From a virus, in IMG/VR virus record IMGVR_UViG_3300025030_000060, positions 1-64,000 of that record: a stretch of 64,000 nucleotides of DNA; one strand, written 5' to 3'. The notes under the pieces were generated by a model that worked only from the letters and a program-made list of their open reading frames with translations, did no database searches and was not told where the DNA came from. Shown one piece after another: positions 1 through 64,000 of the stretch; the first letter of the stretch is position 1; each line of letters begins with the position of its first letter. The position numbers and the translations under genes are program-made.

Positions 1-1358
1 ACGTCGACGGTTGCCACCCATCCCCAAGCCTCTTTGTGGACTATAACGTCCGTCTGCGACTGCTCCAGCCATGTCTTGGGGATCAGGAACCCCGAGAGGT
101 TATCCGGGAGACGACCCAGCACCTTGATCTGGTATTCCGGGGAATGGTGCCCGCCGTACTTAACAAGGTGAGCTTCGATCCAGGGACGATCCACAAGGGG
201 GGATTCTTCGGCGTTCAGGTTGAAGGTCTGGTAGATGGATTTCAGGGTGCCAAAGGCTTCAGCAAACCGCCCTACGCTTCGCGTCGGCTGGCTTATCATG
301 ATGTGCCGGTTTCCGTCCTGGGTGAGCGCCCCTTCGAGAATGTCGTGGATAACGTCCTCGACGCTGGACGCCTCGTCTATCAGGACGGTGTACTGCTTCG
401 CGTGTTGGCCTGCCACGCCCTCCGGCTTGTGCTTGCTGGCTGTCTTCGCCATGACATACCAGAGGTCCTTGAAGCTCTTGTTGTAGAACCGCTTGGTGTC
501 CTTGACGAAATGGCCCTGCAACCACGGGAAGTTGTTCTCAACCTGCGCTATGGCAGAGTCGATGTACTTCCATACGCCTATCCGGCACTGATCGACGTTG
601 TTGGCGGTGAGAAGCATCTGGGAGAAGATGTCGGGATGGACTTCGCCATGGAGCGCCTTGAGGGCGAGGTAAGGGTCAACTACTGTGGCGTGCCAACAGC
701 AATACCAGCCCATAAGGAACGATTTTCCTGTGTTGGAAAAAACCGTACCGTCTTCGGCCTGAAAATGATGGTTGCCGTCCACTTCAAAGCCGTAGTAGTC
801 GCCGACGACATCGACCAGCACGGCGCTGACAATGTTGATCTGCATCTCAACGCCGGGGGCGATGGCCCGATAAGCCACATACTTTTCCCGCTCCGCAGCC
901 TCCATCCATCGCCAAGTGCTGACTGGTAGCTGCACCCGCTCCCTTGTCGCCTTGATAATCAGGCACAGGTAGTGGCTGTCGTTGAAGACGTGGCTCTTGC
1001 CGTTGTCATAGGTGAAGCGATACATCGCTTCCCTGCCACGCACCACGTCCAGAACGTTCCGGGGGAGCCAGTCGTCCCCCATCAACACATCGCCAATCCT
1101 CACGTCTTCCACGGGCTTCACGGTGCCGTCGAACATGCGAACGCCGGTCCCCTTGCCGAAACAGCCATGCCCGGAAGCGATGGCAACCTTGCACCCTGGC
1201 TTGCTCACAGCGTCCATGATAAGGTGCTGCTGCCAGCTCGGTTTCTGTACGGAGTTTTCGCAGACAAAACGGGTGAAATCGTTGTGGTATCTGAGGCAGT
1301 ATTCCCAATAGCGGGGATCGTTGAGGATGCTCTTCTTCTGCTTCTTCGGTTTAGCCAA
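1..1358 (-). CDS. terL: Terminase large subunit with in-frame mini-intein (3' end cut by window)
   Basis: ATPase/nuclease motor that packages DNA into the prohead. A TTG start at 1358 is the only standard start codon after an in-frame stop; it overlaps the end of the upstream gene by 8 bases. N-terminal adenine-motif region (residues about 10-50) is typical of TerL. Walker A reads SGHG-TGKS only after removal of residues 66-209, which form an intein. Walker B is YTVLIDEAS (323-331), followed by an ISQPTR coupling motif. About 452 residues lie in the window; the nuclease domain lies beyond position 1. The small subunit is 16 kb upstream. Family assignment is firm from motif order; activity requires protein splicing. 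Confidence 0.9.
   Translation of the reverse strand, partial: MAKPKKQKKSILNDPRYWEYCLRYHNDFTRFVCENSVQKPSWQQHLIMDAVSKPGCKVAIASGHGCFGKGTGVRMFDGTVKPVEDVRIGDVLMGDDWLPRNVLDVVRGREAMYRFTYDNGKSHVFNDSHYLCLIIKATRERVQLPVSTWRWMEAAEREKYVAYRAIAPGVEMQINIVSAVLVDVVGDYYGFEVDGNHHFQAEDGTVFSNTGKSFLMGWYCCWHATVVDPYLALKALHGEVHPDIFSQMLLTANNVDQCRIGVWKYIDSAIAQVENNFPWLQGHFVKDTKRFYNKSFKDLWYVMAKTASKHKPEGVAGQHAKQYTVLIDEASSVEDVIHDILEGALTQDGNRHIMISQPTRSVGRFAEAFGTLKSIYQTFNLNAEESPLVDRPWIEAHLVKYGGHHSPEYQIKVLGRLPDNLSGFLIPKTWLEQSQTDVIVHKEAWGWVATVD
732..1163 (-). other. Mini-intein (144 aa) inserted in the TerL Walker A motif
   Basis: Protein-splicing element in the same reading frame as TerL. It begins with Cys1 (block A, CFGKGTGVRMFDG...), has the usual V-DVRIGD-LMG strand, a block-B-like FNDSHYL, block F DYYGFEVDGNHHF, and ends in block G with GTVFSN; the C-extein starts with Thr (TGKS). 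There is no room for a homing endonuclease, so it is a minimised intein. The penultimate residue is Ser instead of the usual His, as in some non-canonical inteins. The insertion splits G and T of the P-loop GHG/TGKS. Confidence 0.88.
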
Positions 1359-1755
1359 GGGGCACCGCCACCGGAGAGGGCTTATTGGCTTGTGCTACCA
1401 GTTCGACCATGCGCTTACATTCTTCCAACGACATAAAGCCGACATGGGGCTGTGTGTCCATATCCAGCAAGACCTTTAAACGGCGGTACGCCTCTTTCCT
1501 GTTCATCGCCCCAGACTTCCACCACGGATCAAAGACAGTATGTGCCTTGATCTTCCACGCTCGCAGTTCGGCATTAGCAAGACGGCCAAGGGGAGCATGG
1601 TCTTTGCTGTCCTTATGAGTCCCTACGTGTGCGTCACACGGCAGGCAGGCCCATATCTTCAGCTTCGCAAGGGCGGGGCTCCGGGGGTAGATAACCTTCC
1701 CCGTTACCAGCTTCGCGGGAAGCCCGCAGTAGTCGCAAATCACCTGTCGCTTCAT
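1351..1755 (-). CDS. DUF3268-like zinc-finger protein (134 aa)
   Basis: Begins with CDYCG near the N-terminus, then a CLPCDAHVG(T)H segment, PLGRLANAELR and a helix with AH..FDPWW. This order matches the phage DUF3268 'zinc-finger-containing' family, whose function is not established. Its 3' end overlaps the TTG start of terL, so the two are translationally coupled. Confidence 0.8.
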   Translation of the reverse strand: MKRQVICDYCGLPAKLVTGKVIYPRSPALAKLKIWACLPCDAHVGTHKDSKDHAPLGRLANAELRAWKIKAHTVFDPWWKSGAMNRKEAYRRLKVLLDMDTQPHVGFMSLEECKRMVELVAQANKPSPVAVPLG

Positions 1756-1766
1756 GCTGCCCCCGC

Positions 1767-2009
1767 TTAGACTTCGATCTGGTTTAGAAGAATCTGTTGA
1801 GGTACCCGCATGAGTTTCATTTCGCCAAGGCGGAAGTCCATCATACTGTCGGCCAGTGTCTTGCTGGTTCCCATCCCGTAGACCTCGGCAATACTGCCAA
1901 GCCCCCCGCGCATTACCACCGTGCCGCCCATCGGTGCGATTTCTCCCGCGTCGATGGCGTCTGCAATAGCTCGCAGCATCGCCGGGATGCTCACTTCCTG
2001 CTGCTTCAC
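1767..2009 (-). CDS. Small protein of unknown function, possible N-terminal frameshift
   Basis: About 80 aa from a GTG at 2009 (TTG at 2018 is an alternative). Body: VKQQEVSIPAMLRAIADAID, then a Gly/Met-rich middle and a short amphipathic end. The upstream gene ends in an ATGA whose ATG opens only a 12-codon frame (starts MTEKRAARFW). Adding one A to the A5 run at about 2034-2038 would join that ATG to this frame (MTEKTGGAVLELVKQQ...), a more natural N-terminus. So either GTG is the true start or the run carries an indel. No family recognised. Confidence 0.55.
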   Translation of the reverse strand: MKQQEVSIPAMLRAIADAIDAGEIAPMGGTVVMRGGLGSIAEVYGMGTSKTLADSMMDFRLGEMKLMRVPQQILLNQIEV

Positions 2010-2040
2010 CAGTTCCAAAACCGCGCCGCCCGTTTTTCTG

Positions 2041-2376
2041 TCATGCCGCCCTCCGCTGTGCCTTAAAGTTTTCAATCCATTCAATGTACCGCTCCAGGCC
2101 GCCGCACTCGTTCAGGACGCGGTGCCACATCTCTTTCTTGATCTCGCACCACTTCCGCAGGATGCAGCGGCGACGTGTGCCTACCTTCTTAGTGGTCCCT
2201 TCCGCTTTACCGTTGACCGTCTTACCGGTGGCGTTCCCTTTGTGCCAAGTGGCGGGGTCCGGGTCGTAGGACCACAACATATCTGAGACTTCCTTGTAGG
2301 TAAAGCCCGTTCTGAACTTGCGGTAGTATTTCCGTTCCAGTTCTTCTGGCGTTAGCTCTTCGCCCAAAGTTCCCAT
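2041..2376 (-). CDS. Hypothetical basic protein (111 aa)
   Basis: ATG at 2376 is preceded by GGAGAG at a suitable distance; the start lies inside the 3' end of the ASCH-domain gene. Begins MGTLGEELTPEELERKYYRK, a charged helix, followed by a Lys/Arg-rich centre (TTKKVGTRRR) and a helical tail. Possibly nucleic-acid binding from its charge; family not recognised. Confidence 0.7.
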   Translation of the reverse strand: MGTLGEELTPEELERKYYRKFRTGFTYKEVSDMLWSYDPDPATWHKGNATGKTVNGKAEGTTKKVGTRRRCILRKWCEIKKEMWHRVLNECGGLERYIEWIENFKAQRRAA

Positions 2377-2807
2377 ATTTTCACACTCTCCATGGATAGC
2401 GGGTGAGGGTATGTCACGTCGAAGAATCCCAGTTGGCCTTTGCACTCGAAGAACTTCAGCCCACGGCCTTCCTTCATGATTAGCCCCAATGGGCCGAAGA
2501 AGAAGGGGTCGGGCAGGTCTCCAGCGCAACCCCTCACGCAGTCGGTGAAGATGGTGAGCCCGACGATGCCGCCCGTCTCCAGCTCCTTCAGGCCGGGGAG
2601 GGGGATATCGGGATAGGTCTCGCGGACCCAGTTGTAGCCGTCGCGGTCGATCTTCTTCCCTGCGTGGACCAGCAGAGGACCGTACATTGCAGGCTTCGGG
2701 TCGTACCGCCAATCACGATTTTCGACCTGCTTGAATGCTTTGCCTGTCTTAGGGTCGATGTTGGTCAAGAGCCAACTCCACGGTTGCATAACTGACAGGG
2801 TCCTCAT
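2352..2807 (-). CDS. ASCH/PUA-like domain protein (151 aa)
   Basis: Starts MRTLSVMQPWSWLL directly after an AGGAGG ribosome site (start at 2807). The pattern 'TLSVxQPWSWLL...KxVENRDWR...GPLLVHAGKK...GGIVGLTIFTDCV' is the ASCH (PUA-like, RNA-interacting) signature common in phages. It probably binds RNA or modified nucleotides; the target is unknown. ASCH assignment is firm, role is not. Confidence 0.85.
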   Translation of the reverse strand: MRTLSVMQPWSWLLTNIDPKTGKAFKQVENRDWRYDPKPAMYGPLLVHAGKKIDRDGYNWVRETYPDIPLPGLKELETGGIVGLTIFTDCVRGCAGDLPDPFFFGPLGLIMKEGRGLKFFECKGQLGFFDVTYPHPLSMESVKIWELWAKS

Positions 2808-3154
2808 GGTGCATCCTCCTTGACAAGGTTGCATGCCTGCTCGTAGTTCCCTCTATTGGGGCAGGCCGCGTCATGGCTCATCAACCACCACGCGCACCAC
2901 TCGGTGTCATCCAGAGGGCAATGACCGCAATTTTGGATTTCCCCGGTGGGTTTGAATTTGGTCTCGCCGGATGAGGTGTCACCGAGGCCCGCCCGCGCCT
3001 TCCATGCGTACCACGCCAGATAGGTCCGGTGATCCACGTAGCCGCCATCTTCAATGTGTCGCGCCAAGGGGAGCTTGTCGGCCCTGATCGGCTCGGACGC
3101 CCACGCCTCGAACCGCTCCCGCTCTTTTGCTTCGCCTGCCTTACTCAGTTTCAT
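2804..3154 (-). CDS. Hypothetical protein with Cys/Trp-rich C-terminus (116 aa)
   Basis: Start ATG at 3154 follows GGGAGGGAAGGCGC and overlaps the upstream stop. N-terminus is charged (KERERFEAWA), followed by an aromatic YLAWYAWKAR segment; the C-terminal half has NCGHCPLDDTEWCAWW and later CPNRG/C, which could bind zinc. Unknown family. Confidence 0.7.
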   Translation of the reverse strand: MKLSKAGEAKERERFEAWASEPIRADKLPLARHIEDGGYVDHRTYLAWYAWKARAGLGDTSSGETKFKPTGEIQNCGHCPLDDTEWCAWWLMSHDAACPNRGNYEQACNLVKEDAP

Positions 3155-3848
3155 GCGCCTTCCCTCCCTTCTTTGCGCCCTTCGATAATGGCTTGATCCT
3201 GATTGCAGCTTCAAGATTTTGGATGGCAAAGGTGAACAGGGAGAATGAAATATGGTCTCTGCTTCCCATCCCCATCCCCCGTATTATAAATGCCAAGGAG
3301 GCTTTAATGATGTTGGCAGCATCAGACCTCCCGGAACGGTAGGCTTCTTTAAGGTCGGCATCGCTACGAGGGGCTTTCACGGCTTTGACCTTGGGAACCG
3401 CCATAGCTTGGGCTGAGAGGGCTGCCACGTCATGCTCATGCACACGTTTTGCTGTCGCTAATTCATTTAAACGCTCAACATTAAGGGCTTCCAGATGGAG
3501 TATCTCGTAATGTTGCCGCTGCCACTCTGCTTGGAGTTTTTCCGCCGCACGGGCAATCCCATTGCCGTACTGCTCCTGCCCTGGACGTGTCTGCTCTTGT
3601 ATTCTCCGGGCATAGTTGTGCAATGAGTCTAGCCAACCCTTGACTTCGTTCCTATTCAATTCGCGGGGTGCCGTCATCATCTCTTTGAATATGGGGATAA
3701 GGGTAAGTTCCTGCTCTATCTCTCCGGCAATCTCGCCGACCCTCTTGGCATGATTGCCAAATGGTTGAACGGGTCTTCCCATTTCTACCACTGTATGCCT
3801 AGCCATTGATGCGGCTATTTGCTTCAGTTCATAAAGCCTGGATTTCAT
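3141..3848 (-). CDS. Helical hypothetical protein (235 aa)
   Basis: ATG at 3848 sits behind GGAGAAAGGAAAT. Predicted almost wholly helical: a Met-rich start, a coiled-coil centre (EKLQAEWQRQHYEILHLEAL), a Lys/Arg-rich end (SKGAKKGGKAH). The C-terminal hydrophobic segment FAIQNLEAAI is too short for a clear membrane anchor. No recognised family. Confidence 0.7.
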   Translation of the reverse strand: MKSRLYELKQIAASMARHTVVEMGRPVQPFGNHAKRVGEIAGEIEQELTLIPIFKEMMTAPRELNRNEVKGWLDSLHNYARRIQEQTRPGQEQYGNGIARAAEKLQAEWQRQHYEILHLEALNVERLNELATAKRVHEHDVAALSAQAMAVPKVKAVKAPRSDADLKEAYRSGRSDAANIIKASLAFIIRGMGMGSRDHISFSLFTFAIQNLEAAIRIKPLSKGAKKGGKAHETE

Positions 3849-4090
3849 ATTTCCTTTCTCCTCCCGGTGATCCGCTCGAATTCTTCCACGGCGGCCTTCC
3901 CTGTGACAAGGTTGCCGGTCATTGGGCGAACCCAGTACACCAGCTCTTCCACGGTCTCCCGGAGCTTTGCCACTTCCTCGGCAAGGTTTTTTTGAGGCTC
4001 GAAAGACTCTTCTCGCACCCGTCTGAGATGTCCGTGCATTCCCGGAAAGCCGAAGCTGGGAAGTACCCCGCATCCGTTGTTATCTCCCAT
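3845..4090 (-). CDS. Small hypothetical protein (81 aa)
   Basis: The ATG at 4090 has GGAGG eight bases upstream; an ATG at 4096 overlapping the upstream TGA is possible. N-terminal Gly/Phe-rich part, then a helix with Glu/Lys heptads (NLAEEVAKLRETVEEL) and a basic tail (ERITGRRKE). Unknown function. Confidence 0.65.
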   Translation of the reverse strand: MGDNNGCGVLPSFGFPGMHGHLRRVREESFEPQKNLAEEVAKLRETVEELVYWVRPMTGNLVTGKAAVEEFERITGRRKEI

Positions 4091-4092
4091 GG

Positions 4093-4263
4093 TCATCCCC
4101 TCCAAAGCTGGTCGATCAGGTCGGCTTCCCAGCGCATATCCCGGCTGTAGTCGGTTACAGAGTCGCCCCGTGCGGCTGCCGCCATCATTTCCGCCTTCAT
4201 GGCCTCCACTCGGATGATGGCTGCGTTCATCTGGCAGAGCTTCATCAGCATGTGTTCGTCCAT
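4093..4263 (-). CDS. Very small helical protein (56 aa)
   Basis: ATG at 4263 directly abuts the TAG of the upstream gene; stop TGA overlaps the next start. Sequence begins MDEHMLMKLCQMNAAIIRVE, a Met-rich amphipathic helix, and ends with WEADLIDQLWRG. The tight packing and clean overlaps at both ends support a real gene. Function unknown. Confidence 0.65.
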   Translation of the reverse strand: MDEHMLMKLCQMNAAIIRVEAMKAEMMAAAARGDSVTDYSRDMRWEADLIDQLWRG

Positions 4264-4668
4264 CTAGTCGCCCGCCTTTGGCCGTCCAGTCTCCAGCCCC
4301 GTCAGAAGTCTCTCTCCCTTCTCGGCTTCTGCCCTCTCCTTGTCAATCCTGAGACGGTAGTATTGCAGGAAGGCATTCTTCATATCCCATGCGAACTTTT
4401 CAGCGTAGAGCAGCCGCCCGCAGGGGCAATCCACCACGTAGTTGACGCCCCGGATGTAGGCGACATAGACCGAATCACAGTCGGCATGCTCGGTATACCG
4501 CTTGGGGTCGGCTTCAGCGAGGGAAAGCAGCCTGTTCAGTTCCCCCTTGTCATAGTGCCCCTGCCCTTCATGATTTGTTGCGAAGTGGGTATGACCACAA
4601 ACGCACTCGGCTACGAGAGCGCCCCCCATTGACAGCGCCGCCAGAAACTCCTTGCTTACTTCTTTCAC
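4264..4668 (-). CDS. Putative zinc-binding hypothetical protein (134 aa)
   Basis: GTG start at 4668 lies just after the upstream stop with AAGGGGG before it. Contains ECVCGHTHF and DCPCGRLLYAE about 70 residues apart, a possible four-Cys zinc site, then a charged helix. Unknown family. Confidence 0.7.
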   Translation of the reverse strand: MKEVSKEFLAALSMGGALVAECVCGHTHFATNHEGQGHYDKGELNRLLSLAEADPKRYTEHADCDSVYVAYIRGVNYVVDCPCGRLLYAEKFAWDMKNAFLQYYRLRIDKERAEAEKGERLLTGLETGRPKAGD

Positions 4669-4670
4669 CC

Positions 4671-4955
4671 CTACCCCCTTGCCGATTTGCTCGGCCCAAG
4701 CCCCAATTGGTACACTCGTTCTGCCTCGTCCATCGAAGAAAACCAGTTGGGTTGACGACTGCCATCCACAACCATCTGGCACCTCTTAACCAACTCCGGG
4801 TCTACCCCCTCCGTATTCACAATCTCAAGATACCCGCGCATGGCGTGGAACCCGGCGCACTGCACATAGGCATCATGGCCGCGCAATTGGATTTCCTTTT
4901 TCCACCAACTGTGTTTATAGGACGGGTTATCCAGACAGTAGACAATTAGTTCCAT
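4671..4955 (-). CDS. Hypothetical protein (94 aa)
   Basis: Starts MELIVYCLDNPSYKHSWWKK; ends GLGPSKSARG. Mixed alpha/beta look without recognisable motif. A similar GPSKS string ends the upstream gene, perhaps a local duplication. Unknown function. Confidence 0.65.
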   Translation of the reverse strand: MELIVYCLDNPSYKHSWWKKEIQLRGHDAYVQCAGFHAMRGYLEIVNTEGVDPELVKRCQMVVDGSRQPNWFSSMDEAERVYQLGLGPSKSARG

Positions 4956-4967
4956 TCTTTTGGTTCC

Positions 4968-5354
4968 TCAAATAGCGGTAAGCTTTACCGACTTGCTCGG
5001 CCCCGATCTCGTGAATCCCCCCTGCCGGTCCCTATCACTCGAAAGCAGCTTTAGCCTGCTGTCGTCCACTTCGGTCCACGGTCCAGCACTCCGGGTCTTC
5101 AGCGCCTGCTCACATGCCTGCTTCGGGGTGTAGAGGATGACATCCTCCGCCCGGAACAGCCCGTAGTAGGCTTCCTTCGGGAACTCGGCATCGAAGACAG
5201 GATCATAGACGGCCCCGCCCCTTTCCAGCCACGCATGATGAATGCAGGCCCCTTGGTAGTGCAGGTAGCCCTGCGCCAAGTGGTCCCACGCGCCCCGGCG
5301 CATCTCCTTGTAGGAGAGTTCATAGCATCGGCCCACCCGATCCTTGATACTCAT
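4968..5354 (-). CDS. Hypothetical protein, possible papain-like fold (128 aa)
   Basis: Contains GRCYELSYK (Cys, residue about 9), an IHHAWLE segment (His, about 40) and YDPVFDAEF (Asp, about 51), then YYGLFRAEDVILYT. The order Cys-His-Asp resembles papain/transglutaminase-like hydrolases, and similar small phage proteins occur widely, but I cannot name a characterised homologue. The active-site reading is inference. Confidence 0.7.
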   Translation of the reverse strand: MSIKDRVGRCYELSYKEMRRGAWDHLAQGYLHYQGACIHHAWLERGGAVYDPVFDAEFPKEAYYGLFRAEDVILYTPKQACEQALKTRSAGPWTEVDDSRLKLLSSDRDRQGGFTRSGPSKSVKLTAI

Positions 5355-5722
5355 GTCGTGAACCTCCAGAAGGCCCCACGCATGGCGTCGTTTGCATCTC
5401 GCTTTGCTGCCAGCATCCTTTCCACTTCAGGTCTCATGACCGGATGCACGAACAGCCCGTGGGGCGTCTGGAGTATCTTACGGCTTGGCACGGTCCTTGT
5501 GACGGTCTCTTCCCGCTCCTTAACCCACGGCTGGAAGGGTCGGATTACCGGATGGAGCAGCGGCTCAATCCACCGTTCCCGGAAGGGGAGCTTGACCGTT
5601 ATGGTCTCCTGCACCGTCTCCGTCAAGTACGGGTTGTCGTAAAGTGTCAGGTTCGGGGGTGTCTCCATGTGCCGGACCCTCTCTATCGCCTGCCTCATTG
5701 CTTCCATGGTCAAACTGCTCAC
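5351..5722 (-). CDS. Hypothetical protein (123 aa)
   Basis: GTG start at 5722 with GGGAGGT five bases upstream; ATG at 5707 also possible. Thr/Val-rich centre, Pro-rich segment (LHPVIRPFQPWVK) and a helical end. It overlaps the upstream gene by about 160 bases in another frame, unusually long. Unknown function. Confidence 0.65.
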   Translation of the reverse strand: MSSLTMEAMRQAIERVRHMETPPNLTLYDNPYLTETVQETITVKLPFRERWIEPLLHPVIRPFQPWVKEREETVTRTVPSRKILQTPHGLFVHPVMRPEVERMLAAKRDANDAMRGAFWRFTT

Positions 5723-5945
5723 ATCCTACCTCCCCGAATAACGGCAGCGAGCCCTGCTGCCATACCTTTACGTCGCCCCGCTTCTTGCGCCCCTTGGTCA
5801 AAAGCTTCCTCTTGCTCTTGGACGCCCGGACGGATTGCAGCAGGTTCCAGCAGCCGGTGCCGATCCGCCGCTTGATGGATTCCTCGCCCGTCAATTTGCG
5901 CCCGCAGACAAGGCACCGGACAACCGCCTTCGGTGTCTCGCTCAT
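5565..5945 (-). CDS. DUF6011-like zinc-binding protein (126 aa)
   Basis: N-terminus has RCLVCGRKLTGEESIKRRIGTGC: the CxxC...C arrangement of small phage/actinobacterial 'CxxCGrkL..pxSi..GiGpvC' domains. A Lys/Arg-rich stretch follows. The last 50 residues are low-complexity acidic and overlap the next gene, so the true functional part is likely the first 70 residues. Confidence 0.65.
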   Translation of the reverse strand: MSETPKAVVRCLVCGRKLTGEESIKRRIGTGCWNLLQSVRASKSKRKLLTKGRKKRGDVKVWQQGSLPLFGEVGCEQFDHGSNEAGDREGPAHGDTPEPDTLRQPVLDGDGAGDHNGQAPLPGTVD

Positions 5946-6329
5946 CTATGCCTCCGGCCTGACACGGCTCTTCGCTATGGGGTCGATGACTTCCACCCTC
6001 GTGAAAATCTCCCCGGAGAGGAACATCTCCAGCAGCTCCCCGGCCTGCTCCGGGCCTACCCCGCGACTCTCCAGCGCCTTGATCCGCTCCTTATCCATGG
6101 GGATGACGAACCCTGGCAGAGCCTTGACCACGGGGGGCATTGGGAGGACGGACCCGGACGCGATGACAAGCAGCCGCTCAAGCAGCCCCTTTGCCTCATC
6201 GGCGTAATCCTTCACGCCGGGGCAAGAGTCGCACGACCCGTGCTTCAGTTTGTTGAGCAGGCACCCCAGTTGCGTGATCTTAGGGACCATGGGGCACCGA
6301 AACGGCTTGTCGGCAATGGGTTTGGTCAC
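5946..6329 (-). CDS. Hypothetical protein with CxxC (127 aa)
   Basis: GTG at 6329 overlaps the upstream stop (GTGA) with GGAGG ten bases before. Contains FRCPMV...GCLL and SCDSCPG in the first third, which may form a zinc or iron-sulphur site; the rest is helical. Unknown family. Confidence 0.65.
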   Translation of the reverse strand: MTKPIADKPFRCPMVPKITQLGCLLNKLKHGSCDSCPGVKDYADEAKGLLERLLVIASGSVLPMPPVVKALPGFVIPMDKERIKALESRGVGPEQAGELLEMFLSGEIFTRVEVIDPIAKSRVRPEA

Positions 6330-6715
6330 AGGTTCCAGCCCTCCACGAGGATATCCCATATCCCCTTCCAAAGCCGCTTCGGCCAATAGGTGAAGGGATG
6401 ATCCACGGCCCGCAGCCCTTCCAAAAGGCGGGGGTGCAGTTCCAGGTAGCTCTTATCCGGGTCGATGATCCTGTTTTTCGGGTCAGTCAAGACGGCGTAC
6501 CCCAAGGCCACGCGCCAGAGCCCACCGCACTCCATAAGGCGTTCGTGGAAGGTCTGGAGGTGCCCCAAGTCGTCTTCATCGAAATGGTCAGGGTCGCTCT
6601 CTTCCCACTCGCCTTTTGCCGTGCGCGGGAAGGTGTTGCTATCAACATCTTCGAGGATGCCCGCTATCACCATCGCCTTTTCGATTTCTTCGGGTCGAGC
6701 TACGGCCATTTTCAT
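6326..6715 (-). CDS. Hypothetical acidic protein (129 aa)
   Basis: ATG at 6715 forms ATGA with the upstream stop and has GGAGG nearby. Acidic centre (EWEESDPDHFDEDDLG), Trp-rich C-terminus (YWPKRLWKGIWDILVEGW). Unknown function. Confidence 0.7.
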   Translation of the reverse strand: MKMAVARPEEIEKAMVIAGILEDVDSNTFPRTAKGEWEESDPDHFDEDDLGHLQTFHERLMECGGLWRVALGYAVLTDPKNRIIDPDKSYLELHPRLLEGLRAVDHPFTYWPKRLWKGIWDILVEGWNL

Positions 6716-7062
6716 GAGTGTTCCTCCAATTCCTTTACCCACGCCGCAAACCCCTCAAGGATCGGCTGCACGTTGGTGTCGTCGGACCATCCCGCAAAGC
6801 CAATGAAGCCGTCCCGGTTGAAGCTCACGGCCTCGCGCTTGTCAAAGTAGAAGGCGTGGCACTCGATACCGGCGAAGAACGATGGGCTGACCCTGCCTTG
6901 CAACGTGATCTTCTTGTTGCACCTGTAGGAGCCCTTCATTAGGCCACTGGCTATCATCTTCTCGTTTATCAGGTCCCTCAGTCGCTGAAGGCTTGCGGCG
7001 TCCACGTTTGCATAGGTGAGCCCCGCTTCCTTGAACCGCGCTCTCGCTTCGTCCCTGTTCAT
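6712..7062 (-). CDS. Hypothetical protein (116 aa)
   Basis: Starts MNRDEARARFKEAGLTYANV, a short helical domain, followed by a beta-rich part (ITLQGRVSPSFFAGIECHAFYFDKREAVSFN) with a compact alpha/beta pattern. It overlaps the HNH gene by four bases. No family recognised. Confidence 0.7.
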   Translation of the reverse strand: MNRDEARARFKEAGLTYANVDAASLQRLRDLINEKMIASGLMKGSYRCNKKITLQGRVSPSFFAGIECHAFYFDKREAVSFNRDGFIGFAGWSDDTNVQPILEGFAAWVKELEEHS

Positions 7063-7583
7063 ATCCGCCTCCTGTTGTGCCCGTTAACAAAGGTTCTTTC
7101 CCTCCCATGGGCATCGTATTTATCAGTCAACTCGCCACAGCCACACGCACATGCTACCGACTCCTGAACTTTCTTGGATTTGCCCCGTTTCCCGTGTCCG
7201 GGCAGGTACAACCTTGGCCTGCCGCAGGAATCAAATTTATCAAGTGCCCCACCGCAGCCGCAGCCACACGAAATCAAAAGGTTCTCTTCCCCCGGCAATC
7301 GGTTGCCAAAGCACTTGGCACGGTGTCTTACCTTGTGCCCTGCACGGGACCTGCAAATGTCTAGGTTTTCGGGGGCGTTGTTTTGAGTATTTTCATCCTC
7401 ATGGTGGACTTCTTCACTCGGAGTCAGAACCCGCCCCGCCTCTTCGCTGGCAATAAGGCGATGCTCATAGGCGTATCCCGTTTTGTGAGCCATGGGGTGA
7501 TCTTTGCCCACCTTCACCAAGACATAGCCGTGAGAGGATACCCTCCGATAGCCTAAAGGCTTAGGTTTGCCGTACTGATTCAC
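7059..7583 (-). CDS. HNH endonuclease with two Cys-rich repeats (174 aa)
   Basis: Probable free-standing homing-type nuclease. A GTG start at 7583 overlaps the stop of the RHH gene (GTGA). HNH core: YEHRLIASE (about 40-48), VHHEDENTQNNAPENL (about 62-77) with the catalytic His pair and Asn, then the downstream basic part. C-terminus holds two copies of a CxCGCG..xDKxDxxGRxRxxxxGHxxR module, each likely a small zinc or DNA-binding finger. Sits in a dense small-gene region, as mobile HNH genes do. Confidence 0.85.
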   Translation of the reverse strand: MNQYGKPKPLGYRRVSSHGYVLVKVGKDHPMAHKTGYAYEHRLIASEEAGRVLTPSEEVHHEDENTQNNAPENLDICRSRAGHKVRHRAKCFGNRLPGEENLLISCGCGCGGALDKFDSCGRPRLYLPGHGKRGKSKKVQESVACACGCGELTDKYDAHGRERTFVNGHNRRRI

Positions 7584-7708
7584 TTCGGCCTCGAAAAGTA
7601 AAGGTCCAGCGCCCGCCTCACGATCTCGGATAGACTGATACCCGTCTCCTTCGCTTCCTCTTTCAGCTTGTCGTTGTACTGCTTCGGCATGGATAACGTG
7701 ACATTCAT
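7580..7708 (-). CDS. Ribbon-helix-helix DNA-binding protein (42 aa)
   Basis: MNVTLSMPKQYNDKLKEEAK then TGISLSEIVRRALDLYF: beta strand plus two helices of the MetJ/Arc/CopG fold, and little else. Likely a dimeric repressor. It is the first gene behind a strong promoter containing an exact 11-bp palindrome at 7729-7739, so autoregulation is plausible. Start ATG 7708 follows GGGAGA. Confidence 0.85.
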   Translation of the reverse strand: MNVTLSMPKQYNDKLKEEAKETGISLSEIVRRALDLYFSRPK

Positions 7709-7728
7709 CTCTATCTCTCCCGTGGTAA

Positions 7729-7775
7729 AATGTAACATTGGGAGGCAATATACGCAGATGATACGTACATTGCAA
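7729..7775 (-). promoter_or_regulatory. Sigma70-type promoter with palindromic operator for the RHH gene
   Basis: Minus-strand -35 TTGCAA (7775-7770), 17-bp spacer, -10 TATATT (7752-7747). The palindrome AATGT-A-ACATT at 7729-7739 covers the expected start of transcription, the usual place for a repressor site. Confidence 0.7.
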
Positions 7776-7798
7776 CACAATTTTACGCACACTGGCAT

Positions 7799-7829
7799 AA
7801 AAAAAGGCCCACGACCTAAATCGTGGACC
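7799..7829 (-). terminator. Rho-independent terminator after ninB
   Basis: Nine-pair stem (GGTCCACGA / TCGTGGGCC with one G-U), six-base loop, then seven T on the minus strand. It separates the ninB operon from the RHH promoter. Confidence 0.88.
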
Positions 7830-7856
7830 CTTCTGACAGATTCGCTCAATTCTTTG

Positions 7857-8339
7857 TCATGCCTTTTTGATCCCCATCGCCTCGTAATACTGATCTTCCG
7901 GGTGAGGCAGGCAGATGTTCAGACTCACTGCGTCATGCTCGATGGATGTCAAAAGTTCGGCCATCTGGCTAACCGTGGCCGTGGTTGTAGAAGTCAAGGC
8001 GACTATCTTTTTCCGCAGGTTAACAGCTTCAGCCTTCATCCCTTGTTGCCAGATCGACCGGAGCGACTGGATCATCTCCGCGTAGTCCGGGTTGTCACGC
8101 TCGTAGATGTTGACAAGGAACTTGTCCTTGTACCGCTCGGCGACTTCCTCTTTAGGTTCTCCCAGTCCATCGCCTATAACAGTAAGCCACTGCCAATAGA
8201 GACGGTTCTGACTCGCTGAACGGTCCTTTTTGTACTCACGGATGCTGATTTTATGGACCGGAGCCAGCGGCAAATCCCTGATCGTGGCAAGGGCCTGCTG
8301 CCTATGCTCTTCGGTTGTGATGGTGATGTCCTGTTTCAT
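7857..8339 (-). CDS. ninB: NinB-like recombination protein (160 aa)
   Basis: NinB (Orf of lambda) is a ssDNA- and SSB-binding recombination mediator. The segment RSASQNRLYWQWLTVIGDGLGEPKEEVAERYKDKFL (read in parts: SxxQNRLYWxWL, then KEEV...KDKFL) is the family hallmark, and length 160 aa is typical. Start ATG 8339, GGGAGA upstream. Followed by a strong terminator, so it ends its operon. RecT and RdgC are encoded elsewhere in the window. Confidence 0.85.
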   Translation of the reverse strand: MKQDITITTEEHRQQALATIRDLPLAPVHKISIREYKKDRSASQNRLYWQWLTVIGDGLGEPKEEVAERYKDKFLVNIYERDNPDYAEMIQSLRSIWQQGMKAEAVNLRKKIVALTSTTTATVSQMAELLTSIEHDAVSLNICLPHPEDQYYEAMGIKKA

Positions 8340-8359
8340 GGCCGTGGCAATCTCCCTAG

Positions 8360-8851
8360 CTAATCCCCATTGGGCGCGGCCTCCCCGCACTCGTTGCAGA
8401 CGATGTTGCGGCCCATGCAGGCGGAACAGGGGGCATTCTGAAAGCAGGTGCAACCATGCAGCGGCTCCAACGCCATAGCCCCTTGGCAGCCGTCCCGGTT
8501 GCAGGTTTCGCCTTCCATCACGCCGATGGTTGCCGGGAGCATCAGCCGTTGCCGTGCCTGAAGGACTTCCTGATAGCGGCGTTCAAGGTCTTCTTCCGTG
8601 ACGGCCTCTTCCTGAGATGGTCGGAACCAACCCAGCCGGTTCATGGCCGTTTCGTCAAGCTGTTCCAGTGTTATGCCGGGGGTCGTCACGATGACCAAGA
8701 CTTTCTTTTTTATTGAGGCTCTAAGGTCGTTCCCCATTCGCCAACTGATATATTCGCTGACATGTTTACCACTGTTGATTACCAGCACGTCGCCATCCTT
8801 GAGCCGCAGCCGCCTAAGTTCCTTCCGTATCTTCCCCGGCTTTATCATCAC
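8360..8851 (-). CDS. Hypothetical protein with C-terminal zinc-finger-like motif (163 aa)
   Basis: Begins MMIKPGKIRKELRRLRLKDG with a hydrophobic VLVINSG strand; a coiled region (EEDLERRYQEVLQARQRL) follows; the end has CNRDGC...CTCFQNAPCSACMG..VCNECG, eight Cys suited to two zinc sites. The N-terminal part has a Rossmann-like alternation but no known motif. Confidence 0.7.
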   Translation of the reverse strand: MMIKPGKIRKELRRLRLKDGDVLVINSGKHVSEYISWRMGNDLRASIKKKVLVIVTTPGITLEQLDETAMNRLGWFRPSQEEAVTEEDLERRYQEVLQARQRLMLPATIGVMEGETCNRDGCQGAMALEPLHGCTCFQNAPCSACMGRNIVCNECGEAAPNGD

Positions 8852-9486
8852 ATCATCCCCTTATCCCGGCAGTAGTCGGCCCATGCTGCCATGACGCCGT
8901 TGGCAAGCTCCTTGTCCGTGGCGTCCTCGAACTCGGCCCGCCTGTACCCTTCCACCGCCACTATCTCTTCAAGGCACCACTCGCGCTGCTCCATGGTCAT
9001 CGGGGGAAGGGTGATCTCATAGGTGTAGTGCCGCAAGGCCATCTCTGCACCGTAGCAGACGGCCATGTGCTCGCACTGGTCTATCTCGCATACCCTTCGC
9101 TCAAAGTCGTCAAACGGGGTGCCTGGAGCTGATCCTTGGGGGACGGGTGCAACAGCTACTTGAGCGCCCCCGGAGCGGTGCGGTACGACCTGCCTGCCAA
9201 TGTCGGGCACCGGTTCCTTTGGCACTTCCAAGGTTCTCCGCATCTGCACCTTCAGCCGCTTGAGCCACTTCTTTTCGGACTTCGAGTGCTTCGGCTTCTT
9301 CCCCTCCGGCAAGGCGGGTTTCTCCTCATAGATCGGTCGTGAAAAGGCTTGGCTGGCCGGTACGATCTCCTTTCCCCCCATTACTACAAATCCTTTTGGC
9401 ACAAAGACTGCCGCCCCCTTTACTCTCTGCTCCGCTGCTTTCCGTGCCTGTGCTCCCACCTGTGCCAGTGACATCAATCTGGACAT
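8848..9486 (-). CDS. Hypothetical protein (212 aa)
   Basis: ATG at 9486 follows GGGGAGGGG. Ala-rich start, Lys-rich segment (GKKPKHSKSEKKWLKRLK), then an acidic alpha/beta C-terminal part (DQCEHMAVCYGAEMALRHYTYEI). Unknown family. The frame stays open further upstream, but no earlier start has a good ribosome site. Confidence 0.65.
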   Translation of the reverse strand: MSRLMSLAQVGAQARKAAEQRVKGAAVFVPKGFVVMGGKEIVPASQAFSRPIYEEKPALPEGKKPKHSKSEKKWLKRLKVQMRRTLEVPKEPVPDIGRQVVPHRSGGAQVAVAPVPQGSAPGTPFDDFERRVCEIDQCEHMAVCYGAEMALRHYTYEITLPPMTMEQREWCLEEIVAVEGYRRAEFEDATDKELANGVMAAWADYCRDKGMM

Positions 9487-9673
9487 TGCCCCTCCCCTTT
9501 TTTCGATAAATTGCTCCGACTTTTGACCAACCTGCCGACATGGGCCTTGTGCCGTGGTCAACTCCTTTTTGTTGAGCGGACGGCCATGCGGCTTATCGGG
9601 TTCCGGTGCCGGAGCAAACTGTTGATATGCCTTTTATTGTCCCGTGGCGTGAAGAAATAAGGTGCCGTAGGTT

Positions 9674-9949
9674 CTACCCTTCATCAGGCACCGCCTTCCC
9701 ACCGTTGCCGTCAATGCAGCGGTGCATTAGGGCTTCTACCTCTCGCGCCACATTGGCATCGTTGACATCGGCAGCAAGGTTATAGTGATCGTTCTCATGG
9801 ATAAGCCGCCATGTCTTTGCAGAGAACTTGTTGACAGGGTAGTGTTTAACCTCCCGGTAAAAGGCTTCCGTAATCGCTGCCAGTTTGGGGGATTCCGGGG
9901 TATTGTCGGCCTCGAACTTGACCCAGACAACGTGAACGATAGCTATCAT
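9674..9949 (-). CDS. Hypothetical protein (91 aa)
   Basis: MIAIVHVVWVKFEADNTPES: beta strand, then helix and another strand. ATG overlaps the upstream stop. About 190 bases downstream (9487-9673) lack a gene; they contain only a short TCCGG-CA-CCGGA palindrome. Confidence 0.65.
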   Translation of the reverse strand: MIAIVHVVWVKFEADNTPESPKLAAITEAFYREVKHYPVNKFSAKTWRLIHENDHYNLAADVNDANVAREVEALMHRCIDGNGGKAVPDEG

Positions 9950-10053
9950 AGCCGTCGCCCATGCTTGAACTTAACCCAATAAAGTCTGACATCAGCCCGT
10001 ATCTCCGGCTGCCCGATCAAGAGCCTCTTTCTCTGCCTTCTAGTCATAGCCAT
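9946..10053 (-). CDS. Very small basic protein (35 aa)
   Basis: MAMTRRQRKRLLIGQPEIRA then a Tyr/Trp strand and GRRL. The ATG at 10047 (third codon) is at better distance from GGGGAGG than the one at 10053. The stop forms ATGA with the next gene. Strongly basic, so possibly nucleic-acid binding. Confidence 0.55.
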   Translation of the reverse strand: MAMTRRQRKRLLIGQPEIRADVRLYWVKFKHGRRL

Positions 10054-10463
10054 TGCCTCCCCAGCGCGAAGTAGTAGGCCGGGACCCCGGCTATCTCTTT
10101 GGGGAGCCCCATGGCGCGATTCGTTACCAGCAGGATCGCGGTGAGCTTCCCCGTCTTGCAGTACCGCTCAAGCTGCCGATAGATGTCGTGAGCCCCGCCG
10201 TCGAGCTTTACTTCGATGCCGATGCCGCGCTCATAAGTCTTGCGGCCTCCATCTGTACCGTCTTTCAACTGTCCCTTAAATGCCATGCGCCTTTCTCTGA
10301 TAAAGAAGTCGATCAGGCTCTCCCGCCCACCGTCAAGCGGATACTCCCGCTCGTGGGCGAGGTTGCTGTCCAGTAGAACCTGAGAAATGGCAGCCTGAGT
10401 CGCCTTCTCTGTCGTTACGTCGATTCTGTAGCGGCCCAGCGCCTGCACGACCTTGTTAATCAT
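10044..10463 (-). CDS. PD-(D/E)XK-type nuclease-like protein (139 aa)
   Basis: Helical start, then ESLIDFFI (acidic residue at the expected beta strand) and GIGIEVKLDG followed by a helix YRQLERYCKTG and strand TAILLVTN. The D...EVK spacing and the downstream helix/strand fit the core of restriction-endonuclease-like folds. Target unknown; other nucleases are at 20.3 and 27 kb. Confidence 0.7.
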   Translation of the reverse strand: MINKVVQALGRYRIDVTTEKATQAAISQVLLDSNLAHEREYPLDGGRESLIDFFIRERRMAFKGQLKDGTDGGRKTYERGIGIEVKLDGGAHDIYRQLERYCKTGKLTAILLVTNRAMGLPKEIAGVPAYYFALGRQWL

Positions 10464-10735
10464 GGGTACAACTCCTTGATGTAGCCGTTGATACGGCCCA
10501 CTACTTCCCCGGCATTGTTCATGTCCACGATGTCAAAGCCCTCGCTCTTGTAAATCGCGGATATCTTCACCAAGTCACCTTCCAGCGCCTTCATCTTCTT
10601 GCGCTTTTTGACCGACAGGTGAGTATCGCCCTTTTCGCTGCTCTTGACCGCATCTACACAGCAAAGCGCCACTGACAGGAAGAAAGCTTTTGCACCGTCG
10701 CTTAATGGCTCTTCAGTTTCCTCACTCAAATCCAT
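10460..10735 (-). CDS. Hypothetical protein (91 aa)
   Basis: MDLSEETEEPLSDGAKAFFL, a helical protein with a basic patch (SVKKRKKMK). ATG 10735 follows AAGGAG. First gene after a candidate promoter at about 10757-10792. Confidence 0.65.
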   Translation of the reverse strand: MDLSEETEEPLSDGAKAFFLSVALCCVDAVKSSEKGDTHLSVKKRKKMKALEGDLVKISAIYKSEGFDIVDMNNAGEVVGRINGYIKELYP

Positions 10736-10756
10736 AACTCCTTGATAATGACCGTG

Positions 10757-10792
10757 GCTATACTTCTATCACGCCTCAATCTAATCTGTCAA
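10757..10792 (-). promoter_or_regulatory. Candidate promoter upstream of the 10.7-kb gene
   Basis: Minus-strand -35 TTGACA (10792-10787). With the 16-bp spacing used elsewhere the -10 would be GATAGA; a better TATAGC lies at 10762-10757 but 24 bp away. Part of the 21-bp operator (AATCTGTCAA) is visible over the -35. Confidence 0.4.
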
Positions 10793-11147
10793 CTTGCTTT
10801 TCATCTCCGGCAATCCGGCCCGCCATCTCCAGGTCGTGAAGCGCCCGCTCGAAGACGGCGCGGGCCTCGTCGTAGGCCAGTGACACGTACTCGCAGGCGT
10901 CCGACATGGGCCGCTTGGTGTAGGCCATCCGTAGCCTCTTGGTCTGCAACTGAAAGGCCGTTATCATCTCGTTCAGGCTCCGCACGGACAAGTCGCGCCC
11001 TATCTTCGACTCGGCAACCCGCCTGACAAGAAGCTTCTGCGCGTTCCGGGCTCCGATCCTGCCGCAGCCCTCGCAAGGGTGAGTGATGTGAGAAGCGCAG
11101 CCGGGATGCCCGCAGGGTACACCGTCTTTGAATGGTTGCATGCACAT
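10776..11147 (-). CDS. Zinc-finger-like hypothetical protein (123 aa)
   Basis: MCMQPFKDGVPCGHPGC then HPCEGCGRIG: a C-x4-C...C-x2-C arrangement for one zinc. The rest is helical with many Arg. AAGGAGAG precedes the ATG. Unknown family. Confidence 0.7.
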   Translation of the reverse strand: MCMQPFKDGVPCGHPGCASHITHPCEGCGRIGARNAQKLLVRRVAESKIGRDLSVRSLNEMITAFQLQTKRLRMAYTKRPMSDACEYVSLAYDEARAVFERALHDLEMAGRIAGDEKQVDRLD

Positions 11148-11149
11148 AG

Positions 11150-11737
11150 CTATCTCTCCTTGGTGCAGATGTCATGGTTCACGCCGCAGTTGCAGCCAGA
11201 GTTAGGCCATCGGCACTTCGGGCTGTGAATCCCTTGCGCTCTCTTGGCCTTACCCCATCCCGGCACGTTGGCCCCGCAGGTAAGCCCGTGTCCGGGGCAC
11301 TCGCGCTCGGCCTGCTTCGCGTCATGGTAAAGGCATTCGTTGTACCTATCAGAGCAAGGCGGCGTCGCTGGGGTCTTCTCTTCCACCTTGACGATCCGGT
11401 AGCCGCAGTTATGCAGGGCCGCGTGAAGGAGACCCATGCCGCAGTTGGAGCCCAGCCACTGAATGACCGTGGCGACGATGAAGCGGTCCCGCTTGGTGAT
11501 CCGGGCGCGGCACTTCCGATCATTCCTGATACTGAGACCCCCGGACGGCGGCTGAAGGAACAGGTCCTGAAGGATGCCGAAGCCGTAGTTCACGCCGCGC
11601 TGGTCTACGTTCTGCCGCTCCCACTCTTCGGCGAAGGCTATCTCCCGTGGGTTGTTGTGACTGGGGATGAGCCGGGAGGTATTAAGCCCCCGGTTCTGTT
11701 TGACGTTCCCCTCATACTTGAGCCGCTTCTTGTTCAC
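11150..11737 (-). CDS. Cys-rich hypothetical protein (195 aa)
   Basis: N-terminal half basic with NNPREIAFAEEWERQN; middle 'GLSIRNDRKCRARITKRD' precedes a conserved-looking helix GSNCGMGLLHAALHNCGY; C-terminal third has eight Cys and several His (PGHGLTCGANV, CRWPNSGCNCGVNHDIC), probably zinc-binding. Function unknown. Confidence 0.7.
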   Translation of the reverse strand: MNKKRLKYEGNVKQNRGLNTSRLIPSHNNPREIAFAEEWERQNVDQRGVNYGFGILQDLFLQPPSGGLSIRNDRKCRARITKRDRFIVATVIQWLGSNCGMGLLHAALHNCGYRIVKVEEKTPATPPCSDRYNECLYHDAKQAERECPGHGLTCGANVPGWGKAKRAQGIHSPKCRWPNSGCNCGVNHDICTKER

Positions 11738-11937
11738 TTCGCCTCCTTGAAGGCAGAGTCATCGCCCATGCTTACCCTTGAGCTGACCGCACTTATGGCA
11801 TCTGCCTGCCGTTTCCAGTAATCCAGTGCTGTAGTTGCCTTATCTAAATCAGCCACAGCTTGGGTATGTTTGGCGAAGACATACTCACGTTCTGTCTTAA
11901 TTGCTTCCTGAAATTCTTTATGCGTTGGTCTTGGCAT
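11734..11937 (-). CDS. Small coiled-coil protein (67 aa)
   Basis: MPRPTHKEFQEAIKTEREYV followed by heptads (HTQAVADLDKATTALDYWKRQ). ATG 11937 follows GGAGGG. Overlaps the end of the upstream large gene by 20 bases. Confidence 0.65.
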   Translation of the reverse strand: MPRPTHKEFQEAIKTEREYVFAKHTQAVADLDKATTALDYWKRQADAISAVSSRVSMGDDSAFKEAK

Positions 11938-13246
11938 CAGCTTTGCCCTCCAGTACCGGCACCGTGGGTTCAATCTCGCGCAGCCACATGCCGCCCTCGT
12001 GGTTCGCGGCCCAGTCGGAGAACTGGAGGATATACGCCCGCTTCTCCCCGCCATAGCTCCGCATCACCACGTCCACCCTCATGGGGCGGTCTTCCGGGTC
12101 GCAGTTCCAGTACCACCAGCCCCCCGCCGCTTCAGGGGGCTCCTTGCGCCATGCGGGGGCAGGCTTGAGTTCCCACCTGTCAATCGTGGCCTGCACCCGC
12201 TGCACCGCTTCAGGGGAGAGGTTAAGCCCAATTTGCATAAGGCCGATGAGATGCTTAGGTGTGAGGGGGCTTTTAGTCTGGGTCAGGTCGGACGGGGCCT
12301 GTGCCTCGCGGGATTCCCACCACTTGTTGAAGCCTTCGGCTGTGTTGTTCCCCGGCTGGTTGTGCCACCAGTAGAAGAACTCCACGGCCACCTTCTCGAA
12401 GGCGGCCTTGTCCGGGGCCGCAGCTATCAGGGGATGGATGACGGCCATGACGGCGGCCACCATCTCGCTGATCCTTTCCGGGCCTTCTGCCACGAGGGTA
12501 AAGTCATCCTCGCTCATGGTGCCGATGCCCCACGCCTCCCATACGCGCCCGCAGTCGTAAGCCTCGCCAAGGGCCTCGCTGATCGCTTCTCCCAGTGCCG
12601 TCTTTATGGCCTCGCTGTCAATCTCGTTCTGGTTCGCCTCCAGCCAGAGACGGTTGTACTTTTCCAGGGGAGACTCGTAGGCAGAAGGGAGTGTCGCTTT
12701 GGGCTCGGCCTCGGCGCGAAGCGGGGAGCCTTGCAAGCCCTTCCGCTGAAGGTAGTCCATGTAGGCCGTTACCTTTTTGGCGTCCGGGCTCTTTCTGCAA
12801 AGCAGCTTCACCATCATGGCGAGGTCCCGCATGGTACGCTCTGCCTCGTGAAGAGATACCCGTGCCTGCTGGTCTGACGTATGGCAATCCCATCCCTGCT
12901 TGCATACGGGGCACCAATCGGTTTTGTTGGCGCTCGCCTCCGTGTACTTCGCCAGCTCCTGCTTCAGGGTGCCGTAGTTCTTCTGCCAGTCTGCCAGCCT
13001 ACCGGCATACTCCGCTTCCCGTGTCGGCAGTCCCTCCATGCGACGGCGCACCATGTCGATGACGACGGGGAACTCCGGCCAATCGGCCTCTACTACGAAA
13101 CAGTCAAGGTCTGCCTTGCCGTTCCGCCTGCGCCACATGTCAAGCCCTCGTGCAATGGTCGCAAGTTTGTCCTGCTCGTTCTCAGTCAAGGCTTCCGCCA
13201 TGTCGGAGCCCTTCATCACAAGGTAACGACGCTCACGCTTGAACAT
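11918..13246 (-). CDS. Large hypothetical protein (442 aa)
   Basis: ATG 13246 behind GGGAGG. N-terminal 120 residues charged and helical; CPVCKQGWDCH near residue 112 is a likely zinc knuckle; centre helical with EAISEALGEAYDCGRVW; C-terminal 80 residues are Trp-rich (EAAGGWWYWN, then beta strands with RAYILQFSDWA). Looks modular, but no domain was recognised. Confidence 0.7.
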   Translation of the reverse strand: MFKRERRYLVMKGSDMAEALTENEQDKLATIARGLDMWRRRNGKADLDCFVVEADWPEFPVVIDMVRRRMEGLPTREAEYAGRLADWQKNYGTLKQELAKYTEASANKTDWCPVCKQGWDCHTSDQQARVSLHEAERTMRDLAMMVKLLCRKSPDAKKVTAYMDYLQRKGLQGSPLRAEAEPKATLPSAYESPLEKYNRLWLEANQNEIDSEAIKTALGEAISEALGEAYDCGRVWEAWGIGTMSEDDFTLVAEGPERISEMVAAVMAVIHPLIAAAPDKAAFEKVAVEFFYWWHNQPGNNTAEGFNKWWESREAQAPSDLTQTKSPLTPKHLIGLMQIGLNLSPEAVQRVQATIDRWELKPAPAWRKEPPEAAGGWWYWNCDPEDRPMRVDVVMRSYGGEKRAYILQFSDWAANHEGGMWLREIEPTVPVLEGKADAKTNA

Positions 13247-13799
13247 GTCTAGCCTCCCACCTTTGGGTGTAGTCGGCAACGTGGTAGGCGTAGGCGTAGG
13301 CTAAGAGCACCCAAAAGGCGGCCCACATGGGGCGCGTCGGCATTTCCACGATAATCAGCCAAAGGCTAAAGCCGAAGAACCCGTAGGATAACGCCAGAAT
13401 CGTCACGATGCCACGCCTCCCTCGCTTCGGTCCTATCATTCTCTTCTTGACGGCGGCCTTCATGTCTTCCGTGCCGCGTACCAGCAGGCAGTTCTGAAGC
13501 AGGCGCTTGGCATGCGTGGCGTCATCGCTGTCGCTGGTGTAGCGCCCCAAGTAGCTCCACGTCTGAAAGATCGTGCGGAGAAGGGACGCCTCGCGCTCTT
13601 TCGCGTCCATGGCTGCCAGCTTCAACTCGCAAGTCCTGATCCCGGCCTGCTTGAGCAGGGTAATGGCTTCGACATACTGTCTCTCATGCATTTCCAGTTC
13701 TTCCACGGTGTTTGCTGCCAGCATCTCGAAAGCTGCTTTCGGGTCCATCCGGCCCGCTGCTACCTCTTCTTCCATAAATCCGATCAGTGCAATGCTCAT
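13233..13799 (-). CDS. Membrane-anchored hypothetical protein (188 aa)
   Basis: About 120 helical cytoplasmic residues, a basic stretch (KKRMIGPKRGRRG, 119-130), then two hydrophobic segments (131-151 and 158-174) forming a membrane hairpin with a short charged tail. Unknown role. Confidence 0.7.
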   Translation of the reverse strand: MSIALIGFMEEEVAAGRMDPKAAFEMLAANTVEELEMHERQYVEAITLLKQAGIRTCELKLAAMDAKEREASLLRTIFQTWSYLGRYTSDSDDATHAKRLLQNCLLVRGTEDMKAAVKKRMIGPKRGRRGIVTILALSYGFFGFSLWLIIVEMPTRPMWAAFWVLLAYAYAYHVADYTQRWEARHVQA

Positions 13800-15754
13800 A
13801 CGACGGTCGCCTCCTTGGCTTCGATCTTGCCCGCGTGGTAGTCTTCAGCCGTGAGAAGCATCGGAGCCCACTTCAGGTACTGCTCACGGGTGCGCGGGTC
13901 ATTGAAAAACTGCTTATAGTCACCGGGGGTGTACCCGGAAATATTGAAGAGATGATCTGCCGGGACGGTGAGGGTGCAGACGGTATGCCCTGACTCGCTG
14001 CGCCACCCTACGTTTTCCCGGAGCCACCTGAAGGTGCCCTTGCGCTGCTTGGCGTTCCACTTGAAGAACTTGGCCGCCCTGCCGGGGCCGGGATTGCCGT
14101 AAGGGCGGTAACGCTTCATGGGGGTCTGGTTGCGGTCATGGCTGCGATAGCTCTTTGCGTTGCGCTCGTTCTCCTTCTCTGCCTCCCGGCACTCCCAGAA
14201 CAGCTCTTGCCCCGTCACGACGGAGAAGGCCCCCATGATGTCGTTGCACTTCGCCCGGAACGCCTCGAAGTCGGGCGGGTCTCCGTGGTAGAGCGTGGTT
14301 CCGCCGTCGAAGATCAGCTTTATGGCCCGCTCGAAGCCTTCCGGTTCCCACGTCCTGACGGGCGGGTGCGGGTGCAACACGAGGGAGCGGTCATAGAGGC
14401 CCTGGATGATGATGGCAATGCGGTTGTACTCCTTAATCTTCGCCTCGATCTCGGCTATGCACTCATCAAAGTAGATGTTGGACGAGTCAAAGGGCTGCCA
14501 GTCGCTCGCGTTGAAGTGGGCGTGATACCAGTGCCGCCCTTCCGGGTCATCTTTCTTCTTCGCCTCGTACTGCGCCTTGCGTTCAGCTTCCTCCTTGGCC
14601 TGCTCTTCATAGTTGGCGCGGGTAATCATCTTGTTCGAGCGCCCGCCCCCCCGTGAGTTTGCCATCATCGGCTGGCCGGGGTCGTATAGGCTCTTGTCCG
14701 GGAAGATCATCTTCGGGAAGTCCATCTCGCAGTTCATGCGGTAGAGCTGTTCCCCGTTGCGGATGTAGAAGAAGGTCGTCTTGTCGGCGTTCTCTTTGCA
14801 CTTGATGTCGACGAATCCGCACAGGCTGCCGTCCCAGTCCCGATCCTTGGTGTTACGGCGCACTCTGAAGGCCACCAGCGTCCGGGGGAAGGGGAGAATC
14901 CTGTCGCGGTTCTCCGGCCTTGCCAGCCATGCGTCGTAGGCTTCGATATTTTCGAACTCCATCCCCCCGGTCTCGTAGTTCAGCAGGGCCTCTTCATCCA
15001 TGTAAAGCCGACGCTGCATGACGTGCAGCTTGTCGAGCAGGGCGGCGGGCTCCCCGTCTGCTACCTGCTTCACGTCCTCAGTGAGGCCCGCATACAGGGA
15101 AACGTTGAAGATTCGCCCGTTGATCTCGGTAATGGTGCCCTCCATGGGGCCGATCAGGGCCTGAGTCTCCATGGTCGTCGCGGTCATCCACCGGCAAAGC
15201 TCGCTGTTGGCTTCCTTAATCTGCTTGAACAGGTCCGGGAGGGTCTTCTCCTTCGCCTCCACAAGGGCGCTCTCGTATGCCTTCACGTCGGCGGTGCCGG
15301 AGATGGTAGCCAGCGCGGTCGTGTGCGGGTCCACGTCGGCCTCGGCAGGCCCGGAAAGGAAGTGCTTGGGGTTCAGGCCCAGCCGTGCGGCGACGCCCTT
15401 CACTTCCTCTATGAGGCGGTTCGACTCGGCCTGATAGAAACCGATCTTCCCTTGGATGACCTCGCTGGCATTGGGCACCAGTTCGAGCTGCTCGAAGAAG
15501 TCATCGAAGTGAACGCGGGTATGGCTGTAGCCGTTATTCTGGCTATGCGGCGTGTGAAGCTCAAGGAAGTTGGAGCCGATCTTCATCACGCACCCCAGCC
15601 AACGGTACTTGTCGCCCTTCTTCTTGCCCTTTAGTTCCCCGTCCCACCGGACCTTCTCAGTGACCCAGTACCACTCACCAAGGCGCGGCTCTACCCAGTT
15701 GGGGGTCTCGGTCGTTCTATCGTGTGCTGTCTCGATCTTTACCAGCTTGCTCAT
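13796..15754 (-). CDS. Large hypothetical protein (652 aa)
   Basis: Starts MSKLVKIETAHDRTTETPNW after AAGGAC..AAAGGTC; an upstream ATG at 15859 would add 35 unlikely residues. N-terminal 100 residues look like a beta-barrel (GEWYWVTEKVRW, YRWLGCVMKIG). A helical middle (100-300) is followed by a mixed domain (RTLVAFRVRRNTKDRDWDGSLCGF) and a C-terminal part rich in aromatic residues. One of the longest genes of the left half; no family recognised. Its neighbours are all unknown, so I do not assign a role. Confidence 0.7.
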   Translation of the reverse strand: MSKLVKIETAHDRTTETPNWVEPRLGEWYWVTEKVRWDGELKGKKKGDKYRWLGCVMKIGSNFLELHTPHSQNNGYSHTRVHFDDFFEQLELVPNASEVIQGKIGFYQAESNRLIEEVKGVAARLGLNPKHFLSGPAEADVDPHTTALATISGTADVKAYESALVEAKEKTLPDLFKQIKEANSELCRWMTATTMETQALIGPMEGTITEINGRIFNVSLYAGLTEDVKQVADGEPAALLDKLHVMQRRLYMDEEALLNYETGGMEFENIEAYDAWLARPENRDRILPFPRTLVAFRVRRNTKDRDWDGSLCGFVDIKCKENADKTTFFYIRNGEQLYRMNCEMDFPKMIFPDKSLYDPGQPMMANSRGGGRSNKMITRANYEEQAKEEAERKAQYEAKKKDDPEGRHWYHAHFNASDWQPFDSSNIYFDECIAEIEAKIKEYNRIAIIIQGLYDRSLVLHPHPPVRTWEPEGFERAIKLIFDGGTTLYHGDPPDFEAFRAKCNDIMGAFSVVTGQELFWECREAEKENERNAKSYRSHDRNQTPMKRYRPYGNPGPGRAAKFFKWNAKQRKGTFRWLRENVGWRSESGHTVCTLTVPADHLFNISGYTPGDYKQFFNDPRTREQYLKWAPMLLTAEDYHAGKIEAKEATVV

Positions 15755-15889
15755 GACCTTTGTCCTTTTAAGTAAAAACGAGAGGGGAAGGAAGCCCGTT
15801 GCCCGGAGAAATCCCCCGCAGGCCGTTCCCGCGAGGTCTCCATTCAAGTAGGGTTGCATTCACGTTATGCCCCCTCCCCCTCTCAACCG

Positions 15890-16087
15890 TTACTGCGCTA
15901 TGGCCCGAAGCGTAACCGCGTTGCCGTTCATGGCGGCGTAGACCGCCTCAAGAGCGTCAACCGCGCCTTGTGCCTTCAGACAGCACTCTCTAACCTGCGG
16001 ATGGTCCACGCCCTTAAAGCTCTCCACGTCCTTCCGGGATGCCTCCAGCGCCTGATACACGAGCGGTTTCAGTTCGGTGATTTTCAC
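15890..16087 (-). CDS. Small helical protein (65 aa)
   Basis: GTG at 16087 overlaps the TGA of the PAPS-reductase-like gene (GTGA). VKITELKPLVYQALEASRKD then two Cys in the middle and helical end. Unknown. Confidence 0.6.
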   Translation of the reverse strand: MKITELKPLVYQALEASRKDVESFKGVDHPQVRECCLKAQGAVDALEAVYAAMNGNAVTLRAIAQ

Positions 16088-16854
16088 CACAACCACCCTT
16101 GGCAGTCTGCACCATCGCCCTCGTAAGCTTTGCCGGATACCCACCAGTTCCATAGGTCTTGCTCGGTTGGAAATTTCTCCAAGCTTCTTGGCTTGCCGTC
16201 TCTACGGGGTACGCCTTTGTACTTCAACCAGAAGGCATGGAAACCCCGCTTCCACATTGCCTCGTATTTCGGCCAGCGTGCGAAGTCCCGCGCCTGCCCT
16301 TTCGGCCCACCCATCGGGCAACCCACGCACCCGAGGCGCTTGAATCCTTCATCGTAGAGGCAGCAATACGGTATCCCCTGCTTTTTGGTAAACTGCCACA
16401 CGTCTGCCTCGGTCCAGTAGAGGATCGGGGAGAGGATCGGGGAGAGGATCGGGGAGAGGATCGGGGAGAGGGCTGTTTTGTGCATCGTCACCGTCTGCCA
16501 TATTCCCTTCCGCCTTGCAGACTCTTCCGCCCTGACCCCAATGGCTTTAAATACCCCTATGCCGCCTTGCTCCTTGTAAATCTCACAGCACCACCGGACC
16601 AGCCTTGTGGGAGGTCCTGCCGACTTGTCCGCCATCATCCCCGGCAGGTTGCGCTTAGGTGCGCTCCATTTGGTGTCGGGATGGTGCCGCTTACCGAATA
16701 GAAGCAATTCGGGCGGGTCGATGGTGACGTTGTTGTAGTGGCACTGGTGCTTAACCCCTGCCATCTCGAATAACCTCACCATCACAGATGAATCTTTCCC
16801 GAATGAGTCACAGACATAGTACCCGTCAGGAGAGAGAGAGAGCCTGTTGCTCAT
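16084..16854 (-). CDS. PAPS reductase/ATP-pyrophosphatase-like protein (256 aa from internal ATG)
   Basis: Adenine-nucleotide alpha-hydrolase fold: PDGYYVCDSFGKDSSVMV is the PP-loop (SFGKDSS, residues about 17-23), then HYNNVTIDPPELL and LYWTEADVWQF, all as in phage 'phosphoadenosine phosphosulfate reductase' proteins; CCLYDEGFKRLGCVGCPMGG near 175 is the Cys cluster. Such phage proteins occur with DNA-modification or 3'-end defence systems, but no specific role is proven. The normal N-terminal helix is in another frame (16963-16826); see that entry. A four-fold SPIL repeat interrupts the sequence at about residue 130. Confidence 0.82.
   Translation of the reverse strand: MSNRLSLSPDGYYVCDSFGKDSSVMVRLFEMAGVKHQCHYNNVTIDPPELLLFGKRHHPDTKWSAPKRNLPGMMADKSAGPPTRLVRWCCEIYKEQGGIGVFKAIGVRAEESARRKGIWQTVTMHKTALSPILSPILSPILSPILYWTEADVWQFTKKQGIPYCCLYDEGFKRLGCVGCPMGGPKGQARDFARWPKYEAMWKRGFHAFWLKYKGVPRRDGKPRSLEKFPTEQDLWNWWVSGKAYEGDGADCQGWLW
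16421..16468 (-). repeat. Four perfect 12-bp tandem repeats (coding SPIL x4)
   Basis: Four identical copies of a 12-bp unit inside the PAPS-reductase-like gene, giving an in-frame (SPIL)4 immediately before YWTEADVW. Homologues usually have a single such segment. Confidence 0.9.
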
Positions 16855-16963
16855 ATGCCTGGATCAGCATGATTGCAGTCGCTATTTTTTCATCCAGCGG
16901 CCTCGATATGGCAATCTGGTAAAGATCCTCTTCACTGTAATTGCCCCATAAATCGCCTAGCAT
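16826..16963 (-). pseudogene. Upstream reading frame of the PAPS-reductase-like gene, split at a (CT)6 tract
   Basis: Encodes MLGDLWGNYSEEDLYQIAIS then EKIATAIMLIQAYEQQALSLS and stops. This is the helix that normally precedes the PDGYYV strand in the family. On the minus strand the frame breaks in (CT)6; seven CT units would fuse it in frame with the downstream gene (about 294 aa in all). It may be a separate coupled gene, a phase-variable gene in the OFF state, or a sequence error. Confidence 0.65.
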
Positions 16964-17021
16964 CTATTTGCCCCCTCAGTCGCCAACCCCAAAACGCATA
17001 ACTCCTTGATGATGTTCTTCT

Positions 17022-17204
17022 CTATACCTGCTGCATCAGCATGGAAACCCTAGCCCTTGACGCCATAATCGCCATTAGAAAGGGCTGGAAGATCGGAATT
17101 GTGTATTTCCTGCACCCGGAACACTCCAAAAGGTTCAGTTCTCCATCAAACTTGTCGAATATCACCTTGGCCTTCATCTCCGCATTGCATTTCGGACAAC
17201 CCAT
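17022..17204 (-). CDS. Zinc-ribbon protein (60 aa)
   Basis: MGCPKCNAEMKAKV then LLECSGCRKYTIP: two CxxC pairs 20 residues apart, a classic zinc ribbon, followed by a hydrophobic helix. First gene behind the operator-bearing promoter at 17265-17300. Between its stop and the next gene a 7-codon frame (start 17000) follows an AAGGAG site; probably not functional. Confidence 0.75.
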   Translation of the reverse strand: MGCPKCNAEMKAKVIFDKFDGELNLLECSGCRKYTIPIFQPFLMAIMASRARVSMLMQQV

Positions 17205-17264
17205 CTACATACCCCCTGACCTGCGTAAACGCCTGATGATGAGGTGCGCTATACTTGCGCCCCA

Positions 17265-17300
17265 ATTTACGCCTTTCTGGTTATATGTCAAACAAATAAT
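17265..17300 (-). promoter_or_regulatory. Promoter with 21-bp palindromic operator (site A)
   Basis: Minus strand: ATTATTTG-TTTGA-CATATAAC (17300-17280); -35 TTGACA lies in it, and TAAATT follows at exactly 16 bp. Same layout as sites B, C and E. Confidence 0.7.
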
Positions 17301-17311
17301 TCAGATGACAA

Positions 17312-18352
17312 TTAAAAACTTTCCGGGGCACCGTCGACTGACCCGACCGTAGGTGCGAAACTCTCGCTGCTCTTGAGGTCGTGCTTGATCTGGAGAACCT
17401 GCTGCTGCCGCTCGGGGAGGAACTGCTCCATCTGTTTGTCGCGGCTCGCCAGGGCTTCACGGTACAGCCGATCCAGGTCGGCAGGGGTGACGGGTGTAAC
17501 GATAGGTCCGTCGCCCTCCTCTTCCTCCCGCTTGGAGAGCTGGATCTTGATGATCTCCGGCAGAGGTAGGCCCAGGCGCGTAAAGCGGTACCCTGCCTCC
17601 AACAGCGTCAGCTTGCCGTCTTCCAGTTCCTGAATGATTTGTGCTGTCTCCGCACGGGGGGAGAAGTTGTCAGAGAACATCTTCTGGAGCTTGGCGAGGT
17701 CCATCAGCACGGCGCGGCGGGATACCAGCTTCAGTTTCACCTTCCGGCCCTTGCGCCTTTTGTTCTTGCCATCCTCGCCCACCTCGCCGCTGGCATCGTC
17801 TTCGTCCTCCAAGAACTCTTTGACTTCATACTCTTCTACCGCCCGGAGCTTGTCGTCGTCGGCCATAGAAAGGTCCGTCGTTGCTGTGCCGTCATCCTCG
17901 ATCTGGAGGAAGTGCCCGATGTGAACGTGGGCCATCTTTGCCAGTTCCTGTATGATGAACTCGGGGTCCGCCTTGTACTTCGTGATGATAGAGTTGGCGA
18001 CTATCCTGATTGCCTTGCGAACCTTGGGGGTTTTCAGGAGGTCATGGGCGCTCGAACCGGCAGCGGAATAGGTGAGGTGACGGCCATAAGCCTCTAGGTA
18101 CGACTGCACCGCGTTACGGGTCTTCACGTACTCCATTACGAACTTGGTCTGCTGGATGTTGAGTCCGTCAAGAGTGTCCTCAAACTCTTGGCCCCAGTCA
18201 TCATCAAGGTTTTGCGCGGCTCCCTTTACTGGCTCTTTTGCTGTCGCGGGGGTCTTGCTCCCCCCTTGGGCCTTCGACTTAGCGGCGGGTTTTTTCTTGG
18301 CGGCAGCAGCCTTGCTCTTTGCCTCTTTTCCCGGTTTCTCGCCCTTAGCCAT
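17312..18352 (-). CDS. terS: Terminase small subunit (346 aa)
   Basis: DNA-recognition subunit of the packaging motor. After a Lys/Ala-rich tail (1-45) comes GLNIQQTKFVMEYVKTRNAV...YLEAYG, S-A-HDLLKTPKVRKAI..., the terminase_2-type helix-turn-helix pattern; the rest is an acidic/basic alternating region and an oligomerisation-type helix. At 346 aa it is longer than usual (150-200). ATG 18352 overlaps the upstream HTH gene. The large subunit lies 16 kb away. Confidence 0.82.
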   Translation of the reverse strand: MAKGEKPGKEAKSKAAAAKKKPAAKSKAQGGSKTPATAKEPVKGAAQNLDDDWGQEFEDTLDGLNIQQTKFVMEYVKTRNAVQSYLEAYGRHLTYSAAGSSAHDLLKTPKVRKAIRIVANSIITKYKADPEFIIQELAKMAHVHIGHFLQIEDDGTATTDLSMADDDKLRAVEEYEVKEFLEDEDDASGEVGEDGKNKRRKGRKVKLKLVSRRAVLMDLAKLQKMFSDNFSPRAETAQIIQELEDGKLTLLEAGYRFTRLGLPLPEIIKIQLSKREEEEGDGPIVTPVTPADLDRLYREALASRDKQMEQFLPERQQQVLQIKHDLKSSESFAPTVGSVDGAPESF

Positions 18353-18842
18353 TTTGCACCATGATGTCAGTCAACCACCGGTCGAGAAGAGACCGCCTCG
18401 TCATCCATCTGCCACGTCTTGCGCCCTCGGGTATCACTTGGGTGATGGGGCACCCCGGAAGGGCGAGGTAGGGGGCCATGTAGTCCCAATGGGAGAGCTT
18501 CATGACGTAAAGGATCTGGTCCCTGCCGACAATGAGGTCGTCTCTTAACGCGGTGTCGTCCTCATGCACAGGGCCGCAGGGAATGGTTGCCCTTGGGTGC
18601 TCGGGGTTGGCCTGCCCCGGTCTTACGGTTCTCGCCCACTCGATCAATGCACTTCTCCTCGCTACCCAACGAGGGGCCAGCCTCGGCCCGCGCTTCTTCG
18701 TCTCGCCGGGAGATGAGTACACAGGGCACCCCGGCAGAGAGAGGTAGGGCTTCATGTCTTCCCATTTAGTGAACCCCATGACCCCCATAATCTGCTCCTG
18801 TCCGGTTATGATGTCTTCTCTTATTGCAGTGTCACAGTCCAA
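18345..18842 (-). CDS. Tandem-duplicated HTH protein next to terS (165 aa)
   Basis: Two copies of the same about 65-residue domain: DTAIREDIITGQEQIMGVMG..W..MKPYLSLPGCPV...RWVARRSALIEW and DTALRDDLIVGRDQILYVMK..W..MAPYLALPGCPI...RWMTRRSLLDRW. The pattern resembles MerR/AlpA-like winged helices of excisionases and terminase small subunits (Nu1-like). Starts at TTG 18842; a structured DNA element lies just upstream. Likely a sequence-specific DNA binder working with terS or as a regulator. Confidence 0.72.
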   Translation of the reverse strand: MDCDTAIREDIITGQEQIMGVMGFTKWEDMKPYLSLPGCPVYSSPGETKKRGPRLAPRWVARRSALIEWARTVRPGQANPEHPRATIPCGPVHEDDTALRDDLIVGRDQILYVMKLSHWDYMAPYLALPGCPITQVIPEGARRGRWMTRRSLLDRWLTDIMVQNG

Positions 18843-18851
18843 TGTTAAGCC

Positions 18852-18909
18852 CCCCGTGTTTTCTAATTGCGTTTTCGAGTCAAAAATGCAATAAAGTCAG
18901 CACACGGGG
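18852..18909. repeat. Nested inverted repeat upstream of the double-HTH gene
   Basis: Outer arms CCCCGTGT (18852-18859) and ACACGGGG (18902-18909); inner arms ATTGC (18866-18870)/GCAAT (18888-18892) with a further TTTT/AAAA pair. Perfect outer 8-bp stem. Non-coding. Confidence 0.7.
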
Positions 18910-18944
18910 TGCATCGGGTACTCAGTAGTGTGTGGTGAGAATAC

Positions 18945-18976
18945 AAAGGCTTGACGGCTGCCACCGTCTGGCCTTT
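18945..18976. repeat. Second compound hairpin near terS
   Basis: AAAGGC-TT-GACGG-CTGCCA-CCGTC-TG-GCCTTT: two coaxial perfect stems of 6 and 5 bp. No T-tract on the minus strand, so not an ordinary terminator for the minus-strand genes. Confidence 0.65.
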
Positions 18977-18988
18977 TCTCGTTTCGGC

Positions 18989-19201
18989 CTATCCGGGCTT
19001 TGCCCCGCATACGCACTTGCCTTGCTGCCAGATGATCGAAAGCGCACACTGCGCCGAATGCCGCTCATCCCATATCAACCGGTCGAACTCTGACAGCCGC
19101 TGATGAACCGCTTGGTCTTGCGGTGAGCATGGCAGTTCGAGTGTGCGGCCTATCTCAGCCTGGAGTTGCTGTTGACGGTCGATACCCTGCGCTTGCACCA
19201 C
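18989..19201 (-). CDS. Hypothetical protein (70 aa)
   Basis: GTG start shares its G with the upstream TAG. Gln-rich helix (GIDRQQQLQAEIGRTLELP), a second helix and a C-terminal QQGKCVCGAKPG. Unknown. Confidence 0.6.
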   Translation of the reverse strand: MVQAQGIDRQQQLQAEIGRTLELPCSPQDQAVHQRLSEFDRLIWDERHSAQCALSIIWQQGKCVCGAKPG

Positions 19202-19500
19202 TATTCGCCCCCTTGCACAATGTGCAGGTCGCTTACCCTCGGCCAGTAGAGTAGGGGGTTTGCTTTGTCAGTCTTCCCGGACTTGACTGCCACGATGTAG
19301 CTCTCTCGGGGGCGGTACAGCAGGCCCGTGGTGAGCTTTGCCGTGTTGAACCCTTCCAGTTCCAGCCCCTTGCTCCTGAACAGGTCCCGCTTATTCCCTT
19401 GGTAGCAGGGCGGAACCACGATGACGATCTCCCCTTGCTTCTCCTTCGGAAAGCTCCCCCCTGACTGGCTACTCCATTTCACGTTGCTGCCAACATTCAT
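19201..19500 (-). CDS. Hypothetical protein (99 aa)
   Basis: MNVGSNVKWSSQSGGSFPKEKQGEIV: small beta-barrel look, 'V.W.SQSGG....K.GEIV.VVP' is typical of a phage protein family with an SH3-like fold, and ends LLYWPRVSDL. Good AGGAGAG site. Function unknown. Confidence 0.7.
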   Translation of the reverse strand: MNVGSNVKWSSQSGGSFPKEKQGEIVIVVPPCYQGNKRDLFRSKGLELEGFNTAKLTTGLLYRPRESYIVAVKSGKTDKANPLLYWPRVSDLHIVQGGE

Positions 19501-19542
19501 AAACTCTCCTAATCCGTTGATAATGTCCGATATTACACCGAA

Positions 19543-19752
19543 TTACCGCACGTTCCCTATAAGGGCCGCCCTCACCCTCTGTTCCCGGAGGTAGTCGGCC
19601 ACGGCTTCCATGTCCCTGACCTCGATCCGGGTCTGTGCCCTTGCCTTATCCCAGCGGTCCAGGCAGAACGGAAGCGAGGATGCTACGCATATCATGACGA
19701 TGACAACCCCAACGGCCACCAGGGACCATGCCCTTATTGTTTCCCAGTTCAC
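19543..19752 (-). CDS. Single-pass membrane protein (69 aa)
   Basis: Short cytoplasmic start, hydrophobic helix (residues about 9-30, SLVAVGVVIVMICVASSLPF), then a charged helix with Arg/Glu heptads. Starts four bases inside the end of the HU gene. Confidence 0.65.
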   Translation of the reverse strand: MNWETIRAWSLVAVGVVIVMICVASSLPFCLDRWDKARAQTRIEVRDMEAVADYLREQRVRAALIGNVR

Positions 19753-20009
19753 TTACCACCCCCTTTGAGCACAAGAACATCATGAGCTGCTATCGTCAAA
19801 TCCTCGCCGGTCTGAGGATTGCGACCCTTCTTCTGCTTGCGCCGGACCATCTGGAAGGTTCCAAACCCCTTGATGATGATCTTCTCCCCCTTGCCGGTCC
19901 TGCGGGTGATTGACGCCAGGGCCAGTCCCAGCATCTGCTCGACATCTTTTTTCGTTACGCCGTCCATCTCTTTGGCGACGTCGGCTATCAGTTCCTTCTT
20001 GCCTGCCAT
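19749..20009 (-). CDS. HU/IHF-family DNA-bending protein (86 aa)
   Basis: MAGKKELIADVAKEMDGVTK, VEQMLGLALASI, then KGEKIIIKGFGTFQMVRRKQKKGRNPQTGEDL...: the full HU fold with the GFGTF turn and the GRNPqTGe arm that inserts in the minor groove. Length typical. AAGGAG site before ATG 20009. Phage HU proteins assist replication, packaging or recombination. Confidence 0.9.
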   Translation of the reverse strand: MAGKKELIADVAKEMDGVTKKDVEQMLGLALASITRRTGKGEKIIIKGFGTFQMVRRKQKKGRNPQTGEDLTIAAHDVLVLKGGGK

Positions 20010-20034
20010 ATCCTGCTCCTTTTGCACATTTATT

Positions 20035-20253
20035 TTATGGGACCAGGGTGTACTCGAAAAGCCCCACCCCTTTATGCTCACACCTGACGTTGTACCCGTT
20101 GGTTCTTATCTCTGACACACAGGAGTTGACGGCGCAAACCCGTGCAGCGGATATGATATCAAGAGTGGTGTGGGGTCTGCCATCGGAAAGTACCGCAAAC
20201 ACCCGTTGAAGCCGCTTACTGGTCTCTAAACTCGCTGAATGAATTGATCCCAC
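20035..20253 (-). CDS. Winged-helix DNA-binding protein (72 aa)
   Basis: LSDGRPHTTLDIISAARVCAVNSCVSEIRTNGYNVRCEH...YTL (read as helix, turn, recognition helix, wing). It matches small phage helix-turn-helix proteins with 'W-HTTLDI..A..V.AVNSCI.ELR..GY'. Likely regulator in the replication region. Confidence 0.75.
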   Translation of the reverse strand: MGSIHSASLETSKRLQRVFAVLSDGRPHTTLDIISAARVCAVNSCVSEIRTNGYNVRCEHKGVGLFEYTLVP

Positions 20254-20273
20254 TTTGCCCCCTTGCTGGTTGA

Positions 20274-20780
20274 TTATTCAGTAACAGTCCATGTTGTGCC
20301 GCGCTTCTCAGCCCACCGCCACTTCCAAAACGGAAAATCTACTTTACTCTGGTCAAACATGCATTTGGCCCTTTGGTAGCTGCCGTGCTTGAATCCGTCC
20401 TTGCCTACGCCCTTGGTCTCTACCAGCAGGATGATAGCGCCGTCCTGCCGGGAGAAAACAACCCAGTCTGGGGAGTAGCCGTGCCCGTTGGCGAGGTTGA
20501 GCCTGAAGGGTTCGAAGACGACATCGGCATCTGGATATTCCAGTTCCAGCCTACGGCCATAGGCCGCTTCCGTCTTGTTGGGCTTTTTCTTCTCCTTCGC
20601 AGATACGTCGATCTGGTCCGGGCTCGAAATTTCGCCTTTAGCGGCCTTCTTTCCCGTAAGGCAGGGAAAGGGGCACGGCACGTCCTGCTTCTGGCATGAC
20701 AGACAAGCGGGGTGCCTTCCGTCGCGCTTTTCTCTCCCCATGCGGCAGACGTTCATCATCTTCTCCGGTAACTCGGCCAT
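20274..20780 (-). CDS. DUF1064-like nuclease, Holliday-junction-resolvase type (168 aa)
   Basis: KPNKTEAAYGRRLELEYPDA, FEPFRLNLANGHGYSPDWVVFS and IILLVETKGVG...AKCMFD, FPFWKWRW: the E...PD...ETK core of the PD-(D/E)XK DUF1064 family used by phages as a resolvase-like or replication nuclease. A Cys-rich start (HPACLSCQKQDVPCPFPC) may bind zinc, an addition to the usual domain. Overlaps dnaC-like gene. Confidence 0.78.
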   Translation of the reverse strand: MAELPEKMMNVCRMGREKRDGRHPACLSCQKQDVPCPFPCLTGKKAAKGEISSPDQIDVSAKEKKKPNKTEAAYGRRLELEYPDADVVFEPFRLNLANGHGYSPDWVVFSRQDGAIILLVETKGVGKDGFKHGSYQRAKCMFDQSKVDFPFWKWRWAEKRGTTWTVTE

Positions 20781-21589
20781 GTGAACTTCAGCAGCGAAGA
20801 CCTCCCCTCATAGAAGCGGTCGATCAGGGTAGGCCCAAGGTAGTCTTCCACCCCGGCCAAGTCGAGGTTGCTTATCAGGATCGTGGGGCGCTGATCCTCG
20901 TAACGCCCGTTGATGGCCTCGAACAGGAGAATCTCTTCAGTTTTGGTGCCGAACTGCTTCCCGATCTCGTCTATCACAAGGATGTCCGGCTTGGTGAAGG
21001 CGTCTATCAGCTCCTGCTCGTCAAGTTTCGGGTTGCCCCAGCTCGTCTTGATCTTCCGTACCAGCTTCATCGCAGTTGTGTGCAGTGCCGTGAAGCCTTC
21101 CGCTACCACCGCCTGACAAATGCAGGCCGACAGCATGTTTTTTCCGGTTCCCGGCTCTCCCAGCATCAGCAGGCTATCGCCGTCATCAAGACGGTTTCTG
21201 AAGGTCTGCACGTACTTCACACACTTCTCCTTCACGACCTCGGCGTCTTCATTCGGCGGGAAGTAGTCCTCAAAGGTTTTCCCCCGATACCGTTTACCGA
21301 TCTGAATGTCCTTGAATACCTGCATTTCCTCTTGGACTCGAAGCGACTCCCTCCGCGCATTGAGCGCCACAGACTCGGCCCGCTGTCTGTCGCATTCCTC
21401 GCAGGGAAGCTCTTCGCTTCGGTGCAGTTCGCAGGCCCACTTTTTCGCTTCAGGTCCACTCATCGCTTTTGTCTCTAAAATCAGCGGCATCTCCGCTACC
21501 GACTCCGGTCCCGATGCCTTGTGCTGCCGCTCTAGTTCCTGCCGTCTCAGCAGGTTTGCGTTCGCTTCCTGTAGCTGTTCCTTTTCCAT
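20756..21589 (-). CDS. DnaC-like helicase loader ATPase (277 aa)
   Basis: AAA+ ATPase that would load host DnaB helicase. Walker A GEPGTGKN (144-151; Asn instead of the usual Ser/Thr after Lys), Walker B DILVIDEIG (about 202-210), sensor ISNLD, and arginine finger region IDRFYEG. N-terminal part has CELHRSEELPCEEC, a zinc finger seen in phage DnaC proteins. Follows the initiator gene in the same operon. Confidence 0.88.
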   Translation of the reverse strand: MEKEQLQEANANLLRRQELERQHKASGPESVAEMPLILETKAMSGPEAKKWACELHRSEELPCEECDRQRAESVALNARRESLRVQEEMQVFKDIQIGKRYRGKTFEDYFPPNEDAEVVKEKCVKYVQTFRNRLDDGDSLLMLGEPGTGKNMLSACICQAVVAEGFTALHTTAMKLVRKIKTSWGNPKLDEQELIDAFTKPDILVIDEIGKQFGTKTEEILLFEAINGRYEDQRPTILISNLDLAGVEDYLGPTLIDRFYEGRSSLLKFTWPSYRRR

Positions 21590-22640
21590 AGGTGGGTGCC
21601 TCCCAGTTCACCCAGTCCCTCCAGTTATTGAACCATGTCGACCCGTTCTTAGGGGGGCGAGTGGGGTTGCGTCTCAGTTCCTCAAGGTAGTTGTCCAGCG
21701 CCTTGTGAATGTCCTTCAGGTCTTCTCCTGTCTGCACCGTCGCACGGAAGTGGCGCTCCGCTTCCTTCTTGCCGTCCTTCGACGGGTAGCGGCTCCAAAT
21801 CCTCTCGAAGGTCTCCTTGCGATTCTGCATCATCTTCAGGCAGCCGACAATGTGTTCCCTGATCCCGTCCTCATCCTTGCGCTTGGCCGGGGTAGTGGTG
21901 CAGGTCTTTTGAATCTGCGCCAGTGCCTCTATCACGTCTACTTGGGGGAAGAGCTTAACCCAGTCGGAAACGTCGGCCTTGGTGATGGGGAACAGGGCCT
22001 CGTCCTTGAGAATGATTTCGAGCGCAACGTCGGCGGTAGCCGACAAGGGTTTGTCTTTAGATGGAGTTGGTAATGGAGATGGGGATGGTAATGGAGATGG
22101 GCTTACTGATTTCGTTAACGGTCCGTTTACGCTTTCTTTAACGTCACCTTGAACGGTTGGTTCAACGACCGTTGCAACGACGTTAAGGTGTTCGTTACCA
22201 TTGCCACGCTTCGGCTTGGTGAATTCTTTAAACTGCTCCGCCGTAACTGCCTCGTAACCTTTAGCTTTAAGCATCTGATACACTTCAGGGTGCAGCTTCG
22301 CCATACGACTGAACCGAGACTTATCACTACGGTCTTCTGCCGAAGAGGCAAAGCCGTTGTGCTCTACCCAGTCATGGAGAATGTGCAAGCCGTCTACAAC
22401 GTCAATGAAGCGAACATCAACGACCGTTTCAACGAACGTTGAAGGATCGTTAGGCCATTCCGCAGCAATAGCGATCTCTTCGGCGTCCATGTCGGCAAGC
22501 TCCCCGCTACTCTTATGCTCCGCAGCAAACAACCACAGCGTCTGGAGGGAGATAACACCTTGCAAGCCCAGCCTACGCTTTAATTTTATGGTTTTGGGAT
22601 GCCTGAAAAACCCCACCTTTAACCTTATATCAACGTTCAT
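21450..22640 (-). CDS. Replisome organiser / replication initiator (396 aa)
   Basis: ATG 22640. N-terminal winged helix (MNVDIRLKVGFFRHPKTIKL, LGLQGVISLQTLWLFAAEH) as in phage replication-organiser proteins; a Ser/Pro hinge (SPSPLPSPSPLPTPS); C-terminal DnaD/DnaT-like part (RIWSRYPSKDGKKEAERHF, WFNNWRDWVNWE). Iterons lie within and just before the gene, as in lambda O. The stop overlaps the DnaC-like gene. Likely binds the origin and recruits the loader. Confidence 0.82.
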   Translation of the reverse strand: MNVDIRLKVGFFRHPKTIKLKRRLGLQGVISLQTLWLFAAEHKSSGELADMDAEEIAIAAEWPNDPSTFVETVVDVRFIDVVDGLHILHDWVEHNGFASSAEDRSDKSRFSRMAKLHPEVYQMLKAKGYEAVTAEQFKEFTKPKRGNGNEHLNVVATVVEPTVQGDVKESVNGPLTKSVSPSPLPSPSPLPTPSKDKPLSATADVALEIILKDEALFPITKADVSDWVKLFPQVDVIEALAQIQKTCTTTPAKRKDEDGIREHIVGCLKMMQNRKETFERIWSRYPSKDGKKEAERHFRATVQTGEDLKDIHKALDNYLEELRRNPTRPPKNGSTWFNNWRDWVNWEAPTYGKGTATGSERKPAETAGTRAAAQGIGTGVGSGDAADFRDKSDEWT

Positions 22641-22688
22641 GCCACGCTCCTTGAACGAACCGTTAACGACCGTTGAACGACCGTTGGA
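22115..22688. repeat. Iteron array, probable replication origin
   Basis: The decamer AACGACCGTT occurs exactly at 22164-22173, 22419-22428, 22665-22674 and 22677-22686, with near copies (AACGAACGTT 22431-22440, AACGACGTT at 22176, AACGGTCCGTT at about 22116, AACGAACCGTT at 22654). Copies cluster before the initiator start and inside its coding sequence. Confidence 0.72.
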
Positions 22689-22698
22689 TTTACGGTCG

Positions 22699-22752
22699 CA
22701 AAAAAGCCCCGCCTCCCACGGCATGACGACGCCGGGGAGAACAGGGCTTTTT
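22699..22752 (-). terminator. Long hairpin terminator/attenuator before the replication initiator
   Basis: Minus strand: AAAAAGCCC...GGGCTTTTTT outer stem with inner CTCCC/GGGAG and CGGC/GCCG stems, ending in T6. A-tract on the other side makes it potentially bidirectional. It sits between the promoter at 22838-22866 and the initiator gene, in a leader without a convincing gene. Confidence 0.8.
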
Positions 22753-22837
22753 GATTCTGGAGGCGGAGTACCACCTTGCTGCTATTTTTTGTGCCTCTCC
22801 AAGTCATAAAAACCACCAAATAGAAATTAATAGGTGC

Positions 22838-22866
22838 AAACTACCTTTGCCATTAAACACTGTCAA
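22838..22866 (-). promoter_or_regulatory. Candidate promoter for the replication leader
   Basis: Minus-strand TTGACA (22866-22861), 17 bp, TAGTTT (22843-22838). The -10 is weak. Downstream leader of about 190 bases holds the terminator hairpin and then the iterons. Confidence 0.45.
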
Positions 22867-22891
22867 GCTCTTTTAGGCACTGTTCATTATT

Positions 22892-23188
22892 TTAACCGAT
22901 AATCTTATACCTACCCGCCTTGAAATCCACGACCCGTTGCTGGAGCCGCTGCGCCTTGATCTCCATCCACGCGCTTATGGCTTCCTCACCCAGGATTAGA
23001 TCCATCGCCCTGCCGGTCAAACGGACGTCTGCGGCCTCTTCAAGGAGCCCGTCGAGCACATCCCTACCCCTGCCGTGCTGAAAGGCTCTAACAGCAAATT
23101 CGGCGCATTCCTCGCCTGCCTGCTTTATCTGGTTGTCTGCGCCCCATAGGCCGATTGCCTGGAGGATGATCGGGTCATATCGCTTCAT
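22892..23188 (-). CDS. MazG-like all-alpha NTP pyrophosphohydrolase (98 aa)
   Basis: QIKQAGEECAEFAVRAFQHG and GLLEEAADVRLTGRAMDL give the EExxE...ExxD metal-binding pattern of MazG-like enzymes that hydrolyse nucleoside triphosphates to monophosphates. A short C-terminal helix follows. AGGAG site before ATG 23188. May adjust nucleotide or alarmone pools during replication. Confidence 0.75.
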   Translation of the reverse strand: MKRYDPIILQAIGLWGADNQIKQAGEECAEFAVRAFQHGRGRDVLDGLLEEAADVRLTGRAMDLILGEEAISAWMEIKAQRLQQRVVDFKAGRYKIIG

Positions 23189-23197
23189 GAACAACTC

Positions 23198-23473
23198 CTA
23201 CAATAAAGACATTTGATCTGTTGTTGACGACTTGATTACTTGAGGTTTCGGTTCGATCTTCTCGACGGACTCGAATGTAGCCCCAGGGAAGATGTCTTTT
23301 GCCATCTGGAGGGCGAGTAGCCCCTCTTTGGATATGCCCCTCATCCTCTCCAGCTCCCCAGCATTGTAGATGTCGCTGGCTGGCACGCCGTCAAATATGA
23401 GCTGACCCCTTTCATCATCCGAGTTAACCGCCCAGATGGTCCGGCCAAGGGTCTGGCTTTCAATGGGTCGCAT
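23198..23473 (-). CDS. Hypothetical protein (91 aa)
   Basis: MRPIESQTLGRTIWAVNSDD with GQLIFDGVPASDIYNA; compact alpha/beta look. ATG overlaps the previous stop. Unknown. Confidence 0.65.
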   Translation of the reverse strand: MRPIESQTLGRTIWAVNSDDERGQLIFDGVPASDIYNAGELERMRGISKEGLLALQMAKDIFPGATFESVEKIEPKPQVIKSSTTDQMSLL

Positions 23474-23616
23474 CAATCCTCTCTTTCGTTCGACTCGACT
23501 GGATTGGAGATGAATTTACGGTGATAAAGAATATGCTTCAACTTCTCGTTGCCCTCCGCAAGAATCTTGTTTTGCTTCTCTAAATCCATGGCCATTGCGA
23601 TATTGTGACGTATCAT
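23473..23616 (-). CDS. Small coiled-coil protein (47 aa)
   Basis: ATG at 23616 is directly behind GGAGG; a longer TTG start at 23700 would run through the terminator hairpin and is unlikely. MIRHNIAMAMDLEKQNKILAE, then Lys-rich tail. Confidence 0.6.
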   Translation of the reverse strand: MIRHNIAMAMDLEKQNKILAEGNEKLKHILYHRKFISNPVESNERED

Positions 23617-23627
23617 TCGAGCCTCCA

Positions 23628-23667
23628 GAAAAGCTGCCCGCCCCAGCTTATGATGTCCGGGGCGGGC
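23628..23667 (-). terminator. Terminator after rdgC
   Basis: Perfect 9-bp stem GCCCGCCCC/GGGGCGGGC, then AGCTTTTC on the minus strand. Confidence 0.85.
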
Positions 23668-23674
23668 TGTGATG

Positions 23675-24832
23675 TTATTCGCCTCTCTTCCATGCGTCAA
23701 TGTCGGCCTCTTTCGCGGCCCACTCGATGGAGAGACGGTCGGCGAGGAAAGTCATAAAGACATCGTTGAACAACTCCCGGCCCTTGTCCACGAGGGCGAT
23801 GCGCTCCAGGAAAACGGCCTGCCGCTCCATCAGCTCGTCCGTGGTGTCACCCTTCTCTAGGCGCACGGCAGGGCATTTGTAGGCGGCGAACTCGAAGTTG
23901 GAGCCACGCAGGGTGAAGGCCCACCCGTTCTCTTCCTGCTCGATGAAGATCCTCGCCACGGTGATCTGCTTTCCTTCGGTGAGGGCCATTTTGACGGCCT
24001 TTATCCGTGACTGGTCGCCCCCCGTGAAAACGATCTTTTCGACTCCGCTCTCGCTGGGCCCCACCAAAAGCAGCTTTTGGTCGATGTAGGCGGTCATCTC
24101 CGGGCGACCAAAGCCGCCGTCCTGCTCGTGCCACAGCAGCCAGAGAAGGAAGTCGGAGCCGATCCACTCATTTTCCTTCAGCAGCCCCAACACGGAGGTA
24201 TCATTTGTGCTGCACTTGTTGGCTGCAATGAGCGCCTGCTGGTAGACCCCGTCCATGTCGCCACGGCCGAGAATAGCAAAGGCACGGTCGTAGGGGGTGA
24301 TGAACCGGAGCCCGTGACTGGGGAAGCTCTTCTTGAACATGTCGTGAAACAGGTCCATGGCTCGCACGGAGAGGTTGCAGAAGGTAATGACATTGGTTTC
24401 GAGGTTCCACACCACGTCATAGATGGTCGGTACCGGGATGAGCTTGGCGAGTAGCGCGGCCCGCTGTGCCTCCTTGATTTCCTCGCGTTTATGCTTGGGC
24501 ACCTTGGTGAAGCCGGGGTTTTCCTGGAGGAAGAGTTCTTCGGCGAGTTTGACGCGCTCCCTCAGTACGGCAGCCGGAACCTTGCGCTGATCCAGGCGAA
24601 GGGAGAAGGCGGCATGCCCTCCGATAAACAGCGTCCCGGACGTGTCGAACTTGGTGAGGGAAGGGTCGAAGATGTTGACCCAGCCCACGGACCTCTCGTC
24701 GGCGGTCTCGTCAATCGGCCTGAAGGCCGCCAAACTGAGAGTTTCCGCGATGGCTTCCGGGCTGATCTTCGAGCCATCATCGGCGGTGACTTTGAACTGG
24801 CAACTATTGAAGGTATTGCTGTTGAACCCCAT
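23675..24832 (-). CDS. rdgC: RdgC-like recombination-associated protein (385 aa)
   Basis: RdgC forms a ring on DNA and restrains RecA. FKVTADDG near the start, then FRPIDETADERSVGWVNIFD, an acidic DFLLWLLWHEQDGG segment and a C-terminal ERIALVDKGRELF region match the family; length 385 is close to the usual 300-390. Ends the RecT operon and is closed by a terminator. In a phage it may tune RecA- versus RecT-dependent recombination. Confidence 0.78.
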   Translation of the reverse strand: MGFNSNTFNSCQFKVTADDGSKISPEAIAETLSLAAFRPIDETADERSVGWVNIFDPSLTKFDTSGTLFIGGHAAFSLRLDQRKVPAAVLRERVKLAEELFLQENPGFTKVPKHKREEIKEAQRAALLAKLIPVPTIYDVVWNLETNVITFCNLSVRAMDLFHDMFKKSFPSHGLRFITPYDRAFAILGRGDMDGVYQQALIAANKCSTNDTSVLGLLKENEWIGSDFLLWLLWHEQDGGFGRPEMTAYIDQKLLLVGPSESGVEKIVFTGGDQSRIKAVKMALTEGKQITVARIFIEQEENGWAFTLRGSNFEFAAYKCPAVRLEKGDTTDELMERQAVFLERIALVDKGRELFNDVFMTFLADRLSIEWAAKEADIDAWKRGE

Positions 24833-24856
24833 GCTGTACGCTCCTTGAAGTATATT

Positions 24857-25366
24857 TTAGGTGAACGGTCGTGCCTGCCAGTCGATGGCCGACATGTGAG
24901 AAAGGAATTTGTCCATGATCGACTTCTTCAGAATTTCAACGGCTTCGAGCTTTGTTACACCAGTTCCTACGGTACCGAAACGGCGGTAGATATGCGCCGA
25001 GACCTCTTCTACGGTAAGCTGCATGCCTTCCAGTTTGGCGCGGTACCTGACTGGCAACTCTTCATATTCGGTGAGCATGTTTCCCCCAAAGGGTATGAGG
25101 TTTGACGGCTTCTCCGGGAGTAATGCCACCGGATTGCCAATGTCATGGTTGTGTATCTTTTCGCGCCGAAGCCACCCTTCGTAGGTGTTCATGTAATGCG
25201 GGGGCTTACCTCCGAAGAGGATAGCTGCCACCACGCCAAGAGCTTCATCCTTGGCGAGCCTATCAGCAAAACGGTCGCCGTAGATGATGGTAAAGAAGTT
25301 ATCCTCGATCTGGATCATTTCGAGACTCCGCACGGGAGCCTTGTCAGTCCCTTCAGCGAGCGTCAT
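24857..25366 (-). CDS. Hypothetical protein in recombination operon (169 aa)
   Basis: ATG 25366 behind GGGAGGG. MTLAEGTDKAPVRSLEMIQI, then EDNFFTIIYGDRFADRLAKDEALGVVAAILFGG; C-terminal half helical. The IYGDRFADRLAKDEAL pattern is seen in phage proteins beside RecT, but I do not know a function. Confidence 0.7.
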   Translation of the reverse strand: MTLAEGTDKAPVRSLEMIQIEDNFFTIIYGDRFADRLAKDEALGVVAAILFGGKPPHYMNTYEGWLRREKIHNHDIGNPVALLPEKPSNLIPFGGNMLTEYEELPVRYRAKLEGMQLTVEEVSAHIYRRFGTVGTGVTKLEAVEILKKSIMDKFLSHMSAIDWQARPFT

Positions 25367-25502
25367 GCACCCTCCCGGTCTGGGGGTCCAGTTCAAGGCC
25401 ATAGAAGAGGTCCCGGTTTTGGTCATACGCGATCGAGTAGCGCGACGGCATGACGTGGGGTATTTTTTTAAGCTGGTCTGCCATCTTTTCGAGTTTTTCC
25501 AT
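25353..25502 (-). CDS. Very small protein (49 aa)
   Basis: MEKLEKMADQLKKIPHVMPS, then RYSIAYDQNRDLFYGLELDP and a short tail. The stop lies 13 bases inside the next gene. Helix followed by a beta hairpin. Too short for standard gene callers but codon use and overlaps support it. Confidence 0.65.
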   Translation of the reverse strand: MEKLEKMADQLKKIPHVMPSRYSIAYDQNRDLFYGLELDPQTGRVHDAR

Positions 25503-25504
25503 GG

Positions 25505-25747
25505 CTACTTGTCTCCTTCGAGCGAGGCAACCTCTTCGCGCAGCGCGGCGATAAGACTATTGGCCTCTTCCATTGCTTCTTTGGTAGAGGCGAGGTCTCC
25601 TTCCAGTGAATCCCTCTCTGACTTCACCGACTCTAATTCCTCATCAAGACGTTCAATCGCCTTGACTACCAAAGATACATCGTCGGAGTATTCGCTTAAC
25701 CGCTCCAAAGCCTTGTCTTCTGTACATGTAGTATTAGTAAGCGACAT
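25505..25747 (-). CDS. Acidic coiled-coil protein (80 aa)
   Basis: MSLTNTTCTEDKALERLSEY, then a continuous Glu/Leu heptad region to the end (LDEELESVKSERDSLEGDL). AAGGAG site. Perhaps an accessory to the RecT/ATPase system, by position only. Confidence 0.7.
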   Translation of the reverse strand: MSLTNTTCTEDKALERLSEYSDDVSLVVKAIERLDEELESVKSERDSLEGDLASTKEAMEEANSLIAALREEVASLEGDK

Positions 25748-25842
25748 TTCTTCTCCTTGTTGAATTGCGGCTAAACTCCCTATTCTCGGGTACGTTCTAA
25801 GACCGTCGGGAGCGCCACCCCTAGCATTTAGCCGCAAACTGT

Positions 25843-26847
25843 TTAATCGGTGAACATGGTCCCTTGCTGGCCCCCGGCGTCTTTCAGTTCCTGTGCCTTG
25901 ATTGCCTTCTGCTCGGAGATGGACGGAGCCCCTTCTTCGATGGTGAACTCCGTGCCGCAAAGGGAACAGATAGCCTCGCCTTCGGCAAGGTCTTCCATCG
26001 TGTCGAGGGGGTGCTTGCAGGTAGCGGGGTCTGCTGCGAAATTTGAGATAGATTCGCCTTCCTCCACTTTCGTTGCGCCTGCTGCCGGACCTGCCGCGCT
26101 CGGAACCTCGGCATCGTCGTCATCGAAGCCAGAGAGAATCTTACCGGCGCGGGCTACGCGGGTAGGCGTACCGTTCGCCCCGGTTCCTGGAGAAACGTCG
26201 ATGACGTCCATCATCTCTTCCGTAGACTGCATGCCAAAGGTGATGTCAGTGCAATGGACTTTGGAGAAGTAGGACGCTGCGCGGTACATGAACATCATCT
26301 CCGGCATCGTTTTCCACTTGCTCCCTTCCTTCTGTACCCAGCCCTCACCCTCCACCATGTCCCAGTCGATCCAAGGCCCGTACAACACCTTGCCGTCGCT
26401 CCGGCGCTTGGCGTAGGCCCGGACCCTATAGGTGCGATCCTTCGGGGCCTTCACCTTGGCGTCATAGGCAGGGTCGGTGCCCTTGATCTCGTATTCGAGG
26501 GGTTCCGCAAATCGCCCGGAGCTGTTCACCATGGCGGTGATGATCTTGGCCTCCAGCGTCGGCTTGCCATGAACCACGGCCATGTTCTGCATCAGGAAAA
26601 TGGGGCTGATCCCCATGTTGCCCGCCATTTCGAGGGCGATGAAGCAGTTCCCGGATTTCTGCTGGAACGCCTTGGGTACGATGTCGGATTTTGCAAACAT
26701 ATCCGCCACCTTGTAGAGCTGGTTCATCTTGTTAATGTCAAGGTAGAGTTCGAGACCTGCGGGTACTCCACCTGTCGGTATGGACATGATGGCCTTAGTC
26801 TCTGCCGCTCCCGGTGCGGCCTTGGCTGCTTCGTCTTTTTCCGGCAT
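25843..26847 (-). CDS. recT: RecT-family ssDNA annealing protein with Cys-rich tail (334 aa)
   Basis: Anneals complementary single strands in phage recombination. GLELYLDINKMNQLYKVADM, CFIALEMAGNMGISPIFLMQN, GKPTLEAKIITAMVNSSG, YRAASYFSKVHC and FGMQSTEEMMD follow the RecT/Bet order. C-terminus has CKHPLDT...AICSLCGTEF (about 278-303), a probable zinc finger not found in classical RecT. Pairs with the exonuclease gene just upstream. Confidence 0.88.
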   Translation of the reverse strand: MPEKDEAAKAAPGAAETKAIMSIPTGGVPAGLELYLDINKMNQLYKVADMFAKSDIVPKAFQQKSGNCFIALEMAGNMGISPIFLMQNMAVVHGKPTLEAKIITAMVNSSGRFAEPLEYEIKGTDPAYDAKVKAPKDRTYRVRAYAKRRSDGKVLYGPWIDWDMVEGEGWVQKEGSKWKTMPEMMFMYRAASYFSKVHCTDITFGMQSTEEMMDVIDVSPGTGANGTPTRVARAGKILSGFDDDDAEVPSAAGPAAGATKVEEGESISNFAADPATCKHPLDTMEDLAEGEAICSLCGTEFTIEEGAPSISEQKAIKAQELKDAGGQQGTMFTD

Positions 26848-26874
26848 TGCACGACTCCTTTGAGGTTTGTTCTG

Positions 26875-27978
26875 TTACGCCGCCTTCTGTTGGTTGAAGC
26901 GCCACGGCGGGCAAATCGCCTCTTCGAGCAGGTCGAGGGCGGTTATCTGTGAAATGGGAACGGTATGGAGGGGAAGCTCATAAGCCGGGAAGTAGCCCAA
27001 CTCCTTGCACTCCGCGATCTGCATCAGTATACGCCGCGCCTCATCCTGAGAATCCCGGAGCCACTGGTTGCCCTCTGGCCCGCCGCCAAGGTAGACGGTC
27101 TTGACCGCGAAGGGGAAGGTATCCTCTACACCGATGAAGATGAAGGTGTTGACTGGCCGCCCGTTGGCCTCTACCCCGTTAGAATACATACCTCCTTGAA
27201 TATCATAATTCATGTTGCAAATCTGTCGGATGAAGGCGCTGCGCGTCGCCTCTACGGTCTTCTTGAGGTCCACCAGCGTGAAGCACTGTTCGTCGGGGAA
27301 GATGTCGGCCCTTGCTTTACACAGCAGACCGGAGTCCCTGTCGATCCAGACGATAGTGGTCTCGCGCATGCCCCGCGTGAGCAGCTTCTTGACGGTAGGG
27401 TGAGACTTCAGGGCGTTGTCGGCTCCCTTGATAGTCTCAGCCATAGGCGCTCCATTCCAAAAAGCAGGAAGTATAGTTTTGCCTTGGCAGTTCTCTTCAA
27501 ACTCGGACCACCACGCCATGGAGTCAACGGCATCTTGGCACGGGTTCTTAGCTGTGCGCTGGGTAGCGGTCGCCTTCTTCGGGGCGCTGGCCGGGGTGAT
27601 GGCGAATTCCTTGTTGAACGCATCACGCCCTTCGAGGCTGTAGGCGTGGATGGCGGAACCCACGTCCATGTTGTCCGTCACGACTACCGGCTTGCCCGCG
27701 ATGGCGGGGTACTTCATGAACTTCTTCATGTAGCTGGAAGAGATGTACTCCTTCATGAAACTGTGATAGTAGACGTTGGGGATGTCCGGGTAGATTCCGG
27801 GTCCCAGCAGGATCAGTTGCCCCTTCTCGTTGAAGGGGGGGAGACCAGTAGCCATGACGGCTAGGATTTCCGGGGTGATCTCGGCGGGGGTAAGGTAGAT
27901 AGCTTTAAGGGCCTCCGCTGTCGGGGAGACGTATATCTCGGTAGCTACCCCCTGAATGTCTGCAACCTTCTTCTGCAT
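26875..27978 (-). CDS. PD-(D/E)XK exonuclease, RecE/exonuclease VIII-like (367 aa)
   Basis: VYYHSFMKEYISSSYMKKFMK, MDVGSAIHAYSLEG (the conserved G-x-x-H-x-x-x-(L)E), GLLCKARADIF (metal-binding Asp), CFTLVDLKKT (D-x-K) and QGGMYSNGV (Q/Y helix): the PDDEXK exonuclease order (DUF3799). Generates 3' ssDNA for RecT. AAGGAGG before ATG 27978. Confidence 0.85.
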   Translation of the reverse strand: MQKKVADIQGVATEIYVSPTAEALKAIYLTPAEITPEILAVMATGLPPFNEKGQLILLGPGIYPDIPNVYYHSFMKEYISSSYMKKFMKYPAIAGKPVVVTDNMDVGSAIHAYSLEGRDAFNKEFAITPASAPKKATATQRTAKNPCQDAVDSMAWWSEFEENCQGKTILPAFWNGAPMAETIKGADNALKSHPTVKKLLTRGMRETTIVWIDRDSGLLCKARADIFPDEQCFTLVDLKKTVEATRSAFIRQICNMNYDIQGGMYSNGVEANGRPVNTFIFIGVEDTFPFAVKTVYLGGGPEGNQWLRDSQDEARRILMQIAECKELGYFPAYELPLHTVPISQITALDLLEEAICPPWRFNQQKAA

Positions 27979-28003
27979 GTACTGCCCTCCTTGCCGTCGT
28001 AAT

Positions 28004-28053
28004 GTGTTTAAGATAAGGCGGTACTATATTCCCGCCTTATTTAAGCCAAACAC
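28004..28053. repeat. Inverted repeat with embedded -10-like sequence before the exonuclease gene
   Basis: Inner arms ATAAGGCGG (28013-28021) and CCGCCTTAT (28032-28040), outer arms GTGTTT (28004-28009)/AAACAC (28048-28053). The 10-base loop contains TATAGT on the minus strand. No T-run follows, so operator or RNA regulator is more likely than terminator. Confidence 0.6.
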
Positions 28054-28063
28054 TTTATTGCAG

Positions 28064-29620
28064 TTACAGTTCTTCCGCGACTGCTGCCGGTACGGGTTTT
28101 GTTGTTTTGTCGGCCTTGGTCGCCTTGGCTTTGCCACCCTTCGGCCCTTCGGCCTGCATCTGCTCGTAGATGGCGTCAAGCTCGGCATCGCCGGTCTTCT
28201 TCGAAGCGGCAGGGCTAGCCTCGGCTGCTGCGTCATCGCCCTTCTTGGCGGCCCGCTTCGGCTTGGCGGCCTCTATGATCTTCTCCACGCCTTCCGTGGT
28301 CCCGCCCTCCATTATGCCGTCTTCAATGATGAGGTTGCCGCTCTTGCCGTCGTTCACCATCTCGGTGAGTATCTGGATGTCATCGGCTGCCGCCATGGCG
28401 TACAGGTGTTCCAGGTTCTCCGGGTCAAGGTCGCCGGGGCGGGAGAGCCGCAGGATGTTGAAGCGCGGTGAAAGCACCTTGGCGATGCCGTAGCCGACGA
28501 TGAGCCGTTCCATGTCTGAAGACTGGGAGAAGGGCATGTCGTTGAAGGTGATGTCGGTGTCATCGAAGCCTAGTCCCTCCACGGAAAAGTTGGCCTCCTT
28601 GATAGCCTTTTTCTTGCGGAAGTCGTAGGCGTCCAGCTTCAGTGTGAGGTCTTCCGACTCCTTCTGCTTGGCGGCCACCTTCTCAGCCAGTTCCGCCCGC
28701 TCCTTCTTGGCCCGGACCCTGACGTTGATCTGCTCCACGTCGGCCATGCGCTGGCTGTAGCCGGTCATGTCGGGGTCCACGATGGCTGTCACCTGTTCCT
28801 GAAGCTCCCGGCCCGATGCGTTGATCCCCGCAAGCTCCTTCTTGAGCACGTCGAGTTTCTCGTTCTCGGCGTCGAGCTTGGCCTGAAGCTCCACGATGGC
28901 GGCCTCGGACACGGTTATCTTTTCCTTGCAGACGTTGCGGTCCTGCATCCGGGTCTGGAGGGCCTGCCGCAGCAGATTATTGGCGTCCAGCTTCAGTTGC
29001 TCTTGCTGCATCTCTTCGGTGATTTCCTTGACGCTGATCTCCACGTCCGGGGCCTCCACTTCGGGCTTTGCCTTGAGCTGCGCCTCCAGCGCCTTATGCT
29101 CCCGGTTGACGAGGGTGCGCTCATCGAAAACGGCTTTGCGGCCCGCCTTCCACTCCTTCAGGTCCAGCCCCCCCAAGTCGAGCAGGGAAAGTACCAGTTC
29201 CAGCCGCTTGTCGGAGTCCATCCGGTAGAACTGGGAGAGGTCGTAGAATTTGCCCCTGAAGGTGTCAAGGACCGTCTGCCCCGGTTCCAGTTTGAATCCA
29301 TCGGCGGTAGTGACCAAGAGCTTCTTGGTTTGTCCGTCCTGTGTCAGTTCGCGGTGAACGAGGATGTCGCCCAAGTCGAGGCTGATCTTCGCCGACTCGG
29401 CATCGCCGTGGACGGGTTTAGTGATACCCAACTCCTTCATCGCATCCGATCCGCCCATGCCCACCCACATGGCATTGCAGTTGCTGGTTTTACCCTGCCG
29501 GTTCTTGCCGGAAATCTGTACGCTCTTGCCCATCGGAGCCATATTGGACAAGATGACTTTGCAGAAGTTTTCAACCCTCATCCCCATCAAGCGAACTGAC
29601 TTTTCTTTGCGGTTCTCCAT
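28064..29620 (-). CDS. SbcC/RecF-like SMC-type ATPase (518 aa)
   Basis: N-terminal P-loop ISGKNRQGKTSNCNAM (residues about 36-50), two coiled-coil arms (about 165-330), and a C-terminal head part with SQSSDMERLIVGYGIAKVL (ABC signature region) and DDIQILTEM. A Lys/Ala-rich tail follows the head. The usual Walker B Asp-Glu is not evident (RPGDLDPENLEHL stands there), so ATPase activity is less certain. Phage relatives sit beside RecT and exonuclease genes as here. Confidence 0.75.
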   Translation of the reverse strand: MENRKEKSVRLMGMRVENFCKVILSNMAPMGKSVQISGKNRQGKTSNCNAMWVGMGGSDAMKELGITKPVHGDAESAKISLDLGDILVHRELTQDGQTKKLLVTTADGFKLEPGQTVLDTFRGKFYDLSQFYRMDSDKRLELVLSLLDLGGLDLKEWKAGRKAVFDERTLVNREHKALEAQLKAKPEVEAPDVEISVKEITEEMQQEQLKLDANNLLRQALQTRMQDRNVCKEKITVSEAAIVELQAKLDAENEKLDVLKKELAGINASGRELQEQVTAIVDPDMTGYSQRMADVEQINVRVRAKKERAELAEKVAAKQKESEDLTLKLDAYDFRKKKAIKEANFSVEGLGFDDTDITFNDMPFSQSSDMERLIVGYGIAKVLSPRFNILRLSRPGDLDPENLEHLYAMAAADDIQILTEMVNDGKSGNLIIEDGIMEGGTTEGVEKIIEAAKPKRAAKKGDDAAAEASPAASKKTGDAELDAIYEQMQAEGPKGGKAKATKADKTTKPVPAAVAEEL

Positions 29621-30264
29621 TTAGCTAATCCCCCTTTTTGCGCTGGAAGTGTTAAGGCGGCCTCCATTGACCAACCTTTCCTAATTCTGCCCTTGAAAGT
29701 CTCGAAGCAGACAACCGCTTCGTCTGCCCACTCTGCCCAAGTTTTAGTTACGCCATTATATGTGATTCTTACATCGCACGATTTATTTCTACTGTTAACT
29801 TTATGGGTTACCCACCGGCAGTTTCCCTTGTCATAACCTTCGTCATTTTTCTCTCGGTCAAGTTCATATCCCAGAGGGGCAACGCCCATGTCCTCGAAGA
29901 AATTCTCAAATTTGTGCCACCTTTCGCAAACAGTAATCCCCCTTCCACCGTACCGATCAAATGATGGATGGTTTGGATCATCGCATCTCTCGCGCATGTG
30001 CTGCCACGCCTTGTATTCCTTGCTTTTGTGCATGCCGTGGGTAGTCTTCAACTTTCCTACGATTTCTTTATGTAGGCATGAGCATGATTTTGTTTTGCCG
30101 GATGTGAGATGGTCGCGCCTGACTTCAACCTCCTTTCCGCATTCGCATTTGCAAAGCCAAACAGACCCACCGCTCTTTTGGTATCTGGCAAAACGGATGA
30201 CAACCAGACGTCCAAAGGTCCGATCAGTTAAATCTCTTCGCTGGTTCCATTTAAAGGGTTGCAT
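29587..30264 (-). CDS. HNH/AP2-type homing endonuclease-like protein (225 aa)
   Basis: DLTDRTFGRLVVIRFA, WLCKCECGKEVEVRRDHLTSGKTKSCSCLHKE (zinc ribbon), EYKAWQHMRERCDDPNHPSFDRYGGRGITVCERWHKFENFFEDMG, LDREKNDEGYDKGNCRWVT (in short pieces the family hallmark), then an AP2-like C-terminus with TYNGVTKTWAEWA. Abundant in phages, thought mobile. Its end overlaps the start of the ATPase gene by 34 bases. Confidence 0.8.
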   Translation of the reverse strand: MQPFKWNQRRDLTDRTFGRLVVIRFARYQKSGGSVWLCKCECGKEVEVRRDHLTSGKTKSCSCLHKEIVGKLKTTHGMHKSKEYKAWQHMRERCDDPNHPSFDRYGGRGITVCERWHKFENFFEDMGVAPLGYELDREKNDEGYDKGNCRWVTHKVNSRNKSCDVRITYNGVTKTWAEWADEAVVCFETFKGRIRKGWSMEAALTLPAQKGGLAKWRTAKKSQFA

Positions 30265-30272
30265 TAATGACC

Positions 30273-30302
30273 TTGACAGTTATTGAAGGTCCGTGCTATT
30301 GC
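30273..30302 (+). promoter_or_regulatory. Plus-strand promoter for a candidate small RNA
   Basis: TTGACA (30273-30278), 18 bp, TGC-TATTGC (30297-30302) with an extended -10 TG. One of only two good plus-strand promoters. Confidence 0.5.
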
Positions 30303-30308
30303 TGGCAC

Positions 30309-30360
30309 ACCTTCCTTGCAGTACAGCAGTTTTGCCGCCTCCCCACCGGGGCGGCTTTTT
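30309..30360 (+). ncRNA. Candidate small RNA, antisense to the minus-strand operon
   Basis: About 52 nt from the predicted start to the T-tract, ending in the hairpin at 30334-30353. No reading frame of note. It is transcribed against the minus-strand read-through region between a 54-aa RHH-like gene and the HNH gene, so it may act as an antisense RNA or terminate opposing transcription. Confidence 0.45.
30334..30359 (+). terminator. Plus-strand rho-independent terminator
   Basis: GCCGCC-TCCCCACCGG-GGCGGC followed by TTTTTT on the plus strand; on the minus strand the hairpin is followed by AAAAC, so it works only rightward. Confidence 0.8.
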
Positions 30361-30524
30361 TATTGTAACCCCAGCGCCGTCTTCACTATCTCCCGCAAAA
30401 ACCTGTTCATGTTCTCCTTTTTTGGAAGTTTTTTGCCGATCAGGATCTTCTCTTCCGCTGTAACCCTGAAAACTAAGGTCTCCGTCCTGGCCTCGCTGCT
30501 GTTGCGCTTGGCTCGCGGTCCCAT
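30360..30524 (-). CDS. Small RHH-like protein (54 aa)
   Basis: MGPRAKRNSSEARTETLVFR, VTAEEKILIGKKLPKKENMN, RFLREIVKTALGLQ: beta strand and two helices as in ribbon-helix-helix or mobilisation-type proteins. ATG shares bases with the upstream TAA (TAATG). Ends at the base where the plus-strand terminator T-run ends. Confidence 0.65.
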   Translation of the reverse strand: MGPRAKRNSSEARTETLVFRVTAEEKILIGKKLPKKENMNRFLREIVKTALGLQ

Positions 30525-30751
30525 TACAGTCTCTCCAGAATCTGGAGCGCCGATTTGTACTCGGCCCGCTCCTGCTTGGCTTGGTCAATCTGGGGGACGG
30601 GGGTCTGCATGTGCAGGTACAGCTTGCGCCCGACCTCCCCAGCCAGCAGCATGACGAGTATGGCCGCAATGAGGGCGAGAACCCCAATAGGCGTCAATAC
30701 CCGCGCCTTGCTTTTTTTGCCCCTGCTGAAGGGTTTTTTGAAGTCTCGCAT
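30524..30751 (-). CDS. Small membrane protein (75 aa)
   Basis: Basic N-terminus (FKKPFSRGKKSKAR), one transmembrane helix (about 20-41), then a periplasmic charged helix (QIDQAKQERAEYKSALQILE). Topology like an inner-membrane spanin, but it is 1.2 kb away from the lysis genes and separated by a terminator. Unknown. Confidence 0.65.
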   Translation of the reverse strand: MRDFKKPFSRGKKSKARVLTPIGVLALIAAILVMLLAGEVGRKLYLHMQTPVPQIDQAKQERAEYKSALQILERL

Positions 30752-31590
30752 CACACCCCTCCCGGCTTGTCGGTCATCCCCTTGAGGAACGGGCCTACCT
30801 GCGCCTGGATGCTCTGAAGCTCGGCGATGTTCTCCACATCCCGGATCTTCTCCAGCAGCTTTTTCATGCGGGGTCCCCAGTTTTCGTAGCTGATCCCCGC
30901 CGACGCCTTGGGGACCGCCTTTAAAAGGGGCTTCTCGGGGGGCTTCGGCAGGTGCTTTGCCGTGGCCTTGGTCTTGCCCGCCTCCTTGGCTGTCTCTACG
31001 GCCTTCTGAAGGGTCTTAGTTCCTTCTTCCGCTCCTTCCTTGCGGATAACGTCGGTCGCCGTCCTGGCGGCAACCTGACCGCCCCTGACCATATCTTTAA
31101 CTTCTTCCGGTGCTGCGGAAAGATTCATCAGGTTGTCGAAGTGAGTCCCCGAAAAGCCCGACTTCATGCAAATAGCCAGCTTGTCCCATCCCAAGGCCAT
31201 TAGGCGCTTGACTACTTCAGCCTGCTCCAGCGGCAAAAGCGGTTTGCCGGAATTGCGAGTGAGCATGGAAAGAACGCGGTCGGCATCGTTGGCATACCGC
31301 GCTTCGGCCCTTGCCGGGATGCTCTTGATCTCTGCACCCTCTGAAATAGCAAGGCGGCAGGCCATGAGGCGACAGTGCCCGTTAGTCAGTATCGGGATGT
31401 CATTTTTCAGATAGACCGTCACGGGCTCCTGCACCCCAACCTCCTTGATGGAGTCGGCGAGTTGCCGGATGTGTGCCGCCAGTTCCGGCGACTCGGTACG
31501 GATGTTCCATCCCGGTTCCTCCTGTATCAACATCGGGTCGAGGTTGTAAACGTCCGTCCTCCCTAAAGCCATGTCCTGTAGTCGTGCCAT
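30751..31590 (-). CDS. ParB-like DNA-binding protein (279 aa)
   Basis: ParB/Srx fold: VYNLDPMLIQEEPGWNIRTES, SIKEVGVQEPVTVYLKN, ILTNGHCRLMACRLA (GHCR box), then a KorB-like helix-turn-helix (KSGFSGTHFDNLMNLS). The C-terminus is Lys/Pro-rich then helical. No ParA nearby, so it may regulate transcription or act at DNA instead of in partition. Own promoter and GGAGG site. Confidence 0.82.
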   Translation of the reverse strand: MARLQDMALGRTDVYNLDPMLIQEEPGWNIRTESPELAAHIRQLADSIKEVGVQEPVTVYLKNDIPILTNGHCRLMACRLAISEGAEIKSIPARAEARYANDADRVLSMLTRNSGKPLLPLEQAEVVKRLMALGWDKLAICMKSGFSGTHFDNLMNLSAAPEEVKDMVRGGQVAARTATDVIRKEGAEEGTKTLQKAVETAKEAGKTKATAKHLPKPPEKPLLKAVPKASAGISYENWGPRMKKLLEKIRDVENIAELQSIQAQVGPFLKGMTDKPGGV

Positions 31591-31641
31591 ATTGCCACCT
31601 CCGGTGATTATCAAGCGGTTGTGCTGCAAATTTTTGTGTAC

Positions 31642-31669
31642 ATTACAGCCGGTCTTCCCCCTATGTCAA
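31642..31669 (-). promoter_or_regulatory. Promoter for the ParB-like gene
   Basis: Minus-strand TTGACA (31669-31664), 16 bp, TGTAAT (31647-31642). TCAAC-AATAAT over the -35 resembles half of the 21-bp operator. Confidence 0.72.
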
Positions 31670-31687
31670 CAATAATGTGTACGCTAC

Positions 31688-31731
31688 GCAAAATAAAAAA
31701 GCCCCCCTTGGGATAGGAGAGCTTTTTGTAA
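31688..31731 (-). terminator. Terminator closing the lysis operon
   Basis: Minus strand: AAAAAGCTCTCC ... GGGGGGCTTTTTTATTTT; 12-pair stem with G-U pairs. Separates lysis genes from the parB-like promoter. Confidence 0.8.
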
Positions 31732-31750
31732 CTTGCTTTGTGGTTTGCTA

Positions 31751-31951
31751 TCAGACTTCTGTCGTTTTCCTGGCCGCTAATTTCCCCTTGGCGGCCTTCG
31801 CCATCTTTGGCACGTTGACACCGAAGAGCGCCCCTATACCACCGATAGCCGCCGACGCCGCTAGGACGCGCCAGTCTTTTATGCCATAGCTGGCGGGGAT
31901 GGCCGCCGTCGACACCGCCCCTACGATGAAGCTACCGAACTGCTTTCTCAT
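31751..31951 (-). CDS. Small membrane protein, possible holin (66 aa)
   Basis: MRKQFGSFIVGAVSTAAIPA then SYGIKDWRVLAASAAIGGIG and ALFGVNVPK: two short hydrophobic, small-residue-rich segments and a basic tail, which fits a class II-like holin or a pore-forming peptide. Last gene of the lysis operon. ATGA overlap upstream. Confidence 0.55.
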   Translation of the reverse strand: MRKQFGSFIVGAVSTAAIPASYGIKDWRVLAASAAIGGIGALFGVNVPKMAKAAKGKLAARKTTEV

Positions 31952-32367
31952 GCGCCCTCCACTTTCAGCATCCCGTTCTTTCGTGCCTCACCGCCCCCGA
32001 GTAACCAAGTCGCCCAAAACCATCGCTTGCTCTGCCAGTATCGGCTTGAAGGGCGGTAACGTTCCCACCCTTTAGTCGGCGACTCTTCGACCATGATGTC
32101 TTGTAGGATCTGCGACGCTTGCCAATTGCTACACAGGGTCCCGTCGTCAAAAATACCCGTGTCACAAAGCTCGTCGTGAACCCACCACCCCCGGCTGGTG
32201 ATGTCGCAGGCATTCGTTGCTCCGTCCGATAACGCTTTTGGGCGGTCGCCGCAGGTTACGTCTTTCCCGTACCGCGCTGAATGGTAGGTGAAAGGCTCAT
32301 TGAGCTTGTACCAGATCTTACCGCCGTCCTCCACGATGCTGAAATTCACGCTGGAAATTACTCTCAC
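31948..32367 (-). CDS. DUF1353-like protein (139 aa)
   Basis: GTG start at 32367 directly behind GGAGGAGGGGAAA; earlier starts lack a ribosome site. VRVISSVNFSIVEDGGKIWYKLNEPFTY, ITSRGWWVHDELCDTG, YRPSSRYWQSKRWFWA. The 'WWVHD.L' core is that of the phage DUF1353 family, often encoded near lysis or tail genes; function unsettled. Confidence 0.72.
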   Translation of the reverse strand: MRVISSVNFSIVEDGGKIWYKLNEPFTYHSARYGKDVTCGDRPKALSDGATNACDITSRGWWVHDELCDTGIFDDGTLCSNWQASQILQDIMVEESPTKGWERYRPSSRYWQSKRWFWATWLLGGGEARKNGMLKVEGA

Positions 32368-32391
32368 TTTCCCCTCCTCCATCTCAACCAC

Positions 32392-32577
32392 TCAATCCGT
32401 GGCAATCATTGCGCGGGCCTGCTCGTTTTTCTGTCGGCAGTTGCGGCACTCAACGGGGTTACGCTTGGTACACTCCTGCACGTTGTTACCGCAGGCGCAG
32501 AGGCCCATGGCATAGGAGCGGTATGCCCCTTCGGCTTGGTATCCCTCAAGTAATTTGATACGCTCATGTGGTTCCAT
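32392..32577 (-). CDS. Cys-rich small protein (61 aa)
   Basis: AMGLCACGNNVQECTKRNPVECRNCRQK: five Cys, zinc-ribbon-like. Lies between a lipoprotein gene and the DUF1353 gene. Unknown function. Confidence 0.65.
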   Translation of the reverse strand: MEPHERIKLLEGYQAEGAYRSYAMGLCACGNNVQECTKRNPVECRNCRQKNEQARAMIATD

Positions 32578-32588
32578 GCCGCCCGCCC

Positions 32589-32852
32589 CTATTTGGCTTC
32601 CGATCCTGGCCCTTTCACGGATTCATAGACTTTGCCGAGTGAAGCGACACCCGCAGCCCAAACCGCCCCCAGCGGCCCCCGGTTGTCAACCTTGACCTTG
32701 ATGTCGCCCTGCGTGAAATCAACCACGCCGTCGCTCTGGCAGCGCACCCTGATTATCCGGCCATCGGGGAGGGTGACAGATGATTCCCTGGAGCCAAGGC
32801 CGACGCAGCCGGGGAGCATTAGAACCACAAGAATGAGGCTAAAATGCTTCAT
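32589..32852 (-). CDS. Lipoprotein, possible outer-membrane spanin (87 aa)
   Basis: Signal peptide with lipobox LMLPGC (Cys16), so lipid-anchored after cleavage; mature part beta-rich (VTLPDGRIIRVRCQSDGVVD). Position just after the endolysin and a secreted helical protein suggests an o-spanin, although it lacks the usual Pro-rich sequence. Confidence 0.7.
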   Translation of the reverse strand: MKHFSLILVVLMLPGCVGLGSRESSVTLPDGRIIRVRCQSDGVVDFTQGDIKVKVDNRGPLGAVWAAGVASLGKVYESVKGPGSEAK

Positions 32853-33153
32853 CTATCAACTCGTTCTGCAACTCTTCGCAGCGATCCGACCAATACCTAT
32901 GGTTTTTCTTGGCAACATCATACATAAAGTCATCCAAGGTCATGCCATCTTTTATATTTGATAGAACATTGCGATGAGCACACGCCACTTTTGCACTGTT
33001 TTCAAGTATCTTGATCCGCAGTTCCCGCTTAAACTCCGGCTTGCTTTGATGGCTGAGCCCCCACATCCCACCCGTGCAGTCGCAGCAGTCGTGAGCAAGG
33101 GCCGGTGTGACGATAAGGGTCGCTATGATGGCTAGTATGGCGGGGTATTTCAT
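32839..33153 (-). CDS. Secreted Cys-rich protein of lysis cassette (104 aa)
   Basis: Signal peptide MKYPAILAIIATLIVTPALA with cleavage after Ala20; mature part HDCCDCTGGMWG then helices (FKRELRIKILENSAKVACAH). ATG overlaps the endolysin stop. Possibly the periplasmic partner of the lipoprotein; true role unknown. Confidence 0.65.
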   Translation of the reverse strand: MKYPAILAIIATLIVTPALAHDCCDCTGGMWGLSHQSKPEFKRELRIKILENSAKVACAHRNVLSNIKDGMTLDDFMYDVAKKNHRYWSDRCEELQNELIDEAF

Positions 33154-33839
33154 CGTTTCGACCTCGCCGCGTCGTGCCCGTGAACGGTCATAATCCCGTT
33201 TTCTGCCCACCTGAAGGCCCATGTCCGCATGTATTTTGCTTTTACTGGGTTGGCCCGCACTACCTTCTCGTAAAGCCCATAGCCCACCCCGAAAAAATGG
33301 ACTATGGAAAGCTTTTGGTTTACCTCGTTGATCCGCTGCACTGTCGCCGGACCAACCTTGCCATCTACGACGATAGGGGGCTTGGGCCATGCCGCACGGT
33401 TTGCCGCCTCCTGTACTACCTTGGCAGCGGCGAAAGGTCCCGCGTTGACGGCCAGTTCAAAGAATAGGTTTGCGGCGAGTTGGTTCTTCCATTCGCTGCA
33501 CCGGCCAGCATCCCAGTACCACTGGTAGACCGGCACCGTGTCTTCGACGGTGATGTCCTTCATCTGCTTCCCGCGCTTGGCGAAGTAGTCAGCATGCTCT
33601 TTCCCGGCAAGCCCGTACTTAGTCCCAACGTTGACACCGTTGTACCAGTTGCCCGAATCGTCAGGGTCACTCTGGAACCCCCCCTCGTGCCCGAATGTGT
33701 TGGTGAGCGCGGGGGCGATAGCTGCCGCATGGCTTTGCGTGAATGCCACAGGAACCGGCACAGACATAGAGGGCATTCGCGGCGACAATGGAATCGCCAA
33801 GCCTAAAAGCACCCACAGTGCGACAAGAAATCTTTTCAT
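33150..33839 (-). CDS. GH108-type endolysin with N-terminal signal/anchor (229 aa)
   Basis: Peptidoglycan hydrolase (N-acetylmuramidase). Hydrophobic start MKRFLVALWVLLGLAIPLS (signal or signal-anchor-release type), then TFGHEGGFQSDPDDSGNWYNG with catalytic Glu52, YGL, VYQWYWDAGRC, LAANLFFELAVNAGP and VDGKVGPATVQRIN, the family order with a peptidoglycan-binding-like end. Export could use Sec, so a pinholin or holin would only depolarise. Confidence 0.87.
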   Translation of the reverse strand: MKRFLVALWVLLGLAIPLSPRMPSMSVPVPVAFTQSHAAAIAPALTNTFGHEGGFQSDPDDSGNWYNGVNVGTKYGLAGKEHADYFAKRGKQMKDITVEDTVPVYQWYWDAGRCSEWKNQLAANLFFELAVNAGPFAAAKVVQEAANRAAWPKPPIVVDGKVGPATVQRINEVNQKLSIVHFFGVGYGLYEKVVRANPVKAKYMRTWAFRWAENGIMTVHGHDAARSKR

Positions 33840-33979
33840 TTTGATTCTCCTGTTCTGTTGGAGAGAACTGTTGCCCTCTCCAACTCTTGGTCTATGATAT
33901 GGTATCCCGTGACGGCAACAGTCGCCGCCAAGGCCCTTGTTTTGGCCTGCACGTCAGGACTCAGACTTTCATTCTTCAA
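33836..33979 (-). CDS. Small protein coupled to endolysin (47 aa)
   Basis: TTG start at 33979, MKNESLSPDVQAKTRALAAT, then VAVTGYHIIDQELERATVLS; stop overlaps the endolysin ATG. A hairpin lies within its end. Just upstream an 18-codon frame with CxxC (34025-33969) has a strong GGGGAG site but is too short to call. Confidence 0.6.
   Translation of the reverse strand: MKNESLSPDVQAKTRALAATVAVTGYHIIDQELERATVLSNRTGESK
33857..33884 (-). promoter_or_regulatory. Hairpin immediately upstream of the endolysin ribosome site
   Basis: Perfect 9-bp stem GTTGGAGAG/CTCTCCAAC with a 10-base loop; 17 bases before the endolysin ATG. It could control translation of the lysin or be an RNase site. Confidence 0.65.
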
Positions 33980-34037
33980 GCCCTGCTACCTGCACAAAAG
34001 CATGTTTGCAAACCGTGCAGCTCATGGTCTCTCCCCG

Positions 34038-34406
34038 CTACGGCTTCCCCGTCAGGACGTGCCAGAGATACACCCAGTTGATCTTCTCGAATATCCACTT
34101 GCCGAACCATCCCAGTATTGCCAGAGTCATCAAGCCGAGAGCGTTCAGCGCCCATCTGCGTTCTTTCACCATGTCCTTCATGTCCCGGAAGGTCCCAGGC
34201 GGGATGTCCCGGATCGCCGACATCTGGCGTTCTGTCAGGCCAATGGAGCAGCCTTGGTTTGTCACCGCAACCTTTATCATGTTGGAGATGATTACCACAT
34301 CGCTTCTGGTAAGCGCGTGTTTCCGCTTGGTCTGGCCGTCAGTCTCGGGCGGCAGGGAATCAAGGATAATTTGCAGGCTGGCGTCGAGTTCAGGTGTAGT
34401 TGTCAT
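34038..34406 (-). CDS. Membrane protein, holin-like (122 aa)
   Basis: Eighty cytoplasmic residues, then one transmembrane helix (about 85-104, WALNALGLMTLAILGWFGKW) and a short tail. Position before the endolysin suggests a holin; the N-terminal pattern (ISNMIKVAVTNQGC, ERQMSAI) is shared by phage membrane proteins of unknown function. Confidence 0.65.
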   Translation of the reverse strand: MTTTPELDASLQIILDSLPPETDGQTKRKHALTRSDVVIISNMIKVAVTNQGCSIGLTERQMSAIRDIPPGTFRDMKDMVKERRWALNALGLMTLAILGWFGKWIFEKINWVYLWHVLTGKP

Positions 34407-34430
34407 GGCATCTCCGGTGGACGTAGTTTT

Positions 34431-35447
34431 TTAGATGTAAGACTGACCCTCAAATTCAGGGGCAGCGGCGGCGTCGCCGTATCCCGGTTCCGCCCTGAAA
34501 GAGGGCTTGTTGGCTATCACGGTTTTTTGGTGAATTCCCAAGGGGAGCATGCTTATGTTCACACCCTTTGCTTTCTCGAAAAAGGCCACCACATTTTGGA
34601 ACTGCTCGCCGGTACTCATGTTGAGCATGTCGTGGATGACAGCATCCGGGATAGCAATAATGGACTTCCCCGCTGCTTCGAGAATCGCCGTTCTTGCCAT
34701 CGCCCTTTCTGCCTCTTCGCGCTCGATTCGCGCCGTGGCCGATTCGAGCAAGGCAGTTTTGCCCTCCAGTTCCTCACGGAGGGAATCGCCGAAGATGGCC
34801 GCTTCGATGATCTGCTCCTGAAGCTCGGCATTTTCGAGGATGGCCGAAGCGGTCCAGTGCTTCATCCACTTTTCTACGTCTTTGTCGTCCATGCCAGTTG
34901 CCCTGGCGACGCTTTCGAGGATCATGTCGCTGTTGCCTGCCGACTCAAGGATGTAGCCCCGGTTCGAGGCGAAGCCGGGGTTCATCACGTAGTCCATCCC
35001 GTGGAAGTCGGCGATTTTGGTCGCACCCATCGGGCCGCCGTTCACCCCGCCGCAGGCCCACGAGAAGCCACCGACGCCGGAAGCGTTGAGGGCGGAAACG
35101 ATCTTTCCCGGCGCGGTCTCCAGGATCTGCTGGGAATGGTTCACCTCGCCGTCCTTGCCGACCTCGAACGCCACCGTGATGTTGCTGGGGATGTTCTCAA
35201 CGATCATGCTGGAACCGTCCGGGAGTTTTATGGTGCCGACTTCCGGGATAGCGAGCTTGCCGTGCAGTTCGCGCCGTCCGTGGCCGAAATAGCCCAAGGC
35301 TTCGCGGAGCTTCATGCGCTCGCGGGTCGCGGGGCTGTAGCAGGTTGCGATGGCCGACTCCAGAATGTAGTTCCGGTGATGGCCGGAGTATTTGCGCCCC
35401 TCGTTGAACAGGTTAAAACTGCATTGAACTATTTCGGGTGTTGCCAT
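34431..35447 (-). CDS. Prohead maturation protease, T4 gp21-like (338 aa)
   Basis: Cleaves scaffold and head proteins during capsid maturation. GYFGHGRRE (candidate His56), IPSNITVAFEVGKDGEVNHSQQILETAPGKIV (short parts) and GVGGFSWACGG (candidate Ser129) follow the order of gp21/S77-type proteases, where 'GvSsRG' holds the Ser. Itself contains several ILE-S/A motifs (residues 30, 168, 177 and further), fitting autocleavage. C-terminal third is a Glu/Ala coiled coil that could act as scaffold. Directly follows the portal gene; no major capsid gene is in the window. Confidence 0.7.
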   Translation of the reverse strand: MATPEIVQCSFNLFNEGRKYSGHHRNYILESAIATCYSPATRERMKLREALGYFGHGRRELHGKLAIPEVGTIKLPDGSSMIVENIPSNITVAFEVGKDGEVNHSQQILETAPGKIVSALNASGVGGFSWACGGVNGGPMGATKIADFHGMDYVMNPGFASNRGYILESAGNSDMILESVARATGMDDKDVEKWMKHWTASAILENAELQEQIIEAAIFGDSLREELEGKTALLESATARIEREEAERAMARTAILEAAGKSIIAIPDAVIHDMLNMSTGEQFQNVVAFFEKAKGVNISMLPLGIHQKTVIANKPSFRAEPGYGDAAAAPEFEGQSYI

Positions 35448-35461
35448 GGCTGGCTCTCCTT

Positions 35462-37156
35462 TTAACTGTAAAAGCTGTCGATGTAGCCCTGAATTGATCG
35501 CGCCGACTCCATCAAGGCTTCACCGCCACCACTTTTCTCCTTCTCCTTGGCGGCGGCTTCCTCGGTAGCCTTCTTGGCGGCGGCTTCGGCAAGCTTCTTT
35601 GGGAACATGATCTTGAACTTCGCTTCATCCACTTTCATGATGTCGGTGAACAGGAAGTTCTCGAAGGCGTTTTTGTCGACTCCCAGCCATTCCTGATCCA
35701 TCAGGCCCACGAGCTGCGCCATGCCGGTTGCGAGTTGGACGCGTCCCTCGCGGTTCTCCATCTCTTCGCGCTCCATGGCGGTCGAGACGCTGTTGAACAC
35801 GATGCGGTAGGGCTTCTCGCCGGGGAGGAATGCCTTCTTGAATTTGTAGGCGATATGGATGTCGCAAAGCTGTTCGACGCCCGTCTGTATGGCATGCCGC
35901 AGCATCTGCGCCTTCATGGCAGCCATGACAGAAACACGGAAGAACCCGCCATCGCCAAGCCCCCCGGAAAGGTTCTCGCCAAAACCCAGCAGGGAAGGGT
36001 CGACGCCCAAGGCCCCGCATAGACGGTTGATGTGAAAGGTGATGTCGTTGATCGCTTCGATGTTCGGCGTGCCCTCGATAGTCGAGATGTCCAGCCGCGC
36101 CCGTCCGTCGCCGAAAATGGGGATCAGGTGGTTGATGACGGTCTGGATGAACCCCTTCTTGAGGCTTCTTTTTGCGTTGGCGGTATCCACCCGCTGCATC
36201 TGGCCTGCGACGATGTTCAGATACTGTGCCGCCTTCTGGGGGGAGAGCTTGCCGGTGTTGATGCCGATCATGCGCTCCATCCGGGATGCGTTTTTCCTGG
36301 ACATGTTCAGGGAGAGGATCGCGTTGTTCAGGTCCATCCATGGCCCGTAGGATGTCTCCAACAGGCTCGTCCCGTAATTCTGGGATTCCGTGATGGAGTC
36401 GTCCTCGTAGTTGTCCACGGATAGGTCGAAGATCGAAGCGTCAACGCGGATAGGCTCCAGCAGGGACGGTTTCCACATGGGAATGCGGAACGGCACCATC
36501 TTCCACGGCTCCATAAGCTGAATGCCGCCCGTTTCCGGCTGTTGGTGCGCCGAGACGTAGCCCGCCACGCCCCCGGCCTGCTCGTACATATTGACGAATT
36601 GGGGGTGAGTGTAGTAGTCGGAACGGACCTGCTTGATTCCTACGCCGTCCTCACCGTAGACGCGGGCGAACCAGATGCCGTTGATCCCGGCGTTGTAGGC
36701 CCAGAACTGGCACTGGTCGTTGACTATTTTCTGAATGTTGTTGCGAAGGTCCAGGGTTATCGGGTCGGTTTCATCCCCGATACTCTCGATGGAGATGATC
36801 TCTCCGGTATCGGCCTTGGGGGAAAGCGCATGCGAGATATGCATCTTAATGGCTGAATCAATCGTCGGGTCCGTCGCCATGGTTCGGTAGACGTTGTAGC
36901 GGGCGAGGCGGGCCAAGGGAAGGTCTGTGATCTCCAGTTCGCCATCTTCGCCGGACTCGGAGACCCCGCCAAGTTGAGACCCATCTTCGGCGAAATTCTC
37001 ATAGATTGCGGAACCGGGAGGAAGTGCCAGCCCCCCCAAGTTCCTCGAATCAACCTGTTGGGAACTGGGGAAGAGCTGCTTCCAAAATGGCTTCTTCGAG
37101 TTTTTATCTTCGGATGCGGCCATATACACGGGCTCCATGGTATAGTTTCGCGCCAC
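35462..37156 (-). CDS. Portal protein, T4 gp20-like (564 aa)
   Basis: Dodecameric DNA gate of the capsid. ARYNVYRTMATDPTIDSAIKMHISHAL at 60-90, acidic stem, YGPWMDLNNAILSLNMSRKN, RLDISTIEGTPN and a long helical C-terminus with ELCDIHI. This order fits gp20-type portals of contractile-tail phages. A GTG start at 37156 is preceded by AGTAGG; ATG 37138 is the alternative. C-terminus has EALMESARSIQG, a possible protease site. Confidence 0.8.
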   Translation of the reverse strand: MARNYTMEPVYMAASEDKNSKKPFWKQLFPSSQQVDSRNLGGLALPPGSAIYENFAEDGSQLGGVSESGEDGELEITDLPLARLARYNVYRTMATDPTIDSAIKMHISHALSPKADTGEIISIESIGDETDPITLDLRNNIQKIVNDQCQFWAYNAGINGIWFARVYGEDGVGIKQVRSDYYTHPQFVNMYEQAGGVAGYVSAHQQPETGGIQLMEPWKMVPFRIPMWKPSLLEPIRVDASIFDLSVDNYEDDSITESQNYGTSLLETSYGPWMDLNNAILSLNMSRKNASRMERMIGINTGKLSPQKAAQYLNIVAGQMQRVDTANAKRSLKKGFIQTVINHLIPIFGDGRARLDISTIEGTPNIEAINDITFHINRLCGALGVDPSLLGFGENLSGGLGDGGFFRVSVMAAMKAQMLRHAIQTGVEQLCDIHIAYKFKKAFLPGEKPYRIVFNSVSTAMEREEMENREGRVQLATGMAQLVGLMDQEWLGVDKNAFENFLFTDIMKVDEAKFKIMFPKKLAEAAAKKATEEAAAKEKEKSGGGEALMESARSIQGYIDSFYS

Positions 37157-37231
37157 AGCCTACTTGTACTAGCAGAGTTTAGAAAGGGTACTTTTAGGTA
37201 TTATTGGGTAATGCTGAGGAGTTGCGATGTG

Positions 37232-37270
37232 TAAAAATAAAAGCGCCCCTTCTTGAGAAAGGACGCTTTT
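37232..37270 (-). terminator. Terminator upstream of portal
   Basis: AAAAGCG-T-CCTT ... AAGG-GG-CGCTTTTATTTTT on the minus strand; 11-12 pair stem. The A-tract allows action on both strands. Confidence 0.85.
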
Positions 37271-37390
37271 GTTGTGATCTCGCCGCGCACCCCTTCGTTT
37301 GCAGGCTATTGCGCTAATCACTCTCGCCATTCGGCATTATCCAGTACGGCCCTGACGGCACTATTGCCGCTGCGGCTCCGGGGTATTTGG
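37232..37390 (-). ncRNA. Candidate non-coding RNA between cassette array and portal
   Basis: Between the promoter at 37.4 kb and the terminator at 37.25 kb only a 7-codon frame exists. GC-rich inverted segments (GCCGCAGCGGC and others) suggest structure. No match to a known RNA family can be claimed. Confidence 0.45.
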
Positions 37391-37396
37391 AGGGTA

Positions 37397-37424
37397 TATA
37401 CACCTAAAGTGACATAACTGTCAA
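37397..37424 (-). promoter_or_regulatory. Promoter of candidate ncRNA
   Basis: Minus-strand TTGACA (37424-37419), 16 bp, TGTATA (37402-37397); TATATA two bases further also possible. Same spacing as the other phage promoters but without the palindrome. Confidence 0.6.
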
Positions 37425-37502
37425 GTGCGGCAGCATTTGCGTTTTCATTATCCCAACCAAACAGCTACAATCACTGAGCAATCCCGTTGATCGCCCTCGC
37501 GT

Positions 37503-37540
37503 GTTATGCCGCCGGTTGGCGAGATAATAACTAGTTAAAC
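37503..37540 (-). repeat. Degenerate attC-like site f
   Basis: Minus strand: GTTTAAC (37540-37534) a few bases after the stop of the 61-aa gene, then a CTCGC...GCGAG palindrome. No clear GTTRRRY end, so probably a truncated site at the end of the array. Confidence 0.4.
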
Positions 37541-37546
37541 CGACCT

Positions 37547-37732
37547 TTATTCGTCTACCTTCGTCGGCTTCAGGGTTTCAGCTATATCCCGGAACCGCTG
37601 TAGTTCGCGCTGTACCGCCACCTTCGCCCTGTGCCCTAATTGGTTGCGTGGGTCGCTCAAGAGGTACGCAAGCTCGTTTGCCTCGTCCTTGAGCAAGACT
37701 ACTGCCTGATCAATTGCTTCCTTTCTGGTCAT
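37547..37732 (-). CDS. Cassette gene: helical protein (61 aa)
   Basis: MTRKEAIDQAVVLLKDEANE then Arg/Gln-rich helix. ATG overlaps the upstream gene at a shared 16-bp junction. Second gene of a two-gene cassette. Unknown. Confidence 0.65.
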   Translation of the reverse strand: MTRKEAIDQAVVLLKDEANELAYLLSDPRNQLGHRAKVAVQRELQRFRDIAETLKPTKVDE

Positions 37733-37980
37733 GGCCGCACCGCCTCTGCCGCCTTATAGCCGTCGTTTCGACCCTGCCAGTAGTCGCTGTTTTCGTATTC
37801 TGCGACGAGCAACCGCAGTTCCTCATTTTCAGCCGTCAGCCGCTCCACCTCGTGGCTAAGATATGCAGTCCCGCCAGAGGGAGCATCCAGGTACGACCGC
37901 AGCCGCTCCACCTCGGTAATGATCGCCATGACTGTTGGAAAATCTCTGAATATAATCTTCTGTCTTTGCAAGTCCATCAT
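37729..37980 (-). CDS. Cassette gene: coiled-coil protein (83 aa)
   Basis: Ends in AEAVRP, encoded by the repeated junction. VERLRSYLDAP, then VERLTAENEELRLLVAEYE, a leucine-zipper-like heptad region. GGGAGGG site right after the attC-like site e. Unknown. Confidence 0.65.
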   Translation of the reverse strand: MMDLQRQKIIFRDFPTVMAIITEVERLRSYLDAPSGGTAYLSHEVERLTAENEELRLLVAEYENSDYWQGRNDGYKAAEAVRP

Positions 37981-37990
37981 CCCTCCCAGG

Positions 37991-38041
37991 GTTTAACCCC
38001 TCGCTCGTCCGCTGGCGCGGCCAGCTCGCAAACCGTTATCC
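37991..38041 (-). repeat. attC-like site e
   Basis: Minus strand: GGATAAC (38041-38035) containing the TAA of the upstream gene, arms GCTGGC/GCCAGC, and GTTAAAC (37997-37991). 51 bp. Next gene starts 11 bases later with its own GGGAGG. Confidence 0.6.
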
Positions 38042-38557
38042 CTCGAACTCCGGGTTAAAATTCGGACAGGAAAAATCGCCGTGGGTCTGAACCGATCCTT
38101 TGCCACTACCAAACGTGATGTTTAGCCGGAACATTGGCACGGTGTCTTTCCCAAACTCACCGAAAAGGTCGATCATGCAAGTCCGATACTCGCCTGTCAG
38201 CTCTTTAACGTAGTGCATCCCCTGTGAACCCCAGGCTTTGCACTGCCGGCACTTGCCGGTTGCCTCTTCGAGGCCCTCACCGTTGAGGCAACGGGGGATC
38301 TCCGCGCCGATGGTATCCGGTACCCGCCCGCCGCCCTGATCCTCCTGGAAGCACATCACCCTCTCAACCAGCAGTTCGATACTCTTGATATGCTCCGGGT
38401 TAGCACCCAACTCAATGCATTTGTACTTATACGTTTGAAGGGCGGCAGGGACAGCAGCGTCCTTTGCGCAGAGCAGGAGCGAGTCGACCTCTGTGTACTT
38501 CTTGCCGTTCACCGGGTTAAAGGCATGAATCTGGAATTTGCGGTCAATTACGCTCAT
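38036..38557 (-). CDS. Cassette gene: Cys-containing protein (173 aa)
   Basis: N-terminal HAFNPVNGKKYTEVDSLLLCAKD, C-terminal C-x2-C-x19-C-type motif (KCRQCKAWG...RTCMID), then CPNFNPEFEG. Stop codon lies inside the attC-like R box. Possibly zinc-binding; family unknown. Confidence 0.7.
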   Translation of the reverse strand: MSVIDRKFQIHAFNPVNGKKYTEVDSLLLCAKDAAVPAALQTYKYKCIELGANPEHIKSIELLVERVMCFQEDQGGGRVPDTIGAEIPRCLNGEGLEEATGKCRQCKAWGSQGMHYVKELTGEYRTCMIDLFGEFGKDTVPMFRLNITFGSGKGSVQTHGDFSCPNFNPEFEG

Positions 38558-38583
38558 GAATTTTCTCCGTTTTATAGTGCCAG

Positions 38584-38632
38584 GGATAACCCGGCGCTGG
38601 TCCGCTGCGCGGGCAGCTTGGTTGCGTTAAAC
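38584..38632 (-). repeat. attC-like site d
   Basis: Minus strand: GTTTAAC (38632-38626) containing the stop of the 90-aa gene, GC-rich palindrome with GCTGC/GCAGC arms, and GTTATCC (38590-38584). 49 bp. Confidence 0.6.
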
Positions 38633-38899
38633 CAGAATGATTTCTCTTGCGTTAATGGAACAGTTATCGGATATCGGAGAAGTCCCATACCAGCGCAGGT
38701 ACCACTTACCGTTGACGCCCTTGGCTTTCCACATCTTCCCCTCGTAAACTCCCGATGGTATAGACGACGAATACTCGGCCAGAAAATTAAATGTCTTTTC
38801 GGACATCAGCGCGTGAGTGCCGTCAATCTCGATTGCAGACCGATGCGGTTGATTCCAGTACGCGCCCAGAGGGTCTGTCATTGCAGGTATCTCGCTCAT
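38627..38899 (-). CDS. Cassette gene: hypothetical protein (90 aa)
   Basis: MSEIPAMTDPLGAYWNQPHR, then beta-rich WKAKGVNGKWYLRWYG. The 'DPLG..W.QP..  I..D..HALM' pattern is a small phage family of unknown role. Overlaps upstream gene (ATGA). Confidence 0.68.
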   Translation of the reverse strand: MSEIPAMTDPLGAYWNQPHRSAIEIDGTHALMSEKTFNFLAEYSSSIPSGVYEGKMWKAKGVNGKWYLRWYGTSPISDNCSINAREIILV

Positions 38900-39177
38900 A
38901 GCCGCACCGCCTCTGCTTTAGCCATGTCCAGAAGTTCAATGAGCTTTTCGTCAGAGACATCGGCCTTTGCTGCCAAAACTGCAACTACGGCGTGCAGCGC
39001 ATCCCTCTGGACAGTGACCCGCTCCACCTCACCAGAGAGTGAGTTGACCATAGACCGTAACTCCCCGATCTCGCCTTTGAGATCATCACACGCGCCGTGA
39101 GGGCATACCTTCGGAAGCGCTGCCTCAGCCGTTGACCTACCTCTACCTTGATACATGTACCCTTTAGCGTCACCCAT
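38896..39177 (-). CDS. Cassette gene: coiled-coil protein (93 aa)
   Basis: Start after an attC-like site with GGAGGG. CPHGACDDLKGEIGELRS then VERVTVQRDALHAVV heptads; ends in AEAVRL at the 16-bp repeated junction. Unknown. Confidence 0.65.
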   Translation of the reverse strand: MGDAKGYMYQGRGRSTAEAALPKVCPHGACDDLKGEIGELRSMVNSLSGEVERVTVQRDALHAVVAVLAAKADVSDEKLIELLDMAKAEAVRL

Positions 39178-39194
39178 CTCTTCATCCCTCCAAA

Positions 39195-39282
39195 GTTTAA
39201 CCAGCAGGTCGAGGCGACCGAGCCGGTGGTAGTGAGCAGGAGTTGGCGAGAGTTCCCGCGCCTCACCTGCGGTCCGTTAAAC
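39195..39282 (-). repeat. attC-like site c (best example)
   Basis: Minus strand: GTTTAAC (39282-39276, holding the stop of the 53-aa gene) ... GTTAAAC (39201-39195). On the plus strand the arms are GCAGGT-c-GAGGCG (39204-39216) and CGCCTCACCTGC (39259-39270): 12 bp pair perfectly with one extrahelical base, the hallmark of integron attC sites. 88 bp. Confidence 0.72.
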
Positions 39283-39438
39283 CGGCTCCTGGAACCTTGC
39301 TTTTTTTGCAGTCTCTTTGACTACTTCAACGTCCCAAGAGGCACCATCTTCCCCAATTTTACGGATTGCATCCTCTTTCGATTCAGCCTCTATGCAGGCG
39401 GTCTCTTTTATCGTCCTGGTGACTTGATACCAGTTCAT
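39277..39438 (-). CDS. Cassette gene: small protein (53 aa)
   Basis: MNWYQVTRTIKETACIEAES, KEDAIRKIGEDGASWDVEVV: one beta strand-helix-strand unit, typical of small phage or plasmid 'SH3-like' proteins. ATG overlaps the upstream stop. Confidence 0.65.
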   Translation of the reverse strand: MNWYQVTRTIKETACIEAESKEDAIRKIGEDGASWDVEVVKETAKKARFQEPV

Positions 39439-39791
39439 AGCCGCACCGCCTCTGCCTTGCGAGCGTTTTGCATGGTGCTCGCGAAGCAACTGGCTGTCGC
39501 AGCCGTGTTTTCGTAGTGGGTTTGCATGGAGCGCAATGCCCTAGCCAGGGTGCCGTCTTCCGATGTCGAGTGCCACGGCGTTTTCTTGCCGTAGCCGGAG
39601 ATTTTCACTTCGTACTTGGCTTTGCCGTCCTTCTCCCTCCTCTCCACCTGGAGGGTCGAAAGCCTGTTGAATCCACTGCTCTGTATCCCGGTGGCGCGTA
39701 GGTACCCTTCGGGGTTGGACGACTTGTGCACCGTCCAATCGTAGCCGGGCATGATCTTGACCAGTTCTTTTCTGAAATCTGCTGGACTCAT
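39435..39791 (-). CDS. Cassette gene: hypothetical protein (118 aa)
   Basis: FRKELVKIMPGYDWTVHKSS, QVERREKDGKAKYEVKISGYG; C-terminal helix TLARALRSMQTHYENTAATA, ending in AEAVRL at the repeated junction. GGGAGG site after attC-like site b. No family known to me. Confidence 0.68.
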   Translation of the reverse strand: MSPADFRKELVKIMPGYDWTVHKSSNPEGYLRATGIQSSGFNRLSTLQVERREKDGKAKYEVKISGYGKKTPWHSTSEDGTLARALRSMQTHYENTAATASCFASTMQNARKAEAVRL

Positions 39792-39806
39792 TGTTTACCT
39801 CCCAGG

Positions 39807-39854
39807 GTTTAACCAATCGCCGCAGCCATCCGGCTGGGCTCAAAAGCGTTAGGC
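39807..39854 (-). repeat. attC-like site b
   Basis: Minus strand: GCCTAAC (39854-39848, a perfect RYYYAAC that includes the TAA of the upstream gene) and GTTAAAC (39813-39807, perfect GTTRRRY). Inner arms GCC-CAGCC and GGCTG-c-GGC with one extrahelical base, loop GGAT. 48 bp, short for an attC. Confidence 0.68.
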
Positions 39855-40031
39855 CTTTATGTCCTTCACTGTCCCGATAATCTTAATTTTTGAGTGCTCG
39901 CCCCAGCGTGACGTAGCAGTTCCGGTTTCCAACATTTGAGTTCTGATACGAAACGCCTCCCATCGTCTACCAAGACTGAATACGATAAGCAGCACGCCAA
40001 TTACCGCTAAAACAAGTATTGTTGTAATCAA
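39849..40031 (-). CDS. Cassette gene: membrane protein (60 aa)
   Basis: TTG start with GGAGGAGG. MITTILVLAVIGVLLIVFSL is a transmembrane helix, followed by basic RRWEAF and a soluble tail ending KDIKA at the attC-like R box. Unknown. Confidence 0.65.
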   Translation of the reverse strand: MITTILVLAVIGVLLIVFSLGRRWEAFRIRTQMLETGTATSRWGEHSKIKIIGTVKDIKA

Positions 40032-40059
40032 CTTTCCCTCCTCCTAGCCCACTGAAGGG

Positions 40060-40126
40060 CAATAACCAGTGCTCGGACGCCGACCGGCAAACAACGTCGG
40101 ACGGGTCAAGCACATGGCCGTTAACC
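40060..40126 (-). repeat. attC-like site a
   Basis: Minus strand: GGTTAAC (40126-40120) with the stop codon of the 81-aa gene, outer arms GTGCT/AGCAC, inner arms CCGAC/GTCGG, then GTTATTG (40066-40060). 67 bp; end boxes imperfect. Confidence 0.55.
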
Positions 40127-40366
40127 CGATTTTGCCGCCCTCTTCAGCGTCTTCGCCACCTTCGAGGTGATCGCTTCGCGCATGAATTCGGTTTCACCCT
40201 CTCCGGTGATCTCTCGCGCCTTGCTAATTCCCTCATACTCGCCGCAGGTAAAGCGTATCCCTTTGCTGACCTTCAGCGGGTTCTCTTTCCTGTAGTCCTT
40301 CTTTCGGCCCGCTCCCGGTTTTGCACCTCCAAGAGGTTTCCCGTTGGCATTAAATCCTTTTGGCAT
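40121..40366 (-). CDS. Cassette gene: basic protein (81 aa)
   Basis: MPKGFNANGKPLGGAKPGAG then RKKDYRKENPL, a helical ISKAREITG and an RHH/plasmid-mobilisation-like end. The Gly/Lys start 'GGARPGAGRK' is common in phage helix-turn-helix and RHH proteins. Possibly DNA-binding. Confidence 0.68.
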   Translation of the reverse strand: MPKGFNANGKPLGGAKPGAGRKKDYRKENPLKVSKGIRFTCGEYEGISKAREITGEGETEFMREAITSKVAKTLKRAAKSG

Positions 40367-40418
40367 CGCTGTCTCTCCTATGTATTGGGCTCATGGCCTT
40401 CGAAGATATCTGTCAACA

Positions 40419-40559
40419 TTAAGCATTCCCAGCTCCGCATGTCGCGCAAGAAAAACCCGCGCTGCCGTGAGCCTGCGCCCACTCGCCGACATGAATAACC
40501 CTTTTGCACTGATTGCACGTCTTAGGGTCGGTGATCTTAACCACCACGACACGGCTCAT
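40419..40559 (-). CDS. Zinc-ribbon protein (46 aa)
   Basis: MSRVVVVKITDPKTCNQCKR then AGFSCATCGAGNA: two CxxC pairs separated by 18 residues. ATG forms ATGA with the upstream stop. TTGACA follows the stop but no good -10 is seen. Confidence 0.72.
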   Translation of the reverse strand: MSRVVVVKITDPKTCNQCKRVIHVGEWAQAHGSAGFSCATCGAGNA

Positions 40560-41710
40560 TTTAACTCCTTCAGTTCCACAAGTACGCCATATGCTTCGTC
40601 ATGGTGCAACGTCCCGTAGGCGCTTTCGCTTACCTTTTCGATAAACCCGCACATGAGGGCGAAGGCTTTTTCAATCCGCTCCGCGTTCTGGAGTGCAGCC
40701 ATGAACAGTACCGCCAGGGCCTCGCTCTCGGCGTCCCCTTGCGGGCCAAAAGGGGCTACGAGCGCATGCGGGGTGAAGACTGCGACATGGGGTCCGGGAT
40801 AGGTCGAGCCAGAGAGCTTGCCGTGAATCTCCCCCTCCCATATGCCTACCCCCAGCAAACCACCCCCGAACTTTTCAGCCAGCATCTTCATGGCGTGGAC
40901 TGTCTGGATGACGTTCATGTCCTTAAGCGCGACGCAGTTCTCCGGGGGTGTATCCTCTTCAGCCATCAGTTTCACTGGGGGGGCAATGCGATCCCCCCTT
41001 CGGTTAAATGTGGCTCCAGGTTCCGCATCAAAATCGTGCTCTTCTTCGGCGCGACAACGGGCACACGTCGGGTTTTTGTCCCCGTTCGGGTCCTCATCCA
41101 TCACACTCAACTCATCTCCGCAACCAAGGCAAGGTGCAAGAGCCTCATAGACCTCCCGCGAGATATAGGAGTCTTCATCGACCAGGACCAACTTCTTCGT
41201 GTGGTGCCCGCCATGTTTAGGGTCTATCACGATGTTGTCGGCAGATGGCGCGTATTCAGGCGCGTGAAGTCCGTCGCAGCGATCCCCAGTAATGCAGCAG
41301 TCGGGGCCGCACTCGCTATGGTTCCCCGGTACAGGGGTCCCGGAGATATCAAGGGAGTGATGCACCCCAGCATGGCCGTAGCAGTCGCGCACGTAATCCG
41401 CGCCCTCCTTGGCGGTGATGTTCCCGTTACATCGCGAACAAAGCCCGTAGCCGGTATCCTGATTGAACCATTGCTTGAAGGCCGGGGCATCTTCCCCGCA
41501 GCAGGCGCAGTGCAGATGGAAGACGCGGCACTTGAGCGAAGACTCAAGGTACTTTGCCAGTTTCGCGCCCTGCTCGGTCCACTCCATGCCGAAGCCTACG
41601 ATACGGACCCACCCTATGGTGCAAGCGGCCACGAGAATTGCGGTATCCGTGGGGTTGTTGGGGAGGGTTCCAGTAGCCACCAGTTTTCTGACATCCACGA
41701 TGGTAATCAT
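40556..41710 (-). CDS. Large hypothetical protein with Cys clusters (384 aa)
   Basis: ATG 41710 after AGGAGAACAGGGC. CACCGEDAPAF...YGLCSRCNG, then CGPDCCITGDRC and CLGCGDEL...PTCARC: several zinc-ribbon-like pairs along the first 250 residues; C-terminal 120 residues look like a separate alpha/beta domain. Unknown family. Confidence 0.7.
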   Translation of the reverse strand: MITIVDVRKLVATGTLPNNPTDTAILVAACTIGWVRIVGFGMEWTEQGAKLAKYLESSLKCRVFHLHCACCGEDAPAFKQWFNQDTGYGLCSRCNGNITAKEGADYVRDCYGHAGVHHSLDISGTPVPGNHSECGPDCCITGDRCDGLHAPEYAPSADNIVIDPKHGGHHTKKLVLVDEDSYISREVYEALAPCLGCGDELSVMDEDPNGDKNPTCARCRAEEEHDFDAEPGATFNRRGDRIAPPVKLMAEEDTPPENCVALKDMNVIQTVHAMKMLAEKFGGGLLGVGIWEGEIHGKLSGSTYPGPHVAVFTPHALVAPFGPQGDAESEALAVLFMAALQNAERIEKAFALMCGFIEKVSESAYGTLHHDEAYGVLVELKELK

Positions 41711-42633
41711 GCCCTGTTCTCCTGCATCCTTTTGATGACTTCGGCAGCCCTGCCGTTCTGTTCCACGAGGTAGTCGTAGCATCCCATGTCAAAACTGCCG
41801 CCGTCGTCATCTTGGAACTCTCCATCTCCGACGTACTGGCAGATTAACCCGTCGCGGTCATCGTCATCGAAGCCGCAGTACCACTTGCCCACGGTCGGCT
41901 CCTTCAACTCAGGCTTATTGGTAGCGGGGTTGAGTATCGGGAACATGTGCGCCCCTTCCAGAACGGCCTTGTGAATGGCGGTGCCGATCTCCAAAGCGGT
42001 CTTGCTGGCCAGTTTGCGGCCTTCGCCAAGTGGCGAATAGCGGCACATGCCGATCTGCTCCGGCATTTCTCCGATGATCTCGATATCCCACCCGTCAGAG
42101 TTGCCGCGATTCCTCCTGTGTTGCAGTTCGAAGCCTCGGCGCTGCATGATGGCGTCCACGGCTGCCTCTATAGCCGCTTTCGCATCGGACTCGCTACCGT
42201 TGCCCAAAGCAAGGGTGACATTCTTCCATTCGTGCCGGTTCGGCTCGCTGTTCAGCCAACGGGTGTGAAACATATCGGCCACGGCTTCCATCGTCAGCGG
42301 CGATAAAACCCCTTTGGCATAGGCGCGGGCCTCTTCTACGTCCTGCTGCATCCCGGCGCTCATCCGGTGTCCGCCCTGCATCCTCATCAGTATCTCTCCG
42401 AGGTTGTAGTGGCAGTGTTCCGCAAGATACAGGTATACCAGTTGCTGACGAGCCTCGGCCCGAATCTCTTCCGGGGTGATGACGGCCATCTCCGCTTCCA
42501 GCAGACCCGCTTCGGAGCGGTTGCCCAAAATCACCATCGCTTGGCTCAGAATCAGGGCTCGGCTGTTGTCGAACCTAGCCGAAATCTCATTTGATACTGT
42601 GACTCGGATTCTTGAGTTCTCATATACTGGCAT
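41707..42633 (-). CDS. Hypothetical protein (308 aa)
   Basis: ATG 42633 behind GGGAGGTAACAGAC. N-terminal RIRVTVSNEISARFDNSRAL, central helical domain, C-terminal acidic GKWYCGFDDDDRDG...GEFQDDDGGSFD. Driven by promoter B. Its 60-base leader forms a GCGCCTGG...CCAGCGC hairpin. No family recognised. Confidence 0.7.
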   Translation of the reverse strand: MPVYENSRIRVTVSNEISARFDNSRALILSQAMVILGNRSEAGLLEAEMAVITPEEIRAEARQQLVYLYLAEHCHYNLGEILMRMQGGHRMSAGMQQDVEEARAYAKGVLSPLTMEAVADMFHTRWLNSEPNRHEWKNVTLALGNGSESDAKAAIEAAVDAIMQRRGFELQHRRNRGNSDGWDIEIIGEMPEQIGMCRYSPLGEGRKLASKTALEIGTAIHKAVLEGAHMFPILNPATNKPELKEPTVGKWYCGFDDDDRDGLICQYVGDGEFQDDDGGSFDMGCYDYLVEQNGRAAEVIKRMQENRA

Positions 42634-42696
42634 GTCTGTTACCTCCCTGGCGCTGGCCGCCACCCGCGTTGCGCCATCCAGGCGCTATGTCATGGC

Positions 42697-42737
42697 CCTA
42701 AATATACACTCTTTGGATTATGTGTCAAACAAATAAT
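42697..42737 (-). promoter_or_regulatory. Promoter with 21-bp palindromic operator (site B)
   Basis: Operator ATTATTTG-TTTGA-CACATAAT on the minus strand (42737-42717); -35 TTGACA within it, 16 bp, -10 TATATT. Expresses the 42.6-40.4 kb genes. Confidence 0.78.
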
Positions 42738-42743
42738 GCACGC

Positions 42744-42775
42744 AAAAAAGGGGGCACGCTTTCACGCTCCCCCTT
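42744..42775 (-). terminator. Terminator after the 134-aa gene
   Basis: AAGGGGG/CCCCCTT stem, 14-18 base interior, then T6 on the minus strand. Lies directly before promoter B. Confidence 0.78.
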
Positions 42776-42797
42776 CACTCCAGCTATTACCGCTCTT

Positions 42798-43202
42798 TTA
42801 TGGCTTCTTGACTGCCGCCCTCTGCTCCATGTCCTCGTCGTTGGAGAAGAACTTGATCGGGTCTTCGTCCGTATCAAGGACGTGCTGCGCCTCGTGCATG
42901 ATCCCCCGCCCTACCTGCGCGTCCTGATAGGCGAAGGCCGCCAGCAGGTCAAGGGTCTCGTCGCCATAGGTCATGGTCTCGGTCCACTCGTCTTCAATGG
43001 TCTGTCCAAAGGCAGCCTCATCACGTTTCAGGAATGCCGCCTTCACCAGCCACCACCACGGGCCAAAACTACGATAGCGCAGCGGGTCCTTGAGAAGAAC
43101 ACGCTTGACCACTGCGAGGAATCCTTCAGCCCACATGTCTCGGGCTTGGCCCGATTCGGCCAGCATGGCGTTCAATTCTTCGGCTTTCGGTTTATAGATC
43201 AT
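42798..43202 (-). CDS. Hypothetical protein (134 aa)
   Basis: Helical; LRYRSFGPWWWLVKAAFLKR in the middle, acidic C-terminus. Transcribed on its own between promoter C and a terminator, which suggests independent regulation. Unknown family. Confidence 0.7.
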   Translation of the reverse strand: MIYKPKAEELNAMLAESGQARDMWAEGFLAVVKRVLLKDPLRYRSFGPWWWLVKAAFLKRDEAAFGQTIEDEWTETMTYGDETLDLLAAFAYQDAQVGRGIMHEAQHVLDTDEDPIKFFSNDEDMEQRAAVKKP

Positions 43203-43218
43203 ATCTGCATCCCCCTTG

Positions 43219-43260
43219 TCGCAAATTTATCATTTTTTGTTTATCTGTCAAACAGATTAT
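43219..43260 (-). promoter_or_regulatory. Promoter with 21-bp palindromic operator (site C)
   Basis: Minus strand: ATAATCTG-TTTGA-CAGATAAA (43260-43240); TTGACA, 16 bp, TAAATT. Starts at the stop codon of the giant upstream gene. Confidence 0.72.
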
Positions 43261-46200
43261 TACGCCATCAGTTTGTAGACCTCGGCAAGGTCGGTGGAAA
43301 TCGGAACATACCACCACGCCCCGTTGAAGTCGCCGCCCGTCTCGGAGAAGAACTGCGCGGTCCATCGGGTTTTCATCATTGGGCTCACTCTTCTCAGTAC
43401 CCCGTTGAATCCGTTCTTGTCCTGGAAGAACCAGCTCGTGAAGGGGGCATGGCTCTTTGCCGGACGCCCCTTATAGCCGGGGATGACCACGTTGGTGTTG
43501 TTGGTCTTGACGGTGATCCCCAAGGCGAGGAAAGCGGCTTTCACCTGTTCAGGGACTTCTTTGAAGTTGGGGTCGTTCCTGATGGCCTCCAGTGCTGCAC
43601 GTTCAGCCTCAGCCTTGGCCTGCGCCTCCTTGGCCCGTATATCCTCCTTGAGCCGGTTCAGGTACTGGTCGGCGATACGGGTAATCTCGCTCGTGTTATC
43701 GCCAAGGGCCTGTGCTGCCGTCTTAATCTCCCCGGCTGCCAAGTCCACGCTTCGCCCAACGACTACCCCGCCAAGGCTTACCTGCTTTTCCATAGCAGCC
43801 TTCCATGCCGTGGCGCATGCCGTCAATATCTCTACTTCAGTCGCCTTCCTGCCGTACTCGCTGGCTATAGCGTCGTAGCCGCTCCCGAATACCAGCCGCA
43901 TGACACTGTTGGCATCGTAAGCGCGGCCCGCCCGCTTCAGGCTTAGGTATGCCTCGCATACTTCTTTTTTCCACGTCTCGTTGTCCACATCGGGGTAATT
44001 CACAGTCAAGCCCGTCTGGGGCTTGCCGAACATCACCCCCTGCGCCCCTCTCAGCACGAAACCGTCGTAGCTGTAAAAACGGATTTTGTCGTAATGCTCG
44101 GTGAAGGTTTCCCTGTCGAGGTCGCCCCGGAGCAGGTCGGCATAGCGCCACTCCTGGCTGAGAAGTTTCTGGAGAGCCATTTCCTTTTCGGAGTAGGAGA
44201 CCTTGACCGGAGAGCGGTCGGCAATGAAGTCCTGCACGTCGTACCACTCATTGTCCGACTGTTTGGGTATAGAATTCCAGTTGAGCTGGCCCATCAAGGC
44301 GTCGGCCTTGAACCCCCTCGAAGCGGAGTTCACTTCGATGACCTTGATGACAATCGTACCGGAGTAGCTGTCCTTAAACTCATACATGTCGCCCACGGTG
44401 AGCACCACACCCTTGGGAGTCACCACACAGTTGCCGGGGTTGTCGATCAGCTTCTCATCAAAGGGAAGTTCCCCTTTCTGTGCCCTTACCCTCAGTTCAA
44501 GGGTGATCTTGTTGATGCGGGCCTGCACTTCGGCCTTTTTGTTGTTGTAGCGCGTGTCGAGGCTGTCCAGCTTCCATTGGGTCCTCTCCAGCGCGTCCTG
44601 TTTCTTCTGAATGGACTTGGAGATGTTTTTGCGCTCTTCGCTCCCCTCTTCCGTCCTCAAGCCCCGGTAGCGCAGATTCTCGATCTGCCTGTTCATGTCG
44701 GAGATGTCTTCGGCAAGATTGGTGCGCTCGGCCTCTTTTTCCTGCTCCAGTCTCGGCAGCACGGAAGCATTGGACGCCAGCACCTGGAGCTGGTTCACGA
44801 GTCGGGCCTTGGCCTGCGCCTTGGCCTTTTCCGCCTTCTTGGCTTCGGCTTCCATGTACTTCCGCTTGGCCTCTTCCGGGTTATCCTCGAACATGAACCG
44901 GATTTCGTCGGCGCTTGCAGCATTGGCGTTGGCTGCGGTCGCTGAGTCGGAGCGGAAGATGTCACCGATCCATCCCGCCTTCTTGCTTATCAGGTGCAGG
45001 CGGTAGGCGTCGAAGGAACCCTTGCCTTGATAGTAGTAAATCTTGATATTGTCGGCCTCGTTGCCTTGCCGGACTCCGCGCCCGTTGCGCTGCTGGATGC
45101 TGGAAGGGGTCCACGGGAAGGTCAGGTGATGGATTGCGCGGGTCCCCTTCTGTAGGTTGACGCCCACTTCGGCCTTCTGGTTGCAGATGACCATCGAGTA
45201 TTCCCCGGAGTTGTAGCGGTCGCTGATCCGCTGAAGCTCGGAACCCTTCGCCTCGTCGGCGTTGATGATGCCGATCTTGCCCCGGAGCATCGGCAGGTAG
45301 TGGGTAAGGATGCGCGCCACCTTTTGATGTTGGGCCTTTTCATCGCTGAAAATGATCTGCTTGCCGCCCAGTTCGTGGATCTTCTGCACCCTGTCCACCA
45401 TCAGTGCGTACTTCGGAGTCAGCGGGTGCCCCACGGTGCCCACGTCGAGTTTCACGTCCCGGAGCTTCTTGGCGTCCATCAGGAACGGCTCGAAGGCGTC
45501 GGCAAGGCGCACGATGAAGGCATCCCCCTTCATGCTGGTCTCCAGCGAATCCAAGAGGCGGTAAGTACGGTTTACCGGTTTCTGCGGTTCGCCCATTTCG
45601 GCCCGTTCAAGGTCATACTCCGGGTCGCCAACGCGGGGAGTAACCCGGACGGTGACTTCAGGCGGTATGATCTTCAAAAGCTGCGTTACCTTCCCCTGGT
45701 CCCCCTTTGCAAAGTGAAATGTCATTCTCCCGTGGAAGATGTCCGGGTCCATGGAAACCTGCTCCATGTCGCGGATGATGGAAAAGACGGGGCGGGGCTT
45801 GCCGCTGAATGTCGAACTGTCATCCTTGGTCGCGGCCTTGGCCTCTTCCCTCAGTTCGTCGTAGATATCCTGCTGCTCGTCGGTAAGGATGGCTTCCTCA
45901 TGGAATTCCTCACTGGGAGGAAGGTCGAGATTCACGTCCTTTGCCGTGCGAAGCAGGCAGTATTTGTGGAAGATGTTGCGGAGCCCGTCGAGGTTCTGGA
46001 AGCCAACAAGCCCTTCCGTCGCCTTGGTCTCGTTGGCGATGGTCATCTTGTCCACGATGTCCTTCTGTCCGAAAACCCGGATGAAGTCGTCGGGGGTGAA
46101 GACGCCGAACCGCTCGAATTCCTCCAGCGGCATGACGTAGGCCAGCATGTTGAAGATTTCCACCGGGGAGTTGGTGACGGGCGTCGCCGTGAGCCCGTAA

Positions 46201-49200
46201 GAGCCCCGGTCGTTGTTGTTTGCCCGGATGTGCCCCATTTTCATCTGCATGTCGAGCCCGCGCTGTGACGCCGGGGCGGTAGAGACGTAGGCAAGGCGGC
46301 TGGCCTCTTCGCCCGCCTCGAAGCTGTTCTTGTAGGAGTGGAATTCGTCTGTGATTACGTCGGTGAAACCCATGTCCTCAAAGTACGGCAGTTCCCCTTT
46401 TTTGGCCCCGGTGTCGGCAAATTTCCCCTCGGCGCGCTCTACCTGCTTGACCTCGTTGTAGTTCAGGGACTTCTCGTCGCCTACCTCGTCGTCCTTCCCC
46501 TCGGAGTTGGCTTTGATGGCCTGCTTAGAGAGCAGGCCGCGCTGGCTCCATTTGTCGATGAACCCCTGCTTCGTGTCAGGCCGGAGCGGGATGCTCTTGA
46601 ACTTCTCGTAGGTCATCACCACGAGTTTCACGTTGCTCTGCGGAATCTGCCACATGTCATCGTATACTTCCGTGGCGTCAAACTCCCCGGATGCAATCTT
46701 GTCCTGCCACATGGCCTCTTTGGTGTACTTGTTGATTTTCTGGTTCCCCTCCTCGTCAAGAACCGGCTCCTGAAGAATTGCCCCTTCCTTGGCGCGGTCA
46801 AAGCGCATCCCCACGAACAGGGCGTCGTCCATGCCCTCGTAGTAGTTCCGTGCCTCGTGGTACCAGTTGGAAAAGACCGCCTTGGGGACCACGATACAGG
46901 TCTTCTTGCTGCGCCCCATCTGGAGGTTGTACTTCACCAAAGCGAGCGTTTGCAAGGTTTTACCAAGCCCTACGTCGTCGGCGAGGATGCCGCGCCCTTC
47001 CTCGGAAAAACGCCGGATGGCCGCGTTCTGGTAGCCGTGCAGCACGATTTTCTTACTGACCCCCTGAAGCCCCAAGTCGGTCATCTCGTACTCCGGGGGA
47101 AGGAAAGCGTTGAACTTCATGTTGTACTGTTCCGCCAGTTCGTCAATGTTGGGCTGCTGCTGCATCCACATATTGAAGGTTTCGCGGAAGTTTTTGATGT
47201 TGTCGTAATACTGTTTTTTTAGGTCGCCGTCGTCGTCGCCCTTACCACCCCGGATGGCATTGCCGTTCATGTAGTTCTCGAACTGGAGGTCGAAGCCTGC
47301 GGGTTTCTTGCCCCCCAGAATGCGGAAGGAGCCGAAGGGATTCTCCGGGTCCTCCGTCCACTCCTTCGCGGTACGCATCTTGCCGGAGTAGGGATCTTCT
47401 TTTTGAACTTCCTGGTCGGAACCATAGGTGACGTTGGGGTAGCCGTTCTCCTTCAGGAAGTCCAGCACGTACTGCTTCGAGTACCACTTGTGGTTGAAGT
47501 CGAACATGATATCGGCAGGGTTCGTTCGCTTGCGCTTCCCGTCGATGATCCCGATCATCTGCATGTACTTCTGCTTGATCCGCTCGTCGGTCTCGTCGGC
47601 CATGGCGGCGTAGAGGGCCTGAAGTTTGGGGTAGATGTCGCCGGAGCAGTAGCGGGACATCGGGTAGATGATGCCGTCCGGGGAGATGGCTACGTTATCA
47701 AAGGCGGCGAGGTCGCCCAGTGTCGCCACCGGCATGCCCCCGGTGTAAAGCTTCTGCACGTCGTCAAGTTCGATGGTCTGAATGCCTTCCCGGATGAACA
47801 GGTGTTCCACGAGTGCCTGCACGTTGGTGGAATCGTATTGAAGATGCCGCCCCGATTCTTCCAGCGTCCCGTTCAGGAGGTCGGAGAAGTTCCCCTTTGC
47901 GTCGAGCGCATTGGAGAAAAGCCCGAACATCTTGGAAGACTCCCCGGTGAGCATGATGCCCCGGTTGTTCTTCGGGTGCCCGAAGCGGTCAATCTCGTTT
48001 GCCACAAGGTCCTGGAGTGCAAGCCGTTCGCTGTCATCCGCGTTGCCGTCGTTGAACCGATCCTGGTAGCGGGCAATCATGCCACCGATGATGGAGCCCC
48101 TGTAGAGCTGTTCCGCTAGTTCTTCCTTGGGCTGGCTCATGGCGAACTCAATAGCCGCACTGGCAAGGGCCGGTAGAAGGTCGGGATAGGTCTTGAAAAT
48201 GGCGAAAAGCTGGTAGACGGTGAAGGAAAGGCACCCCTTGGGAGAGCCAAGGCGGGCCTTCAGCTCTTCGATGCTGGATGCGCCGTACTTGGCTGGGTCA
48301 ATCGCTTCTTTGGCATCCACGGAGGCGACACGGACCCATGCGCCATGCTGCATCTCACACTCGATGCCGTTTATCATCTTGCGGTCGCCGTCCACGTAAT
48401 TGCGCGTAACAGGTTCCGCCACGGAGAGCGCGGCCCAGTCGATCCGGGAGACGAACTTTGAGGCCAGCTTCGCCTTCAGGCCCGCGTCGTCAACGTCGCC
48501 GTCCACGGCTTCCCGGCTGAACCTGTCGCCTGCAATCTTCGGGACCCACTTGCCCATGATGAAGGGCCGCCCCTCGCCCAGCCAGTAGCGCCCCGCTATG
48601 AACTCGTCAAAGATGACGTTGGTGCTTATCAGGGTCTCGAAGGTGAGGTCGTTCACGACGTCCAGAAGGCTTTGCGGGTGCTTGCGAAAGACAACCACGT
48701 CAACGACGGTATCGGTGCCCTGCGCTGCGAAGGTTTTGGAGGGGAGCTTGTGAGCGCCAAGGAACTCGGCCTTGCGGGAAACGGAGTTGCGCCACTTGGC
48801 CCAGTCGGTCGAGCCCTTGGCCCCCACGATGTCGGTCGGCACGATCAGGACGGCGAGCCCCCCAGGCTTGATCTTGTCCAGAATCCGGGAGATGAAGTAC
48901 CGCTGAATCTTCCCCTCGTTCTTGTAGGGCGGGTCGTCGAACTTGTAGGCCCCACGGGCGTCGCCGAAGGGCACGTTGGTGCAGCAGCCGTCGAAGGAGT
49001 TGTCCGGGGTGTCGGAGCAGAACTTCTCGAAGCTCTTGTTGGTGATGGAGTCGCCCGCGTTGAGAAGCTGCGCCACCTTCGAGGCGGTCGGGTCGAGGTC
49101 GCAGCCGGTGATGACGATGCCCCCCGGTTTTGTCGCCGAAAACATGCCGTGGCCGGTGCTGGGGTCCAGGATGTTGCCATTGGCTAGGCCGTTGGCAACA

Positions 49201-49577
49201 AGGCCACTCCAGACGCCTTCAGCGACGTGCTGAGGGGTGTAGTATTCGTACTGGGAGTTGTCGGAGAGCCCCCCCTTGCCGGAATACTGCTTCAGGGTCG
49301 CCCTTTCCTCTTCGGTGAGGTCTCCGGGGTTGTTGACGCGGGAAAGGATCTCCTTGGCCGCTTTGTTCAGCTTCTCACGGGCCTTCTTGCCGCGAACCAG
49401 TAGCCCGTAGTCGCTGTTCTCGTTCTTGTAGTCGTTGGGGTCCTTCGGCGGGTCCTGTCCGGGGATGCTGATCTTGAAGAGGGTTGCGAAGACCTTGGCA
49501 AAATCAAGGAATGATGTGGCTTGCGAAATACTGAGTTTCGCAAAACCAAGGGCGGTAGTACCGGGGTTGACTCGCAT
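43260..49577 (-). CDS. DarB-like N6-methyltransferase/SNF2 helicase polyvalent protein (2105 aa)
   Basis: Probably a virion-ejected antirestriction protein. Methyltransferase: motif I ILDPSTGHGMFS (136-147), catalytic motif IV NVPF (201-204; family normally NPPF/NPPY). SNF2 helicase: Walker A DDVGLGKT (about 860), DEFH box (about 1075), LTATPVTNSP, and motif VI QRNGRGVRQG (about 1500). Long coiled coil (about 1560-1660) and alpha-helical C-terminus. P1 DarB has the same domain order. Start at ATG 49577 (AAGGAG); the frame opens earlier but crosses a terminator. Confidence 0.86.
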   Translation of the reverse strand: MRVNPGTTALGFAKLSISQATSFLDFAKVFATLFKISIPGQDPPKDPNDYKNENSDYGLLVRGKKAREKLNKAAKEILSRVNNPGDLTEEERATLKQYSGKGGLSDNSQYEYYTPQHVAEGVWSGLVANGLANGNILDPSTGHGMFSATKPGGIVITGCDLDPTASKVAQLLNAGDSITNKSFEKFCSDTPDNSFDGCCTNVPFGDARGAYKFDDPPYKNEGKIQRYFISRILDKIKPGGLAVLIVPTDIVGAKGSTDWAKWRNSVSRKAEFLGAHKLPSKTFAAQGTDTVVDVVVFRKHPQSLLDVVNDLTFETLISTNVIFDEFIAGRYWLGEGRPFIMGKWVPKIAGDRFSREAVDGDVDDAGLKAKLASKFVSRIDWAALSVAEPVTRNYVDGDRKMINGIECEMQHGAWVRVASVDAKEAIDPAKYGASSIEELKARLGSPKGCLSFTVYQLFAIFKTYPDLLPALASAAIEFAMSQPKEELAEQLYRGSIIGGMIARYQDRFNDGNADDSERLALQDLVANEIDRFGHPKNNRGIMLTGESSKMFGLFSNALDAKGNFSDLLNGTLEESGRHLQYDSTNVQALVEHLFIREGIQTIELDDVQKLYTGGMPVATLGDLAAFDNVAISPDGIIYPMSRYCSGDIYPKLQALYAAMADETDERIKQKYMQMIGIIDGKRKRTNPADIMFDFNHKWYSKQYVLDFLKENGYPNVTYGSDQEVQKEDPYSGKMRTAKEWTEDPENPFGSFRILGGKKPAGFDLQFENYMNGNAIRGGKGDDDGDLKKQYYDNIKNFRETFNMWMQQQPNIDELAEQYNMKFNAFLPPEYEMTDLGLQGVSKKIVLHGYQNAAIRRFSEEGRGILADDVGLGKTLQTLALVKYNLQMGRSKKTCIVVPKAVFSNWYHEARNYYEGMDDALFVGMRFDRAKEGAILQEPVLDEEGNQKINKYTKEAMWQDKIASGEFDATEVYDDMWQIPQSNVKLVVMTYEKFKSIPLRPDTKQGFIDKWSQRGLLSKQAIKANSEGKDDEVGDEKSLNYNEVKQVERAEGKFADTGAKKGELPYFEDMGFTDVITDEFHSYKNSFEAGEEASRLAYVSTAPASQRGLDMQMKMGHIRANNNDRGSYGLTATPVTNSPVEIFNMLAYVMPLEEFERFGVFTPDDFIRVFGQKDIVDKMTIANETKATEGLVGFQNLDGLRNIFHKYCLLRTAKDVNLDLPPSEEFHEEAILTDEQQDIYDELREEAKAATKDDSSTFSGKPRPVFSIIRDMEQVSMDPDIFHGRMTFHFAKGDQGKVTQLLKIIPPEVTVRVTPRVGDPEYDLERAEMGEPQKPVNRTYRLLDSLETSMKGDAFIVRLADAFEPFLMDAKKLRDVKLDVGTVGHPLTPKYALMVDRVQKIHELGGKQIIFSDEKAQHQKVARILTHYLPMLRGKIGIINADEAKGSELQRISDRYNSGEYSMVICNQKAEVGVNLQKGTRAIHHLTFPWTPSSIQQRNGRGVRQGNEADNIKIYYYQGKGSFDAYRLHLISKKAGWIGDIFRSDSATAANANAASADEIRFMFEDNPEEAKRKYMEAEAKKAEKAKAQAKARLVNQLQVLASNASVLPRLEQEKEAERTNLAEDISDMNRQIENLRYRGLRTEEGSEERKNISKSIQKKQDALERTQWKLDSLDTRYNNKKAEVQARINKITLELRVRAQKGELPFDEKLIDNPGNCVVTPKGVVLTVGDMYEFKDSYSGTIVIKVIEVNSASRGFKADALMGQLNWNSIPKQSDNEWYDVQDFIADRSPVKVSYSEKEMALQKLLSQEWRYADLLRGDLDRETFTEHYDKIRFYSYDGFVLRGAQGVMFGKPQTGLTVNYPDVDNETWKKEVCEAYLSLKRAGRAYDANSVMRLVFGSGYDAIASEYGRKATEVEILTACATAWKAAMEKQVSLGGVVVGRSVDLAAGEIKTAAQALGDNTSEITRIADQYLNRLKEDIRAKEAQAKAEAERAALEAIRNDPNFKEVPEQVKAAFLALGITVKTNNTNVVIPGYKGRPAKSHAPFTSWFFQDKNGFNGVLRRVSPMMKTRWTAQFFSETGGDFNGAWWYVPISTDLAEVYKLMA

Positions 49578-49598
49578 GGATGCTCCTTGAAGGGGAGT

Positions 49599-49644
49599 TA
49601 AAAAAACATTCGCGGCGGCATTTGACATATAATGCCGCCGCGAA
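49599..49644 (-). terminator. Strong terminator upstream of the DarB-like gene
   Basis: Perfect 13-bp stem TTCGCGGCGGCAT/ATGCCGCCGCGAA, 10-base loop, then TGTTTTTTT on the minus strand. Confidence 0.92.
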
Positions 49645-49671
49645 GTCCATGCTTATTACTGTTTGCTCAGG

Positions 49672-52600
49672 CTATTCCCCTGATTTATCCTCTGTGATGC
49701 CGAATTCCTTCTGCATCTTGGCTGCGGAGGGCACCGGCATTCTCTCTCCGCTGGCAAGAACGACATCATGGAAGGTAGTCGGGTAGCGGGCAAATACCTT
49801 GCCGTTGACACTGGTAGAGATGACCTGCTGGGTGCGAACCTGAAAGCCTGACTTGTCCGGGAAGGTCATGCGTATGGCGTGATCCCGGACGTTGCCGAAG
49901 AGGGCCACGTCGCCGCCGCCCTTGCGCTCCAGCACGTCGCCCAGCTTCCATGCCATCTTGTTCTCGAACTGCTCGATGTAGAAGTCGGCGGAATCACTCG
50001 CCAGCTTCGCCATGACATTCTGCCAGTTCGGGTTGAGCTTGCGGGTCGGGACCATGAGAGGGGCCAACTCTTCGCTTACCCTCGCATAGGTCTGGTTCTC
50101 CCACTGGTTCCCACTGCGTCCGGGACGTAGCAGGTTGAAGTCGCCATCGGTGAAATAACGCTCAACCATGACGGTGAATCTCGTGGTGATCGACTGTACG
50201 ATCTCGGTGCGGAAGTCGGCGGAAATGAGGTCGAGGACCTTTTTCAGCTCCGGGCGCTCCTTGTGGCGCTTCAGGGTCGCGTCCTCCTGCTCCTTCTTTA
50301 CGGTCTTCTCCTGCTCCTTCTCCAACTTGGCGGTCTGCGCCTCTTCCTTCAGACGCTTGTTGATTTCCCGCTCCTTCTGGTCGCGCAGGTCGGCGACGGT
50401 CCAATAGAGGTCAAGGTCCCCTATCTGCTCCTTGGAACCGCGTAGGCTGGGTATCAACTCGAACTTGTCATTATCCAGATTCTCCATCTCGCGTTTGGTA
50501 GTAACTGCATCCATCCGGGCCAGATAGTCCTGCATGCCGGGGATACCAGCGGCTATGGAGCGCAGCACGGCTACACGCTGGGGTCCCGTTTTGGGGTTCT
50601 TGGGAATGGCAGGGGCGGGCTGCATCGACTGGATTGATTTAGCCAGCGCCCGCGCCTCTTCCATCTGGTCCGGGGCGAAGGTGGTAGTGCCCCCCGACTC
50701 ACGGGCGTCGAACTTCACCACGTCGTAAACGGTAAGGGTCCCGGCCTCGCCCGCCCAATCAAGGTGCGCTTCGGCGCTGTGCCACTCCTTGCCTGCGGCT
50801 ACCATCGCGGTCATACTGTCGCGCCCCTGCGGGACGTACCAGAACACGTTGAGCCCGTTTCTTAGCAGTGCTTCGGTATGCTCGGCAACCGTGGCGCTCA
50901 TGGTGCCCTTAACGATAGCGTCTCCGAAGGAACCGTCTTTACCGCGCTCCGTACTGACCTTGAACTCGTCCCGCTTGATCCCGGAACGGAGCATGGCGTC
51001 AATGAGGCGGGACGCCTGCATGGTCGGTGCGCCCTTGCGGTTCAGGGACTGTTCCCACTCCTTGTACGTGGCGTCGGGGTCAGTAGTAGCCGGGGTAGGC
51101 TCCGTCTCTTTCACGTCTGCATCCCTGCTCACCTGATAGTAATACCCGTGGCCGCGCTTCTCATCGTCAAAACTGAACTCGCAAATTTCGTTGAACACGC
51201 TTCCGTCGAGGTTATGGATGTAACACTGGTAGTCGTAGGGCTGGATACGGACGGTTTCAGCCTTTGCAGGGGCATCGGAGCCATCAGACTCGCGGGTAGG
51301 CTCCCCTTTGCCATATCGGGCATGTTTGACTCCATTCGTGACGGAGTAGGTATCGTCGCTCGGACGGGACGGGTTTTCAAAGGTTTCCCGGTCGAGGTCA
51401 AAGGCCAGCCCCTTCTTCTCGCAAGCAGCCTTTATGGCTCTGAAGAACTCAGCCACGGTCACATTTTGCCGGGATACTTCTACTTCGGATTTCATGGCAC
51501 CCTCCTTATCGGTAGATGCCACAACCTTAAACCCGTCTTGATTATTTGTCAAACGGTTAATCACTCCGGCAGCTTCTTTTGCCTTCATGATAGCCGTTTC
51601 TAGGTCCGGATAGATGTTGGCAACCGGCACGACCTCCCCGGAGTCGAGGTCTTTGAGGGTGACGGAGTAGCCCTTTTCCACCTTGGCAACCCGTGCCTCG
51701 GTTCCGTCCTCTTCGTTGCGGAAGGTCTCGATGATCTTGGAGGTAGAGGGCGGGTCGATGAACCCCGGCCACTTCTGCGCGAAAGCCGCTTGTATGTCGT
51801 CAAAGGATACTGCGTCAAGGATTCGGGCTTTCCATGCGAGCGGGGAGCGTTGCGCCCATTCTCGTAAATCGGACTCTGTGAAAGCCGCTTCCAGTATTAC
51901 ATCAGAGAGCGGCTTTGTGGTGTCACCGGCTGAAAGCCATTCCTTGAAGTCGGGCATGTGCATGGCGGTCATGGCCCCCAGGCGCTTCGCCCCCTTGCCG
52001 TCAGAGAAACCGGCTATGTATAGGTCGCGGGCCTCCTTCTGCGACAACGTGCCAAGGTAGACTTTTGCTTCGTCGTAGCGGCCCGTTTTGGCGTCCACTT
52101 GGTCCACGATGAAAACAAGTTCGCTCTCGGGGTGATCGCCTATGTAGCAGTCAACATGATCCCCGTCTTTTGCAAGAGTGCCCTTGAAAAATCCGTAAGT
52201 GGCGGCCATGGTCACTTCCCACGGTGTACCATCCGGGTCAATGCCGCTTCTCTTGCTCCCCTTCGGGTTCTCTATGGAGATACGGAGACCGTGCATGGTG
52301 ATGTGACCGTGGCGGTAATTACCGGCTTCAAGCTGCGCCTGCGTCGGGTGCGGCAGGTCGTTCAGGTGAGAGGTGGCGGCCTCATGCGCGGCTGCGTGGA
52401 CCTCTTCGGCGGTGGCGGATTCGAGGATGGGCTTGACAGGCTTGTCGTCTTTTGATACGGTTGGACCTGAACCCGCTTCTTGCTTGCGACTTTCGGAAAG
52501 GCCCTCCGATTTGCCACCACTTTCATCCGTGGGAGGAACATGAGGGATATTTACGGTCGCCCCTCCGTGAGCAAGGATGCGGGCTTTTTCTTGCCTAAAT

Positions 52601-53259
52601 TTTGACAGATACTTGTTCGCCTTGGGTCCTGACAACTTCCAGAAGTTCCATACTATGTTGGTGCCGTCTTTCGGACCTATCTCTACTATCGTCAGATAGT
52701 CTTTCGCAGCATCCCGATATATAAAAAGAACGCTTTTCTCTCTATGCTGTGTAAGAAAACTCGTGCCTACGTTGGGAAGAATCTCAGTCGGGTGCGTTAC
52801 GGCCAGTCTCAGGTATTTTTCGTCGTCCTTAGTGAGCTGATTGCCATGTCGATTGCGGATATAAACGATGGTACTGCCATCTATCGCTATCACGCTCTCT
52901 TCAGTGTCAAACCCTAGCGCCCTGACTTCCTGCAAGGCTTTACCTTGCAAGCGTCCCAATACGCTCGGCTTGAGACGCCACTCAGCATCAGCCGATTCCG
53001 TAATAAACCCATCTTCGGCCATGGCTGCGTAAAGCTCATCGCGCCATACACCGCCGTGTTGTACCGCACTTTCCATAACCGCCCCGATCCCCATGGATTT
53101 TTTGAAGACGCCCGTGACGTACTTCCAGAAGCCTTCCCCATCCGACTCTTTGAGGCCGTTCTCCCCGGCTATCACCTTCGCCTGTTTCCAGCGTTTATCC
53201 GCTTCGGCAAGGTCGATGCCAGAATCATCCGCTATGGATTTTACAAGAGCTGCGGGCAT
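49672..53259 (-). CDS. Giant multidomain virion (polyvalent) protein (1195 aa)
   Basis: N-terminal packaging-type motif (ADKRWKQAKVIAGENG...FWKYVTGVFKKSMGI) common to ejected phage proteins. About 75-260: a possible nuclease-like domain (GSTIVYIRNRHGNQL, IVWNFWKLSGP). About 300-450: inorganic-pyrophosphatase-like domain (GTLAKDGDHVDCYIGD, FIVDQVDAKTGRYDEAKVYLG, HMPDFKEWL). The rest is alpha/beta and a coiled coil (REINKRLKEEAQTAKL). VMES (about 61), PILES and VILEA sites lie between domains. Site D of the 21-bp operator is inside its coding sequence. Confidence 0.75.
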   Translation of the reverse strand: MPAALVKSIADDSGIDLAEADKRWKQAKVIAGENGLKESDGEGFWKYVTGVFKKSMGIGAVMESAVQHGGVWRDELYAAMAEDGFITESADAEWRLKPSVLGRLQGKALQEVRALGFDTEESVIAIDGSTIVYIRNRHGNQLTKDDEKYLRLAVTHPTEILPNVGTSFLTQHREKSVLFIYRDAAKDYLTIVEIGPKDGTNIVWNFWKLSGPKANKYLSKFRQEKARILAHGGATVNIPHVPPTDESGGKSEGLSESRKQEAGSGPTVSKDDKPVKPILESATAEEVHAAAHEAATSHLNDLPHPTQAQLEAGNYRHGHITMHGLRISIENPKGSKRSGIDPDGTPWEVTMAATYGFFKGTLAKDGDHVDCYIGDHPESELVFIVDQVDAKTGRYDEAKVYLGTLSQKEARDLYIAGFSDGKGAKRLGAMTAMHMPDFKEWLSAGDTTKPLSDVILEAAFTESDLREWAQRSPLAWKARILDAVSFDDIQAAFAQKWPGFIDPPSTSKIIETFRNEEDGTEARVAKVEKGYSVTLKDLDSGEVVPVANIYPDLETAIMKAKEAAGVINRLTNNQDGFKVVASTDKEGAMKSEVEVSRQNVTVAEFFRAIKAACEKKGLAFDLDRETFENPSRPSDDTYSVTNGVKHARYGKGEPTRESDGSDAPAKAETVRIQPYDYQCYIHNLDGSVFNEICEFSFDDEKRGHGYYYQVSRDADVKETEPTPATTDPDATYKEWEQSLNRKGAPTMQASRLIDAMLRSGIKRDEFKVSTERGKDGSFGDAIVKGTMSATVAEHTEALLRNGLNVFWYVPQGRDSMTAMVAAGKEWHSAEAHLDWAGEAGTLTVYDVVKFDARESGGTTTFAPDQMEEARALAKSIQSMQPAPAIPKNPKTGPQRVAVLRSIAAGIPGMQDYLARMDAVTTKREMENLDNDKFELIPSLRGSKEQIGDLDLYWTVADLRDQKEREINKRLKEEAQTAKLEKEQEKTVKKEQEDATLKRHKERPELKKVLDLISADFRTEIVQSITTRFTVMVERYFTDGDFNLLRPGRSGNQWENQTYARVSEELAPLMVPTRKLNPNWQNVMAKLASDSADFYIEQFENKMAWKLGDVLERKGGGDVALFGNVRDHAIRMTFPDKSGFQVRTQQVISTSVNGKVFARYPTTFHDVVLASGERMPVPSAAKMQKEFGITEDKSGE
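51541..51561 (-). promoter_or_regulatory. 21-bp operator copy within a gene (site D)
   Basis: ATTATTTG-TCAAA-CGGTTAAT on the plus strand; one perfect and one degenerate arm. On the minus strand TTGACA is followed at 16 bp by TTAAGG, a poor -10. May be a regulator-binding site without a promoter, or fortuitous. Confidence 0.45.
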
Positions 53260-53426
53260 GGTTTCCCCTCTTTAATTAAATTGGTGTGCTCACCGAGACA
53301 CTTCGGGCAGTAGAAATGGTCGTGAGGGAGGTCAAGGCGGATGGAGTTTACCAGCCCACAGTCCCCGGCCTCATGATAGTAACCTCTGACATCGTTGCCG
53401 CAACAAATGTGCTCAGTCGTCGCCAT
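53241..53426 (-). CDS. Zinc-ribbon protein (61 aa)
   Basis: MATTEHICCGNDVRGYYHEA, HDHFYCPKCLGEHTN: CC...CPKC with His, a likely zinc ribbon. ATGs at 53435 and 53429 are possible. Overlaps the previous gene's 3' end. Confidence 0.65.
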   Translation of the reverse strand: MATTEHICCGNDVRGYYHEAGDCGLVNSIRLDLPHDHFYCPKCLGEHTNLIKEGKPCPQLL

Positions 53427-53769
53427 CATCGTCATCGTCGGCCCACCGGCTGTCATCCTCGGCGTCCGGGTTCTGCTCCGGCACAAAGCCGATGATGTCG
53501 TAGGAACTGATACGGCGGTCGTGGTGCGTCGTCTGGTTCATCAGAAGGGCATGGTCAAGGTCCATAGGGGAGACGGCCTCCAGGGTGAAAAGCTGGCCCC
53601 TGAAGCCTATGCCGTGATCCCGGAGGTAGTCCGTCAAGGGTGCCGCGCCGGGGCCTGTCACTTCCGGGACCGCTGCGACATCCCATTGGGTATCCGGGAA
53701 GCTGATCTTCACGGAGCCTGTCAGGGTCATAACCGCAAAGAGGTAGGGGAGTGGGAGGAAGTATGTCAT
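53413..53769 (-). CDS. Hypothetical protein with acidic tail (118 aa)
   Basis: Hydrophobic start, beta-rich centre and a terminal DSRWADDDDDGDD. ATG overlaps the zincin gene's stop. Unknown; sits within the virion-protein cluster. Confidence 0.65.
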   Translation of the reverse strand: MTYFLPLPYLFAVMTLTGSVKISFPDTQWDVAAVPEVTGPGAAPLTDYLRDHGIGFRGQLFTLEAVSPMDLDHALLMNQTTHHDRRISSYDIIGFVPEQNPDAEDDSRWADDDDDGDD

Positions 53770-54848
53770 AGCGCCCCCTTGATGGTCGGGTCCTGCGCGA
53801 ATTCTTTGGAAATGGTGATCTTCTTTTGGTTGAAAACGTCCCCGGTGAGCCTGTTGATAGAGTACGCCCCGCTTTCAGGCTTACCCGCCGCGAGGAAGAG
53901 CCAGAGCGCCCGCTTCGCGTTCTTCTCGCCCTTCACGTTCCAGGATGACCTAAGCCTCCCGGAACCGTCCTCGTGAGGCCATACCACGGACCACTTATTT
54001 CGGTAGGAGTTGTACAGCGAGTACCCAGTGCCCTCCCAGAAGTCCCCTGCCTTGGCAATCTTCTTGTCCAGCGCCTTCAGGAAGTCCTCGGAGGTCTGCA
54101 CGGCGTCTTTCTGGTCCGTCATGGCCGATTGCTGCGCGGCCACTCTTGTTTTGTCGATCCTCGCCGGGGTCGCCATGTACCCCACCATGAAGTTGAAATG
54201 GTCCGGGTCCTTTTCAAGGAGCGTTGCCATGGCTTCCGGGGAGTTGAAATATTGCATGCCCATGGAAAAGACTTCGGTGATGCCGTTACGGTAATATTTC
54301 CCCACATAGGGGTCTATGAAGGAGTCAGCATAAGCTACCTCATCACGCCCGTACCGCGTGTTTCCGGTGAGCTGGGAAAGCCTCGTGACTTGCTTATTTT
54401 CCACCCTGCCTGTGCGCTGGTCAAGAAAGCGGTTGGAGATGGCCTTCGTTCTCTCGTCGTCTTCCAGGATGTGGGCGAGTTCGTGGAAAAAGGTAGTCTT
54501 GCCAAATGCACCCGCCACATAGACCACGCCAGTCAACGGCTGTGCCGCAGCCCTCCCACCCCCTTTGGTCTCGAAGCTGATCCGGGAAAGCCTGCCGCCC
54601 GTGAGCCGGTGGAACTCAGTCATGTCTTGCTTCAACGTAGTCATGTCGTAGCCGCGCTTCTTCAGGTTGGTCTGCATGTTCTTGGTGACAAGAACCATTT
54701 CGTCAAACCACGCATCGGCGGCCTCTTTGGAAATGGGGGAAGCGGCTATGACGTGATCCTTGATCTTGCCGATCTCTGTGCGGGCGGTGGCAATCGCGGC
54801 CTTCTGCGCTTCGGTGATCGCCTTATACTCTACCGTTATCTGCTCCAT
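53766..54848 (-). CDS. Zincin-like metallopeptidase domain protein (360 aa)
   Basis: HELAH motif (FFHELAHILEDDE, about 122) with a downstream ITEVFSMGMQYF supplying the third zinc ligand (Glu), the gluzincin-type arrangement of polyvalent-protein metallopeptidases. C-terminal half is alpha/beta. Its ATG has a poor ribosome site; the frame continues upstream as coiled coil and would fuse with the preceding gene after one A is removed (see finding). Confidence 0.75.
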   Translation of the reverse strand: MEQITVEYKAITEAQKAAIATARTEIGKIKDHVIAASPISKEAADAWFDEMVLVTKNMQTNLKKRGYDMTTLKQDMTEFHRLTGGRLSRISFETKGGGRAAAQPLTGVVYVAGAFGKTTFFHELAHILEDDERTKAISNRFLDQRTGRVENKQVTRLSQLTGNTRYGRDEVAYADSFIDPYVGKYYRNGITEVFSMGMQYFNSPEAMATLLEKDPDHFNFMVGYMATPARIDKTRVAAQQSAMTDQKDAVQTSEDFLKALDKKIAKAGDFWEGTGYSLYNSYRNKWSVVWPHEDGSGRLRSSWNVKGEKNAKRALWLFLAAGKPESGAYSINRLTGDVFNQKKITISKEFAQDPTIKGAL

Positions 54849-55959
54849 CTCGGCGTTGAGGTCCCCGGCTTCCTTTTTCGGCTTGCTCGTAAAGGGTCTG
54901 CATCTCCTGCCGCACGGCCTTCACGGCGTCGTTCTGCTCATCCCAAAGGCCCTGCATCTTTGCTGACCATGCCTCATACTTTTGGATGTATTCCGCTTGG
55001 GTTTGGAAATTATCTCTGGCGTAGGAGTAATCGGCAGGTTTTTCTATTGCCAAATTATCCCGGAGCATCTGGTATCCCTTGCCAAGGTTGACGATCTCCA
55101 GTTTCTTCCCCTCGTAGCCGTTCTTTTCCAGGGCTGCGGTTCGCCGCTGGTCGTAAGCGAAGATGATCGGACTGGCCTTGGTGTTCAGCTCTTCCATGGC
55201 ACGGGTGATCTCGTCGTTGGCCGCTTTGATTCGCCTGATGGCCGCCATGGGGGCCACGCCTGCGCGGGCGCACACGTTCTGTGCCTCGTCCCGGTATGCT
55301 GCGAGCTTCATGTCGGTGTAGGCCGTCGCCTCTATCGGGTTCTTGAGCTGCGCCGTAGGGACCCCCGTCACTCTCGTGATGGTATCCTTGTAGATAAATA
55401 CCCCGTTGTCGAGCTGAATGTTGTAGTTGCTCACGATGTTATTGAAATCCCGCGTCGCCTCCAGGCGGTCGTCAACGTTGGCGTTCTCGTCGTAGGACAC
55501 CGCCATGAGGGCCTTTAACTTTATGCCCAAAGCCATAATGGCGTCCATGTTCTGTGCCGCATCCGAAAGGCCGGGGTAGTTGCCAGCAGGCCCGTTGTAG
55601 TCGAAGGCATGGGCGAACCATGAAGCCAGCGAAGCGAAGTCGGGAGACGCCTGAATTCCTTTGATGGCAGAGACGCGGGCCGTTCCCGCTGCGCTGCCTT
55701 CCAATTCGGCAACCTGGATTCCTTCAAACTTGGCGTCATGCTCGGCGATGTCGTTGCGGAGATGGTCGGCATCCCAGTTGCCGCTAAGGATGTATCCCCT
55801 TATCTCGTCCTTCGTGTACCCCTCGTCCTCGTACTGGGGCCAGATTTTGCCCCACCACTCGTTAAGCAGGTCGTCGTCCGGGGTGATGGCACCCTCAAAG
55901 ATGTGCTTCAGTGCCTGCCAGTCGCCGGAACTCGCGGCTTCAAGGATATGCTGCATCAC
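54823..55959 (-). CDS. Helical virion-module protein (378 aa)
   Basis: Begins MMQHILEAASSGD with an ILE-A motif right at the start, then two helical domains and a long coiled coil at the end (AVRQEMQTLYEQAEK). The last 18 residues are out of character (GSRGPQRRDG), as expected if a frameshift occurred in the A5 run at about 54883-54887. No family recognised. Confidence 0.68.
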   Translation of the reverse strand: MMQHILEAASSGDWQALKHIFEGAITPDDDLLNEWWGKIWPQYEDEGYTKDEIRGYILSGNWDADHLRNDIAEHDAKFEGIQVAELEGSAAGTARVSAIKGIQASPDFASLASWFAHAFDYNGPAGNYPGLSDAAQNMDAIMALGIKLKALMAVSYDENANVDDRLEATRDFNNIVSNYNIQLDNGVFIYKDTITRVTGVPTAQLKNPIEATAYTDMKLAAYRDEAQNVCARAGVAPMAAIRRIKAANDEITRAMEELNTKASPIIFAYDQRRTAALEKNGYEGKKLEIVNLGKGYQMLRDNLAIEKPADYSYARDNFQTQAEYIQKYEAWSAKMQGLWDEQNDAVKAVRQEMQTLYEQAEKGSRGPQRRDGADNGRV

Positions 55960-56918
55960 CCCTCCAGAAGTTTAGCGAGTTTCGGGTTTTCCATAAACCG
56001 CTTTCTCAGCATGGGGTTCTTGGTCTCGATGATGGTTTTCATGTCGAAATCGCCCAACTGCTCGGCATACTTTGCCGCCTTTTCGGGATCGTCATACTTC
56101 TGGCTTTTGAAGTGGGTATCCCCGAATTCGTCAACCTTGCCAGCCTCGTACTGCTTGCGAAAAAGCTCCACCTGATACTGGTAGCCAGTTTGGGGATGCT
56201 CGCCGCGCCAGGCATTCCGGTTGCCCTGTTTCTTCCAGTGCCAAGCAGGGGAGCCGATGGTAGCTGGTGCCTTGGCCGCTTCGAGAATTGTTGATCCGTT
56301 CCAGAGCTTCCCAAATGCCTCCTGCATGGCGCTTTCCATGATGGAAGTCACCTTGTCGGAGTTCTTCTCGATGTAGGCGATGGCCGGACCCTTCAGGGAC
56401 TCGATATCCTTGATCTCGTCGGCAATCTCTTTCAGTTTGCCAAGGAAGGCCAGCGGGTCGAGGCTGTCGAACTTGCCTGCTATCAGGTCGGCGAGGTTCT
56501 GGTTAGCCGGTGCAACCTCTTCACCCTTGGATGGGGTGTATTTAAGCGCCATCGCTAAAACAGCATCAAGCGGGATGTCTCCGGTCCTTTCTCCAACATA
56601 CCCATTGTAAACCCCTTCCCCGTTCACGCGAATGCGGTAGGCCCCAGCGTCTGTCTCCCCCGGCTGTCTGACGTAAACCTGCGTGATGCCGTTGGCGTGG
56701 CTGTAAACGTCGTCTCCTGTACCTACGCGCTTTGTCCATCCAGCAGGCATAACTTCGGCGGGGATGTCCACCTTGGCGTTCAGCTTCGCCATGGCGTCCG
56801 TCAACTCTCTTTGCAGTCGCCGCTTGTCGGTGAATGAGATACCCCCCGCCGCGAGGGCGGCGAGGTTCGTCTTTACTATTTTCTGGAGTGCTCTCTTCTC
56901 GGCAAATGAAAGGGCCAT
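55956..56918 (-). CDS. Virion-module hypothetical protein (320 aa)
   Basis: Helical start, beta-rich domain (ITQVYVRQPGETDAGAYRIR, VYNGYVGERTGDIPLDAVL), then helical part with TSIMES and STILEA motifs before a C-terminal domain (HWKKQGNRNAWRGEHPQTGY). The two motifs neatly separate the two domains. Confidence 0.68.
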   Translation of the reverse strand: MALSFAEKRALQKIVKTNLAALAAGGISFTDKRRLQRELTDAMAKLNAKVDIPAEVMPAGWTKRVGTGDDVYSHANGITQVYVRQPGETDAGAYRIRVNGEGVYNGYVGERTGDIPLDAVLAMALKYTPSKGEEVAPANQNLADLIAGKFDSLDPLAFLGKLKEIADEIKDIESLKGPAIAYIEKNSDKVTSIMESAMQEAFGKLWNGSTILEAAKAPATIGSPAWHWKKQGNRNAWRGEHPQTGYQYQVELFRKQYEAGKVDEFGDTHFKSQKYDDPEKAAKYAEQLGDFDMKTIIETKNPMLRKRFMENPKLAKLLEG

Positions 56919-56920
56919 GA

Positions 56921-59020
56921 CTACACCCCCGCCGCTTCGTCAGCCAATTTCTGACTGAGCGCGTCCGCAGCGGTGTTGAGCCTTTCGTCGTACAGCTCAA
57001 GCATGTTCATGCCCTCCAGCATGGAGGCGGCTTCGTCAAGGGCCGCGTCCATTTCGGCAGACGTGGCATACTCCCCGGCGATGATCGAGTTGAGGATGGT
57101 AACAGCCGCGTTCTCTTCGGCACGGTCGGGGTTGGTGTCGCCGGGGTCTGCGGTCGTAGTCGTTTCAGGCGAAGCGACAGAAGGGATAGCCCCATTGATC
57201 TTAGCTGCAAACTCTTCAGGGGTGCCCGTCAGGTCATCAGGGATGAGCATTTCGTCACCTACCTTCGACTCTTCGCCCGAAATAGTTATTGACTGTATTC
57301 TTGCGGTGACACCTACGACATTTGCCCCAGCCCCAACCTGAACGTAGTCGTTGTCCACAATGAAAGTTGTCTCGCCCACGGTCTTTTGAAACGCATAGGC
57401 GAGCTTGGGGTTTTTATCCTTGGAAAGCCAGTCGAGCCCCCTAAGCGCATTGCGCACTGCGACAATGCGGTCCTGAAAGAAGGCATCCAGCACATCCTGA
57501 TACTTGAGCTGTAGTTCAGGGTCGGCTATGATGAGCGCGTACCCGCTGGGGGATGTCGCGTCAATGGCCGGGGCCGTCATTGGCACAATCCCCCCGTCGC
57601 TGAGATAGCCTTGCAGTTTGTCATAACGCACGTTCATAGTAGTGCTATCGGTCCTGAACTCAATAGCCGGGAGGTTGGACCCGCCAAATTCGCTGGACTC
57701 AAGGCTGGAGACTGCGTAGCCGTCCATGTAACTGTCTTTCTCGAAACTCTTGGAGACGAAATCCTGTCTGCTCATGCGGTAGGTGTCCCCGACGTGGAAC
57801 TGCGACACTACGGCGGCGTATTTGGCCGCCCACTGCGCCACCGTCTCCCTTCCGCTGATCTGGTCCTGAAGAACGGCTACGGCCTTATCGAAGGCATTGA
57901 CGGCGGTAGCCCTGCTCTTCGCTTTGAATTTCTGTTTGTCGGCATTTACGACGATGCTCCCACTCTCCCCGTCCTCATAGAAGTTGGTCGACACTTCCTC
58001 AAGTCGGGGCTTTGCATCGGTGCCGCCTATGAGTAAGAGTTTGAAGGAACCTTCCTCTTTAGCATCAAAACCCATGCCGACAAGCACATTGGTGAACTCT
58101 GCCACGGCTGCGGCGTAGCCATCCCCGCCCCCAGTGCCCCCCTTCCCCTTGTTCCCGGCGATGGTCGCCGCCAAGGAATCGACCTGCGACTGAAGCTCTG
58201 CGTTGAACTCCTGAACCTTGGTGAGCTGCGCGGTGGCCGCCTGGATGTCAGAATCGAGTTTTTCCGCCTGCGCCTGCGTTTCGGTGAGCGTGGCGAGCAA
58301 GGTCTGGTTGTTGACCTGCTCGGCTTCTACTTGCCCCCTCACGGTCTCCAGGGATGCTTTCTGCTCGGCGATATCCTTCGACTTGGTGGCAAACGCCTTG
58401 GCGTTCTTTCCCACCAGCATGGCGACGCGCTTGCCTACCTCTTCCAGGGAGACATCGGCCTCCCCCTCGGGCGAGACGGCCACGGTGATGTCCCGCTTGT
58501 TGAGAAGCCAGCGAAAGGCCAGGATCTCGTCGGCTGCGGTGATCTTCATCTTGTTGTTGTCCGGGGAGTGGAAGACGATGGTGATCGTCTGTCCGTCCGA
58601 AACAGGGAACTGCACCGTCACCGTGGCGAACATGCCGGACTGCCGGGGCTTGCCGATGTTGGCCTCCCCTACCGTCAGCCCCTTGTCGGCCATGTACCGG
58701 TTCAGGGACTTGGCGAGGGCCATCATGGTCTGCGCCGTCCGGGAGAAGGAACGAACCCGCACCGCCTCTAGAACCATCCCGTCGTCCCGCGTGTTACCGC
58801 AGCCTGCGCAGTTGCCAGAGCATCCGTCGCAGGTCTGCTCTTCGCCGCCGTACTCCGCGTCCATGTCGGCCATGTCGGCGCACTCCAGAATCAGCAGCGC
58901 CTGTTTCGGGTCACAGGTGAGGCGGTAGTGGGCATCGGTCAGTTGCTCCGGGGTAAACCCTTTGGCAAACGGGTCAAAGGTAAGTCTGATCTTCCTTGCG
59001 TCCTGCATGCGGTATAACAT
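56921..59020 (-). CDS. Large virion-module protein (699 aa)
   Basis: ATG 59020 after GGAGGGAGGG. N-terminal part: FDPFAKGFTPEQL and CDGCSGNCAGCG (zinc or Fe-S-like), MVLEA motif (about 80). About 85-190: SGMFATVTVQFPVSDGQTIT..FHSPD and EILAFRWLLNKRDITVAVSPEGEADVSLEE, a domain I have seen in large phage 'defence'-type proteins but cannot name. Coiled coil about 200-290, then a beta-rich domain and an acidic helical tail. Confidence 0.68.
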   Translation of the reverse strand: MLYRMQDARKIRLTFDPFAKGFTPEQLTDAHYRLTCDPKQALLILECADMADMDAEYGGEEQTCDGCSGNCAGCGNTRDDGMVLEAVRVRSFSRTAQTMMALAKSLNRYMADKGLTVGEANIGKPRQSGMFATVTVQFPVSDGQTITIVFHSPDNNKMKITAADEILAFRWLLNKRDITVAVSPEGEADVSLEEVGKRVAMLVGKNAKAFATKSKDIAEQKASLETVRGQVEAEQVNNQTLLATLTETQAQAEKLDSDIQAATAQLTKVQEFNAELQSQVDSLAATIAGNKGKGGTGGGDGYAAAVAEFTNVLVGMGFDAKEEGSFKLLLIGGTDAKPRLEEVSTNFYEDGESGSIVVNADKQKFKAKSRATAVNAFDKAVAVLQDQISGRETVAQWAAKYAAVVSQFHVGDTYRMSRQDFVSKSFEKDSYMDGYAVSSLESSEFGGSNLPAIEFRTDSTTMNVRYDKLQGYLSDGGIVPMTAPAIDATSPSGYALIIADPELQLKYQDVLDAFFQDRIVAVRNALRGLDWLSKDKNPKLAYAFQKTVGETTFIVDNDYVQVGAGANVVGVTARIQSITISGEESKVGDEMLIPDDLTGTPEEFAAKINGAIPSVASPETTTTADPGDTNPDRAEENAAVTILNSIIAGEYATSAEMDAALDEAASMLEGMNMLELYDERLNTAADALSQKLADEAAGV

Positions 59021-59049
59021 TGGTGTCCCTCCCTCCGGGAAATTGATGG

Positions 59050-60867
59050 CTATTCGTATTGCTCGGGGAAATCGTTGGCCGGAAGCGGCTTGTTGGCGGC
59101 CTCCCAGGTCTTCCTGTCCTGAGCGGCCATCGGGTACTGCCGGTGGCAGTTGATGCAGACTTCTTCCTGCACGTCTGCTCCGCACCACGGGCAAGGCTTG
59201 TGGGTCGTCGCGCCCTGATCGTGCTCGGGGTCGTCAATATGCAGCGGGTCGTCAATGTCGTGTTCCCCGCTCCTGTCGATCTCCAGCCCGATGCCTTCGA
59301 GGATCATCGCGGGCGCTATGCCCCGGTAGATCATCCCTTCGTGCTGGACCTTGTAGAACGGGCCTTGCGCGGTAGGCACAGACTCAAGAATCATGACCTT
59401 CTTTCCTGCGAGCGCATCGCCTTCAGCACGGTGCCCCTTGAGGGTCACTTCGGTGCCTGCCCCGAAAGGCTCGGCGCTCTCCATGACCATTCCTTCCCCG
59501 TCAATCTTGCAGCCCTGCGAGGGGCACTCATAGCCCCCCTCGCAGGGCTCCGTGCTGGCACCGCACTTTGGGCAGTCGCCACAGGAACCGCTGGTTGCAA
59601 CGACAGGAGCCGGATAGGTGAAGGGGGAAAGGATCGTGGTGTCCTGGAAAACCGCCCAGCCGGTAGACTCGGAGCGTTCGGCATAGGTAGCGCGCCCATC
59701 GGGAACGCCGACAATCTCGGCAGGGGAACCTGTTTCAACACCATTATCCGGGTTGCCGTTGTTGTCGCTGCCCCACTCCAGAATCATCGCCCGCCCCGGC
59801 ATGTCCTGCTCTTCCTGATGCGCGTTGAACAGGTCGATGGCTTCAAGGATTGCGGTCTCTTCCGGGGCCTTGATCCAGTTCAGGAAATACGCCTTGGAGA
59901 GATTGGCAATCTTCCCCTCGGCCTTGAGCTGCACAGACTCGAAGATGTTCTCTTCCTCCTTCAGGAACCCCATCAACTCGTCGTCGGTGAAACTTTCGAT
60001 GAAGGCAATGGCGTCATTGATCTCGCAGGAGTTGTTGAACCCCTCGACAAAGGCGGCGGTGAGCTTCGGGTGTCTTGCTCTGCCGTGCAGCAGATCCTGC
60101 GCGATGCGGGTACGGTCGATCTGCACCGGGGCGGTGCCTGCGGCTTCGAGGATGGCTCCCGTGCCGTCGATTTGACAACCGCATGCGGGGCATTTTTTGC
60201 CGCCTTCGCAATCGTCCATCACTGCTCCACACTTGGGGCACTGCGTTTCCATGAGTTGCCCATCGTTGGCGCTCTCCATGATGCCGCTCTTCAGGTTTTC
60301 GAGCTGTTTTTGAAGATCGGTAGACTTGTTGTTTTCCTCTTCGATCTGTGCCTGGAGTCTCAGCAGGTTCCTGTCCTTTTCTACCACAACGGGCTGGAGT
60401 GCCGCAATCTGCTCCTGCACGGCCCCGTTCTGCCCTCTGAATTCCTCCAGAGATGCGGTGTAGGTGTGGATCTGCTCGGCAGTGCTGGTATTGACCGCCT
60501 TGACCTTGGGGGCGACGACCTTCACCCGCGAAAGCTGCTTTTCCTTCTGCTTCGCGTAGGCGGGCTCATTCTCCTTGACGTAGGCCAGGACCTCATCGGT
60601 GAAGGTGTCCGGCTTGATGTAGTTCTTGATCGCCAGGACCTTGCCGTTCAGCTTCGCCTGATAGAGACTCCCCCCGGCCTTGATCTTCAGCACGAGGGTC
60701 TGACCGCTCTCGAAGGTGAGCGTTGCCGTCTTGATGGCATAGCCGTTCTCGCGCTTACTCTTGTTGTCGGCCACGGTCTCCTTTACCGGGAACCCCGCCT
60801 TATCGAACTTCTGGAGGAGCGACTTGAGCCCCTTTTTGGTGTAGTCCTCAAACTCTATCGTTACCAT
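59050..60867 (-). CDS. Large virion-module protein with three zinc ribbons (605 aa)
   Basis: ATG 60867 after AGGAGGAG. N-terminal alpha/beta domain (MVTIEFEDYTKKGLKSLLQK), coiled coil (about 130-200), then zinc ribbons QCPKCGA...KKCPACGCQ, DCPKCGA...YECPSQGC, and PCPWCGAD...VCINCHR. Interspersed sites GIMES, AILEA (twice), MILEW, MVMES, MILES and MILEG suggest release of several pieces by the prohead protease. Unknown function. Confidence 0.7.
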   Translation of the reverse strand: MVTIEFEDYTKKGLKSLLQKFDKAGFPVKETVADNKSKRENGYAIKTATLTFESGQTLVLKIKAGGSLYQAKLNGKVLAIKNYIKPDTFTDEVLAYVKENEPAYAKQKEKQLSRVKVVAPKVKAVNTSTAEQIHTYTASLEEFRGQNGAVQEQIAALQPVVVEKDRNLLRLQAQIEEENNKSTDLQKQLENLKSGIMESANDGQLMETQCPKCGAVMDDCEGGKKCPACGCQIDGTGAILEAAGTAPVQIDRTRIAQDLLHGRARHPKLTAAFVEGFNNSCEINDAIAFIESFTDDELMGFLKEEENIFESVQLKAEGKIANLSKAYFLNWIKAPEETAILEAIDLFNAHQEEQDMPGRAMILEWGSDNNGNPDNGVETGSPAEIVGVPDGRATYAERSESTGWAVFQDTTILSPFTYPAPVVATSGSCGDCPKCGASTEPCEGGYECPSQGCKIDGEGMVMESAEPFGAGTEVTLKGHRAEGDALAGKKVMILESVPTAQGPFYKVQHEGMIYRGIAPAMILEGIGLEIDRSGEHDIDDPLHIDDPEHDQGATTHKPCPWCGADVQEEVCINCHRQYPMAAQDRKTWEAANKPLPANDFPEQYE

Positions 60868-60950
60868 GCCGCTCCTCCTGTTTTTTGCCCCACAAGATAC
60901 TTGATTAATTGACAATTCACAATATTTTTATTGGAAGCCCTTTTTGTTGC

Positions 60951-60992
60951 ATTATTTGTTTGACAGATAATCTAAAAAGAGTATAAATGGAG
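60951..60992 (+). promoter_or_regulatory. Plus-strand promoter with perfect 21-bp operator (site E)
   Basis: ATTATTTG-TTTGA-CAGATAAT (60951-60971); TTGACA within, 16 bp, TATAAA (60982-60987). The best match of the family. Confidence 0.82.
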
Positions 60993-61022
60993 CAACCATA
61001 CCTTTCTAAAAAGGAGCCACAA

Positions 61023-61496
61023 ATGACAAATTTAAAGCTGATCCTGATCGCTGTTATCCTCTCCGTATCGGCTACCCCGGCGATTGCGGGTGACATATTC
61101 ACCAAGGGGGATACTGTCTGGACGACCACTGACACTGTTTTGCAGGTTGCGATGCTTGTGCTGCTTGAAGTAGACCGCGAGCAAACCATCTATATCTCTA
61201 AACACTCTAAAGGGGACATATATGGCGATGCTGAGACATACCCTGTAGGCACGGTTCCAATCCCAACATACTATGAACGAAACCAGGGGATCGGCCAAGA
61301 GGCGTCCACTGCCAAAATAACCTCCTACTTTATCGCTTACGCGGCAGGCCATACGTTGATCTCTTATGGCCTGCGGAAGTCTGGATGGACCATAATGGGC
61401 ACCCCCGTAGTAACTTTATGGCAAGCTGGCTACATTGTTTACGAGGCGGATGTTGTACTAAAAAACTATAAGCTAGGCATAAAAATGCAGTTCTAG
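61023..61496 (+). CDS. Secreted/membrane accessory protein (157 aa), only plus-strand gene
   Basis: Start at ATG 61023 with AAGGAG. Signal peptide (residues 1-22, cleavage after AIA), then DTVLQVAMLVLLEVDREQTIYI, YYERNQGIGQEAS, YFIAYAAGHTLISYGL and a Gly/aromatic C-terminus. The 'DxxQT...E.N..(L)G' pattern is shared by small phage and bacterial inner-membrane proteins of unknown function. Independent promoter and reversed orientation fit a moron gene, perhaps superinfection exclusion or lysogenic conversion. Confidence 0.72.
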   Translation: MTNLKLILIAVILSVSATPAIAGDIFTKGDTVWTTTDTVLQVAMLVLLEVDREQTIYISKHSKGDIYGDAETYPVGTVPIPTYYERNQGIGQEASTAKITSYFIAYAAGHTLISYGLRKSGWTIMGTPVVTLWQAGYIVYEADVVLKNYKLGIKMQF

Positions 61497-61516
61497 GCCC
61501 CCTAACCCCAATATGG

Positions 61517-64000
61517 TTATTCCCACGAGTTGTTACCGTAATAGAAGGTATCGCCACCGGCTGCCCCTGTGCAAACGTAGAGAAAACTATTCCCTGTTGA
61601 ACTGGTCCCGTCCGTAACACCCGTTACGGTATACCAACCGTTATCGGTATCCCCACCGACAGGTCGGTAATTTCGCGTGGACCTATTGACCGCACGCACC
61701 GAATACGTGCGGTACGCATTGACCGCACCCCCCGATATTTCCAGGGCGACCACGCATGTGCTGGCTGTTCCTACGGCTATGCTGCCGGTGGTTGCACCCG
61801 AGGGAGTAAGGTTCTTGATATACAGGTTGCTACCATCCCACCTTAGACTATTAAACGAGGTGCTTCCAATGTTGAACTTCCCTACCCCGCTTGAATTGCC
61901 GAGCCAATAGCCCGCTGTACTGTAATCCGTGTAACCAGTTTTGCCTGAGCTGATATTAACCGCCCCCGCTGCGAAATTAATCAGACTCCCCAGCGTACTA
62001 TCCGAGAAAAGCCCGATCCCTGCTACCTTCCCGTTTGCGTCTACCTTGAGGGTGTACTGAGCGGAATACTGGTTCGCCGCCGTATCGGCTTCGCTGGCGC
62101 TGGTCGCCGCACTTGTCGCGTACCCGGAAGCGTTGCTTGCGTGAGTCCCTGCCGTGGTAGCTGCACTCGAAGCTGTACTGGATGACGACGCTGCGCTATT
62201 CGAGTAGGAAAGGGCATTTCCTTCTGACGTACTTGCAGCCGTGGCGCTGTTACTTGCAGCCGTGGCGCTGGCAGAGGCATTACCCGCCGAAGTAGATGCA
62301 CTGCTTGCCTGCGATGACGCAGTGCTGGCAGAGGCGCTGGCATTGCTTGCACTGGTTCCCGCTGCGGTCTCACTGGTCGCCGCATTGCCCGCTGACGTAG
62401 AAGCCTGAGAAGCGTAGGTACTGGCACTGCCCGCCGACGTGTTGGCAGCCGTTGCACTCGCCGCCGCCGCTGTCGCCGACGTGCCAGCCGCCCCCGCCGA
62501 GGTTGATGCACTACTGGCCGAGGTTGATGCCGCACTCGCCGACGTGCTTGCGCCTGCGGCCTCTGATGCTGCGGTAACGGCGCTTGCAGCCGCTGCCGTT
62601 GCAGAGTTCCCGGCGTTGGTCGCTTGCGTCGATGCCGTGGTGGCGCTGGAAGCTGCCGCCGTGGCGCTGCCTCCCGCTGCCGTCTCGCTAGCTGCCGCTG
62701 CCGTTGCGCTAGCTGCCGCTGCCGTTGCTGATCCTGAAGCATTGGACGCCTGAGTAGACGCCGTGCCCGCCGATCCTGCTGCGTTCGTGGCATTGGTTCC
62801 GGCAGTCGTGGCGCTGGACGCCGCATTGTCTGCTGAAGTGCTGGCTTGGCTAGCGTAGGTGCTGGCACTACCTGCTGAAGTGGACGCTGCCGTCGCACTG
62901 GCCGCCGCTGCGCTTGCGCTTGTCCCTGCGTTGCCTTCGCTCGTTGAGGCGCTGCTCGCTGATGTTGCCGCAGCACTCGCTGCCGTAGTCGCATCAGCGG
63001 CTTTTGATGTAGCCGTTACCGCGCTTGCCGCCGCTGATGTTGCTGACGTTCCCGCATTGGTCGCACTGGTTCCAGCAGAACTGGCGCTGGTCGCTGCCGC
63101 TGTTGCCGATCCTCCCGCCGAGACAGACTCAGTTATATCCTCACAACTCAACTGTGCTATTTCATAAGTCGAGGTGGTCCCTGAAGGATAGTTCAATATT
63201 GCCATTGGTCGCACGGCCACGATGCCAGTACCAGTACCGACAATTGAGCTGCCCGGTAATGTAAGAGTATAGGTCTGCCACCCTTGGGCTACTTGTAGAT
63301 CAGTAGGCCCAGTTAAAACGTACTGATATGCGGCAGAGGGGTACGTTACGTTGGCGTAACTAGCATCCAACGCTGCATATCCAGCGTACAGGTCTCCTCC
63401 CGCCTGGTCAACAGTCCTCCTCGCTACTATGGTAAATCTGTATGTCCTTAATGGAGATACTGGATACAATTTTCTCGTGAAAATATTCACTAAACCCGTG
63501 CGAGATAGTGCAAGGGGTCCACCATTGCCCGAGGTATTAGCCACATTGTAGGCATTTGCGTCAGCGGTGATCGGAGGGTTGCTGAGGGTATAGGCATAGG
63601 ACAGTTCGTTTAGAGGGTCGCTGAAAAGTACACTGGAACTTGCTGCAACAGTCTCACCGTAACTAGACGCAGCAGATACCGAGGAAGCCGCCGCCGCCGT
63701 GGCAGAGTTACCCGCGTTCGTCGCACTCGTTGATGCGCTACTGGCACTGGTCGCCGCCGCGCTGGCGCTTCCCCCTGCCGTCGTGGCGCTATTCGCCGCG
63801 TTGGTTGCACTGGTAGCCGCTGCCGACTCTGCCGACTCCGCTGAGTTCTTCGCTGTGACCGCTGCCGTCTGTGCCGATTGAGCTGCTGACTGCGCCGTTT
63901 CGGCGGCGAGCTTCGATGTGTTCGCGGCACTGGCACTCGTAGATGCGGCACCGGCAGAAGAACTTGCGTTGCTCGCACTCGTTGCCGCTGCTGAAGCAGA
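61517..64000 (-). CDS. Tail fibre with two Ala/Ser/Thr repeat shafts (5' end outside window)
   Basis: 827 residues visible. Shaft 1 (about 1-117 in window) and shaft 2 (about 285-655) are Ala/Ser/Thr/Asn repeats of about 7 residues, likely trimeric coiled coil; between them a beta-rich carbohydrate-binding-like domain (LYPVSPLRTYRFTIVARRT). C-terminus: QYTLKVDANGKVAGIGL is the DUF1983-type end of central tail fibres (lambda J-like), and a receptor-binding-like tip follows. The gene is open to the right edge. Confidence 0.82.
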   Translation of the reverse strand, partial: SASAAATSASNASSSAGAASTSASAANTSKLAAETAQSAAQSAQTAAVTAKNSAESAESAAATSATNAANSATTAGGSASAAATSASSASTSATNAGNSATAAAASSVSAASSYGETVAASSSVLFSDPLNELSYAYTLSNPPITADANAYNVANTSGNGGPLALSRTGLVNIFTRKLYPVSPLRTYRFTIVARRTVDQAGGDLYAGYAALDASYANVTYPSAAYQYVLTGPTDLQVAQGWQTYTLTLPGSSIVGTGTGIVAVRPMAILNYPSGTTSTYEIAQLSCEDITESVSAGGSATAAATSASSAGTSATNAGTSATSAAASAVTATSKAADATTAASAAATSASSASTSEGNAGTSASAAAASATAASTSAGSASTYASQASTSADNAASSATTAGTNATNAAGSAGTASTQASNASGSATAAAASATAAAASETAAGGSATAAASSATTASTQATNAGNSATAAAASAVTAASEAAGASTSASAASTSASSASTSAGAAGTSATAAAASATAANTSAGSASTYASQASTSAGNAATSETAAGTSASNASASASTASSQASSASTSAGNASASATAASNSATAASTSEGNALSYSNSAASSSSTASSAATTAGTHASNASGYATSAATSASEADTAANQYSAQYTLKVDANGKVAGIGLFSDSTLGSLINFAAGAVNISSGKTGYTDYSTAGYWLGNSSGVGKFNIGSTSFNSLRWDGSNLYIKNLTPSGATTGSIAVGTASTCVVALEISGGAVNAYRTYSVRAVNRSTRNYRPVGGDTDNGWYTVTGVTDGTSSTGNSFLYVCTGAAGGDTFYYGNNSWE

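Follow-up and report, generated by a model that had tools for sequence, protein, structure and literature searches.

Organization of the Locus

The sequence analyzed here (the window) covers the first 64 kb of the 96,554-bp IMG/VR virus record IMGVR_UViG_3300025030_000060. Within 37503-40126 it contains six sites (a to f) with RYYYAAC/GTTRRRY-like boxes and imperfect palindromes, separated by small genes (Table 1; the slash in G/TT marks the crossover point). The array is placed between the counterparts of the large methylase (darB-like) and portal (prt) genes of phage P1; in the annotation of the P1 phage MH445380 the large methylase gene adjoins the portal gene. The portal protein of the window shows 33.8% identity to P1-family Prt, and the virus record also encodes DarB-like and ParB-like proteins. 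Because of these three proteins (P1-type portal, DarB homolog, ParB homolog), the virus is assigned on its gene content to the P1-like phages, and it is probably a phage-plasmid. An Rfam scan of the window gave no match at gathering thresholds, and ARAGORN detected neither tRNA nor tmRNA in the window or in contigs L001, L002, and L003. The relatives compared below are IMG/VR contigs of metagenomic origin.

Table 1. Features of the array and its flanks in the window
Feature	Position	Strand	Evidence or remark
P1 Prt-like portal gene, downstream of attI	35462..37156	-	Protein similarity
attI-like site (site a), crossover G/TT at 37534/37535; no adjoining intI	37503..37540	+	PWM; shared with L002 and L010
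Cassette 1, second ORF, 61 aa, function not assigned	37547..37732	-	ORF call
Cassette 1, first ORF, 83 aa, coiled-coil-like, C-terminal AEAVRP	37729..37980	-	ORF call
attC b	37991..38041	+	R2 22.8 bits, E 0.0019
Cassette 2 ORF, 173 aa, Cys-rich; stop is the TTA of the attC b R' box	38036..38557	-	Relative in L008
attC c	38584..38632	+	R2 22.8 bits, E 0.0019; geometry rule 9.1
Cassette 3, second ORF, 90 aa, phrog_24427 (no function assigned); stop inside attC c R' box	38627..38899	-	
Cassette 3, first ORF, 93 aa, C-terminal AEAVRL	38896..39177	-	ORF call
attC d, both canonical extrahelical positions	39195..39282	+	R2 31.1 bits, E 1e-5; geometry rule 15.5
Cassette 4, second ORF, ~53 aa with the ATG start; a longer frame with a TTG start extends to 39489	39277..39438	-	
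Cassette 4, first ORF, 118 aa	39435..39791	-	Family also in phages with no array seen alongside
attC e	39807..39854	+	R1 23.7 bits, E 0.00098; R2 32.4 bits, E 4.4e-6
Cassette 5 ORF, 60 aa, TTG start, hydrophobic N-terminus; stop inside attC e R' box	39849..40031	-	
attC f, right end of array, weakest site	40060..40126	+	R boxes, paired arms
Resident phage gene, 3' end cut by array; stop now from attC f R' box	40121..40366	-	Longer homolog in L003

Six genes end at a site, and in five of them the TTA directly after the crossover G serves as the stop codon. A 21-nt repeat, GCAGAGGCGGTGCGGCTATGA, was found at 37729-37749, 38896-38916, and 39435-39455 of the window and also in L018, L010, and L002. 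The repeat forms the 3' end of unrelated first genes in two-gene cassettes, giving them the same AEAVR tail, and the second gene starts within it; it would be a second joining element, possibly one that works by homology.

Identification of the attC Sites

Two covariance models were used to search the window. R1 was built on 23 attC sites (from bacterial integrons found via IntI relatives, from class 1 cassettes, and the assayed site of phage TJE1), one spacer base being removed from some sites to keep the stem register; a first alignment of 34 rows (A3), in which stem registers were mixed, had been set aside. R2 was built on 11 attC sites from other, intI-bearing phages and none from the window; its training sites include sequence relatives of d and b, which are thus not wholly independent of it. 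R1 gave a single match at E ≤ 10 in the 64 kb, site e on the plus strand, and R2 gave exactly four at the same threshold (b, c, d, and e), each of them on the plus strand and within the array (scores in Table 1). Site f reached 3.2 bits with R1 with the filters off only and had no R2 match in the whole-window search; its boxes, paired arms, and position weakly suggest an attC. The site of phage TJE1 also scored with these models.

A geometry rule, which asks for R boxes and for an extrahelical base ∼8 nt from R'', agreed with the models; models and rule together took the place of an annotation-free palindrome scan that was dropped as too noisy. The rule found c, d, and e on the plus strand and nothing on the minus strand of the array. 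Dinucleotide shuffles gave 0.17 matches per 64-kb strand, vs. three in the 2.6-kb array. In intI-bearing arrays the rule picked 24 sites on the expected strand and seven on the opposite strand. Elsewhere in the window (22136-22188), a lone attC-shaped palindrome of GTTCAACGG-like repeats was scored by the rule on both strands and matched by neither covariance model; it is probably a repeat.

The arm sequences vary between sites and the structure is kept, with R boxes of the RYYYAAC/GTTRRRY type and polarity-setting extrahelical bases. attC b and one attC of L034 are 95.8% identical across 48 nt, and an attC of the site d type is also present in L002, L011, and L018. By model, geometry, and homology, we identified the sites as attI and attC sites. 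The original prediction of an integron-type attC array inside a phage genome was thus borne out by covariance models, a type of check that it had proposed. It had counted five to six attC palindromes: six boxed sites are present, but site a is an attI and not an attC (see below), and f scores too low for both models. It had also described the arms of b and c as perfectly paired except for one extrahelical base, a description that best fits site e (GCC-g-CAGCC/GGCTG-GGC); in b and c the arms are interrupted by small, asymmetric internal loops.

attI Without an Adjoining Integrase

A PWM was made from nine cores of attI sites adjoining phage intI genes. Site a exceeded all other window positions (24.4 bits; runner-up 16.7), and the same element was picked in L002, L010, and L008, in none of which intI was found. 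The earlier statement that the window carries no integrase held for the whole virus record, where no PF00589 (tyrosine recombinase) protein was detected. Because site a matches attI and the record has no PF00589 protein, we classified the locus, as far as its sequence indicates, as an attI platform without an integrase and not as a bare CALIN. The original label of CALIN is correct insofar as the window has an attC array (at least two attC sites) without an integrase, but it leaves out the attI. Compared with a complete integron, the window has the attI (by PWM and homology), no integrase beside it, and cassette ORFs that are all antisense to the attC orientation in which they would be read from Pc. 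With no integrase in the record, current activity of the array would therefore depend on a partner.

Integron Integrases on Phage Contigs

L018 was reached by a pattern search with attC of the site d type; this viral contig encodes a 388-aa protein scoring 361.9 bits against TIGR02249 (cutoff 265). The cutoff was also exceeded by proteins of L034, L036, L037, L038, L068, L043, and L042. Two scans placed 18 viral contigs in this IntI group (48-100% identity), other viral IntI matches (L039-L041 and L047-L049) being left out of the counts. The genome scan added one contig in a bacterial MAG (L068), itself carrying terminase and portal genes. A host-integron origin was sought in that scan and discarded: bacterial IntIs were ≤54% identical, and the one at 54% was L068. 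In a tree of the members then at hand, L033 (the same contig as L018), L034, L036, L037, L038, and L068 formed a clade with support of 100/99. R157, H288, R291, H314, and Y323, which we take to be the tyrosine-recombinase catalytic residues, are invariant in all five aligned phage IntIs. We found no prior report of this clade in open-access papers.

In most members of the group a short conserved element ending in GATAATnAGTAG/TTA or similar lies directly upstream of intI. TIGR02249 integrases beside such an attI occur on viral contigs from the same and from other metagenomes, and in several of them intI is upstream of terminase or portal genes. The IntIs of L018, L034, L036, and L037 have in common a C-terminal extension of ∼45 residues (consensus ...LGLTPAEAAGRIxATAAQGGA), which is absent from L038.

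Polarity of attC and Direction of the Cassette Genes

Extrahelical bases occupy mainly the 5' arm of the attC top strand in 43 of 48 reference sites. In the phage family, 16 of 20 sites show this pattern on the gene-antisense strand; of the four exceptions, at least two seem to result from misalignment at small internal loops. Every R1 and R2 match at E < 1 in the arrays of this phage group is on the gene-antisense strand. The original prediction had oriented the attC sites of the window on the minus strand; the model matches reverse this, the sites running left to right on the plus strand and the predicted cassette genes all running right to left. The breakpoint of the NADAR cassette described below is in line with this polarity. 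Part of the polarity evidence is weak.

A simple, crude ORF caller was used to count orientations in the first 4 kb beyond attI, and in 16 arrays of the IntI group it returned 17 forward vs. 106 reverse ORFs. The same count at 15 bacterial loci with strong attC sites gave 46 forward and 16 reverse ORFs. Contigs of the IntI group show a co-directional run from cassettes to attI to intI, followed in several by terminase or portal genes. No description of this reversed layout of cassettes, attI, and intI was found in open-access papers.

Cassette Content in Related Phages

The comparison of related phages for cassette gain and loss, suggested with the original prediction, found content that differs between relatives. 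L002 is 94% identical to the window across the portal region and has the same attI, yet its cassettes beyond attI differ, and more generally relatives hold attI and flank in common with the window yet carry other cassettes. A NADAR cassette with its attC is nearly the same in L011 and L018 (237/239 identical), and the two contigs diverge directly past the G/TTA of R' in that attC, as expected of a cassette and attC that move as a unit with G/TT junctions. For the window itself, the corresponding sign is the altered content beyond the common attI. The NADAR cassette type is in first position in L037 and in second position in L018. At the right end of the array, the L003 homolog of the 40121-40366 gene is longer; homology stops at GGGT/TAAC, the window copy being cut at the R' box of site f. 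One cassette gene has relatives in phages in which no adjoining array was seen, which suggests that cassettes derive from ordinary phage genes. Two candidate arrays were discarded: in L017 the attC pattern matched only within a GC-rich, coding-like stretch, and in L009 the R'/RBS pattern matched and there was no attC-like site.

Two minor observations concern L002. An identical 27-nt tandem repeat is present at the contig ends of L002 (1-90) and L003 (12480-12617), inside a gene for a Ser/Ala/Gly-rich protein repeat; it probably caused a single phage type to be split into two records during assembly, and L002 and L003 may be one phage type. A stretch of 138 nt in the cassette region (L002:1187-1324) matched tmRNA weakly, at 14.8 bits and thus under the gathering score, and has a tRNA-like 3' half; it is perhaps a reduced tmRNA- or tRNA-like decoy.

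Alternative Explanations

The array could be a CALIN that was captured from a host integron, has the usual orientation, and received its cassettes through the host IntI. Its attC sites are real, no intI is in the record, and phages with host-derived integron pieces are known (PMC9892861), but the phage-type attI, the attC polarity antisense to the genes, and the matching intI on phage contigs with packaging genes make such an origin highly improbable, as does the best bacterial IntI, which is 54% identical and lies on a contig with terminase and portal genes. The original proposal that the host's integron filled the array thus gives way to co-occurring phages with their own IntI as the likelier source.

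Homologous gene shuffling without an integrase, with the stem-loops serving as boundary repeats like the T4-type promoter-early-stem-loops, could be seeded by recurring identical R'-RBS strings (GTTAAACCCTGGGAGG) and by the 21-nt gene-junction repeat. We consider this highly improbable, given that the sites fit attC covariance models, keep the canonical extrahelical positions, vary in arm sequence while the structure stays, and adjoin attI and intI in relatives. That the palindromes are transcription terminators or chance inverted repeats is scarcely credible: the stem-loops are intergenic, but the T-run is absent, the R boxes are strict, the three rule matches far exceed the shuffled background, and the four model matches in the array have no counterpart elsewhere in the window.

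Comparison With Known Systems

attC clusters in phages, including IntI1-competent ones, and a few temperate phages with integrons that include intI have been reported (Qi et al., 2023, PMC9892861). The remark in the original prediction that attC sites in phages are rarely reported was incomplete, such clusters having been published with IntI1 activity assays. The CALINs of the virulent phages TJE1, P12002L, and PH101 (PMC9892861) resemble the window in having small genes separated by attC sites, a bottom-strand attC structure, and no intI. The window differs from them by its attI, the matching intI in relatives, and genes antisense to attC, the attC sites of TJE1 lying on the gene strand. Another P1-family phage with attC cassettes is the P1 phage with class 1 integrons (MH445380; Qi et al., 2023), but its cassettes hold resistance genes and belong to mobile class 1 integrons that have transposase and IS genes alongside, whereas the cassettes of the window are small phage-type genes without assigned function between the darB-like gene and prt.

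The phage lineage has in common with canonical chromosomal and mobile integrons a TIGR02249 IntI, attI at the 5' end of intI, attC sites with R boxes and extrahelical bases, and G/TT cassette junctions. In canonical integrons, however, intI and cassettes diverge from attI, whereas in the phage lineage the cassette ORFs point towards attI, co-directional with intI, and an integron Pc could not read them. In Treponema-type integrons (PMC3607928), transcription of intI heads for attI and that of the cassettes leaves it. intI and cassette genes are co-directional there too, but the phage lineage has the opposite arrangement, its cassettes being transcribed towards attI and its intI away.

Proposed Mechanism and Implications

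The window very likely holds a phage integron without an integrase, made up of attI and five plus-strand cassettes that each end in attC. IntI would be supplied in trans by co-infecting phages that encode it, a host integron being a less likely source. It would use the folded bottom strand of attC, here the gene-sense strand, and cut at G/TT of R', so that cassettes may be inserted or excised at attI or attC. The cassettes would be expressed by read-through from phage promoters with no integron Pc, because all of them, being reversed, point towards the packaging genes on the far side of attI. In most cassettes of the window the TTA of R' is the stop codon, and this stop-supplying TTA would be retained through every exchange.

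Beyond the window, we favor, with some reservation, an integron lineage of the phages' own. Phage IntI and attI would lie near packaging genes, pooled reversed cassettes would join the phage operon, unrelated phages of the same habitat would exchange them, and phages with attI only would use the integrase of others in trans. What this adds to the earlier reports is the phage-borne IntI/attI lineage near packaging genes, the reversed cassettes, and the evidence of cassette sharing among phages of one metagenome set. Homologous or illegitimate recombination is usually credited with phage genome mosaicism. In the present case small phage genes seem to be assorted by a site-specific cassette system that works on single strands, one whose integrase clade, attI, and cassette orientation suit phage operons. 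Phage-to-phage cassette trade becomes directly testable (IntI in trans, G/TT junctions), and the system may serve as bait for phage accessory genes of no assigned function. The layout of an integron can apparently be inverted when expression enters from the other side. L042 and L045, with IntIs ∼43% identical, have clear attC sites and mostly reversed ORFs, and the reversed layout may thus be wider than the IntI clade described here.
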